29,082 bases of DNA from positions 1 to 29,082 of IMG/VR virus record IMGVR_UViG_3300042546_001227. The stretch is one strand, 5' to 3'. Shown here piece after piece: positions 1-29,082 of the stretch. This DNA is from a virus. The notes below the pieces were generated by a model. That model worked only from the letters and a program-made list of their open reading frames with translations, was not told the DNA's origin and did no database searches. Every line of letters begins with the position of its first letter. Within the stretch, counting starts at the first letter, position 1. A program made the position numbers and the translations under genes.

Positions 1-120
1 CTGTTTGATATAGGGCGAGGCGAAACGAGTTTTTCCCGCCCTGTTTGATATAGGGCGAGGCGAAACGAGTTTTTCCCGCCCTGTTTGATATAGGGCGAGG
101 CGAAACGAGTTTTTCCCGCC
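1..120. repeat. 40-bp tandem repeat, three exact copies
   Basis: Three identical, directly abutting 40-base units fill the first 120 bases; each begins CTGTTTGATATAGGGCGAGG and ends TTTTTCCCGCC. The array may continue to the left of the window. There are no spacers, so this is not a CRISPR array. It could be an iteron-type binding array, a minisatellite, or an assembly effect at a contig end. No gene is seen between here and 407. Confidence 0.9.
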
Positions 121-124
121 CTAT

Positions 125-189
125 TCAAAGGAAAAAAAGACGCATCCGGCCAGCGGTCGGCGTCGCCGTCTTTTCGTTTGTTCCTTTGA
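125..189. other. Long imperfect inverted repeat (hairpin)
   Basis: TCAAAGGAA at 125-133 followed by AAAAGACG (135-142) pairs with CGTCTTTT (167-174) and TTCCTTTGA (181-189), leaving a GC-rich interior. The element follows the tandem repeat directly. It may be a terminator or structured leader of something lying left of the window, or part of the control region ahead of the gene at 407. Confidence 0.6.
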
Positions 190-228
190 TTTTGAGTTTG
201 AAGACCTGGCCGCTTCATGCCCCGGCGT

Positions 229-269
229 CCTTCCTCGAAAATCCTTATTGTAAGGATTTTTGAGGAAGG
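229..269. repeat. Palindromic repeat, copy A (TTG loop)
   Basis: First of seven copies of an AT-rich palindrome with core TCCTTA-NNN-TAAGGA flanked by AAAA and TTTT. Here the arms extend to 19 bp (229-247 with 251-269, one G-T wobble) around a TTG loop. TTG is the reverse complement of the CAA loop in other copies, so this is the same element in the opposite orientation. Confidence 0.85.
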
Positions 270-313
270 GTGAAGGGCGCGTGACCTGCCCGCTTCATGC
301 AAATTTTTAGTTT

Positions 314-344
314 ACGAAAAATCCTTACAATAAGGATTTTTTGT
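314..344. repeat. Palindromic repeat, copy B (CAA loop)
   Basis: Second copy of the palindrome: arms 314-327 and 331-344 around a CAA loop, with one G-T wobble. It lies about 60 bases upstream of the first start codon. With copy A it forms a closely spaced pair in the leader of the gene at 407, consistent with a protein-binding operator or a weak bidirectional terminator. Confidence 0.85.
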
Positions 345-406
345 TGAAAACGCGATGAAAACGCGCCGTCCGTTTTCCTCGTGCAAACCGACGGCTTTTT
401 AAGTAT

Positions 407-1333
407 ATGGCAAAAGCAAAAAAAGCGCCAGCGGTCGGCGCGCCCAATGTCTGGGCAATGACCTACGCGGAAGGACTTGCTATGGAGCAAGCCGACCGAA
501 TCATCCGCTTCAAAGTGGAAACCGAAGCAGGCCAGCGCGCTTATATCGCGATCGGCAAGCTCTACGACATCATCAACGACAACCTGCCCAAAGGCAAGTT
601 CATCAACTCGACGCTCGAAGCGGCGGGCATCAAGCCCGGCACGATCAGCAACGCCAGCTATGGCGCACGCTGCTACCGCGAGTTTGTGAAGACCGGAAAG
701 CTGGAAGAAACCGAGTTTGACCAGCTCACATTCCAAGAGATGTGGAACCTGATCCGCGTCTGCTCAGAAAAATCCAAGCGCAAGCTGACACCCGAGCAGG
801 CCGTGGAGATCGTCCGGCAGGGCGGCGACTTTGAGGCCAACCTCAAATCGCTCTACGAGTTCGGCTTCACAGCCGAAGAGAAAGCCGCAGCCGAGGCCAA
901 GATCAAGGCCGACAAGGAAAAGACCGAGGCCGAAGCCAAGGCGAAAGCCGAGGCGCAAGCGAAAGAATTGGCCGAAGTCAAAAAGCGGAATGAGGAATTG
1001 GCGAAAGCCAACGCCGACATGACCGCCCAAGCCGCCGCCGTCCAGTCGCCAGCGCCTGCCGCTCCCGCCGCGCCTGCACCTGCCGCGCCAGAGACGCCCG
1101 CGCAAGTTGAAGCCCGCCATGTTGCCGAGGCAATCGCCGACGCCGCCGCGCCAACACCCGCCGCCAAACCAGAGGCCGACCCGACCGCGAGCTGCGATGA
1201 GCTTCTCGCCCTCCTCGGTGAAGTCGAGACATCCATGGCCTACCTCAGCGATGAGGATCAAGGCCGCATCGGCGCCCGCCTTTGCGCCATGGCCAGCGCC
1301 TTCGTCGAAAGCGGCAAGGCCGTCGCCGCCTAA
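407..1333 (+). CDS. Unknown protein with coiled coil and Ala/Pro-rich linker
   Basis: 308 residues; I do not recognise the family. Residues about 1-145 look globular, with a MAKAKK basic start. About 155-210 is a highly charged Ala/Glu/Lys coiled coil. About 213-260 is an Ala/Pro-rich low-complexity linker, followed by a short helical C-terminal domain. This layout suits a DNA-associated or scaffold-like phage protein, but that is inference. The ATG at 407 has no clear Shine-Dalgarno sequence. It is preceded by two palindrome copies and followed 10 bases later by a strong terminator, so it seems to be a single-gene transcription unit. Confidence 0.8.
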   Translation: MAKAKKAPAVGAPNVWAMTYAEGLAMEQADRIIRFKVETEAGQRAYIAIGKLYDIINDNLPKGKFINSTLEAAGIKPGTISNASYGARCYREFVKTGKLEETEFDQLTFQEMWNLIRVCSEKSKRKLTPEQAVEIVRQGGDFEANLKSLYEFGFTAEEKAAAEAKIKADKEKTEAEAKAKAEAQAKELAEVKKRNEELAKANADMTAQAAAVQSPAPAAPAAPAPAAPETPAQVEARHVAEAIADAAAPTPAAKPEADPTASCDELLALLGEVETSMAYLSDEDQGRIGARLCAMASAFVESGKAVAA

Positions 1334-1343
1334 CCCGCCCACA

Positions 1344-1379
1344 GGGGAGGGGTCGCAAGACCCCTCCCTTCCTTTTTTT
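1344..1379 (+). terminator. Rho-independent terminator
   Basis: A perfect 10-bp stem (1345-1354 GGGAGGGGTC with 1359-1368) closed by a GCAA tetraloop is followed by TTCC and seven T residues. It lies just after the stop of the 308-residue gene. Confidence 0.92.
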
Positions 1380-1449
1380 CCAACATCCCTGCCGTCCGTG
1401 CCGTCCGTCTGAAAAACCTGAAATCCATTGACGCCGCCAACTTTTTACC

Positions 1450-1896
1450 ATGATAACAATACGCCCGTTCCCGATCGTCGATCTCGCTGGCAACATCATC
1501 AAACACATCGACATCCCGTTCGAAGTCGATGCGGAAATCCCAGGCGAAGACGGCATCCTCATGACCGAGGAAGGCTCCGCCGCCATCCGCGAAGCCCGCA
1601 TCGAACTGCTTAAAGGCACCTTCTGGCTGGTCGAATACGAAGCCCGTATGTCGGTGGTGGAAGTCTTCCCCATCGCTAACGCCAAGCCAGGCCGTCCAGA
1701 CTTGGGATTTTTCGCGCCCGGTCAAGACACACTCTGGCCCCTCCACCATGCCATGTGGATCCGCCAAGTCCACCCCACACCTCCACCCCTGTTGGTTGCG
1801 AGGTCGCCCGGCTGCTTGCAGGTCGCCTTGGCCTGCGAAATCCTCGGCGTGAAGTCGTTGCGCGACTATTTCCGCAAGCCCGCAACGCGCCCGTGA
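1450..1896 (+). CDS. Hypothetical protein, 148 aa
   Basis: Family not recognised. The N-terminal half (MITIRPFPIVDLAGNIIKHI, then an acidic stretch and a helix) has strong coding character. The C-terminal part is Pro/Leu-rich and ends in a helix reading ACEILGVKSLRDYF. No membrane segment or signal peptide is visible. The start follows a T-rich ACTTTTTACC leader, the same kind of leader seen before the clamp gene at 2477. The preceding gene is separated from it by the terminator at 1344-1379. Confidence 0.6.
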   Translation: MITIRPFPIVDLAGNIIKHIDIPFEVDAEIPGEDGILMTEEGSAAIREARIELLKGTFWLVEYEARMSVVEVFPIANAKPGRPDLGFFAPGQDTLWPLHHAMWIRQVHPTPPPLLVARSPGCLQVALACEILGVKSLRDYFRKPATRP

Positions 1897-1955
1897 GTTG
1901 GGCATAAGCGCCTGATATATGGAGGGAAAGCATTGCTTCACTTTAATTTAGCGAT

Positions 1956-2059
1956 CGCACGGGATACCCGTGCGTGGCTCGTCTAAATACCCTCGCAGGC
2001 GGAGCCTGCGCTGCGTGAACCCGGGGCGCGCAGAATACACCACCAACAACCTCGCGAGG
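1956..2059. repeat. Cluster of short REP-like palindromes
   Basis: The 258-base gap between the genes at 1450 and 2155 contains three compact inverted repeats: CGCACGGG/CCCGTGCG with a 3-base loop (1956-1974), CGCAGGC/GCCTGCG with a GGA loop (1994-2010), and the perfect palindrome CCTCGCGAGG (2050-2059). No gene is convincing here. The hairpins look like intergenic REP-type sequence. Confidence 0.6.
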
Positions 2060-2093
2060 GAATGCCTCGATCCCGGGAATCCACTTTCCGACC

Positions 2094-2125
2094 ACTCTGT
2101 GTCCTCTGTGTCCTCTGTGGTCAAT
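2094..2125 (+). repeat. CTCTGTGTCC-type interspersed repeat, copy 1
   Basis: A short degenerate tandem of CTCTGTGTCC units ending TCTGTGGTCAAT, just upstream of the small gene at 2155. Related copies lie at 4591, 9531, 13589, 13801 and 14406. The sequence type is familiar to me as an intergenic repeat of environmental bacteria; that is recollection, not a search. Confidence 0.75.
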
Positions 2126-2154
2126 CCAGCAGCAAACCCAACAACACCAAAACC

Positions 2155-2334
2155 ATGTCAGCCACCATCGAAAACAACACCCTCGTCATCCGCCTGCCAC
2201 TCCAGACACCCCGCCCGTCCTCCTCGGGCAAGACCCTCGTGGTCGCCACCACCGGCGGCAACCAAGTCATGCCGACCGCCATCGTGAACGGCAAGCCAGT
2301 CACCATCGGAGTGAACGCCTACATTAAGCCTTAA
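2155..2334 (+). CDS. Small conserved phage/plasmid-type protein, 59 aa
   Basis: The frame is open from 2062, but the first 31 codons there run through the interspersed repeat and read as Cys-rich nonsense, so I start at ATG 2155 (MSATIENNTLVIRLPL). The core SGKTLVVATTGGNQV followed by VNGKPVTIGVNAYIKP resembles a widespread family of small phage-associated proteins whose function I do not know. It is probably one compact beta-rich domain. The next small gene starts 9 bases after its stop. Confidence 0.75.
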   Translation: MSATIENNTLVIRLPLQTPRPSSSGKTLVVATTGGNQVMPTAIVNGKPVTIGVNAYIKP

Positions 2335-2342
2335 AAACTCCA

Positions 2343-2480
2343 ATGCGCCACATCTCAGACATCCTCTGGGAAGACAAGGAGCAAGCGCAATACCGCGCCG
2401 CCAAGGCGCGGTTCTTCCGCCTCCTCGCCGTCTTCATCACCATCCTCTGCATCCTTGCCGTCCAACTTTTTTTCCTATGA
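2343..2480 (+). CDS. Single-span membrane microprotein, 45 aa
   Basis: A short frame starting MRHISDILWEDKEQAQYRAA and continuing with KARFFRL and then a hydrophobic segment (about residues 28-45, rich in Leu, Ile, Val and Phe) that runs to the C-terminus. The predicted form is a cytoplasmic charged helix followed by one membrane helix. Its TGA overlaps the ATG of the clamp gene (ATGA at 2477-2480), which suggests translational coupling. Real coding is supported by codon choice and tight packing between neighbours; function is unknown. Confidence 0.55.
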   Translation: MRHISDILWEDKEQAQYRAAKARFFRLLAVFITILCILAVQLFFL

Positions 2481-3691
2481 TAACCATCCACAAAGACCAC
2501 CTCCTCATCGCCTGCAAGCACTTGCAGCGAGCCGTAAATGCCCGCCCCACATTGCCCGCGCTGGCTTGCGTGCACATCGAGCCGGGACTCCACGAAACCC
2601 GATTCACCTCGGCCAACCTTGAGCAAGCCGTAGCAGCAAGCGTGCCGACATCCGGCAGCAAGCTCGCCGCCCTCCGCGCCAAAAATGCGGGGTCGTTCCT
2701 CGTAGATGCTGGCGTGCTGGCCAATGCCGCCGCGTCGGCAGATGCCGCCACCTTCCTGCAACTCGACCGCGACAGCATCCAACTCACCATAGGTAGTCAA
2801 GTGTCCACCATTCCGATCACCACGGAGAGCGCCGCCGAGTTCCCATCTCTACCCGAGGTGGATTGGATGCCCGTCAGCGGCCAGATCGACCTCGATGCCC
2901 TCAAGCGCCTCATGCGTTGCGCCAGCACCGACGAAGCGCGCTATGTCCTCAACAGCGTCTATTGGGACGGCGAAGGGCTTCTCGTCGCCACCGATGGGCG
3001 GCGACTGCACACCGAGCCGTTTTCGCCCCTCGAAGTGGATGGGGTTACGATCCCCTATGCCGCCTGCCGCATGATCCCGCCCCGCGCCTCGATCAGCTTG
3101 GAGCGCCCCAAGGTTCAAGAATCGCCGGATGAGCCAGTCGTGCATCTACCCAGCCGCTACATCGCCTTCGTGGCCACAGAGAAAATCCTTACAATAAGGA
3201 TTTTCTCAAAACTCTTGGATGGAAAATTCCCAAACTGGCGACAAGTCATGCCAGATTCCACCAGCCACTCGGTGCGATTCAATAACCAAGACGCAGCGGC
3301 CAACCTCCGCAAGATCAACAAACTCGCCGCCGGACGCAAGAAGGAACTCGAAAGCACCCTGCTGGAGCCATCCCCAGGCCGCATCACCTTCCACCTCCGC
3401 AAAGACGAAGTGACCATCGGCAGCTTCACGCAGCCCGCCGTGCTCACAGGGAACCCAGAGAATATCGCCTTTAACACCCAGTTCCTCATCGACGCCCTCG
3501 AAAACGGCGGTGACACCTTCAGCTACCTCGACGGGATGCACCCCGCCCGCATCACCGGAGTTAAGCAGAACACCCATATCCTCATGCCTATGAGGGGAAC
3601 ACCACCACCCGCCGCAACCCCCGAACCCGACGAAGAACCCGTAGAAGACGAAGTGGACGAAGAGCAGTATTACACCGCCCACGAACCCTAA
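2477..3691 (+). CDS. dnaN: DNA polymerase III beta subunit-like sliding clamp
   Basis: 404 residues, near the usual length of bacterial beta clamps (about 365-390) with an acidic C-terminal extension. The start MITIHKDHLLIACKHLQRAV fits domain 1. STDEARYVLNSVYW followed by LLVATDGRRLH (about 154-178) is the characteristic domain-2 signature. LLDGKFPNWRQVMP (about 246-259) matches the LIDGKFPDYRRVIP segment. The expected role is a DNA-encircling processivity factor. A palindromic repeat copy is embedded at residues 235-244. The C-terminus ends in an acidic Glu/Asp-rich tail instead of the usual MPMRL-type end, although MPMRG occurs about 35 residues earlier. Start is coupled to the microprotein upstream. 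Confidence 0.85.
   Translation: MITIHKDHLLIACKHLQRAVNARPTLPALACVHIEPGLHETRFTSANLEQAVAASVPTSGSKLAALRAKNAGSFLVDAGVLANAAASADAATFLQLDRDSIQLTIGSQVSTIPITTESAAEFPSLPEVDWMPVSGQIDLDALKRLMRCASTDEARYVLNSVYWDGEGLLVATDGRRLHTEPFSPLEVDGVTIPYAACRMIPPRASISLERPKVQESPDEPVVHLPSRYIAFVATEKILTIRIFSKLLDGKFPNWRQVMPDSTSHSVRFNNQDAAANLRKINKLAAGRKKELESTLLEPSPGRITFHLRKDEVTIGSFTQPAVLTGNPENIAFNTQFLIDALENGGDTFSYLDGMHPARITGVKQNTHILMPMRGTPPPAATPEPDEEPVEDEVDEEQYYTAHEP
3179..3207. repeat. Palindromic repeat, copy C, inside the clamp gene
   Basis: A perfect 13-bp inverted repeat (3179-3191 with 3195-3207) around a CAA loop, in frame within the sliding clamp gene. It encodes residues 235-244, EKILTIRIFS. It is the only copy clearly inside a conserved protein. 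Confidence 0.9.
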
Positions 3692-3717
3692 CCGCTAAAA
3701 CCTTCAACCTAAAACTT

Positions 3718-4581
3718 ATGAAAACCACACTCTGGCAAGCCACCACCAGCTTTGGCCACCCCGGCCAAAGCAAGACCGACGACGCACTCACCGCTCACCT
3801 CATCCAGTCCTACTCCACCGGCAGCAAGGCCGTGCGAGGAGTCAAGCAGCTCTGGGGCGACAGCCTCAAGCCCCACACCAGCTTCGAGGGCAAGGTGCGG
3901 AAATACCACTCCAACATGACCTTCGAAGCCATCGGCGCTATCCGCGTCTGCACCGAGGGCGAGAAGCAAAACTGGCTCACCTTCATGCAGGAAATGGCCG
4001 TCGAGCACGCCAAGCTGACCCAAGACTGGCTCGATAAATACGATGTCTGGTTGGAGCAGGAACGCTACGACAAAAACGGCGCGTTCAACATCGCCGACTA
4101 TCCCACCCGCGAGACGCTGGCAGGCAAGTTCCGCTTCACCTTCGCCATCCTCCCCATGCCCGAGCCAAACCAATTCATCAAAGACCAACTCACCGATGAA
4201 CTCGGCAAGCGACTCGCGGATGAATACGAGCAGAGACTCACCAACACCACCTCGCAGATCCGCAACCAAGTCCTCCGCACCCTCCTCGGACTCATCGGCG
4301 ACACCGCCGAATCCCTCGCCAATGACGGGCCGATCGTGGACAGCGAGAACCGCAAAGGCCCATTCGCCAAGCTCCAAGAATACCTCGACCGCATTCCGGC
4401 GCTGAATATCACCGACGACCCGACGATTGCCGCTATCGCCAAAGAGGCAAGGCAGAGACTCACTTTCAGCGCCGAGGAAATGCGGAAAAACCAAACCACC
4501 CGCCAACTCGCCGCCGCCCACGCCCAAGGCATCGCCCTGCAATTCGGAGCCACCACACGCAAAATCGCCAAGGCTGCATGA
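3718..4581 (+). CDS. DUF3150-like phage protein
   Basis: 287 residues. The central region (about 78-145) has the pattern I associate with DUF3150: a helix with W and F, then LTQDWLDKYDVWLEQ, a spacer, and a KFRFTFAILPMPEP strand. The C-terminal half is helical and ends TTRKIAKAA. DUF3150 proteins are typically phage- or plasmid-borne, often near AAA+ ATPases, and of unknown function; this window has a Ycf46-like AAA+ gene ending in the same TRKIAKAA tail at 8971. The leader CTAAAACTT before the ATG is one of the interspersed repeats. Family assignment is tentative; coding status is not in doubt. Confidence 0.6.
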   Translation: MKTTLWQATTSFGHPGQSKTDDALTAHLIQSYSTGSKAVRGVKQLWGDSLKPHTSFEGKVRKYHSNMTFEAIGAIRVCTEGEKQNWLTFMQEMAVEHAKLTQDWLDKYDVWLEQERYDKNGAFNIADYPTRETLAGKFRFTFAILPMPEPNQFIKDQLTDELGKRLADEYEQRLTNTTSQIRNQVLRTLLGLIGDTAESLANDGPIVDSENRKGPFAKLQEYLDRIPALNITDDPTIAAIAKEARQRLTFSAEEMRKNQTTRQLAAAHAQGIALQFGATTRKIAKAA

Positions 4582-4590
4582 ACACGAGGA

Positions 4591-4646
4591 GATTAACCAC
4601 GGAGGACACGGAGGGGAATCCTTAAAACTTAATACTTAAAACTCTT
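4591..4646. repeat. Two interspersed repeats abutting a start codon
   Basis: GATTAACCACGGAGGACACG (4591-4610) with GAGGGGAAT after it is copy 2 of the CTCCGTGTCC repeat, in reverse orientation. It is followed directly by CTTAAAACTTAATACTTAAA (from 4621), a copy of the ACTTAAAACTTAA leader repeat, which runs to the ATG at 4647. The 65-base gap between genes is thus almost entirely repeat. Confidence 0.75.
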
Positions 4647-4991
4647 ATGAATACCGTTAGCACACCCGATGTGTGGGCACTACCCTGTGCCCCGCAACCC
4701 GATCCCCTTGAAAGACAAATCAAGGAATGCGAGAGAAGCATCAACTATAATCAAGGGGAAATCTATAGAGCCGAACAAGAAATCAAGGAGCTTGAAGACG
4801 AGAAAAGGAAACTCGAAAAGGAACTCACTGCCCCCCTCGCCGAAGCCGCAAACCGCGTCCTGCAAGTCCACACCCCCAGCGGTCGCGACTTCGAAGCCCT
4901 CGAAGCCGCCGCCGCCAATATCCCGCTCACGCCCCACCAACTCTGCCGCCTCAAGACCCTCGCCAGGGAATTTCTCTTCCTATGCCTGTAA
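4647..4991 (+). CDS. Hypothetical coiled-coil protein, 114 aa
   Basis: Family not recognised. Residues about 22-62 form a strongly charged heptad-like coiled coil rich in Glu, Lys and Leu. The C-terminus (about 75-114) is a small helical region. The 3' end overlaps the next gene by 10 bases in another frame, typical of this compact phage-like block. Confidence 0.7.
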   Translation: MNTVSTPDVWALPCAPQPDPLERQIKECERSINYNQGEIYRAEQEIKELEDEKRKLEKELTAPLAEAANRVLQVHTPSGRDFEALEAAAANIPLTPHQLCRLKTLAREFLFLCL

Positions 4992-5215
4992 AAAACCCAC
5001 TCCCCATCCCGCACAAGCTCCAAGGCACAGCCTCCGTCACCTTCGACCGCGACCACCTCCTCATCGCCAAGAAATACGGCGGCGTTCCCATCCTCGTGCC
5101 GCGAGGCCGCCGCCTCACCCTCGCCATCCGTCTCCCCAACGGCGAAATCCTCCACGACTTCCGCAAGGAAATCTCAAACCTCAGCAATGCCATCGCAGAC
5201 AAAATGAAGGTTTAA
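4982..5215 (+). CDS. Hypothetical protein, 77 aa
   Basis: Family not recognised. Starts MPVKNPLPIPHKLQGTASV; the middle alternates strands (VTFDRDHLL, VPILVPRGRRLTLAIRL) and the end is a short amphipathic helix. It is likely one small beta-rich domain. Start overlaps the 3' end of the coiled-coil gene; the next gene follows after two bases. Confidence 0.65.
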   Translation: MPVKNPLPIPHKLQGTASVTFDRDHLLIAKKYGGVPILVPRGRRLTLAIRLPNGEILHDFRKEISNLSNAIADKMKV

Positions 5216-5217
5216 CT

Positions 5218-5409
5218 ATGAACCCCACCGCACTCATCCTCACCGATAAAAAGACCGACAGGATCGTTCATATCATCGTCTGCAAACATGAAGACTCAAT
5301 AAGCAGATACATCATGAAGGGCGATCCCAAGCTCAACTATCAAATCGTCCCAAACTGGAACATCGTCTGCAAAGCCGTAGAAAACTTCAACCCGAAAACT
5401 TCAACCTGA
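5218..5409 (+). CDS. Hypothetical protein, 63 aa
   Basis: I start at ATG 5218, two bases after the preceding stop, not further upstream in the same open frame, where the translation is Pro/Arg-rich shadow. MNPTALILTDKKTDRIVHII and the following VCKHED look like two strands of a compact fold. The last codons (ENFNPKTST) are written by the intergenic repeat AACTTCAACC, showing that repeat sequence has become the gene's 3' end. Function unknown. Confidence 0.6.
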   Translation: MNPTALILTDKKTDRIVHIIVCKHEDSISRYIMKGDPKLNYQIVPNWNIVCKAVENFNPKTST

Positions 5410-5418
5410 AAACTCTTT

Positions 5419-5604
5419 ATGACGATCGAAGACGACACACTCGACACCGCCACCGAGCCGCAGAAAACCTCCTACACCCGACTCGTGCAACGCTACGCCT
5501 GCGCCCCCAGTCACATCTACAAAGCCTTTCACACAAAAACCCTCATCTGCGAATGGCCGTTCATCACCATCGGCATCGAACCCGACGGCTACGCCCACTC
5601 CTAA
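5419..5604 (+). CDS. Hypothetical protein, 61 aa
   Basis: Starts MTIEDDTLDTATEPQKTSY with an acidic N-terminus; the rest (LVQRYACAPSHIYKAFHTKT) is probably helical and ends in a short strand, EWPFITIGIEPDG. No recognised family. It lies between two repeat-derived leaders, AACCTGAAAACTCTTT before it and the TTCATCCTTCA array after it. Confidence 0.55.
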   Translation: MTIEDDTLDTATEPQKTSYTRLVQRYACAPSHIYKAFHTKTLICEWPFITIGIEPDGYAHS

Positions 5605-5642
5605 CGACTTCATCCTTCATCCTTCAACCTTCATACTTCGCT
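5605..5642 (+). repeat. TTCATCCTTCA-type leader repeat
   Basis: Short tandem TTCATCCTTCA units followed by CATACTTCGCT abut the ATG at 5643. An almost identical array abuts the ATG at 7454. No Shine-Dalgarno sequence is evident within it. Confidence 0.75.
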
Positions 5643-5879
5643 ATGACTATCACCTTCTCACCCGACGCCACGGCCACTTGCCTCCACACCGACGCCATCC
5701 CCCTGCAATCCCTCGGCCACTGCCGCACGCAGCGCGCCTCATGGATCGACTTCAACGAGCACACCCAAGAATGGGAAGTGCGCTTTGATCCCCACGCCGA
5801 CACCGCCGAATACTCCCACCCCTCCCGCCAAGCCTGCTTGGATTGGGAGCGCGAGTATTTCGACAAATCCTTATCGTAA
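5643..5879 (+). CDS. Hypothetical protein, 78 aa
   Basis: I use ATG 5643 immediately after the leader repeat; the open frame extends upstream but overlaps the previous gene. MTITFSPDATATCLHTDAIP is followed by a Trp-containing strand region (ASWIDFNEHTQEWEVRF) and a Cys/Trp helix. The last codons, KSLS and the TAA stop, are supplied by a palindromic repeat copy at 5865-5885. Function unknown. Confidence 0.65.
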   Translation: MTITFSPDATATCLHTDAIPLQSLGHCRTQRASWIDFNEHTQEWEVRFDPHADTAEYSHPSRQACLDWEREYFDKSLS

Positions 5880-5885
5880 GGATTT
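5865..5885. repeat. Palindromic repeat, copy D (TCG loop)
   Basis: AAATCCTTA-TCG-TAAGGATTT, with 9-bp arms. The triplet TCG plus the following TAA act as last codon and stop of the gene at 5643, which ends KSLS. The other TCG-loop copy (25214-25234) plays the same part for the small frame at 25103. Confidence 0.85.
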
Positions 5886-5910
5886 TAACTTAAAACATAA
5901 AGAAAACACA

Positions 5911-6126
5911 ATGAATCCTGAAATCCTCAAACAACTCAAAGAAGTCATGTTCGCAACTCTGGACGCCATCAAAGCAGCAGGGCCAACTGGAGCGCCTGCG
6001 GGCGTCCTCTACGCCGGATTGATGTCCTACGGGTGCAACATCACGCAATTCGAGTCCCTCATGAGCGCACTGGAGCGCACCGGCAAGATCCGCCGCGAAG
6101 GCGACCTCGTTTTCGCAATCCAATAA
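5911..6126 (+). CDS. Small winged-helix-like protein, 71 aa
   Basis: The sequence has the look of a small winged-helix fold: an N-terminal helix (EILKQLKEVMFATLDAI), then GAPAGVLYAGLMSYGCNITQ as helix-turn-helix, then FESLMSALERTGKI and a wing strand REGDLVFAIQ. Similar short proteins occur on mobile elements and near DUF1257/Ycf46-like genes, which fits its place one gene upstream of the DUF1257-like gene. DNA binding is inferred only. Leader is AACTTAAAACATAAAG. Confidence 0.6.
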   Translation: MNPEILKQLKEVMFATLDAIKAAGPTGAPAGVLYAGLMSYGCNITQFESLMSALERTGKIRREGDLVFAIQ

Positions 6127-6164
6127 CTTAAAACTTAATCCTTAAAACTTAAAACTCTTAATAT
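6127..6164 (+). repeat. ACTTAAAACTTAA-type leader repeat
   Basis: AACTTAAAACTTAATCCTTA followed by two more ACTTAAAACT units fills the 38-base gap between genes and ends nine bases before the ATG at 6165. Close relatives lie at 4621-4646 and 17141-17174. Confidence 0.75.
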
Positions 6165-6596
6165 ATGAGCCATGTAACAAACATCGACATCGAGATCAGC
6201 AACCTCACCGCGCTCGAAAGCGCCATTCAAGAAATGGGCGGCACCTTCCTGCGAGACAAGAAAAACTACGAGTGGTATGGCCGCCATGTCGGCGACTTCC
6301 CACTACCTCCAGGGTTCACCAAGGATATGCTCGGCAAGTGCGAGCACGCCATCGGCCTCAAAGGCACGACCTACCAGATCGGCGTCGTGCGCAATCCCGC
6401 CAAGCCCAAGACCTACACACTCCTCTACGACTTCTGGGGGCCAGGCGAGAAGCTCCGCTCCCACTTCGGCGACAACCTCACCAAGCTCAAGCAGATGTAT
6501 GGAGTCCACACCGCCACCGCCGCCGCCAAGGCCAAGGGCTACTATGTGACCCGCAAACAAGTCGGCGACACCATCAAACTCCAAATCGCAGTATGA
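6165..6596 (+). CDS. DUF1257 / Ycf35-like protein
   Basis: 143 residues. The start MSHVTNIDIEISNLTALESA followed by IQEMGG matches the MSHFTxIKTxIxDLxxLxxAL opening of the DUF1257 (Ycf35) family, known from chloroplast and cyanobacterial genomes and scattered bacteria. The rest includes IGVVRNP and a C-terminal domain with LLYDFWGPGEKL and GYYVTRKQVGDTIKLQI. Biochemical function is unknown. The neighbours support the call: a DUF2997-like gene lies 114 bases on and a Ycf46-like AAA+ ATPase two genes on, a trio I recall as conserved elsewhere. Confidence 0.7.
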   Translation: MSHVTNIDIEISNLTALESAIQEMGGTFLRDKKNYEWYGRHVGDFPLPPGFTKDMLGKCEHAIGLKGTTYQIGVVRNPAKPKTYTLLYDFWGPGEKLRSHFGDNLTKLKQMYGVHTATAAAKAKGYYVTRKQVGDTIKLQIAV

Positions 6597-6603
6597 ACAC
6601 TTT

Positions 6604-6897
6604 ATGTCAAACCAACGCACCCTTCTTCCGGGACTCAGCCCCGAAGACCAAGACCGCATCATCCGTATGTCGGTTCACGCAGCCGCAACCTTAGCCACAG
6701 AAATACTATTATGCACAGATCCATTGAAGTCACTATTGATGCCGCAGGCGCAGTCACCATTGAAGCTACTGGCTTCCGAGGTGGAGCCTGCGAGCAGGCC
6801 ACGAAAGAAATCGAAGAAGCCCTCGGCCTCAAAAAAGCGCGCAAGAAAAAGCCGGAATACTACGCCCTCGGCACCACCACCCAAGCCCAACGAGTAA
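6604..6897 (+). CDS. Doubtful ORF overlapping the DUF2997-like gene
   Basis: The first 35 codons (MSNQRTLLPGLSPEDQDRII and on) have reasonable coding character and fill the 114-base gap after the DUF1257-like gene. From 6711 the frame overlaps the DUF2997-like gene and turns into Lys/Ser/Pro-rich shadow. It may be a real short gene with an unusually long overlap, or a remnant. I would not rely on the C-terminal two thirds. Confidence 0.25.
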   Translation: MSNQRTLLPGLSPEDQDRIIRMSVHAAATLATEILLCTDPLKSLLMPQAQSPLKLLASEVEPASRPRKKSKKPSASKKRARKSRNTTPSAPPPKPNE

Positions 6898-6905
6898 AGG
6901 CATGA
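6711..6905 (+). CDS. DUF2997-like protein, 64 aa
   Basis: MHRSIEVTIDAAGAVTIEAT followed by GFRGGACEQATKEIEEALGL matches the DUF2997 pattern: two strands, a GFxGxxC turn, then a helix ending in EALG. The C-terminus is basic (KKARKKK) and contains EYYAL. In genomes that carry it, this small family is commonly next to DUF1257 and a Ycf46-like ATPase, exactly the arrangement here. Function unknown; a partner of the ATPase is a reasonable inference. The stop overlaps the next start (ATGA at 6902-6905). Confidence 0.7.
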   Translation: MHRSIEVTIDAAGAVTIEATGFRGGACEQATKEIEEALGLKKARKKKPEYYALGTTTQAQRVKA

Positions 6906-7396
6906 CCGAGCAATCTTTGTTCATTGTCAATATCTCCCACAGGGAAATCCTTGCGGGAGATACCGGCCCCTTCCTCGCCAAGATGGAACCCTTCACAGAA
7001 GACCCCAAGCCGGAATATGCGAAGAATTTTCTCTTTGGCGTCGATGGCTACAACGACCGCCCTGAAGAGGTTTATACCTTTCAGGAAGTCCGCGATTATT
7101 ACAAGAAGTTGGATGCCGAATGGCCGTTCGCGCTGTTCTTCTCCAGCATCGAATTTGAAAATGTCGTGAATATCGCATTTTCAGTCGTCGATGGCATAAC
7201 CGCCAGAACCGAATTGAACTCGCCGAGAAGCTCCGTGTGCTTCGACCAGAAAATCCTTGCAGACTGGATTCTCTCGCGGTTCGCCGCCATGAACCACCTC
7301 TACGAAAAGGCCTACGGAGGCCCCACAAACGATTGCGAAGTCGCAATCAGAAAGCACACAGACGAAATCATGCAACTCTTCTTCCAATTAAACTAA
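6902..7396 (+). CDS. Hypothetical protein, 164 aa
   Basis: Family not recognised. Soluble, acidic, aromatic-rich; contains PEEVYTFQEVRDYYKKLDAE and WPFALFFSS. It lies between the DUF2997-like gene (ATGA overlap) and the AAA+ gene, so may belong to that functional cluster. Its TAA stop runs into palindromic repeat copy E. Confidence 0.7.
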   Translation: MTEQSLFIVNISHREILAGDTGPFLAKMEPFTEDPKPEYAKNFLFGVDGYNDRPEEVYTFQEVRDYYKKLDAEWPFALFFSSIEFENVVNIAFSVVDGITARTELNSPRSSVCFDQKILADWILSRFAAMNHLYEKAYGGPTNDCEVAIRKHTDEIMQLFFQLN

Positions 7397-7453
7397 AATC
7401 CTTACAATAAGGATTTTTACTTCATCCTTCAACCTTCATCCTTCATACTTCCT
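7395..7453. repeat. Palindromic repeat copy E plus TTCATCCTTCA leader repeat
   Basis: 7395-7417 is an exact palindrome copy with CAA loop; its first two A residues are part of the preceding TAA stop. 7421-7453 is a TTCATCCTTCA tandem ending CATACTTCCT directly before the ATG at 7454. The whole 57-base gap is therefore made of two repeat families. Confidence 0.85.
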
Positions 7454-8971
7454 ATGCTAACCCGTATCACCAACTACCTCAAAGCAGGCTACCCCTGCCT
7501 CTACCTCGTGAGCCACGAGGAAGCCCGCATCGAGCGCACCATCGCCGAGGCCGCAGGTGCCACAGACCGACTCCTCTTTGCGTGGGATATCGCCAAAGGC
7601 CGCCACGAAGTCATCGCAGGCACAGTCGAAGGCATCACCGACCCTGTGGAGATTCTCGAATCCGTGCAATCCATGCCAGATAACAGCCTACTGCTCCTGC
7701 GTGACTTCCACCTCTTCCTCACGCCCGACTTCCCAGGCTATGCCGTGCTTATCCGCCGTTTCAAGGATGCCCTCATCCAAGGCAAGGCACGCGGCATCAC
7801 CCTGCTCATCCTCGCCCCCGAGCTAAAGATCCCTGTCGATTGCTCCAAGCTCATTACACCCATCGAGTTCAGCCTGCCCGACCGCGAATCCCTCGCCATC
7901 GTGCTCCGCTCCATCGCCGAGAGTGCGGACATCATGCTCCCCGAGGATCTCACACCGCTCCTCGCCGCTGCCTCTGGCCTCACCACAGGAGAAGCCGAGG
8001 ACGCCTTCGCCCTCTCCATCGTAGAGACAGGCGACATCTCGCCCGACATTATCCAGCGCGAAAAAGCCAACACCATCCGCAAAAACGGCATCTTGGAGAT
8101 CGTGGACTACCCCACCACTCTCGACGGGATCGGCGGCTTGGAGAATCTCAAAGGCTGGCTCACCGCCAACCGACACCTCTACACCGACGCCGCTGCCGAC
8201 TTCGGCACCGAGCCTCCTCGCGGATTCCTCGCCTGCGGACACCCCGGCACCGGCAAGTCGCTCCTCGCCAAAGCCACGGGCAATGTCTTCAACCTCCCTC
8301 TCCTGCGCCTCGAAGCAGGCCGCCTCTTCGGCAGCCTCGTCGGCCAGAGCGAGCAAAACTGGCGCACAGCCCATGCCACCGCCAAAGCCGTAGCCCCCTG
8401 CGTGCTCTGGATCGACGAAGTGGACGGCCTCTTCGGTAGCACGGGTGGATCTACCACCGACGGCGGCACATCCGATCGCGTCATCAAAGCCATCATCCAA
8501 GATATGCAAGACCACTCCGAGGGTATCTTCTATGTCTTCACGGCGAATGATATTGACAAGATACCAGACCCCGTGATCGACCGCGTTATGACATGGCTCG
8601 TGGACTTGCCCCACCATGAGGAGCGCCTCGCCATCTGGCGCATCCACATCGCCAAGCTGCGAGGCAAGCAGAAAGCCGCTTGGGACATCGAGAACTTCGA
8701 CCTGCAACGCCTCGCCGAAGCCTCCGAGGGCTACTCCGGTCGCCAGATCGAAGCCGTGTGGAAGGATGCCCTCGTCGCCGCCTTCAACGCCCAGCGCCAA
8801 CCCACCACCGAGGACGCCATCGCCGCACTCTCCCGCACCATCGCCACCTCCAAGACCATGGGCGCAGCCATCCAAGCCCGCCGCGACCGACTCAAAGGCC
8901 GCGCCACCGAGGCATCGCTCAAACCCACCGCTACCGAAACCAAAACCCGCAAAATCGCCAAAGCCGCATGA
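7454..8971 (+). CDS. Ycf46-like AAA+ ATPase
   Basis: 505 residues. The N-terminal half begins LTRITNYLKAGYPCLYLVSH followed by EEARIERTI, typical of Ycf46-type ATPases. The AAA+ domain has Walker A GHPGTGKS (262-269), Walker B VLWIDEVDGLF (317-327, DE at 321-322), sensor-1 region VFTANDIDKIP, a DPVIDRV segment where the arginine finger is expected, and a C-terminal lid helix region with GYSGRQIEAVWKDAL. The family is a cytosolic ATPase of poorly known role, found in plastids, cyanobacteria and scattered bacteria. Here it closes a DUF1257 / DUF2997 / ATPase cluster. The tail TRKIAKAA is shared with the DUF3150-like protein ending at 4581. Confidence 0.85.
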   Translation: MLTRITNYLKAGYPCLYLVSHEEARIERTIAEAAGATDRLLFAWDIAKGRHEVIAGTVEGITDPVEILESVQSMPDNSLLLLRDFHLFLTPDFPGYAVLIRRFKDALIQGKARGITLLILAPELKIPVDCSKLITPIEFSLPDRESLAIVLRSIAESADIMLPEDLTPLLAAASGLTTGEAEDAFALSIVETGDISPDIIQREKANTIRKNGILEIVDYPTTLDGIGGLENLKGWLTANRHLYTDAAADFGTEPPRGFLACGHPGTGKSLLAKATGNVFNLPLLRLEAGRLFGSLVGQSEQNWRTAHATAKAVAPCVLWIDEVDGLFGSTGGSTTDGGTSDRVIKAIIQDMQDHSEGIFYVFTANDIDKIPDPVIDRVMTWLVDLPHHEERLAIWRIHIAKLRGKQKAAWDIENFDLQRLAEASEGYSGRQIEAVWKDALVAAFNAQRQPTTEDAIAALSRTIATSKTMGAAIQARRDRLKGRATEASLKPTATETKTRKIAKAA

Positions 8972-9231
8972 AAGCATTCCCAACCATCCACCTCGGCGGC
9001 ACGAACGCGCCGCAACTTCTCGACGACTACGGCAAAGCCTACGACGCAATCGTTGCCGCCCGCGAAGCCTTCGAAAAGATCGAGTTCAATAGCCGCGACT
9101 ACCTACCCTACGGCAACAATGGCCCATGGCAGGCAGCCGTCGAGTGGCGGGAGCGGATCACCCAATCCCTTGTCGATATCGAAGAATACCTTCTCAACCA
9201 CCTTGAATCCATCCATGAGCAGAATCATTAA
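8968..9231 (+). CDS. Hypothetical protein, 87 aa
   Basis: Start chosen at ATG 8968 because it overlaps the ATPase stop (ATGA); the same frame is open upstream but is Arg/Pro-rich shadow. MKAFPTIHLGGTNAPQLLDD is followed by two helices with EAFEKIEFNSRDY and WRERITQSLVDIEEYL. Mostly helical, soluble, unknown function. The next gene starts 17 bases before its end. Confidence 0.65.
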   Translation: MKAFPTIHLGGTNAPQLLDDYGKAYDAIVAAREAFEKIEFNSRDYLPYGNNGPWQAAVEWRERITQSLVDIEEYLLNHLESIHEQNH

Positions 9232-9412
9232 CGACGACCTTGAGGAACTTGAACTGGAGCGCGTCGAAGCCGAGTGGCAGAGCCTCCAGCGCCGCTGGGA
9301 GGCGGCAACCGATCCCGCCGAGAGGCAGCAACTTGCCGACCGCCGCGACGCCTGCCTGAACTACGAGCGCTACCTCCGCTCCATCCACAGCAACCCATTT
9401 GCAACCCTGTAA
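9215..9412 (+). CDS. Hypothetical helical protein, 65 aa
   Basis: ATG 9215 overlaps the previous gene. MSRIINDDLEELELERVEAE followed by WQSLQRRWEAATDPAERQQL forms a charged antiparallel-helix pattern. It may interact with the preceding 87-residue protein, but only co-location supports that. Confidence 0.6.
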   Translation: MSRIINDDLEELELERVEAEWQSLQRRWEAATDPAERQQLADRRDACLNYERYLRSIHSNPFATL

Positions 9413-9416
9413 AACT

Positions 9417-9566
9417 ATGCTGGAATTAACCTTAGAATCCAAAGACACCGGAAGAATTTGGAATGAAGTCATCCCAAAAGAAGACTGGGAAGAAACAAAA
9501 CAAAAATGCGCGGAGTATAAAATAAAAATCCTCTCCGTGTTCTCCGTGTCCTCCGTGGTTGAATAA
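9417..9566 (+). CDS. Small ORF, 49 aa, with repeat-encoded C-terminus
   Basis: ATG 9417 follows the previous stop by four bases. MLELTLESKDTGRIWNEVIP followed by KEDWEETKQKCAEYKIKI is plausible protein. The last residues, LSVFSVSSVVE, and the TAA are written entirely by copy 3 of the CTCCGTGTCC repeat, so the repeat seems to have replaced the original 3' end. Moderate confidence that it is expressed. Confidence 0.5.
   Translation: MLELTLESKDTGRIWNEVIPKEDWEETKQKCAEYKIKILSVFSVSSVVE
9531..9566 (+). repeat. CTCCGTGTCC-type interspersed repeat, copy 3
   Basis: CTCTCCGTGT TCTCCGTGTC CTCCGTGGTT GAATAA, in the same orientation as copies 1, 5 and 6. It forms the 3' end of the 49-residue frame and the leader of the LuxR-type gene. 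Confidence 0.8.
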
Positions 9567-9569
9567 TTT

Positions 9570-10490
9570 ATGAAAAAAACCGACCGCGACGGCATACCGG
9601 CCTTGCTCCAAGCCATCGCCGCAACGCCTGGCAAGCCAAAAGTCGAAAAAAAACTCACCAAACGCGAAGCCGAGGTGATCCGACTCATCGCCAAGGGGCA
9701 TCTTAACAAACAAATCGCCAAAATCCTACAAATCAGCATTAAAACAGTCGAAAAACACCGCCAAAACGCCATGGATCGCTTACGCCTGCGGAACACTGCA
9801 GACATAACACGCTTTGCCGTGGCCAACCAACTCATCAAAATCAAAATAAACCCATGCACCTCATTGAAACCCTCACGGGCGAAGCGGCGCGCACCCTCGC
9901 CACGACCCGCAGCCCCTACGGCCCGGGCTTTTCCCAAGAAGAAGCCCAAACCATACACACGCTCGAAGTCCACGGCTCATCCTTCAACGATCCCGGCCCC
10001 GACGCTCCAACCCACTCCCCGAAACCCTGCGACAAGACCTCCAAGACCTGCAACAAGCCATAAAAAAAGCCAAATCCACCATCCTGCAAAACGCCTTATG
10101 ACCACCACCGAACTCCCACGCCTCTACAACCACATCAACCAATCCGGCATCACCTACGGGCCGCAAAAGCTCGCCCTCATGCAGCAAGCCTGCCGCCTCA
10201 TGGAGATGCCGCTCTCCAGCGGAAACCTCGACGACGAGGGCGAGGCCATTTGCAGCCTCCTGCGCGTTAAACTTTTTGACCCCTGCAGCCAATGGACTTG
10301 GTATATCCAAGATTGGGACGGCGAAGACATCTGCTTCGGATATGTGCAGGGGATTGAGGACGAGTGGGGCAGCTTCTCCCTCCAAGAACTCTCCGAAATA
10401 CCCGGCCCCCTCAGCATCGGCATCGAAGTCGATGTCCACTTCCGACCAGTGGAACAAGAAGCCATAACCAATTTGGCCAAGAGCCAATGA
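9570..10490 (+). CDS. LuxR/FixJ-type HTH protein; frame reads on into DUF2958
   Basis: Residues about 28-92 are a clear LuxR-type (GerE) DNA-binding domain: LTKREAEVIRLIAKGHLNKQ, then IAKILQISIKTVEKHRQNA and MDRLRLRNTADI. No receiver domain precedes it, so it is a stand-alone HTH. After ANQLIKIKINP (about residue 95) the frame stays open but becomes Pro/Arg/Lys-rich for about 80 residues, a shadow of another frame, and then enters a good DUF2958-like domain at 10098. A 306-residue fusion is therefore formally possible. I think it more likely that the HTH protein naturally ends near 9850: one base fewer in the A-rich stretch at 9837-9848 would put the TAA at 9847 in frame. Independent coding for the three parts is likelier than one polypeptide. 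Confidence 0.6.
   Translation: MKKTDRDGIPALLQAIAATPGKPKVEKKLTKREAEVIRLIAKGHLNKQIAKILQISIKTVEKHRQNAMDRLRLRNTADITRFAVANQLIKIKINPCTSLKPSRAKRRAPSPRPAAPTARAFPKKKPKPYTRSKSTAHPSTIPAPTLQPTPRNPATRPPRPATSHKKSQIHHPAKRLMTTTELPRLYNHINQSGITYGPQKLALMQQACRLMEMPLSSGNLDDEGEAICSLLRVKLFDPCSQWTWYIQDWDGEDICFGYVQGIEDEWGSFSLQELSEIPGPLSIGIEVDVHFRPVEQEAITNLAKSQ
9854..10101 (+). pseudogene. Probable frameshifted small gene between HTH and DUF2958
   Basis: From ATG 9854 the second frame reads MHLIETLTGEAARTLATTRS and continues with PYGPGFSQEEAQTIHTLEV, which is convincing protein, then degrades after about residue 52. From about 10005 the third frame reads NPLPETLRQDLQDLQQAIKK followed by AKSTILQNAL, also convincing, and stops at 10099-10101 in an ATGA overlap with the DUF2958-like start. 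A single indel or -1 shift near 9995-10025 would join both into one protein of about 80 residues. Either a real mutation, a sequencing or assembly indel, or recoding explains it. Confidence 0.5.
10098..10490 (+). CDS. DUF2958-like protein
   Basis: Taken from ATG 10098 (MTTTELPRLYNHINQSGITY), 130 residues, the usual size of DUF2958. Hallmarks are VKLFDPCSQWTWYIQDWDGE, then CFGYVQGIEDEWGSFSLQEL and a conserved GPLSIGIEVDVHF near the end. DUF2958 occurs mostly on plasmids and phages and has no known function. The same frame is open upstream to the LuxR-type start, so an automatic caller would probably fuse the two. Confidence 0.75.
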   Translation: MTTTELPRLYNHINQSGITYGPQKLALMQQACRLMEMPLSSGNLDDEGEAICSLLRVKLFDPCSQWTWYIQDWDGEDICFGYVQGIEDEWGSFSLQELSEIPGPLSIGIEVDVHFRPVEQEAITNLAKSQ

Positions 10491-10493
10491 ACG

Positions 10494-10703
10494 CCGCGAC
10501 CAAGAGGCTCTGTCGCGGGGCCGCGCCACACCCCCACGCACCGCACTCCGCCCAACGGAGCCTGCCATGCGGCGGCGCGGCTACCTCACATTTTTTCCCA
10601 CTTTCGGTAGCCATAAAGGGCCAGTAAAGCCTCCGCCGAGTCCACGCAACCCTGCCCGTATTGCCCACTGCGGGCTGCCTCCTTGAGAGGCGAGGGGAGG
10701 CAG
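10494..10703. other. Gene-free structured segment with three hairpins
   Basis: No convincing gene lies between 10491 and 11196; the short frame at 10487-10627 reads through hairpins and is rejected. Visible structures: CCGCGAC/GTCGCGG (10494-10500 with 10512-10518), a multi-step hairpin with GCCGCGCC/GGCGCGGC (10520-10527 with 10574-10581), CCGCA/TGCGG and an apical CTCCG-CCCAA-CGGAG (10546-10560), and CTGCCTCC/GGAGGCAG (10675-10682 with 10696-10703). The CCCAA apical loop resembles the CCCAACCCC loops of the downstream structured array, so this may be the 5' part of one long RNA. Confidence 0.5.
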
Positions 10704-10740
10704 AAGACAAGGCAAGGTCGAAACCCCCCCATGGCTCCCC

Positions 10741-11174
10741 GCGCGTGCGGGAGTAGTCGGCTTTTTATCGGATGAGCCAGCCCCGAGGCGATTCGCCCGG
10801 CCAGCGACAACGCACCGAGTATCCGCAGGCATTCCCTGGGTCCGTCTGATGTGGAATTCGAGTCACCCAACCCCACTCGAATTCTACATCCCCTCCCCCA
10901 GGGAATCTGCGACCACTCCCGCGCGCCAAAAACTCACCGCGCACAGTCCTCTGAACTACTCCGACTTCAGGATGACGCCACGAGTCCACCCAACCCCACT
11001 CGTGCGATCTTCCTGAAGGCTTCCGTGGTTCTCGCGACTACCCCGCGCGCTAAACTCTCCGACAGCCAGTGCCATGACCGGCCCGCGTCTGCGCTTCGTC
11101 TCCGGGCTTGCCCAACCCCGCCCGGAACTCGGCCTGACGCGGCTCCGGTCATCTGCGACCACTCCCCACGCGCA
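10741..11174 (+). ncRNA. Candidate retron-like ncRNA: one 5' arm, three hairpin modules
   Basis: A 5' element (10741-10760, GCGCGTGCGGGAGTAGTCGG) can pair with three downstream elements: 10910-10926, 11035-11050 and 11156-11173, all variants of GCGACCACTCCCGCGCGC, each with about 15-17 pairs and one or two defects. Each follows a long hairpin. Hairpin 1 has 10825-10840 with 10897-10910, then 16 bp 10848-10863 with 10875-10890. Hairpin 2 has 10965-10972 with 11011-11018 and 10979-10985 with 10998-11004. Hairpin 3 has 11074-11081 with 11145-11152, 11083-11089 with 11136-11142, and 11102-11107 with 11120-11125. Stem sequences differ, yet every apical loop ends CCCAACCCC. GGCG-ATT-CGCC at 10787-10797 is a short msr-like stem-loop. 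This matches a1-msr-msd-a2 logic of retrons, with msd plus a2 apparently present three times. A retron-type RT is encoded at 12619. Strand and function are inferred. Confidence 0.55.
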
Positions 11175-11196
11175 AAACATTTAACAACAACAATCA

Positions 11197-11550
11197 ATGA
11201 TCAGAAAATTAAAAAAACTCGCGCAAATGCTATGCGATGAACTCCCAGTGCTATGCGCCGACATGGAACTACTGCACGAAGACGATCCCGAGCGCGTTCT
11301 TTTCGGGTATTCGAATGGTTGGGCAACAACATTTTGGGTTGGGGAGTCAAGCTTCTCAACAACCGCCAAAGGCCGACCACTTCGGGGCATTAAATTCTGC
11401 CATGTTTACTGCAAAAACGGCACTCCAGACTATGAATCCGAGGAGACAAGAATTCATTTTGCCCCGACACCAGAAACAGCCCTCAGCACAGCAATGGTTG
11501 AGTGTTACAAAAGAGAACTTGAGCCAAACCTTGGAATAATCACGCCATAA
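11197..11550 (+). CDS. Hypothetical protein, 117 aa
   Basis: First gene after the structured RNA-like region, starting 23 bases after its last element. MIRKLKKLAQMLCDELPVLC is an N-terminal helix. The middle has GYSNGWATTFWVGE and a Cys-containing RGIKFCHVYCKNG, and the C-terminal part is a helix (TALSTAMVECYKREL). Family not recognised. A different frame over 11237-11539 is a shadow. Seven bases separate it from the TGT-like gene, so it probably belongs to the same operon as the RT. Confidence 0.65.
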   Translation: MIRKLKKLAQMLCDELPVLCADMELLHEDDPERVLFGYSNGWATTFWVGESSFSTTAKGRPLRGIKFCHVYCKNGTPDYESEETRIHFAPTPETALSTAMVECYKRELEPNLGIITP

Positions 11551-11557
11551 ATAAATT

Positions 11558-12619
11558 ATGAAAATCTACTTCTCCGGTATCGCCGGAAACAGCGAAGCCG
11601 AAATGCTTGCCCGAGCCGACATCTCGCAACTCCTCGCAGACCCCCACGATTGGAAGAATGTGCGGCACCAATCCGCCGCCAGCGTAGCCATAGACTCGGG
11701 AGCCTATCGACAATGGAAGCGGGAAACCCCCATCACCGATCTCGACCTATGGGCTGAGCAAATCAACCACACCCTCCACCTCTCCGAATCGCCACTTTTC
11801 CACGAATTCGACGGAAAGAAAAAAAATGCAGCAACCATGCGCAAGCTCGCCTTCATCACGATGCCAGATGTGCTTGGCGATCCGCAGGAAACATGGGATC
11901 GCTGGCAAAATATCCGCGAGTGGTTCCAGTTTGACGGCAAGTGGGGCGAATACTATCACTGGACGGGCAAGATCATCCCCGTATGGCAATGGGGCGGGCG
12001 CATCGAGCATCTCGAAGCATTAGTCGAATGGGCGCAAACCCGACGCCAGTATAATAAAGAAGACGCCCAGCTCCTCGGAGAGATGAACTCCCCCGAAGCG
12101 GATCTTATCGCAATCGGCGGATGCGTGCCGTGGATGCGTGCCAAGGACGAGGGCGCCCTCGCCGAGTTGCTGTCCCTCTCTAAACGCTGGGGCGAGCATT
12201 TTCACATCCTCGGCCTCAACTGGCTCGACGCCATCATGCAGTTAGACCCATTCGTTACCTCCTGCGACACCTCCAAGTGGCTCGACGGAGCACGCTACGG
12301 ACTCTGGATCAACGATGCCAATGGCCGCCTCGTAGCCGAGAACAAGCGCACCTGTCCCCGAGGGCAATCCCGCCAGGATCTCTGCGTGCAATCCGCAATC
12401 ACCCTCAACAACTGGATCAACAAACAGCTTCGAGGCACCGCCGCCCCTAAGCCTGTGAATGTCCGCCACTACAACCTGCGCGAATTCGACCCCGAAAGCG
12501 CGCCGCGATTCAAGCCCAACGCCAACAAGCTCCTTCTCGCCCACTCCATCGCTGAAAGTAAAAAGCGACACGAGAAAGCTAAAGAAAACTTCATGGATGA
12601 ACTCGCTTACAGAAAGTAA
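11558..12619 (+). CDS. TGT/DpdA-like TIM-barrel protein
   Basis: 353 residues. Features expected for phage-type relatives of tRNA-guanine transglycosylase: an early DSGAYRQW segment (about 47-54), MPDVLGDPQETWDRW (about 103-117), IPVWQWGG, a DLIAIGGCVPW strand-loop, HFHILGLNWLDAI near the barrel end, and TSCDTSKWLDGARYGLW, the region that usually supplies the catalytic Asp. Relatives include DpdA, which inserts 7-deazaguanine into DNA. A base-exchange role here is inferred; no queuosine-precursor genes are in the window. The stop overlaps the RT start (TAATG at 12617-12621), implying translational coupling. A second, shorter relative is encoded at 16050. Confidence 0.6.
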   Translation: MKIYFSGIAGNSEAEMLARADISQLLADPHDWKNVRHQSAASVAIDSGAYRQWKRETPITDLDLWAEQINHTLHLSESPLFHEFDGKKKNAATMRKLAFITMPDVLGDPQETWDRWQNIREWFQFDGKWGEYYHWTGKIIPVWQWGGRIEHLEALVEWAQTRRQYNKEDAQLLGEMNSPEADLIAIGGCVPWMRAKDEGALAELLSLSKRWGEHFHILGLNWLDAIMQLDPFVTSCDTSKWLDGARYGLWINDANGRLVAENKRTCPRGQSRQDLCVQSAITLNNWINKQLRGTAAPKPVNVRHYNLREFDPESAPRFKPNANKLLLAHSIAESKKRHEKAKENFMDELAYRK

Positions 12620-13590
12620 TGAAAATCACAAAAATCCCTAAAGGCAATGGCAAGTTCCGCACGATCTATTGCCCAAGCCCTAGAGATAAGCCTCTCTTCA
12701 AAGGCATCGTCCACCATCTGAATGACCAAGCCATTGACCTCGACACACACAAAGTCGCTCATGGGTTCATGCCAGGCCGCTCAATCGTGACCAACGCCCT
12801 CGCCCATGTCGGCGACTGGCAGATTACCCTGCACTTCGACTTCGAGGATTTCTTCGACTCGGTAACATCGGAAATGCTGCCAGACCCGCCGAAAATCATT
12901 GCACGCACTTGGTATAGGCAGAACTGCTTCCCCGACGGAGCCGCCCGCCAAGGCCTGCCCACCAGCCCCGCCATCGCCAACATCGCCGCTGCGCCATTCG
13001 ATGCCGCCGTGATCGCACTGCGCGACAGCCTGACCCCCAAGCGCCGTATCCTCGGCAGTCGCGGCCCCGCCTTTGTCTATACCCGCTACGCCGACGACCT
13101 CACCTTCTCCTGCAATAGCGAGGCCGTCGCCGCGAGGATTCTCAAAGAAATCCCCACCCTCGCCGCCGCGCATGGATTTAAGATCAACGCCGCCAAGACG
13201 ACACGCCAGCACGCCCGCGCCGGACACCGCATCGTGACCGGCATCGCCGCGACCCCCACCGGCATCCTACCCACCCGCCAAACCCGCCGCAAACTCCGCG
13301 CCGCCTCCCACCAGATCAAGACCGGACTGCGCCGCCGCAACCTGCGCCGCATACTCACCAAGCAAGCCGAATCCTACCACCGCGACGACCCCTTCACCAT
13401 GCACCGCCTCGGCGACATCCTCCGCGCCCAATGGCGAGGCCTCGCCAGCTTCATCCGCCTCATCCCCCCACGCCACCGCACCGACCACCCCGTATCCACA
13501 ACCCACAAAAAACCAACCACATCCACCCACAAACCCTCAGCCGCCATCCCCATGCCCTTCGGCATCTTCAATAGAAAAATCACAGCATGA
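12619..13590 (+). CDS. Retron-type reverse transcriptase
   Basis: 323 residues, the size of compact retron RTs. Motifs in order: ITKIPKGNGKFRTIYCPS at the N-terminus; GRSIVTNALAH (53-63), containing the NAxxH motif of retron region X; LHFDFEDFFDSV (71-82, RT motif with catalytic Asp); RQGLPTSPAIAN (110-121); YADDLTFS (157-164, catalytic YADD); and RIVTGI (204-209), the VTG of region Y that contacts the msr. The last 40 residues are Pro/Thr/His-rich and probably disordered. Retron RTs make msDNA from a dedicated ncRNA, normally encoded just upstream. Here the best candidate, 10741-11174, lies two genes upstream. The gene is coupled to the TGT-like gene. Confidence 0.85.
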   Translation: MKITKIPKGNGKFRTIYCPSPRDKPLFKGIVHHLNDQAIDLDTHKVAHGFMPGRSIVTNALAHVGDWQITLHFDFEDFFDSVTSEMLPDPPKIIARTWYRQNCFPDGAARQGLPTSPAIANIAAAPFDAAVIALRDSLTPKRRILGSRGPAFVYTRYADDLTFSCNSEAVAARILKEIPTLAAAHGFKINAAKTTRQHARAGHRIVTGIAATPTGILPTRQTRRKLRAASHQIKTGLRRRNLRRILTKQAESYHRDDPFTMHRLGDILRAQWRGLASFIRLIPPRHRTDHPVSTTHKKPTTSTHKPSAAIPMPFGIFNRKITA

Positions 13591-13624
13591 TTAACCACAG
13601 AGGACACAGAGAACACAGAGGAAT
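13589..13624 (-). repeat. CTCCGTGTCC-type interspersed repeat, copy 4
   Basis: GATTAACCACAGAGGACACA followed by GAGAACACAGAGGAAT, in reverse orientation. It begins at the RT stop codon and runs to the ATG at 13625, filling the whole gap. Confidence 0.8.
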
Positions 13625-13846
13625 ATGAAAACCTACGAAGTCACCATAAAAGCCACAATCATAAAAACATTCACCATCGAAGCCGAGTCGCGAGAAGCCG
13701 CTATCGAGCAAGCGAATGAGACATTCCATGTCGGGCACGAGTTCGATGTGCCGGAAGACTACGAACAAGATGTCGTGAGGGTCAGCCTCCAAACCCCTTC
13801 TTCCTCCGTGCCCTCTGCGGTCAATCACCAACAACAACCAACCTAA
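13625..13846 (+). CDS. DpnD/PcfM-like small protein
   Basis: 73 residues. MKTYEVTIKATIIKTFTIEA followed by ESREAAIEQANETF matches the small DpnD/PcfM pattern: two long strands, an EAES turn, and a helix with regularly spaced acidic and Ala residues, then EDYEQDVV. These proteins are typical of plasmids and phages, role unknown. The C-terminal QTPSSSVPSAVNH is encoded by repeat copy 5, so the original end was probably near VVRVSLQ. Confidence 0.65.
   Translation: MKTYEVTIKATIIKTFTIEAESREAAIEQANETFHVGHEFDVPEDYEQDVVRVSLQTPSSSVPSAVNHQQQPT
13801..13826 (+). repeat. CTCCGTGTCC-type interspersed repeat, copy 5
   Basis: TTCCTCCGTGCCCTCTGCGG followed by TCAATC, a diverged copy lying in frame at the 3' end of the DpnD/PcfM-like gene. 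Confidence 0.65.
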
Positions 13847-13847
13847 C

Positions 13848-14132
13848 ATGGACTTCTTCAACACCATCCGAGGTGTCCGCCTTGTGGACGCCACGCTGCC
13901 CGCGCTTGTGGAGCAGCTCAAACAACTCAACGCCAAGCCCTCACCCAAGAAATACCAATACGCCACCTTGCCGATGGAGGATGTCGCCTCTGCCGTGCAG
14001 GTGCTCACCAACCCCGACGCCTACATCTCCGAAGACGCCACCACCGCAGCCCTCCGCGACCTCCTCGCCCAAGGCTACCGCTGGGTTCGCCACGATGAGT
14101 ATTGGGCCGTCTTCGAAAAGGAAACCCTATGA
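13848..14132 (+). CDS. Hypothetical protein, 94 aa
   Basis: Starts one base after the previous stop. MDFFNTIRGVRLVDATLPAL leads into a helix (VEQLKQLN), then MEDVASAVQVL and a C-terminal LLAQGYRWVRHDEYWAVFEK with several aromatic residues. Likely one soluble alpha/beta domain; family not recognised. Its stop overlaps the next start (ATGA). Confidence 0.65.
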   Translation: MDFFNTIRGVRLVDATLPALVEQLKQLNAKPSPKKYQYATLPMEDVASAVQVLTNPDAYISEDATTAALRDLLAQGYRWVRHDEYWAVFEKETL

Positions 14133-14386
14133 TCTACGAAGTGCATCGCCCGCCAGTCGCTCCCACCATTCGCACGGCCAACATATCCCCCGCCAAGGAT
14201 ATGTGGGAATTCGGAGAAGACCCACGCCCCCTCGTGAGCGTGACCTACATCGACGGCACGCAAGAAGACCTCTTCCGCTACTACCACGACGAAATCTCCT
14301 TCGAGCCGCACGAGTTTATCGGCATGACCCGCGAGCAAGCACTTCACCTCCACACTCAAAAAGACATCGCCTACCTTAAATCATGA
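14129..14386 (+). CDS. Hypothetical protein, 85 aa
   Basis: I use ATG 14129, coupled to the preceding TGA, and not the upstream ATG in the same frame at 14102. MIYEVHRPPVAPTIRTANIS; a strand pair PLVSVTYIDGTQEDLFRYYH follows, then helix TREQALHLHTQKDIAYLKS. Unknown function, probably soluble. Confidence 0.65.
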   Translation: MIYEVHRPPVAPTIRTANISPAKDMWEFGEDPRPLVSVTYIDGTQEDLFRYYHDEISFEPHEFIGMTREQALHLHTQKDIAYLKS

Positions 14387-14405
14387 GCACCAAACCCGAG
14401 TAACC

Positions 14406-14437
14406 CCTCCGTGTCCTCCGTGCTCTCCGTGGTTAAA
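14406..14437 (+). repeat. CTCCGTGTCC-type interspersed repeat, copy 6
   Basis: CTCCGTGTCCTCCGTGCTCT followed by CCGTGGTTAAAC lies in the 72-base gap before the gene at 14459. It is followed by a T-rich AACATTTT leader. Confidence 0.8.
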
Positions 14438-14458
14438 CCCTCTTCCAACTAACATTTT

Positions 14459-15139
14459 ATGAAAACAGCAACAAAACCCAAGTCGGCTCCGGCCGCATCC
14501 ACGCCTGCTCCCGCAGCAGGAATCAAGAAACTCAGCTTCGGCGGCATCGCCCAAAAAGCTGAAAAGAAAACCACCGAATACCCCGCGCTCCCCGACCCTG
14601 ATGGCGAAGTCGCCAAACTCGCCAGCGAGATCATCGCCGAGGCCCGCGAATTCGAAGTCCTCGAAGGCAGCCTCAAGCTCAAGAAGGCGGAACTACGCGC
14701 CATGTCGCAAGAGTTTTACTTCCAACACCTCCACGGCAAGCACGAGATTCCCAGCTCCGTCGAAGCTAAGGGCGAGAACCCCGAGGAGAAAGTGCTCGTC
14801 ACCTTCTCCTCCCGCTACTCGACCCTCACAGACGAGACGCCAGTGATCGAAGCTATCGGAGCCGAGCGCACCGCGCAGTTCTTCCGCCAAGCCTTCGAAC
14901 TCAAGATCGACGGCGACAAAATCCCATCCGACAGAGCCGAAGACATCATCGGAGCCATTCAAAATCTGTTTGCAGAATACAACTGCCCCGAAGCCCTCAC
15001 CTTCAAAGCCGTGATCAAACCCACCCCCGACTTCCACACCGCCCGCCACACCGCCCTCTCCGTCGAGGAAAACATGGCCGTGGACGCCACCTGCCCGATC
15101 ATCGCCATGGTCAAAACCAAGGGGAGGAAGGAGAAGTGA
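14459..15139 (+). CDS. Hypothetical phage-type protein, 226 aa
   Basis: Residues 1-25 are Ala/Pro/Lys-rich (MKTATKPKSAPAASTPAPAA) and probably disordered. About 45-90 is helical with a Lys-rich KLKKAELRAMSQEFYFQHL; about 100-135 has strands including EKVLVTFSSRYSTLTDE. The C-terminal third holds FFRQAFELKIDGDKIPSD and LTFKAVIKPTPDFHTARH. I do not recognise the family. A nucleic-acid-related role would fit the neighbourhood but nothing in the sequence proves it. Confidence 0.7.
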   Translation: MKTATKPKSAPAASTPAPAAGIKKLSFGGIAQKAEKKTTEYPALPDPDGEVAKLASEIIAEAREFEVLEGSLKLKKAELRAMSQEFYFQHLHGKHEIPSSVEAKGENPEEKVLVTFSSRYSTLTDETPVIEAIGAERTAQFFRQAFELKIDGDKIPSDRAEDIIGAIQNLFAEYNCPEALTFKAVIKPTPDFHTARHTALSVEENMAVDATCPIIAMVKTKGRKEK

Positions 15140-15149
15140 ATATAAATAA

Positions 15150-15476
15150 ATGAAACCACACTACACACAATACCTTGCCGCGACCAGCGAGGGGCGATGG
15201 GGGCGGGGCGATGACCTCAAAACCGCGCTCAAAAACGCCAACGCCCTCAATAAATCGCAGACCAAACCGAAGAGGGGCATCGAAATCTTCGCTTACATCA
15301 ATATCCAACTCGAAGATGACCGATTGACCCAAGAACGCGTTGATGCACTGGCTAAAGGGCCATTCGTCAAAGTCACCGGCTACGAGCCAGGGGAGTTCAT
15401 GCTCCCCTGGATCGACGACTACGGATCGCCCCACCACTACGGGATCCTTGAAAAAATCGACCTATGCCTGCCATAA
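15150..15476 (+). CDS. Hypothetical protein, 108 aa
   Basis: MKPHYTQYLAATSEGRWGRG, then a helix (LKTALKNANALNKSQ), a strand EIFAYINIQLEDD, and a C-terminal YEPGEFMLPWIDDYGSPHHY. Likely a small alpha/beta protein; no family recognised. The leader is AATATAAATAA. The next gene starts inside its last 13 bases. Confidence 0.65.
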   Translation: MKPHYTQYLAATSEGRWGRGDDLKTALKNANALNKSQTKPKRGIEIFAYINIQLEDDRLTQERVDALAKGPFVKVTGYEPGEFMLPWIDDYGSPHHYGILEKIDLCLP

Positions 15477-15685
15477 CATCCTACACCACAAGATACGGAA
15501 GAATCATCCCCGCCCGAGTCATGGCAGACCTGCTTGCAGACATCGCCAAGGGCGTTGATTACCAAACCTCCATCACCGATCACACGCGCGACCTCATTCC
15601 CGACCACGAGGATGACTATGACGAAGCCATGGAAGTCTATGGTGCAGCAGAAGAAATGTATTACGAACTGCAACTAAATAAATGA
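15464..15685 (+). CDS. Hypothetical protein, 73 aa
   Basis: MPAITSYTTRYGRIIPARVM, then ADLLADIAKGVDY and an acidic C-terminal helix (EDDYDEAMEVYGAAEEMYYE). Overlaps both neighbours (13 bases upstream, 4 downstream), consistent with translational coupling. Unknown function. Confidence 0.65.
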   Translation: MPAITSYTTRYGRIIPARVMADLLADIAKGVDYQTSITDHTRDLIPDHEDDYDEAMEVYGAAEEMYYELQLNK

Positions 15686-16041
15686 AACCACACATACCTA
15701 CCAAGTTGAGAAACTGCCGGTGCGGCGCACGCCCCGATGAACTTCATATGTTTGGTTGCGATGTCGAGAGATGCCTTCACTGCGGAGGGCAATTTATCTC
15801 ATGCGACATGTATGGATGCAAGCATGGAGCGGCGACATACACCGATGGGGATGAGCGCCTTCCGTGGACTGGCGAGTGGCCGGACAAAAAGGAATGCCGC
15901 GAGTTCAACCTCTGGTGCTACGGCCCGCCGTGGACGCCATGCGAGCGAGACCATCCACAAGCCACAGAGGATCTTAACCGACTACAAGAAGTAGCTGAGT
16001 GGAGTGCAAGCGAGCGCCGATGGGTTCTCAAACCAACTTGA
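15682..16041 (+). CDS. Cys-rich zinc-binding-type protein, 119 aa
   Basis: Cysteine pairs CRCG, CDVERCLHCGG, and CDMYGC within the first 50 residues suggest one or two zinc ribbons. The second half has WTGEWPDKKECREFNLWCYG and ends EDLNRLQEVAEW. I recall similar Cys-rich proteins with a WTGEWPG segment in many bacteria and mobile elements, function unknown. ATGA coupling with the previous gene. Confidence 0.65.
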   Translation: MKPHIPTKLRNCRCGARPDELHMFGCDVERCLHCGGQFISCDMYGCKHGAATYTDGDERLPWTGEWPDKKECREFNLWCYGPPWTPCERDHPQATEDLNRLQEVAEWSASERRWVLKPT

Positions 16042-16049
16042 GCAAACCC

Positions 16050-16718
16050 ATGCACCTCCTCGTATCCAACGCCAAAAATCGCTACACCAAACTCGCAGGC
16101 AAGCACAAACTGCCTGCGAGATACGAGCACATCGTAGGGGATTTCCTCGGCCCTCGCTGCATGAAGTCCGGCAACCACACCCCCATATGGGCGGCGGACA
16201 ACGATGCCTACTCAGCATTTAATGAGAAAAAATACCTCAAAATGCTGGATCGCATCGCGGAGGCGAAAACTGCTCCGGCCTTTGTCACCGCGCCAGATGT
16301 GGTAGAAGACCACTACGCCTCGATGAAGCTCTTCGAGCGTTGGCACAACGAGTTGGCACAGCGCAATATCCCTGCCGCCTTCGTTCTGCAAAACGGCTGC
16401 GAAGACGCGTGGGAATGGCACATGGCGCGTGCCGACTGCTCCTGGTTCCCATGGGATGAAGTGGAGTGCTTCTTTATCGGTGGCGACACCGCTTTCAAGT
16501 TCTCCACCTTCATCCAAAAATTCGTAAGCACTGCTATATCCTGCGGCGGCAAATGGATCCACATGGGCCGAGTCAATTCCGTAAAACGCCTCCGATACGC
16601 CATACGAATCGGTTGCCACTCCTGCGACGGATCGGGCATGGCCCGCTTCACACAAAGCGTGCTGCTCCCCATGATCCTCGCTACACAACACAAACCCCAC
16701 CCCGAACTTAACCTATGA
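16050..16718 (+). CDS. TGT/DpdA-like protein, second copy
   Basis: 222 residues from ATG 16050; the frame is open from 15999, but those 17 codons overlap the previous gene and the alignable start is MHLLVSNAKNRYTKL. Landmarks are WAADNDAYSAFNEKKY (the DSGAF-like position, here DNDAY), PAFVTAPDVVEDHYAS, IPAAFVLQNG, a WDEVECFFIGGDTAFK segment and GKWIHMGRVNSVKRLRYAIR followed by IGCHSCDGSG, a signature of the phage and actinobacterial TGT-like branch. It is much shorter than true TGTs and than the 353-residue relative at 11558. The likely substrate is a DNA or tRNA base, by homology only. Confidence 0.65.
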   Translation: MHLLVSNAKNRYTKLAGKHKLPARYEHIVGDFLGPRCMKSGNHTPIWAADNDAYSAFNEKKYLKMLDRIAEAKTAPAFVTAPDVVEDHYASMKLFERWHNELAQRNIPAAFVLQNGCEDAWEWHMARADCSWFPWDEVECFFIGGDTAFKFSTFIQKFVSTAISCGGKWIHMGRVNSVKRLRYAIRIGCHSCDGSGMARFTQSVLLPMILATQHKPHPELNL

Positions 16719-17140
16719 CACCCGAAGGAAAAGCCATGCTCTTTGAATTCTACAACAGAGAGAGGTTCCCCCACCACATCGCCGACAGCAGCTCATGGAT
16801 GATCTGCCGCAACGACGAAGGATACTGCGCCGCCATACCCCGCGACCCCGCCAGCGGTGCCCTCCCGTCCCACTATGGCGATATGGCCCATGTCCAACGA
16901 TTAGTCCAGCAAGGCTACCTCACCCTGCTACCAAAAGCACAACCTATGAAACACAACATCATCATAGCCGCCACCGTCCAATCCTACTGCAACATCGCCG
17001 TCGAGGCCGAAACCGAGCAAGAAGCCGAACGCCTCGTGCAAGACTCCATCGACAAGGAAGGATTTGACTCTCCATTCTACCGAAACGCGGAGGATTGGGA
17101 TACAGATTGGCTCAACGCAGAGAACCTCCGCATCCTTTAA
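16715..17140 (+). CDS. Hypothetical two-part protein, 141 aa
   Basis: The first part (about 1-76) contains SSWMICRNDEGYCAAIPRD and ends at a Pro-rich joint. The second part, from an internal Met at about 78 (MKHNIIIAATVQSYCNIAVE, then AETEQEAERLVQDSI), resembles the DpnD/PcfM-like strand-strand-helix pattern of the gene at 13625. It may be a fusion of two small proteins, or the second part may be translated alone from ATG 16946. ATGA coupling with the TGT-like gene. Confidence 0.6.
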   Translation: MTPEGKAMLFEFYNRERFPHHIADSSSWMICRNDEGYCAAIPRDPASGALPSHYGDMAHVQRLVQQGYLTLLPKAQPMKHNIIIAATVQSYCNIAVEAETEQEAERLVQDSIDKEGFDSPFYRNAEDWDTDWLNAENLRIL

Positions 17141-17174
17141 CTTACAACTTAATTCTTAAAACTTAAAACTCTCC
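17141..17174 (+). repeat. ACTTAAAACTTAA-type leader repeat
   Basis: ACTTACAACTTAATTCTTAA followed by AACTTAAAACTCTCCC, filling the 35-base gap before the ligase-like gene. Third long member of this leader family, after 4621 and 6127. Confidence 0.75.
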
Positions 17175-17175
17175 C

Positions 17176-17799
17176 ATGATCCCATCCTACCCTCTCCGTC
17201 CTTCAAATGGCGGCCCGCTACACCTCGCTCGCCCTAAACGCGGGCAGTGGACTTACGAACCAAAAATCAACGGCTGGCGCGCCCTCGTCCACGCTCCCAC
17301 CAGCCGGATGTGGAACCGGCGAGGCCAACGCCTCTCGATAGAGCATGAGTTTGCCGCCGTGCTGGAAGCGATCCGCACCGCCGATTTGCCACCCGAAATG
17401 GAGTGGCTCGACTGCGAAGCGCTGGAACGCCGCCACGACCTCGGGCGCGGCAGCCTCGTCATCCTCGACTACCTCGCCCCAGGCAAGACCACCTACGAGG
17501 AACGCCAACTCTTACTTGCAGACGCGATACACCCACGCGGAGAAACACGCGAAGGATTTGAACGCTGGCAGTTCGATCGCGTGCCGCCTCCAGCAGATCG
17601 CGCGCTCATTTTTCAAAGCCCATTCACCGGCTCCGACCTCGAACACTATTGGCAATCCCTACAAGACCTTAACTGGCTCTGGAAGGCCGAGGTCTTCGAG
17701 GGCTTCGTTGCCAAGCGCATCGACTCCCCATACCCCCGCCAACTCCGCTCACCCAATTTAGAAAGCCCCCACTGGGTGAAACACAGGTGGGATTTTTAG
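17176..17799 (+). CDS. Minimal ATP-dependent DNA/RNA ligase (adenylation domain)
   Basis: 207 residues covering the nucleotidyltransferase core only. Motif I is E28-P-K30-I-N-G-W-R35, with K30 the expected AMP-linked lysine. Motif III is EWLDCEAL (76-83), IIIa is SLVILDYL (93-100), motif IV is EGFVAK (175-180), and motif V is WVKHRW (200-205), almost at the C-terminus. A normal ATP-dependent ligase carries an OB-fold of about 100 residues after motif V; it is absent here. The protein could work with a partner, or act as an adenylyltransferase on another substrate. It is followed 16 bases later by palindrome copy F. Nick-sealing is inferred from the motifs. Confidence 0.75.
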   Translation: MIPSYPLRPSNGGPLHLARPKRGQWTYEPKINGWRALVHAPTSRMWNRRGQRLSIEHEFAAVLEAIRTADLPPEMEWLDCEALERRHDLGRGSLVILDYLAPGKTTYEERQLLLADAIHPRGETREGFERWQFDRVPPPADRALIFQSPFTGSDLEHYWQSLQDLNWLWKAEVFEGFVAKRIDSPYPRQLRSPNLESPHWVKHRWDF

Positions 17800-17815
17800 A
17801 ATTGAAATACAGATA

Positions 17816-17838
17816 AAAATCCTTATTGTAAGGATTTT
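17816..17838. repeat. Palindromic repeat, copy F (TTG loop)
   Basis: Ten-bp perfect arms (17816-17825 with 17829-17838) around TTG, in the gap between the ligase-like gene and the gene at 17852. Same orientation as copy A. Confidence 0.88.
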
Positions 17839-17851
17839 CAAATTAAAAAGA

Positions 17852-18115
17852 ATGAGTAACATAATCCAGGCAGACCCATTTCAGTTAGCGCTTTCAAAGC
17901 TCGCCGAAAACAGATTGCGCGTCACAATAGAGGGTCGCATATACGCAGCAAGAGTCGTGGCAGTAGGCGAAAAAGTCCCGACGGCTATCAAAGAGGACTG
18001 CGTGATCGCTTTCGGAGATGGCGTGGTGGTAAAGTGCATCCCCCTTCAGGACTACCTAAGTAACTGGCAACCCCTCTACGCGCCAGCCACGTCCGATGAG
18101 TGCAGCGCCCCGTAG
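17852..18115 (+). CDS. Hypothetical protein, 87 aa
   Basis: MSNIIQADPFQLALSKLAEN, then strands RLRVTIEGRIYAARVVAVGE and VIAFGDGVVVKCIPL. Probably a small beta-barrel-like domain; no family recognised. The last 40 bases overlap, tail to tail, the leftward gene ending at 18076. Confidence 0.6.
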   Translation: MSNIIQADPFQLALSKLAENRLRVTIEGRIYAARVVAVGEKVPTAIKEDCVIAFGDGVVVKCIPLQDYLSNWQPLYAPATSDECSAP

Positions 18116-18534
18116 ACTTTGAGCTTGTGGTATCGCCGAGCGATCTGCGTTGCCTCATGACGGGTAACGAATGGTTGCTGCGTGGTGCGGAACCCCCACG
18201 CGGGGTCGGACTCCACCAAACGGATTGCAGCGATACCTTTTACTGGCTTGTAGGAAGAAGTCGCTCCTGCGACCTTGCCCCCCGCCTTCTGATACAGACC
18301 AAAGTGACCATCGATCATCTCTCCAGTGCGAATCTGAGAATTTGGCAGGCGCATGGCCACGCCAGTTAGCTTCTCGATAGGCTTGGCATTCTTAAATCGC
18401 ATGTTGCGGAAATGAGCAGCCCAAGCTTCTCGCCCCATGCGCGGCCCGACCATCGCCTTCTGCAAGGCCTCCACATTTGGCACATAAAACTCCACCAACC
18501 CCCTCAACCTTTCCAAAAATATAACCCGATTCAT
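18076..18534 (-). CDS. Hypothetical protein on the opposite strand, 152 aa
   Basis: Good coding character on the minus strand from MNRVIFLERLRGLVEFYVPN. The middle reads RMGREAWAAHFRNMRFKN and AMRLPNSQIRTGEMIDGHFG, and the C-terminal part VESDPAWGFRTTQQPFVTRH. An in-frame ATG at 18555 would add seven residues, but that lies inside the divergent gene. Third-position usage is more G/T-rich than in the rightward genes, suggesting a separate origin. It overlaps the neighbour on each side: 40 bases at its 3' end and 2 bases at its start. The only leftward gene amid about 25 kb of rightward genes. Function unknown. Confidence 0.65.
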   Translation of the reverse strand: MNRVIFLERLRGLVEFYVPNVEALQKAMVGPRMGREAWAAHFRNMRFKNAKPIEKLTGVAMRLPNSQIRTGEMIDGHFGLYQKAGGKVAGATSSYKPVKGIAAIRLVESDPAWGFRTTQQPFVTRHEATQIARRYHKLKVYGALHSSDVAGA

Positions 18535-19162
18535 GCCAACCACACCCAAAGTCAACTACGCCTACTGGCTACGCCCAAACGGCACCATAGCTTCCTCGCG
18601 CCCCTCGCCGCTCAACGGCAAGAGGCCGCAGGAACTCATCATCATGGCCGAGACGCGCCGCCTGCTCCAACTCATCCTGCACAACAAGCGCGAAGAGACG
18701 CACCCCGATCTCGTCACCGCTATCGAAGTGCTGCTGCGCTCGCGCCTGCGCCGCACCTCGCCACTCACGGAACTCGCCCCCATGCAGCGCATCGCCTGGC
18801 TCGACGAATACACCCATATCGAATGCACCACCGCCTTCGAGGGTGACAGCTTCGCCCCAGGAGACTCCTACCGCGTGGTCTGCACGGACATTCCCACCAC
18901 CCACATCACCGACCGCCAGACCATGCACGGCGGCACCGAGGAGGTGCTCATCACAGGCCACGAACTCCTCGTCACCGTGCGCGACTCCCGCAAACGCCTC
19001 CATGCCTTCTGCCACACCGGCATACCCACCGACATCGAAATCCACAAACTCCACCACACCCAATACCTCCTCAACCACTTCGCCATCCCCGACGCGCCAG
19101 ACATCACCAAAGTCTACCCCGCCACCTATGCCAAACATCGCGCCTTCCTTTCCACCCTGTAA
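18533..19162 (+). CDS. Hypothetical protein, 209 aa
   Basis: Starts MPTTPKVNYAYWLRPNGTIA. A helical region with RRLLQLILHNKREE and AIEVLLRSRLRRTS is followed by strands including TEEVLITGHELLVTVRDSRK and a His-rich HKLHHTQYLLNHF. No family recognised. Its ATG overlaps the CAT (reverse ATG) of the leftward gene, so its promoter must lie within that gene. It is followed by the paired inverted repeats ahead of the ParB gene. Confidence 0.65.
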   Translation: MPTTPKVNYAYWLRPNGTIASSRPSPLNGKRPQELIIMAETRRLLQLILHNKREETHPDLVTAIEVLLRSRLRRTSPLTELAPMQRIAWLDEYTHIECTTAFEGDSFAPGDSYRVVCTDIPTTHITDRQTMHGGTEEVLITGHELLVTVRDSRKRLHAFCHTGIPTDIEIHKLHHTQYLLNHFAIPDAPDITKVYPATYAKHRAFLSTL

Positions 19163-19167
19163 CTCTC

Positions 19168-19218
19168 TTTGGTCGCCCGACCAAAAAGACTCTCTTAGGT
19201 CTCATGACCTTTGAGAGT
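19168..19218. promoter_or_regulatory. Two adjacent inverted repeats ahead of the ParB-like gene
   Basis: First: TTTGGTCG-CC-CGACCAAA (19168-19185), a perfect 8-bp inverted repeat. Second: ACTCTC (19189-19194) and AGGT (19197-19200) pair with ACCT (19207-19210) and GAGAGT (19213-19218). The pair fills the gap before the ParB-like gene. Together they could be an operator for autoregulation by the ParB-like protein or an attenuator; the T-run expected of a terminator is missing. Confidence 0.55.
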
Positions 19219-19245
19219 TTCTGTAACACAAACCAAACCAAAACT

Positions 19246-20775
19246 ATGCAAACAACAGAGCAAGTCCAACTCATCCCGCTCTCCAAGCTCCATGTGAGCG
19301 AGAGCAACACACGCTTCCCCAAAGCGACCGACCCCACCATCAAGGAACTCGCCAAGTCCCTCACAGCGGAACAAAAGACCCCCATCCTCGTCCGACCCCA
19401 CCCCGCCAAGAAGGGGCACTACGAGATCGCCGCAGGAGCACGCCGCTACACCGCCGCACTCGCAGCGGAAATCAAGTCACTCAAGGCCATCGTGCGAGAG
19501 TATGATGATGCCACCTTCGAGGAGACAATCCTCACCGAGAACCTCCAACGCGAAGACCCCGATCCCTACTCCGAAGCCATCCTCTTGCGGAAGATGCTGG
19601 ATCGAGGCCAAAAACTCAAAGAGATCGCTGCCGCCCTCGGCAAGTCGGACACTTGGGCTATGCGCCGCGCCAAGCTCGCGTCGCTGCCCAAGGGTATACT
19701 GGACGCTTGGCATAAAGGGGATCTGAAGCACTTCACTGCAGCCATGATGGAGGTCATCGCCGCCTTGCCAGAGAGCGGGCAGGAGAAGGTGATTGAATTA
19801 TTTGAAGAGGATTGTTGGGAATTCCGCCAACTTGAATCCCGCGCCGATGTGGAAGAATTTATATTCTCACGCATCAGCAACTCCCTCGATGTCCCCTGGC
19901 TCGAAGACCCCCGCACATTCGTGGACGGCTGTGGCTCCGGTTGCATGCACGACTCGCGCAAACAGGGCAAACTCTTTGACACACTCGAAAAGAGCGGGTG
20001 CGGCAACTGCCTCAACACCTCCTGCTTCATCAAGCGCAAGCAACTCTTCATCGATGCCGAATACGAAAAACTCTGCAACGGCGAGTCCCTGCCCGTCATA
20101 GCCAAAAACAGGGTGGAAATCCAAGGCCAGAAATACGAGCGCAACTACGATTGGTCGCTGGAGTTTTCCAAAACCCCTAAACCTGACGCGGAAAAAGTGG
20201 TCATCTTCGAGAACGGCACGCTCTCTGTCGCCTACAAGCACGGCGGGAAGACATCTGAAGAGAAAGGCCAAGCCAGCCCCGAGGAGAAAATGCAAAACAA
20301 GATCGCCATGCACCAAGGCAAGCGGTGGATTCTTGTCCGCGCCACGCTCGAAACAGCGATCAAGGAGGCCACTCTGGATAAACTCACCGTGCCGATAGAC
20401 CACCTCGTGGCCGTATTCGGACTAACCTACAGGGAAAGCGCCTCACCCAACACCCCAGTAAACGAGAGCCTGTGGGACTTCATTCACAACCCCACAGAGT
20501 TCCCTGAAAGAAAGAACGGATATTTCACATCTTACGATGGCAAAGTGTCCCGTGAACAAGCCCTCTGGGCCTCAATGCAGCAAGTCCTCATCGGGCTAAT
20601 CCCCCCGCCGCATCGCGTCTCCGACGCGGAGAAATTCGAAACCACCTACCGCGAAGTCGCCGCCATCATCGGCTTCGCCATCGACGCCGAGAAATACAAG
20701 GCCGACCTCGAAATCCCACCTCCAAAATCCTGGGGCAAGGTCGATCCACACACACTGGAGGCAGTAAAATCATGA
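19246..20775 (+). CDS. ParB/RepB/Spo0J-family protein with Cys cluster
   Basis: I prefer ATG 19246 (MQTTEQVQLIPLSKLHVSES, 509 residues) over ATG 19204, which lies inside the loop of an inverted repeat and whose first 14 codons look non-coding. The ParB N-terminal domain shows GARRYTAA (about 63-70) and ENLQREDPDPYSEA (about 98-111), then an HTH region (KLKEIAAALGKSDTWAMRRA). About 228-265 hold CGSGCMHDSRKQGKLF and CGNCLNTSCF, a likely zinc site seen in plasmid and phage ParB relatives. The C-terminal half is long and unrecognised. Roles in the family are centromere binding, segregation, CTP hydrolysis or transcription regulation; no ParA is present in the window. Coupled to the next gene by ATGA. 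Confidence 0.8.
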   Translation: MQTTEQVQLIPLSKLHVSESNTRFPKATDPTIKELAKSLTAEQKTPILVRPHPAKKGHYEIAAGARRYTAALAAEIKSLKAIVREYDDATFEETILTENLQREDPDPYSEAILLRKMLDRGQKLKEIAAALGKSDTWAMRRAKLASLPKGILDAWHKGDLKHFTAAMMEVIAALPESGQEKVIELFEEDCWEFRQLESRADVEEFIFSRISNSLDVPWLEDPRTFVDGCGSGCMHDSRKQGKLFDTLEKSGCGNCLNTSCFIKRKQLFIDAEYEKLCNGESLPVIAKNRVEIQGQKYERNYDWSLEFSKTPKPDAEKVVIFENGTLSVAYKHGGKTSEEKGQASPEEKMQNKIAMHQGKRWILVRATLETAIKEATLDKLTVPIDHLVAVFGLTYRESASPNTPVNESLWDFIHNPTEFPERKNGYFTSYDGKVSREQALWASMQQVLIGLIPPPHRVSDAEKFETTYREVAAIIGFAIDAEKYKADLEIPPPKSWGKVDPHTLEAVKS

Positions 20776-20945
20776 CTTGCGACTGCGGCTCCGGTCTCGA
20801 ATCCGAACCCGAATACGACGCCCGCGATATCTATCTCTGCCGCGCCTGCCCAAAATGCAGGCGCGGCAAACTCTCCCGATACCGCGCGGATGTCCTCACC
20901 AACCCCCGCTACGAAGCGGATGAACCCATAGACGAAGAATACTAA
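20772..20945 (+). CDS. Small zinc-ribbon protein, 57 aa
   Basis: MTCDCGSGLESEPEYDARDI followed by YLCRACPKCRRGKLSRYRAD contains CxC and CxxCxxC clusters and the ending NPRYEADEPIDEEY. This layout (CDCGSG, C..C..C, YRADVLTxxRYEADEPI) is familiar from small proteins of phages and plasmids; function unknown, zinc binding likely. ATGA overlap with ParB before it and TAATG overlap with the helicase after it, so the three are probably co-translated. Confidence 0.75.
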   Translation: MTCDCGSGLESEPEYDARDIYLCRACPKCRRGKLSRYRADVLTNPRYEADEPIDEEY

Positions 20946-22930
20946 TGAAACTCAAACCCTTCCAAATCGAAGACCTCGCCCGCGCCGCCCTGCAAGACGG
21001 CGCGATCATCGCCTGGGAGCCAGGCATGGGCAAGAGCCTTGCCGCGATCGCGTGGCCGCTTGTCAAAAAAGCGCGCCGCACGCTCATCGTAGCCCCCGGC
21101 TCGCTGCACCACCAACTCGCGATCTCGGCGGCGAAGTTCTTCAATGTGTCGCTGCGCCCGCTCGGCAATGTGGAGGAGTTCTACGCCAAGGGACTCGACT
21201 CGCAACCGCGCTGCGCTGGGCCACCGCAATTCTACATCACGAGCTACCAAGCCCTCGGCCTCAATGGCGGCGACGAGTGGGCGCCGGAGTTCGGCCACAA
21301 GGGCCAGCCCCGCACGAGCAAAAACCTGCTCAAGCACCGCAAAGCGTGGTGCAAGCAACACCGCGTGCGCTACCAAGGCGACGGGGTGGGCGAGACCCGC
21401 AATGGCATAACCTGCGTGTGGACTCCCACCATGGCCCGCGTCATCGCCGCGCACGATGCGTTCGATTGCGTGGTGGTGGACGAAGGCACACGCCTGCAAG
21501 GCACCGAGAGCCGTATCGGAGCCAGCGTGCGCCTGCTCAACCCCCGCTGCCGCCTCGTGCTCACCGGCACGCCGATCAAGAACCGCCTCGAAAGCGTCTT
21601 CTGGCTCGCGTCGTGGGCGGCAGGCAACTACGGGCGCTGGCCCTATGCACCAGAAGACTCGGAGCGTGAGCGTTTCGCCGATTCTTTTCTCAAAAAGGAA
21701 CGCTACATAACCCGCGAAATACAAGCCAAGGAACGCGGGCAAAAAGCCAGAAACACAACCAAACGGTCGAACCGCATCTGCTCGATTCACCGCCTCTGGA
21801 AAACCCTTGCACCAGTCATAATCCGCCGTAGAAAAGCAGACTGCGGCATCGAAATAGCACAAAAAACAGTGAAACCCATCATCGTCAAACCCGGATCCTC
21901 GCAACTCGCCGTCTACAAATACCACATCGAAAACCCGCCACTGCGCGGCAAGAAAAAAGGCTCGCCCATAGCGCACCGCCGCAACCAAGTCGGCATGCAG
22001 ATCACCAACCTGCGCCTCGCTGCCCTGTGCCCCAGCACCGCCGCGCTCGCCGAAGCCTTCACCGCAGGAGACGGCCCTCGCCGATCGTGGACTGAGTGGA
22101 CGCCGAAGCTCTTCGCCTGCCTGGAGATCATCCGCGAACGCCTCTCCAACGGCGAGCAAGTCATCATCGGCTCGCCCTTCCGCGAGTTCAGCCGCATCCT
22201 CCAAGACAAGCTCCAAGAAGCCGAAGTGCCCTCCGTGTTACTCGATGGTGACACCGACCCCGAGGAGCGCGGCCTACTCGCCCACGACTTCAAAAAAGGC
22301 AAATACGCCGTGCTCATCGCGGGCCTCAAAGCCATGGGCGAAGGCCACTCCTTCGAGAACTGCGCGCACCTCATCCTGCCCGGTCTCTCCTACGCCTTCG
22401 ATGAGAACGAGCAATTCATACACCGCATCTGGCGACTCACCAGCCCAGGCCCAGTCACGATCTACCCCATCGTCATGCGCGGCAGTATCGACGAGAAGCT
22501 CCACGAAATCTTCGTAGAGAAGGCCGACTCCTCGAACCTCGCCATCGACGGACGCCTCTTCACCGAGCCAGAGCAGGATGTCGATCTGGAGCAGATGCTC
22601 GCCGAGACGATCCAATCCTTCAGCGGCATCACCGACACGGTGGACGAGCAAGACCTCATCTTGCAGTGGGAGACATCCTCGCGCCAACTCCGCACCGCAG
22701 GCATGCAATACTGCGAGCACCGCACGCTCGAAGCAGGCATCGCCGACGAGGAAATGCACCAAGCCCTCGAAGCCCTCAAAATCCCATCGCCCACACAACT
22801 CACCGTGGACATCTGCCGCAAAAAATTCCTCGAAGGCAAAACCGAAATCCCCACAGGCAAAAAAATCCGACAACTCACCGCAGCCCTCGCCGCCAAAAAC
22901 AAGGCAGCAAAAAACAGAAAGAAAAAATAA
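20945..22930 (+). CDS. SNF2-like superfamily 2 helicase/translocase
   Basis: 661 residues. It opens LKPFQIEDLARAALQDGAII, then motif I EPGMGKSLAAI (GxGKS about 27-31), Ia RTLIVAPGSL, motif II VVVDEGTRL (D179, E180, with DEGT in place of DEAH), and motif III VLTGTPIKNRLE. The second lobe has VIIGSPFREFSRIL, VLLDGDTDPEER, VLIAGLKAMGEGHSFENCAH (motif V) and ENEQFIHRIWRLTSPGPV (motif VI, with arginine). The C-terminal 150 residues are helical and end in a Lys-rich tail. It is probably a DNA translocase or remodelling ATPase acting in phage replication or recombination. A Lys/Arg-rich insert lies at about 245-275. Confidence 0.85.
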   Translation: MKLKPFQIEDLARAALQDGAIIAWEPGMGKSLAAIAWPLVKKARRTLIVAPGSLHHQLAISAAKFFNVSLRPLGNVEEFYAKGLDSQPRCAGPPQFYITSYQALGLNGGDEWAPEFGHKGQPRTSKNLLKHRKAWCKQHRVRYQGDGVGETRNGITCVWTPTMARVIAAHDAFDCVVVDEGTRLQGTESRIGASVRLLNPRCRLVLTGTPIKNRLESVFWLASWAAGNYGRWPYAPEDSERERFADSFLKKERYITREIQAKERGQKARNTTKRSNRICSIHRLWKTLAPVIIRRRKADCGIEIAQKTVKPIIVKPGSSQLAVYKYHIENPPLRGKKKGSPIAHRRNQVGMQITNLRLAALCPSTAALAEAFTAGDGPRRSWTEWTPKLFACLEIIRERLSNGEQVIIGSPFREFSRILQDKLQEAEVPSVLLDGDTDPEERGLLAHDFKKGKYAVLIAGLKAMGEGHSFENCAHLILPGLSYAFDENEQFIHRIWRLTSPGPVTIYPIVMRGSIDEKLHEIFVEKADSSNLAIDGRLFTEPEQDVDLEQMLAETIQSFSGITDTVDEQDLILQWETSSRQLRTAGMQYCEHRTLEAGIADEEMHQALEALKIPSPTQLTVDICRKKFLEGKTEIPTGKKIRQLTAALAAKNKAAKNRKKK

Positions 22931-22931
22931 T

Positions 22932-23378
22932 ATGACACCCGAAGAAGACTACCCACCCACCGAATTCAAAGGCCAATTCAGCGACGATTTCGAATCCGAA
23001 ATGCTACTGCAAAAACTCTTCGGCCAAAAAACCAACCAAAGCCGCGAAGCCATCGCACGCGAAATAGAAAAGGACATTCTGGCGATCAGCTCTCCTCCGG
23101 TAGATCTCCGCGCCATCCCGGAATCCGAAAGATCAACCCACGATGATTGCGATGTCACCATCCCCGAGGACATCTCTCGTTACCTCGAAATCGCCGAGTT
23201 CCCCCTCAGCCCGGACGAGGTGAATGCGCTCGAAGACAAGATCAACGCCTACCATTCGACCAAGCCCCCATCCTTCATCATAATGGAGCCCAGCTTTGTC
23301 CATACCGGCAAAACCTACACACACATCGAAGAGCTTGGGGAAATCAGAACGGGATTTGTTTACAGGCACCAAGCATGA
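22932..23378 (+). CDS. Hypothetical acidic protein, 148 aa
   Basis: Start ATG 22932, one base after the helicase stop; the frame is open upstream as helicase shadow. MTPEEDYPPTEFKGQFSDDF, then a helix (SEMLLQKLFGQ), a charged REAIAREIEKDILAI segment and a C-terminal FVHTGKTYTHIEELGEIRTG. Soluble, acidic, family not recognised. Overlaps the next start by four bases. Confidence 0.65.
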   Translation: MTPEEDYPPTEFKGQFSDDFESEMLLQKLFGQKTNQSREAIAREIEKDILAISSPPVDLRAIPESERSTHDDCDVTIPEDISRYLEIAEFPLSPDEVNALEDKINAYHSTKPPSFIIMEPSFVHTGKTYTHIEELGEIRTGFVYRHQA

Positions 23379-23575
23379 AAAACCTCGCCGTCTTCGCCGT
23401 CTTCTTCATCGCCTCGTTCGCGATCGGAGCCACGCCTATCCTGATCGGCATCGCGCTGGTCTATGCCGTGGCCTGGCTCCTGTCGCGCGGCACGGCAGCG
23501 AAGACAGCGACCCCACCACCAACCCCCGCCACGCCTCCGCCCTACGGCGGCACGCACCGCAAAATCCAACCATGA
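23375..23575 (+). CDS. Small membrane protein, 66 aa
   Basis: Start ATG 23375 overlaps the previous TGA. MKNLAVFAVFFIASFAIGAT and PILIGIALVYAVAWLL form one long or two short membrane helices, followed by a Pro/Thr-rich tail ending THRKIQP. It could be a holin-like or other small inner-membrane protein; nothing specific supports holin function. Confidence 0.6.
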   Translation: MKNLAVFAVFFIASFAIGATPILIGIALVYAVAWLLSRGTAAKTATPPPTPATPPPYGGTHRKIQP

Positions 23576-23937
23576 AAACCGAAACCCTGCGCGGCAACCA
23601 CCGCATCTATTACTACGAATACCCCGCTGGGAACCGCGCCTACGGCGGCGGCGGCTGGTCGTCGCGCGCCAAGCACCGCCCCGCCCCCGTGCTCACCATC
23701 AAGGAAACCAAGAACCCCGCCCTGAGCGGCAAGTCCGTGCTCTTCGACGGCATCCGCAAACTCAAATGCACCATCATCCGCTGCCGCGACGGTGCCGTGC
23801 TGCGCGAAGACTACCCCCTCCAAAGAATCACCCAAGAACTCCTGACCCGCACCGGCTCAGTGACGCTGGAACCCCAGGAGCCTGAAATCCACCAACCCGT
23901 CCCATTCGGACAAACACCAAGAAAGATACAGATATGA
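23572..23937 (+). CDS. Hypothetical protein, 121 aa
   Basis: MKTETLRGNHRIYYYEYPAG, then a Gly/Arg-rich YGGGGWSSRAKHR, strands APVLTIKETKN, and LFDGIRKLKCTIIRCRDGA. Probably a basic beta-rich protein. It ends TPRKIQI, much like the ends of the genes at 23375 and 24263. ATGA coupling at both ends. Confidence 0.6.
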   Translation: MKTETLRGNHRIYYYEYPAGNRAYGGGGWSSRAKHRPAPVLTIKETKNPALSGKSVLFDGIRKLKCTIIRCRDGAVLREDYPLQRITQELLTRTGSVTLEPQEPEIHQPVPFGQTPRKIQI

Positions 23938-24266
23938 AAACAATCAAACTTAAAAAAGCCTGCCAAATACTGGACAAGGCAGATGCAGTCATTGTGAACG
24001 ATAACACTGTCGGCAGGCTTAGCACTCCGCTTCAATACATTCAACTCGCGGAAGACTGGCAGGACATTATTCAAGCAAAGGATTGCGACAGCTATTTCTT
24101 GATACTCGGAGACACCGAGCAAGACAACGACGCGATCTGCTTCTCCGCAGAGCACAACACTCAGGTAAAAATCGACTCTGACGGAGACCTGCTCTTATGC
24201 GAACAAGACAAATCCGCCCCAATCAAGATCAGTGTCCTCACCAAAAAAAATCTAAATACCCCATGA
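23934..24266 (+). CDS. Hypothetical protein, 110 aa
   Basis: MKTIKLKKACQILDKADAVI, then a run of acidic strands: YFLILGDTEQDNDAICFSAE, VKIDSDGDLLLCEQ. Alternating strand pattern suggests a beta-sandwich-like domain. Family unknown. The leader AAGAAAGATACAGAT before the ATG contains a possible weak ribosome-binding AAGAAAG, located in the end of the upstream gene. Confidence 0.6.
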   Translation: MKTIKLKKACQILDKADAVIVNDNTVGRLSTPLQYIQLAEDWQDIIQAKDCDSYFLILGDTEQDNDAICFSAEHNTQVKIDSDGDLLLCEQDKSAPIKISVLTKKNLNTP

Positions 24267-24547
24267 AAGATACAAAAGAAATCACAACTGACCCTCACGC
24301 ATACTTAGTCACAGACTGCGAAGGCAACATAATGGGCCTCGGGCCAACCGAAGCGGACGCCATCGAAGACGCTGCAAAAGCCCTTGAAATGGAGCCAGAG
24401 GATGTCGAAAGGATAACCGATGAAGTAGCAAGGAGCGGATACCAGGGAGATGAAGAAACTTTGATCCTTCAAACGCGGCAAGTCTGGGAAGAAATAGCCC
24501 TAAAGACGGTCGAGGAGTATCTGGGACAAGCCCCAAGAAAGATATGA
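24263..24547 (+). CDS. Hypothetical acidic protein, 94 aa
   Basis: Start ATG 24263 is coupled to the previous stop; the open frame upstream is shadow. MKDTKEITTDPHAYLVTDCE is followed by a strand GNIMGLGPTEADAIEDAAKA and helices with EDVERITDEVAR. The pattern (strand, G, then Ala-rich helix) is common in small RHH- or DpnD-like proteins but no family is certain. Ends APRKI. Confidence 0.6.
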   Translation: MKDTKEITTDPHAYLVTDCEGNIMGLGPTEADAIEDAAKALEMEPEDVERITDEVARSGYQGDEETLILQTRQVWEEIALKTVEEYLGQAPRKI

Positions 24548-24804
24548 ACCTACCAAAATTCCTCTTCGCCGACGATGGCGACTACAGCCTTCCTGAAGGG
24601 CCCCGCGAATTCGTGATCCACAACCACTGGCCGCGCTTCATCATGGAGTTCGTAGACGGAGCGGGCACGCCCCACTTCTACGACCCCGAAGCCGAGATCA
24701 TCGCCGCCGAACTCAAGGCAGGCCGCGAACCAACCGCACTCATATCCCGCCTCATGCGGGAATCGGGAGACTTCTACTCCGACTACCTGAAAGACGAAGA
24801 ATGA
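24544..24804 (+). CDS. Hypothetical protein, 86 aa
   Basis: MNLPKFLFADDGDYSLPEGP, a strand REFVIHNHWPRFIMEFVDGA, then helix EAEIIAAELKAGREPTALIS and SRLMRESGDFYSDYL. Soluble alpha/beta protein, unknown. Preceded by the AAGAAAGATATG junction, coupled at both ends. Confidence 0.6.
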   Translation: MNLPKFLFADDGDYSLPEGPREFVIHNHWPRFIMEFVDGAGTPHFYDPEAEIIAAELKAGREPTALISRLMRESGDFYSDYLKDEE

Positions 24805-25106
24805 AAACACTAACCCAACAACACAAAATGAAAACCCACCAACTCACCCCATCTCTCCAACTCACCACCGAGCACCCCGCCAGCAGCCACGGCATCCCCG
24901 TGCTGGTGACCAACAAGAACCAAACAGACCTCGACGGCATCCCCGCGTGCCTCGGCCCCGCCGATGTCTTCGAATACGGCGGCAACCTCTGGCCTGCAGC
25001 GAAGCATGTGCAACGCTTCGCCAAGCACCATGCCGACAACACGGAACTCCAAGAGGCCGCAGCAGCCTTCTGCAGCCAGTGGCCCGACGGCCCGCAAATC
25101 GTATGA
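24801..25106 (+). CDS. Hypothetical protein, 101 aa
   Basis: Starts MKTLTQQHKMKTHQLTPSLQ; a second Met at residue 10 (ATG 24828) could be the true start. The body has HGIPVLVTNKNQTDLDGIPA and a helical end AAKHVQRFAKHHADNTELQE. Unknown family. ATGA coupling with the preceding gene. Confidence 0.6.
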   Translation: MKTLTQQHKMKTHQLTPSLQLTTEHPASSHGIPVLVTNKNQTDLDGIPACLGPADVFEYGGNLWPAAKHVQRFAKHHADNTELQEAAAAFCSQWPDGPQIV

Positions 25107-25228
25107 ACACAGAGGCACTGCCATGGGAAATCAAAACTCTCAACGCAACAGCCGGAAATGTTCGATCCAAGGGCTCCAGACGAATTCGAGATTCTGGAGG
25201 TCGTAGAGCAGTGAAATCCTTATCGTAA
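25103..25228 (+). CDS. Doubtful 41-aa ORF ending in the palindrome
   Basis: ATG 25103 overlaps the previous stop. The first residues (MNTEALPWEIKTLNATAG) look coding; the rest is Arg/Ser-rich. Another frame over 25125-25213 reads KLSTQQPEMFDPRAPDEFEI followed by LEVVEQ and looks more protein-like, ending just before the palindrome, so a frameshifted small gene is possible. In the frame given, the end KSLS plus TAA comes from palindrome copy G. Confidence 0.3.
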   Translation: MNTEALPWEIKTLNATAGNVRSKGSRRIRDSGGRRAVKSLS

Positions 25229-25234
25229 GGATTT
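25214..25234. repeat. Palindromic repeat, copy G (TCG loop)
   Basis: AAATCCTTA-TCG-TAAGGATTT, identical to copy D at 5865. It is the last copy, about ten bases before the terminator that closes the rightward arm. Confidence 0.87.
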
Positions 25235-25245
25235 TGCAAATCACA

Positions 25246-25279
25246 GGCGGGACTGCGCGAGCAGTCCCGCCTTTTTTTT
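25246..25279 (+). terminator. Rho-independent terminator closing the rightward arm
   Basis: A perfect 11-bp GC-rich stem (25246-25256 GGCGGGACTGC with 25261-25271), GCGA loop and eight T residues. It separates the rightward genes from the convergent packaging genes. On the other strand there is no T-run after the stem, so termination of the leftward operon here would have to use something else, perhaps palindrome copy G. Confidence 0.95.
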
Positions 25280-25439
25280 ATTCCTCCTCGAACTCGCGCC
25301 AGCGAATCTGCCGCTCGCGGAGCCTGCGCTGTAGCTCGCGCTCGTGGAGGCGTCCGGCCAGAGTGCCGAAGTGATAACTGAGACTGCAACTGATCAGCGA
25401 GATAGCAAGGATAGCGGAGAGGGCGAGTTCTTTTATCAT
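25278..25439 (-). CDS. Small membrane-anchored protein, 53 aa
   Basis: Start chosen at the ATG overlapping the terminase stop (ATGA on the minus strand); the frame is open further upstream as terminase shadow. Residues about 3-24 (KELALSAILAISLISCSLSY) are a membrane anchor or uncleaved signal, followed by a charged amphipathic helix LHERELQRRLRERQIRWREF. It is the last gene of the packaging operon. Size and layout resemble many uncharacterised small phage inner-membrane proteins; a lysis role is possible but unsupported. Confidence 0.6.
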   Translation of the reverse strand: MIKELALSAILAISLISCSLSYHFGTLAGRLHERELQRRLRERQIRWREFEEE

Positions 25440-27346
25440 AGGTCGGCAGGTGTTGCTTCTGGCGTCAAGTCGCCAGGGAAATCTCCAAACTGGTGGCGGG
25501 CCACTGCGGCTTCGGCAGGCGTCAAGTCGAGCGTGGTCTGGACAGGCACCTCGGGAGCGCCCGTGTCGTCCTCCAGCACGCCGCCCACAAGAGCCAGAGC
25601 GACCTGCATGGCCTCGCAGTCGAACAAGTGGTTGTCCTTGCGGACGCGCTTCCAAAAATAGGTGATACGCCCTGTGACTGGGCTACGCTTTGACTCCTTC
25701 TGCTCGGCGTTAATCTGGTGAATGTAGGTCTTAGAGACATTCGCATTCACATGCCAGCGCCCGCCTGCACGCAGCACGGCGAGGCGATCCTTGATGCGGT
25801 CGTTACTCCAATACACGAACATGGCCTTTTGATTAGCCTCGCTCTGATTCACCGTGCCCAGATGCGGATCGCGATACTGGATCGGCGAGTAGTCTTTAAT
25901 CACCCGCTCCGCGCCGATGCCGCTAAACAGGAAGCCGCCCTTGTCACTGCCCCACAGGCCGCGCCAGCCATTTCGTATAAGAATGGAGCAGACGGTATTC
26001 GGCTTGTGCGCCATATCGAGCGCGACGCGCTTGGGATCCACATTGTGATCGGCGGCGATCTTCTCGACCTCTTCGATCGTCTCGACCCGCCCCTCGTAGA
26101 GTAACCAGGATTGCTGCCCACCTTCCATCTTCGGATTCCCCCAGGAACGCACGACGACCCAAAAGTGGTTCTCCTGCACATCGACGGTCATAATCGGAAT
26201 GCGATCCTCGGGAAGCTCGCTCGGCGAGTAGGTAATGACATTGATCGTCTCGTCATCGACCAGAAGCTCGTTATCCCACGGCTCGGCGAGCGTGGAGTTA
26301 ATAAACGCCTGGCGGCGGGTCGCGCTGCCCTTGGTCATGAGCCATTTCACGGCGAGGTTGCCCCACTGCGTTTCCTTAAGCGGAGCGTAGAGCGAATTCA
26401 AGTGGTAGCTGCGGCGGCCGAGAAGACCATGAGTGGCTGTGGGAATCCACACACCCTCGCGCAGCATGGCAGTTTTCTGCGAGTCGTAGATTTTTTGTTC
26501 GCACTTCTGACACCGGTAGTAGGTATTGCGCCGCACTTTTTCCAAATCCCAATCTCCATCAGTCTTGCTCTCGGCCTCATCCTGATCCCACCAACGCACC
26601 TGCCCCCATTCCAAGCGGATTCGCTCTTTGCAATGCGGACACGGCAAAAAGAAGTATCGCTGGTCGCCCATCTCAAACTCTTTCCAAATCTCCCCATGCC
26701 GCGTGGACGGCGTGGATGTCTTAACGCGTAGCGGATAAGGAAACGCCTTTGTGCGCTCCTCGGCGTTCTGCAAAGCTCCGGCTTCGCGGTCGGACTTAAG
26801 CTCAAATTTATCAGTTTCGTCCATCAGAACCAATCCAGCTGGTCTTGACGCCAAATTTGCGGGACTATTTGAGCCTACAAATGTAAGCGTTGATCGCGCA
26901 AAGAACTGCTCCAGCCGAGTCCAGAGATGCCTCTCAGCACCGGATGGCTTCATTGCCGCCAAAGGCGCGCAATTTTCAATAAACGGAAACCACCTGTTTT
27001 GGGTGAAGCTCTTGCAGAGATCACGATTCGGCATGACCCACAGAGCATTCATCGGATCAACGGCAACCCGGTAGCCAGCCCCGCCCATTACAGTCATTGT
27101 CTTCCCTGTTTGCGTGCCGAAACAAAGCACCAAATCCGTGACCTTCTTATTCCGAAAACAATCCAGAGGCTCACGCATATACGGCCTCGAACGCGTGGAA
27201 AATTTCCCAGGCTCGCTCTGACTCTCGCGCTCGCTGAGCGTCACATTCTGCTCAAGCCACTCCCATACAGTCATCTCTGGCGGTCGCGAAAGTGTCGCAA
27301 ACATCGCCGAAGCCAATTCACTCAGATCATGCGAAGACTTCGCCAT
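25436..27346 (-). CDS. Phage terminase large subunit, GpA type
   Basis: 636 residues from the minus-strand ATG at 27346 (MAKSSHDLSELASAM); the frame is open 22 codons further, but those overlap the small-subunit gene. The size is typical of lambda GpA-like TerL. ATPase motifs: Walker-A-like GTQTGKT (77-83), adenine-side LWVMPNRDL, and Walker B LVLMDETDKF (172-181). A zinc site CPHC...CQKC (236-239 and 279-282) sits in the linker. The nuclease half begins near PIMTVDVQENHFWVVV, whose Asp is a likely metal ligand. The enzyme cuts the concatemer and pumps DNA into the prohead. Overlaps TerS by 20 bases and is coupled to the small membrane protein downstream. Confidence 0.92.
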   Translation of the reverse strand: MAKSSHDLSELASAMFATLSRPPEMTVWEWLEQNVTLSERESQSEPGKFSTRSRPYMREPLDCFRNKKVTDLVLCFGTQTGKTMTVMGGAGYRVAVDPMNALWVMPNRDLCKSFTQNRWFPFIENCAPLAAMKPSGAERHLWTRLEQFFARSTLTFVGSNSPANLASRPAGLVLMDETDKFELKSDREAGALQNAEERTKAFPYPLRVKTSTPSTRHGEIWKEFEMGDQRYFFLPCPHCKERIRLEWGQVRWWDQDEAESKTDGDWDLEKVRRNTYYRCQKCEQKIYDSQKTAMLREGVWIPTATHGLLGRRSYHLNSLYAPLKETQWGNLAVKWLMTKGSATRRQAFINSTLAEPWDNELLVDDETINVITYSPSELPEDRIPIMTVDVQENHFWVVVRSWGNPKMEGGQQSWLLYEGRVETIEEVEKIAADHNVDPKRVALDMAHKPNTVCSILIRNGWRGLWGSDKGGFLFSGIGAERVIKDYSPIQYRDPHLGTVNQSEANQKAMFVYWSNDRIKDRLAVLRAGGRWHVNANVSKTYIHQINAEQKESKRSPVTGRITYFWKRVRKDNHLFDCEAMQVALALVGGVLEDDTGAPEVPVQTTLDLTPAEAAVARHQFGDFPGDLTPEATPADL

Positions 27347-28010
27347 AGCTCGATTGCCCCTCTGCGATAGCCGCCTCGATCTCCTCACTGAAAACCATTT
27401 CAGCCAAAGCATCGTCAGAAGGATTCGCTTTCATCGCAGCCCTCTTCGGCGCGCTACGCAACCTTGCAAGCAACGGAGTCCATGCTCGATTGATTAACTG
27501 CTTCGCCGCATCAAACGAAATCAAAATCTTTCGCGCCTCTTGATACTCCAAAACACGCTTCTCGGCATCCATGCGATTCGCTAACGCCTTGTTGTAGGCA
27601 TTGATCGCCGTAACCAACTTCTCAGGATTTGCCTGCGCCGATTCAACAACCTCGGCAGCCATCCTCTCGATCTCAATCGCCTGCTTCAGCGATCTCTCTA
27701 CAGTCTTAACATTTACCCGTGTCTTGTGATAAGACCCCGCACCCCAGTTGGTGGTTTGTTTCGCGACCCCTGCACCTTTTCCGCTTTCGCCATTTTCCCC
27801 TTCAGAGAACTCAGCGTCCGGCCGCAGGCCGCCCGAACTCCTATATCCCACCCCCAGCTTCGCATTCGCACTCCGCCACTCAGTCGCCGCCTCAATCGAA
27901 TCAGTCGGGCAACCCTTCTTCGCCAGCTTGTAAACATAAGCTCGCGTTGTCCCCCATTCCTGGGCGATCTGCGAAACCAACGATTTTTTGACAGGTTCTG
28001 ACTGATCCAT
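27327..28010 (-). CDS. Phage terminase small subunit-like protein
   Basis: 227 residues. The N-terminal 9-55 is a DNA-binding HTH (KSLVSQIAQEWGTTRAYVYK, then LAKKGCPTDSIEAATEWR) of the Nu1/terminase-small-subunit kind. A Gly/Ser-rich linker (about 58-90) and a long helical C-terminal region follow (TVERSLKQAIEIERMAAEVV). Its position directly upstream of TerL with a short overlap is the canonical TerS place. A GGGAGGAG sequence lies 11-18 bases before the ATG on the minus strand, one of the clearer Shine-Dalgarno candidates in the window. Confidence 0.8.
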   Translation of the reverse strand: MDQSEPVKKSLVSQIAQEWGTTRAYVYKLAKKGCPTDSIEAATEWRSANAKLGVGYRSSGGLRPDAEFSEGENGESGKGAGVAKQTTNWGAGSYHKTRVNVKTVERSLKQAIEIERMAAEVVESAQANPEKLVTAINAYNKALANRMDAEKRVLEYQEARKILISFDAAKQLINRAWTPLLARLRSAPKRAAMKANPSDDALAEMVFSEEIEAAIAEGQSSYGEVFA

Positions 28011-28496
28011 ACGGAGTCACTCCTCCCTGTAACTTGTCAACCAGTAACCAACGCATAAGATAACTTGCCATGTCCCTTCGGGAAACCTCGCTGTTTCCTG
28101 CAATAAAAGATTCCTTTACCATGGTGGTGGTTGAAAAGGGAGGGGGTTAGGCGGGGGTCATAACAGACCCCAGCCCACCGCAAGCGCAACAAGCGGAAAC
28201 GATTTCACATCATGAACACCAGTGGGCGGGGGTAGGCACCGGTTTTTTCCTGATTATAAAAAATATTTCTTAAATGCCATTTCTTGGATTTTTTTTATAC
28301 GACAAAATACCCCCTCCTACCCCCTCCCACCCCTGCCTGCCAAGGCTAAGATCATCATCTTGAGCAGCATAAATAGGGCGGGGGTTTCATTTTACCCCCG
28401 CCCAACCCATGCGCGCTATTGATAGGTAAAGGGTTGCAAAAACAAAAAAGGGTGGCAGGGGATCCCCCGCCACCCGTAACTTGATCAGAATTTTAT
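28011..28496. other. Gene-free GC-skewed repeat region upstream of TerS (cos/pac or control candidate)
   Basis: No convincing gene in 486 bases. It holds repeated GGCGGGGGT motifs (28150-28158, 28226-28233, 28377-28385) and their complement-type runs ACCCCC and CCCCTCC (28310-28333). Hairpins: GGGGTC/GACCCC (28154-28159 with 28166-28171) and a perfect 10-bp GGGCGGGGGT/ACCCCCGCCC (28376-28385 with 28394-28403). An AT-rich stretch (28240-28300) sits between. In many cos phages the packaging site is next to the small-subunit gene, so this is a candidate cos/pac region; promoters for the leftward operon must also lie here. Confidence 0.5.
28444..28475 (-). terminator. Rho-independent terminator for the leftward primase/helicase gene
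   Basis: On the minus strand, GGGTGGC and GGGG arms (28469-28475, 28465-28468 with 28450-28461) form a stem with one unpaired base, followed by six T residues (A run at 28444-28449). It lies 21 bases after the stop of the gene ending at 28497. Confidence 0.85.
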
Positions 28497-29082
28497 CTAC
28501 CACTCGATAAAATAACGGCGATGCCGCCCATCGCCAAAGCAGCCGAAGGTCACTATTTCCTCCCCTGATTCAACCTTGCGACGATACTTCCGAGGCGGCC
28601 GAGATTTGTCGCTATCCTTACCGCAATACGCGCCACTAACCTTTGGCGCGTAACGATTCAGCGTTAATCCAAACCGACTCGCAGAAGATGAGTTGAGCTT
28701 GTATCCATCCTGAGTGTCCTTACCATCCAACATATAATCGAAGAGCCCATCATCGTGACAAAAATCAACGACTTGCTGGAAGCTAAACTCCCCGCGATTA
28801 TCGCCTAATGCCATATCACGCATTCGATCTATCAGTTTGCGGATGTTCCTCTCCTCCGAGTCACCGGCCTGCTCCAACTGGACCTTTTCCAACGGATTAC
28901 CAAACCCAGCAAACCCCACCACCCCGCCGATGATCTCCCCCCAACGCTCGAAGCCCAGTCGCGGCTTGTAGCCGAAGCTTGCCGCCTTCGGTTTCCCCGC
29001 CTTACCCCAAGCCCTCACGATCCCCCACAGGGCCGAGAGCGTATTGCGCCGGTTCTCCTTATCCATGAGCCAAGGCTCATCG
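28497..29082 (-). CDS. C-terminal part of a phage primase/helicase-like protein (truncated by window edge)
   Basis: A Met occurs at 29066, but the frame stays open to the edge (DEPWLMDKENRR), so the true start is probably outside and this is a 3' fragment of about 194 residues. The segment NTLSALWGIVRAWGKAGKPK followed by LGFERWGEIIGGVVGFAGF matches the C-terminal helical domain of many phage and plasmid primase/helicase proteins (pattern LxxALxxxVRAWxxAGxP... LGSFExWxxxVGGILxxAG). The last 100 residues contain EFSFQQVVDFCHDDGLF and a basic RPPRKYRRKVESG segment. It is likely to act at initiation of replication. Transcribed leftward, with its own terminator. Confidence 0.6.
   Translation of the reverse strand, partial: DEPWLMDKENRRNTLSALWGIVRAWGKAGKPKAASFGYKPRLGFERWGEIIGGVVGFAGFGNPLEKVQLEQAGDSEERNIRKLIDRMRDMALGDNRGEFSFQQVVDFCHDDGLFDYMLDGKDTQDGYKLNSSSASRFGLTLNRYAPKVSGAYCGKDSDKSRPPRKYRRKVESGEEIVTFGCFGDGRHRRYFIEW

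Follow-up and report, generated by a model that had tools for sequence, protein, structure and literature searches.

The virus record analysed here, an IMG/VR stretch of 29,082 bases that includes a phage terminase (hereafter, the window), carries a phage-borne retron. Its noncoding RNA (ncRNA) is probably a multi-template array, in which one a1 arm and one msr are followed by three exchangeable msd–a2 modules, and from which several msDNAs would be made through alternative use of the a2 elements. Retrons consist of a reverse transcriptase (RT) and an RNA that the RT copies into a small DNA; as usually described, they combine one RT, one ncRNA, and one msDNA, and almost all have one template. 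As this usual form of one msd per RT does not apply here, we regard the locus as a multi-msd variant of the retrons. The arrangement of one a1/msr and three msd–a2 units near a retron-type RT had been proposed in a sequence-only reading of the same DNA and is borne out here.

The array is situated 1.4 kb upstream of the RT gene and has the same direction (Table 1). The 20-mer at positions 10741–10760 is complementary to three elements, whose coordinates agree with those of the sequence-only reading to within 1 base; their GCGAC cores begin at positions 10909, 11034, and 11155, which reproduces the claimed spacings of 125 and 121 bases. Each a2 element is preceded by a long hairpin, and the apical loops of 11, 12, and 12 nt all end in CCCAACCCC, again as the earlier reading had it. 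No other copy of this loop sequence was found on either strand of the window. At the a1/msr border, pairing of G10759 and C10761 with the 5′-terminal GC of a2 leaves G10760 bulged. The array matched no Rfam family and no terminator-like site was found within it. A protein-coding reading was rejected, because the 129-aa ORF at 10851–11240 is not kept and the frames that are open are not the same in the four loci compared (the window and three relatives, described below).

Table 1. Features of the retron locus in the window
Feature	Position	Strand	Evidence or remark
a1 arm, single copy, GCGCGTGCGGGAGTAGTCGGC	10741–10761	+	Ends GTCG-G-C
Candidate 2′-OH priming guanosine, G10760	a1/msr border	+	Putative choice of G
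msr stem-loop 1, GGCTTTTTATCGGATGAGCC	10759–10778	+	Fold; 99–100% identity across all four loci
msr stem-loop 2, GCCCCGAGGCGATTCGCCCGGCCAGC	10780–10805	+	Folds
msd hairpin 1, loop CCCAACCCC at 10866–10874	10824–10908	+	Repeat search and folds
a2 element 1, GCGACCACTCCCGCGCGC	10909–10926	+	a1 duplex −33.1 kcal/mol
msd hairpin 2, loop CCCAACCCC at 10989–10997	10953–11033	+	Repeat search and folds
a2 element 2, GCGACTACCCCGCGCGC	11034–11050	+	a1 duplex −32.9 kcal/mol
msd hairpin 3, loop CCCAACCCC at 11111–11119	11074–11154	+	Repeat search and folds
a2 element 3, GCGACCACTCCCCACGCGC	11155–11173	+	a1 duplex −33.5 kcal/mol; predicted a1 partner in the full-length RNA (pairing probability 0.99)
117-aa ORF between array and RT	11197–11550	+	No family; absent from L003 (accessory)
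353-aa ORF, weakly queuine tRNA-ribosyltransferase (TGT)-like	11558–12619	+	phrog_887, 1.4e-10; absent from L003 (accessory)
Retron-type reverse transcriptase, 323 aa	12619–13590	+	Family, structure, and motif matches
NALAH (NAXXH, region X)	12793–12807, residues 59–63	+	Motif reading
YADD (catalytic YxDD)	13087–13098	+	Motif reading
VTG (region Y)	13234–13242, residues 206–208	+	Motif reading

In terms of its motifs and profile matches, the RT is a retron-type enzyme. Its NAXXH and VTG motifs are hallmarks of retron RTs (PMC6868368). Pfam RVT_1 matched it at 2.1e-22, and the 25 best of the 53 PADLOC families that matched it were without exception models of RTs from retron types and their relatives, headed by RT_XIII (4.2e-38), for which PADLOC gives no cut-off and behind which many other types followed closely. 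Among the solved structures in the PDB, the best matches were retron RTs, with Ec86 at the top (2.2e-15). The RT was assigned to no named retron subfamily (St85 or type XIII), because the NCBIfam model retron_St85_RT scored 127.9 bits, below its curated cut-off of 235. An identity as a defence-associated reverse transcriptase (DRT2 or DRT3) was also rejected, with a Drt2 score of 20.1 bits versus a cut-off of 390. A phylogenetic tree of 42 RTs placed the window clade (support 100/100) with the phage RTs L013–L024, and a branch with support of 95/94 parted this assemblage from the other 25 RTs.

The retron of phi R73 has the standard single msr–msd organisation, unlike that of the window. As in the window, Retronphage phi R73 (Retron-Eco3/Ec73) is a retron on a phage-like element (PMC6868368). 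Validated retrons, such as Eco1/Ec86, resemble the window in having an RT with NAXXH, YxDD, and VTG and, in the same order and on the same strand, an upstream a1, msr stem-loops, a long msd hairpin, and a2 (PMC6868368). A guanosine followed by C occurs at the a1/msr border in both; the usual priming context is AGC (PMC6868368), whereas the candidate in the window, G10760, is part of a conserved GGC. In validated retrons, each a1 goes with a single msd and a single a2, whereas the loci of the window clade have one a1/msr with three or four msd–a2 units, and the msd stems of these units are unrelated to one another and exchangeable. The window also differs from validated retrons in lacking a recognised effector. 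In Retron-Nex1 (Ne160) of Nannocystis exedens, the msr and msd are reported to occur as several repeats, apparently through duplication (PMC6868368), so a multiplied retron ncRNA is not unheard of; however, those repeats include the msr and have no RT within a kilobase, whereas the window has a single msr with an RT nearby, and only its msd–a2 portion is repeated, with divergent stems. In the open-access literature searched, no description was found of a retron in which a single a1 is combined with several msd–a2 units.

Three IMG/VR contigs encode relatives of this RT (L001, 95%; L002, 98%; and L003, 85% identical), and the array occurred at the same place near the RT in all four loci. The number of units upstream of the RT was three in the window, four in L001, and three each in L002 and L003, giving 13 units in total; homologues of varying unit number upstream of related RTs, which had been named beforehand as support for a retron, were thus found in three relatives. 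L003 lacks the 117-aa and 353-aa ORFs, and its last unit ends approximately 20 bases before the RT start, indicating that the array and the RT form the constant core. Arrays without a nearby RT had been named as evidence against the reading; the 30-base a1/msr pattern was found in no viral contig other than these retron contigs. When loop and a2 patterns were scanned together, multiple matches among those listed occurred only in the three known contigs, and the many others were single and chance-like. Searches of bacterial genome contigs and Verrucomicrobiota genomes found only distant RTs. The searches yielded four loci with this exact architecture, all close kin.

The 117-aa and TGT-like ORFs lie between the array and the RT in three loci and are missing in L003, and are thus dispensable across the relatives. 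No effector family was matched by the ORFs around the array and RT, nor was an effector conserved among the four loci; the TGT-like ORF was rejected for this role, because it was found in close relatives only, two in number, and L003 lacks it. The AlphaFold models of the 353-aa and 117-aa ORFs were uninformative (pLDDT 35 and 37, respectively). A 239-aa ORF at 15999–16718 matched the unnamed phage family phrog_15826 and resembled the 353-aa ORF by eye; both are possible base-modification enzymes. A 94-aa ORF of no known family (13848–14132 in the window) follows the RT in each of the four relatives, with 93–98% identity, and may belong to the system or to the phage backbone. The window ORF at 9570–10490 combines a LuxR-type HTH with a DUF2958 domain; in the contig of L003 (L210), these two parts match separately, at 7318–7746 and 12251–12685, which suggests a fusion or rearrangement.

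The units combine a constant scaffold with variable stems. The loop and GCGAC were invariant in 13 of 13 units, the a2 tract was nearly so, and the distance from loop to GCGAC was 43–46 in every unit. Within the four arrays, the identity of the stems was 50–65% for the left arms and 37–69% for the right arms (mean, 57–58%), against a baseline of 56% for random 34-mers, whereas the loop was 100% identical and GCGAC plus a2 85% identical. The stems within an array are therefore mutually unrelated around a preserved loop, as had been noticed from the sequence. The claim of covarying stems also held when arms were exchanged between units: arms with their own partners gave a mean of −38.4, and swapped arms paired much less (mean, −19.9). 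In aligned related units, both sides had changed in 5 of 24 and 7 of 28 pairs, which, given the few sequences, is supportive only.

Comparison of the stems between arrays revealed a mosaic. Unit 3 of the window was identical (100%) to unit 3 of L002, unit 2 of L002 was close to unit 2 of L003 (100/97%), unit 2 of the window matched unit 2 of L001, and unit 1 of the window resembled unit 1 of L003. However, the unit 1 stems of the window and L002 were only 58–59% identical, which is the random level, even though the genes are 97% identical, and several other matching unit positions were at or near random identity. Because a1/msr is 99–100% identical among the four loci and the flanking genes are approximately 97% identical for L001 and L002, drift of 3% cannot have produced such stems, and the mosaic would require cassette replacement or very fast diversification. 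A diversity-generating retroelement would have a template and a variable repeat with adenine-directed changes; the stem changes here fall on both arms and keep the pairing, which is unlike change at adenines only. The stems do not appear to be spacers, as no match above chance was found in 50,697 phage records, and no 14-nt stem match was found elsewhere in the phage contigs examined. The L003 RT (5001–5975) is strongly unlike the other three RTs at residues ~22–43 and ~83–105 and nearly identical to them elsewhere; these divergent segments suggest that mosaic exchange may have occurred inside the RT too.

Several more distant phage RT loci also carried multiple hairpin units with unrelated msd stems upstream of one retron-type RT. 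In L013 (RT 44% identical), four units lie in a 1-kb intergenic stretch, where 0.19 were expected and none of 300 shuffles reached four. L014 (RT 36% identical) contains two ncRNA copies with a 70-nt msr that is 98.6% identical and with different msd hairpins, and its a1/a2 pairs are orthogonal (own, −31.5 and −22.5; crossed, −14.3 and −5.7). In L059 (RT 31% identical), two copies of a 60-nt msr-like stretch (85%) each precede a different long hairpin. Unlike the window clade, which repeats only msd–a2, the units of these three loci are complete ncRNAs with their own msr, and those of L013 and L014 each have their own a1/a2 pair, whereas the window clade has a single a1. In more distant phage RT loci, a1 and a2 share a pattern that can be written P-G-[G]-C with GC-rc(P), and its additional G is the putative priming guanosine; the G-[G]-C/GC pattern of the window recurs in L013 (four units) and L014 (two units). 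No close relatives of L013 and L014 besides themselves were found for a comparison of unit number, and in the GC-rich loci L020, L021, L090, and L091, the high background made the signature scan uninformative. That arrays of several ncRNAs are also present in other lineages of phage RTs suggests a class that has been overlooked.

In L016, repeats upstream of the phage RT (3548–3656 and 3797–3931) were rejected as msr copies, because they are short palindromes (TGTTAGTGACCACTAACA; GTGACAA..TTGTCAC) and probably operator sites. Homologues of the AAA ATPase encoded at 7454–8971 of the window (27–36% identical) were located a few kb from the RT in L014, L019, and L021, and a 49% homologue was found in the phage contig L213, without such an RT.

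The predicted folding of the array was highly stable, with −202.7 kcal/mol for the RNA of 10736–11180 versus −139.2 ± 5.1 for dinucleotide shuffles (z = −12.6). All 13 a2 elements paired with the single a1, at −30.5 to −35.9 versus a background of −12.9 ± 4.3 kcal/mol for random 22-mers of the window. When a1–msr was joined to each of the 13 units, the RNA folded as a retron ncRNA with an a1:a2 stem and an msd hairpin, and most of these folds contained both msr hairpins. When the whole array was folded, a1 paired with the last a2 at each of the four loci, with a predicted probability of 0.98–0.997, whereas in transcripts cut after each a2, it was usually on the newest a2 (0.82–0.997), except in the L001 transcript ending after the second a2, where a1 stayed with the first. 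This predicted re-pairing is attributed to a short CGCG helix (CGCGC/GCGCG) by which each internal unit can be closed locally and which the last unit lacks. We therefore propose that the array allows a choice or switch of a2, on thermodynamic prediction only.

The almost exclusive pairing of a1 with the last a2 in the full-length RNA also fits two other explanations. One, which we consider unlikely, is that a1 acts on the last a2 only and the RT reads through all units to make one long msDNA of ~300–400 nt with three or four hairpins; the internal a2 copies would then be remnants of tandem duplication that now serve to close the individual hairpin domains. The closing helix of the internal units and its absence from the last unit agree with this; however, GCGAC is invariant in every internal unit even though the local helix does not need it, which favours each unit as a start site, and a1 pairs no less well with the internal a2s than with the last one. 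Moreover, synthesis by a retron RT normally covers just one msd hairpin and ends at a fixed point (PMC6868368). In the distant arrays L013 and L014, each unit has an a1/a2 pair to itself, which speaks for independent start sites. Less probable still is the explanation in which one unit is active, probably the last, and the others are decaying copies or a silent reservoir of cassettes for recombination. The apparent exchange of cassettes between arrays is in keeping with such a reservoir, but decay would degrade the non-terminal units, and all nine of them keep paired arms, loop, and a2. That the array is a structured element of RNA or DNA that has nothing to do with the RT (hairpins bound by proteins, terminators, or signals for packaging or replication) and lies near it by chance accords with the absence of an Rfam match but is highly improbable, given that array and RT occur together in four of four relatives and abut in L003, that the order a1–msr–msd–a2 is that of retrons, that other retron-type phage RTs carry comparable arrays, and that the array has neither a terminator-like site nor a conserved coding frame.

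Under the preferred reading, that of several msDNAs from one array, the RT would bind the common msr, a1 would pair with one of the a2 elements, and G10760 in the conserved GGC would prime 2′–5′ synthesis at the invariant GCGAC. The RT would then copy the adjacent hairpin into an msDNA of ~80–90 nt with the invariant loop 5′-GGGGTTGGG-3′. The available a2 would decide which hairpin is copied, and transcript ends, processing, or kinetics may set the mixture of msDNAs. The loop, msr, and a2 would be kept constant for the machinery, and the stems would be swapped and diversified. The hypervariability of the stems on this constant scaffold points to a possible role in conflict, in which the stems would serve as variable baits or decoys between phage and host or between phages. 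More tentatively, the locus may constitute an evolvable msDNA library, in which variable double-stranded stem cassettes are swapped within a constant scaffold of msr/a1, loop, and a2 and near-identical phages differ in their number of units and set of cassettes, so that one RT produces a panel of baits or decoys and competition among the a2 elements sets the choice.

A natural array of this kind would be a ready scaffold for the multiplexed production of single-stranded DNA. If the reading is true, the service of several templates by one RT and one primer would change the rule of one RT and one msDNA, and stems that are hypervariable yet paired, around a constant loop, would bear on the purpose of the msDNA stem.
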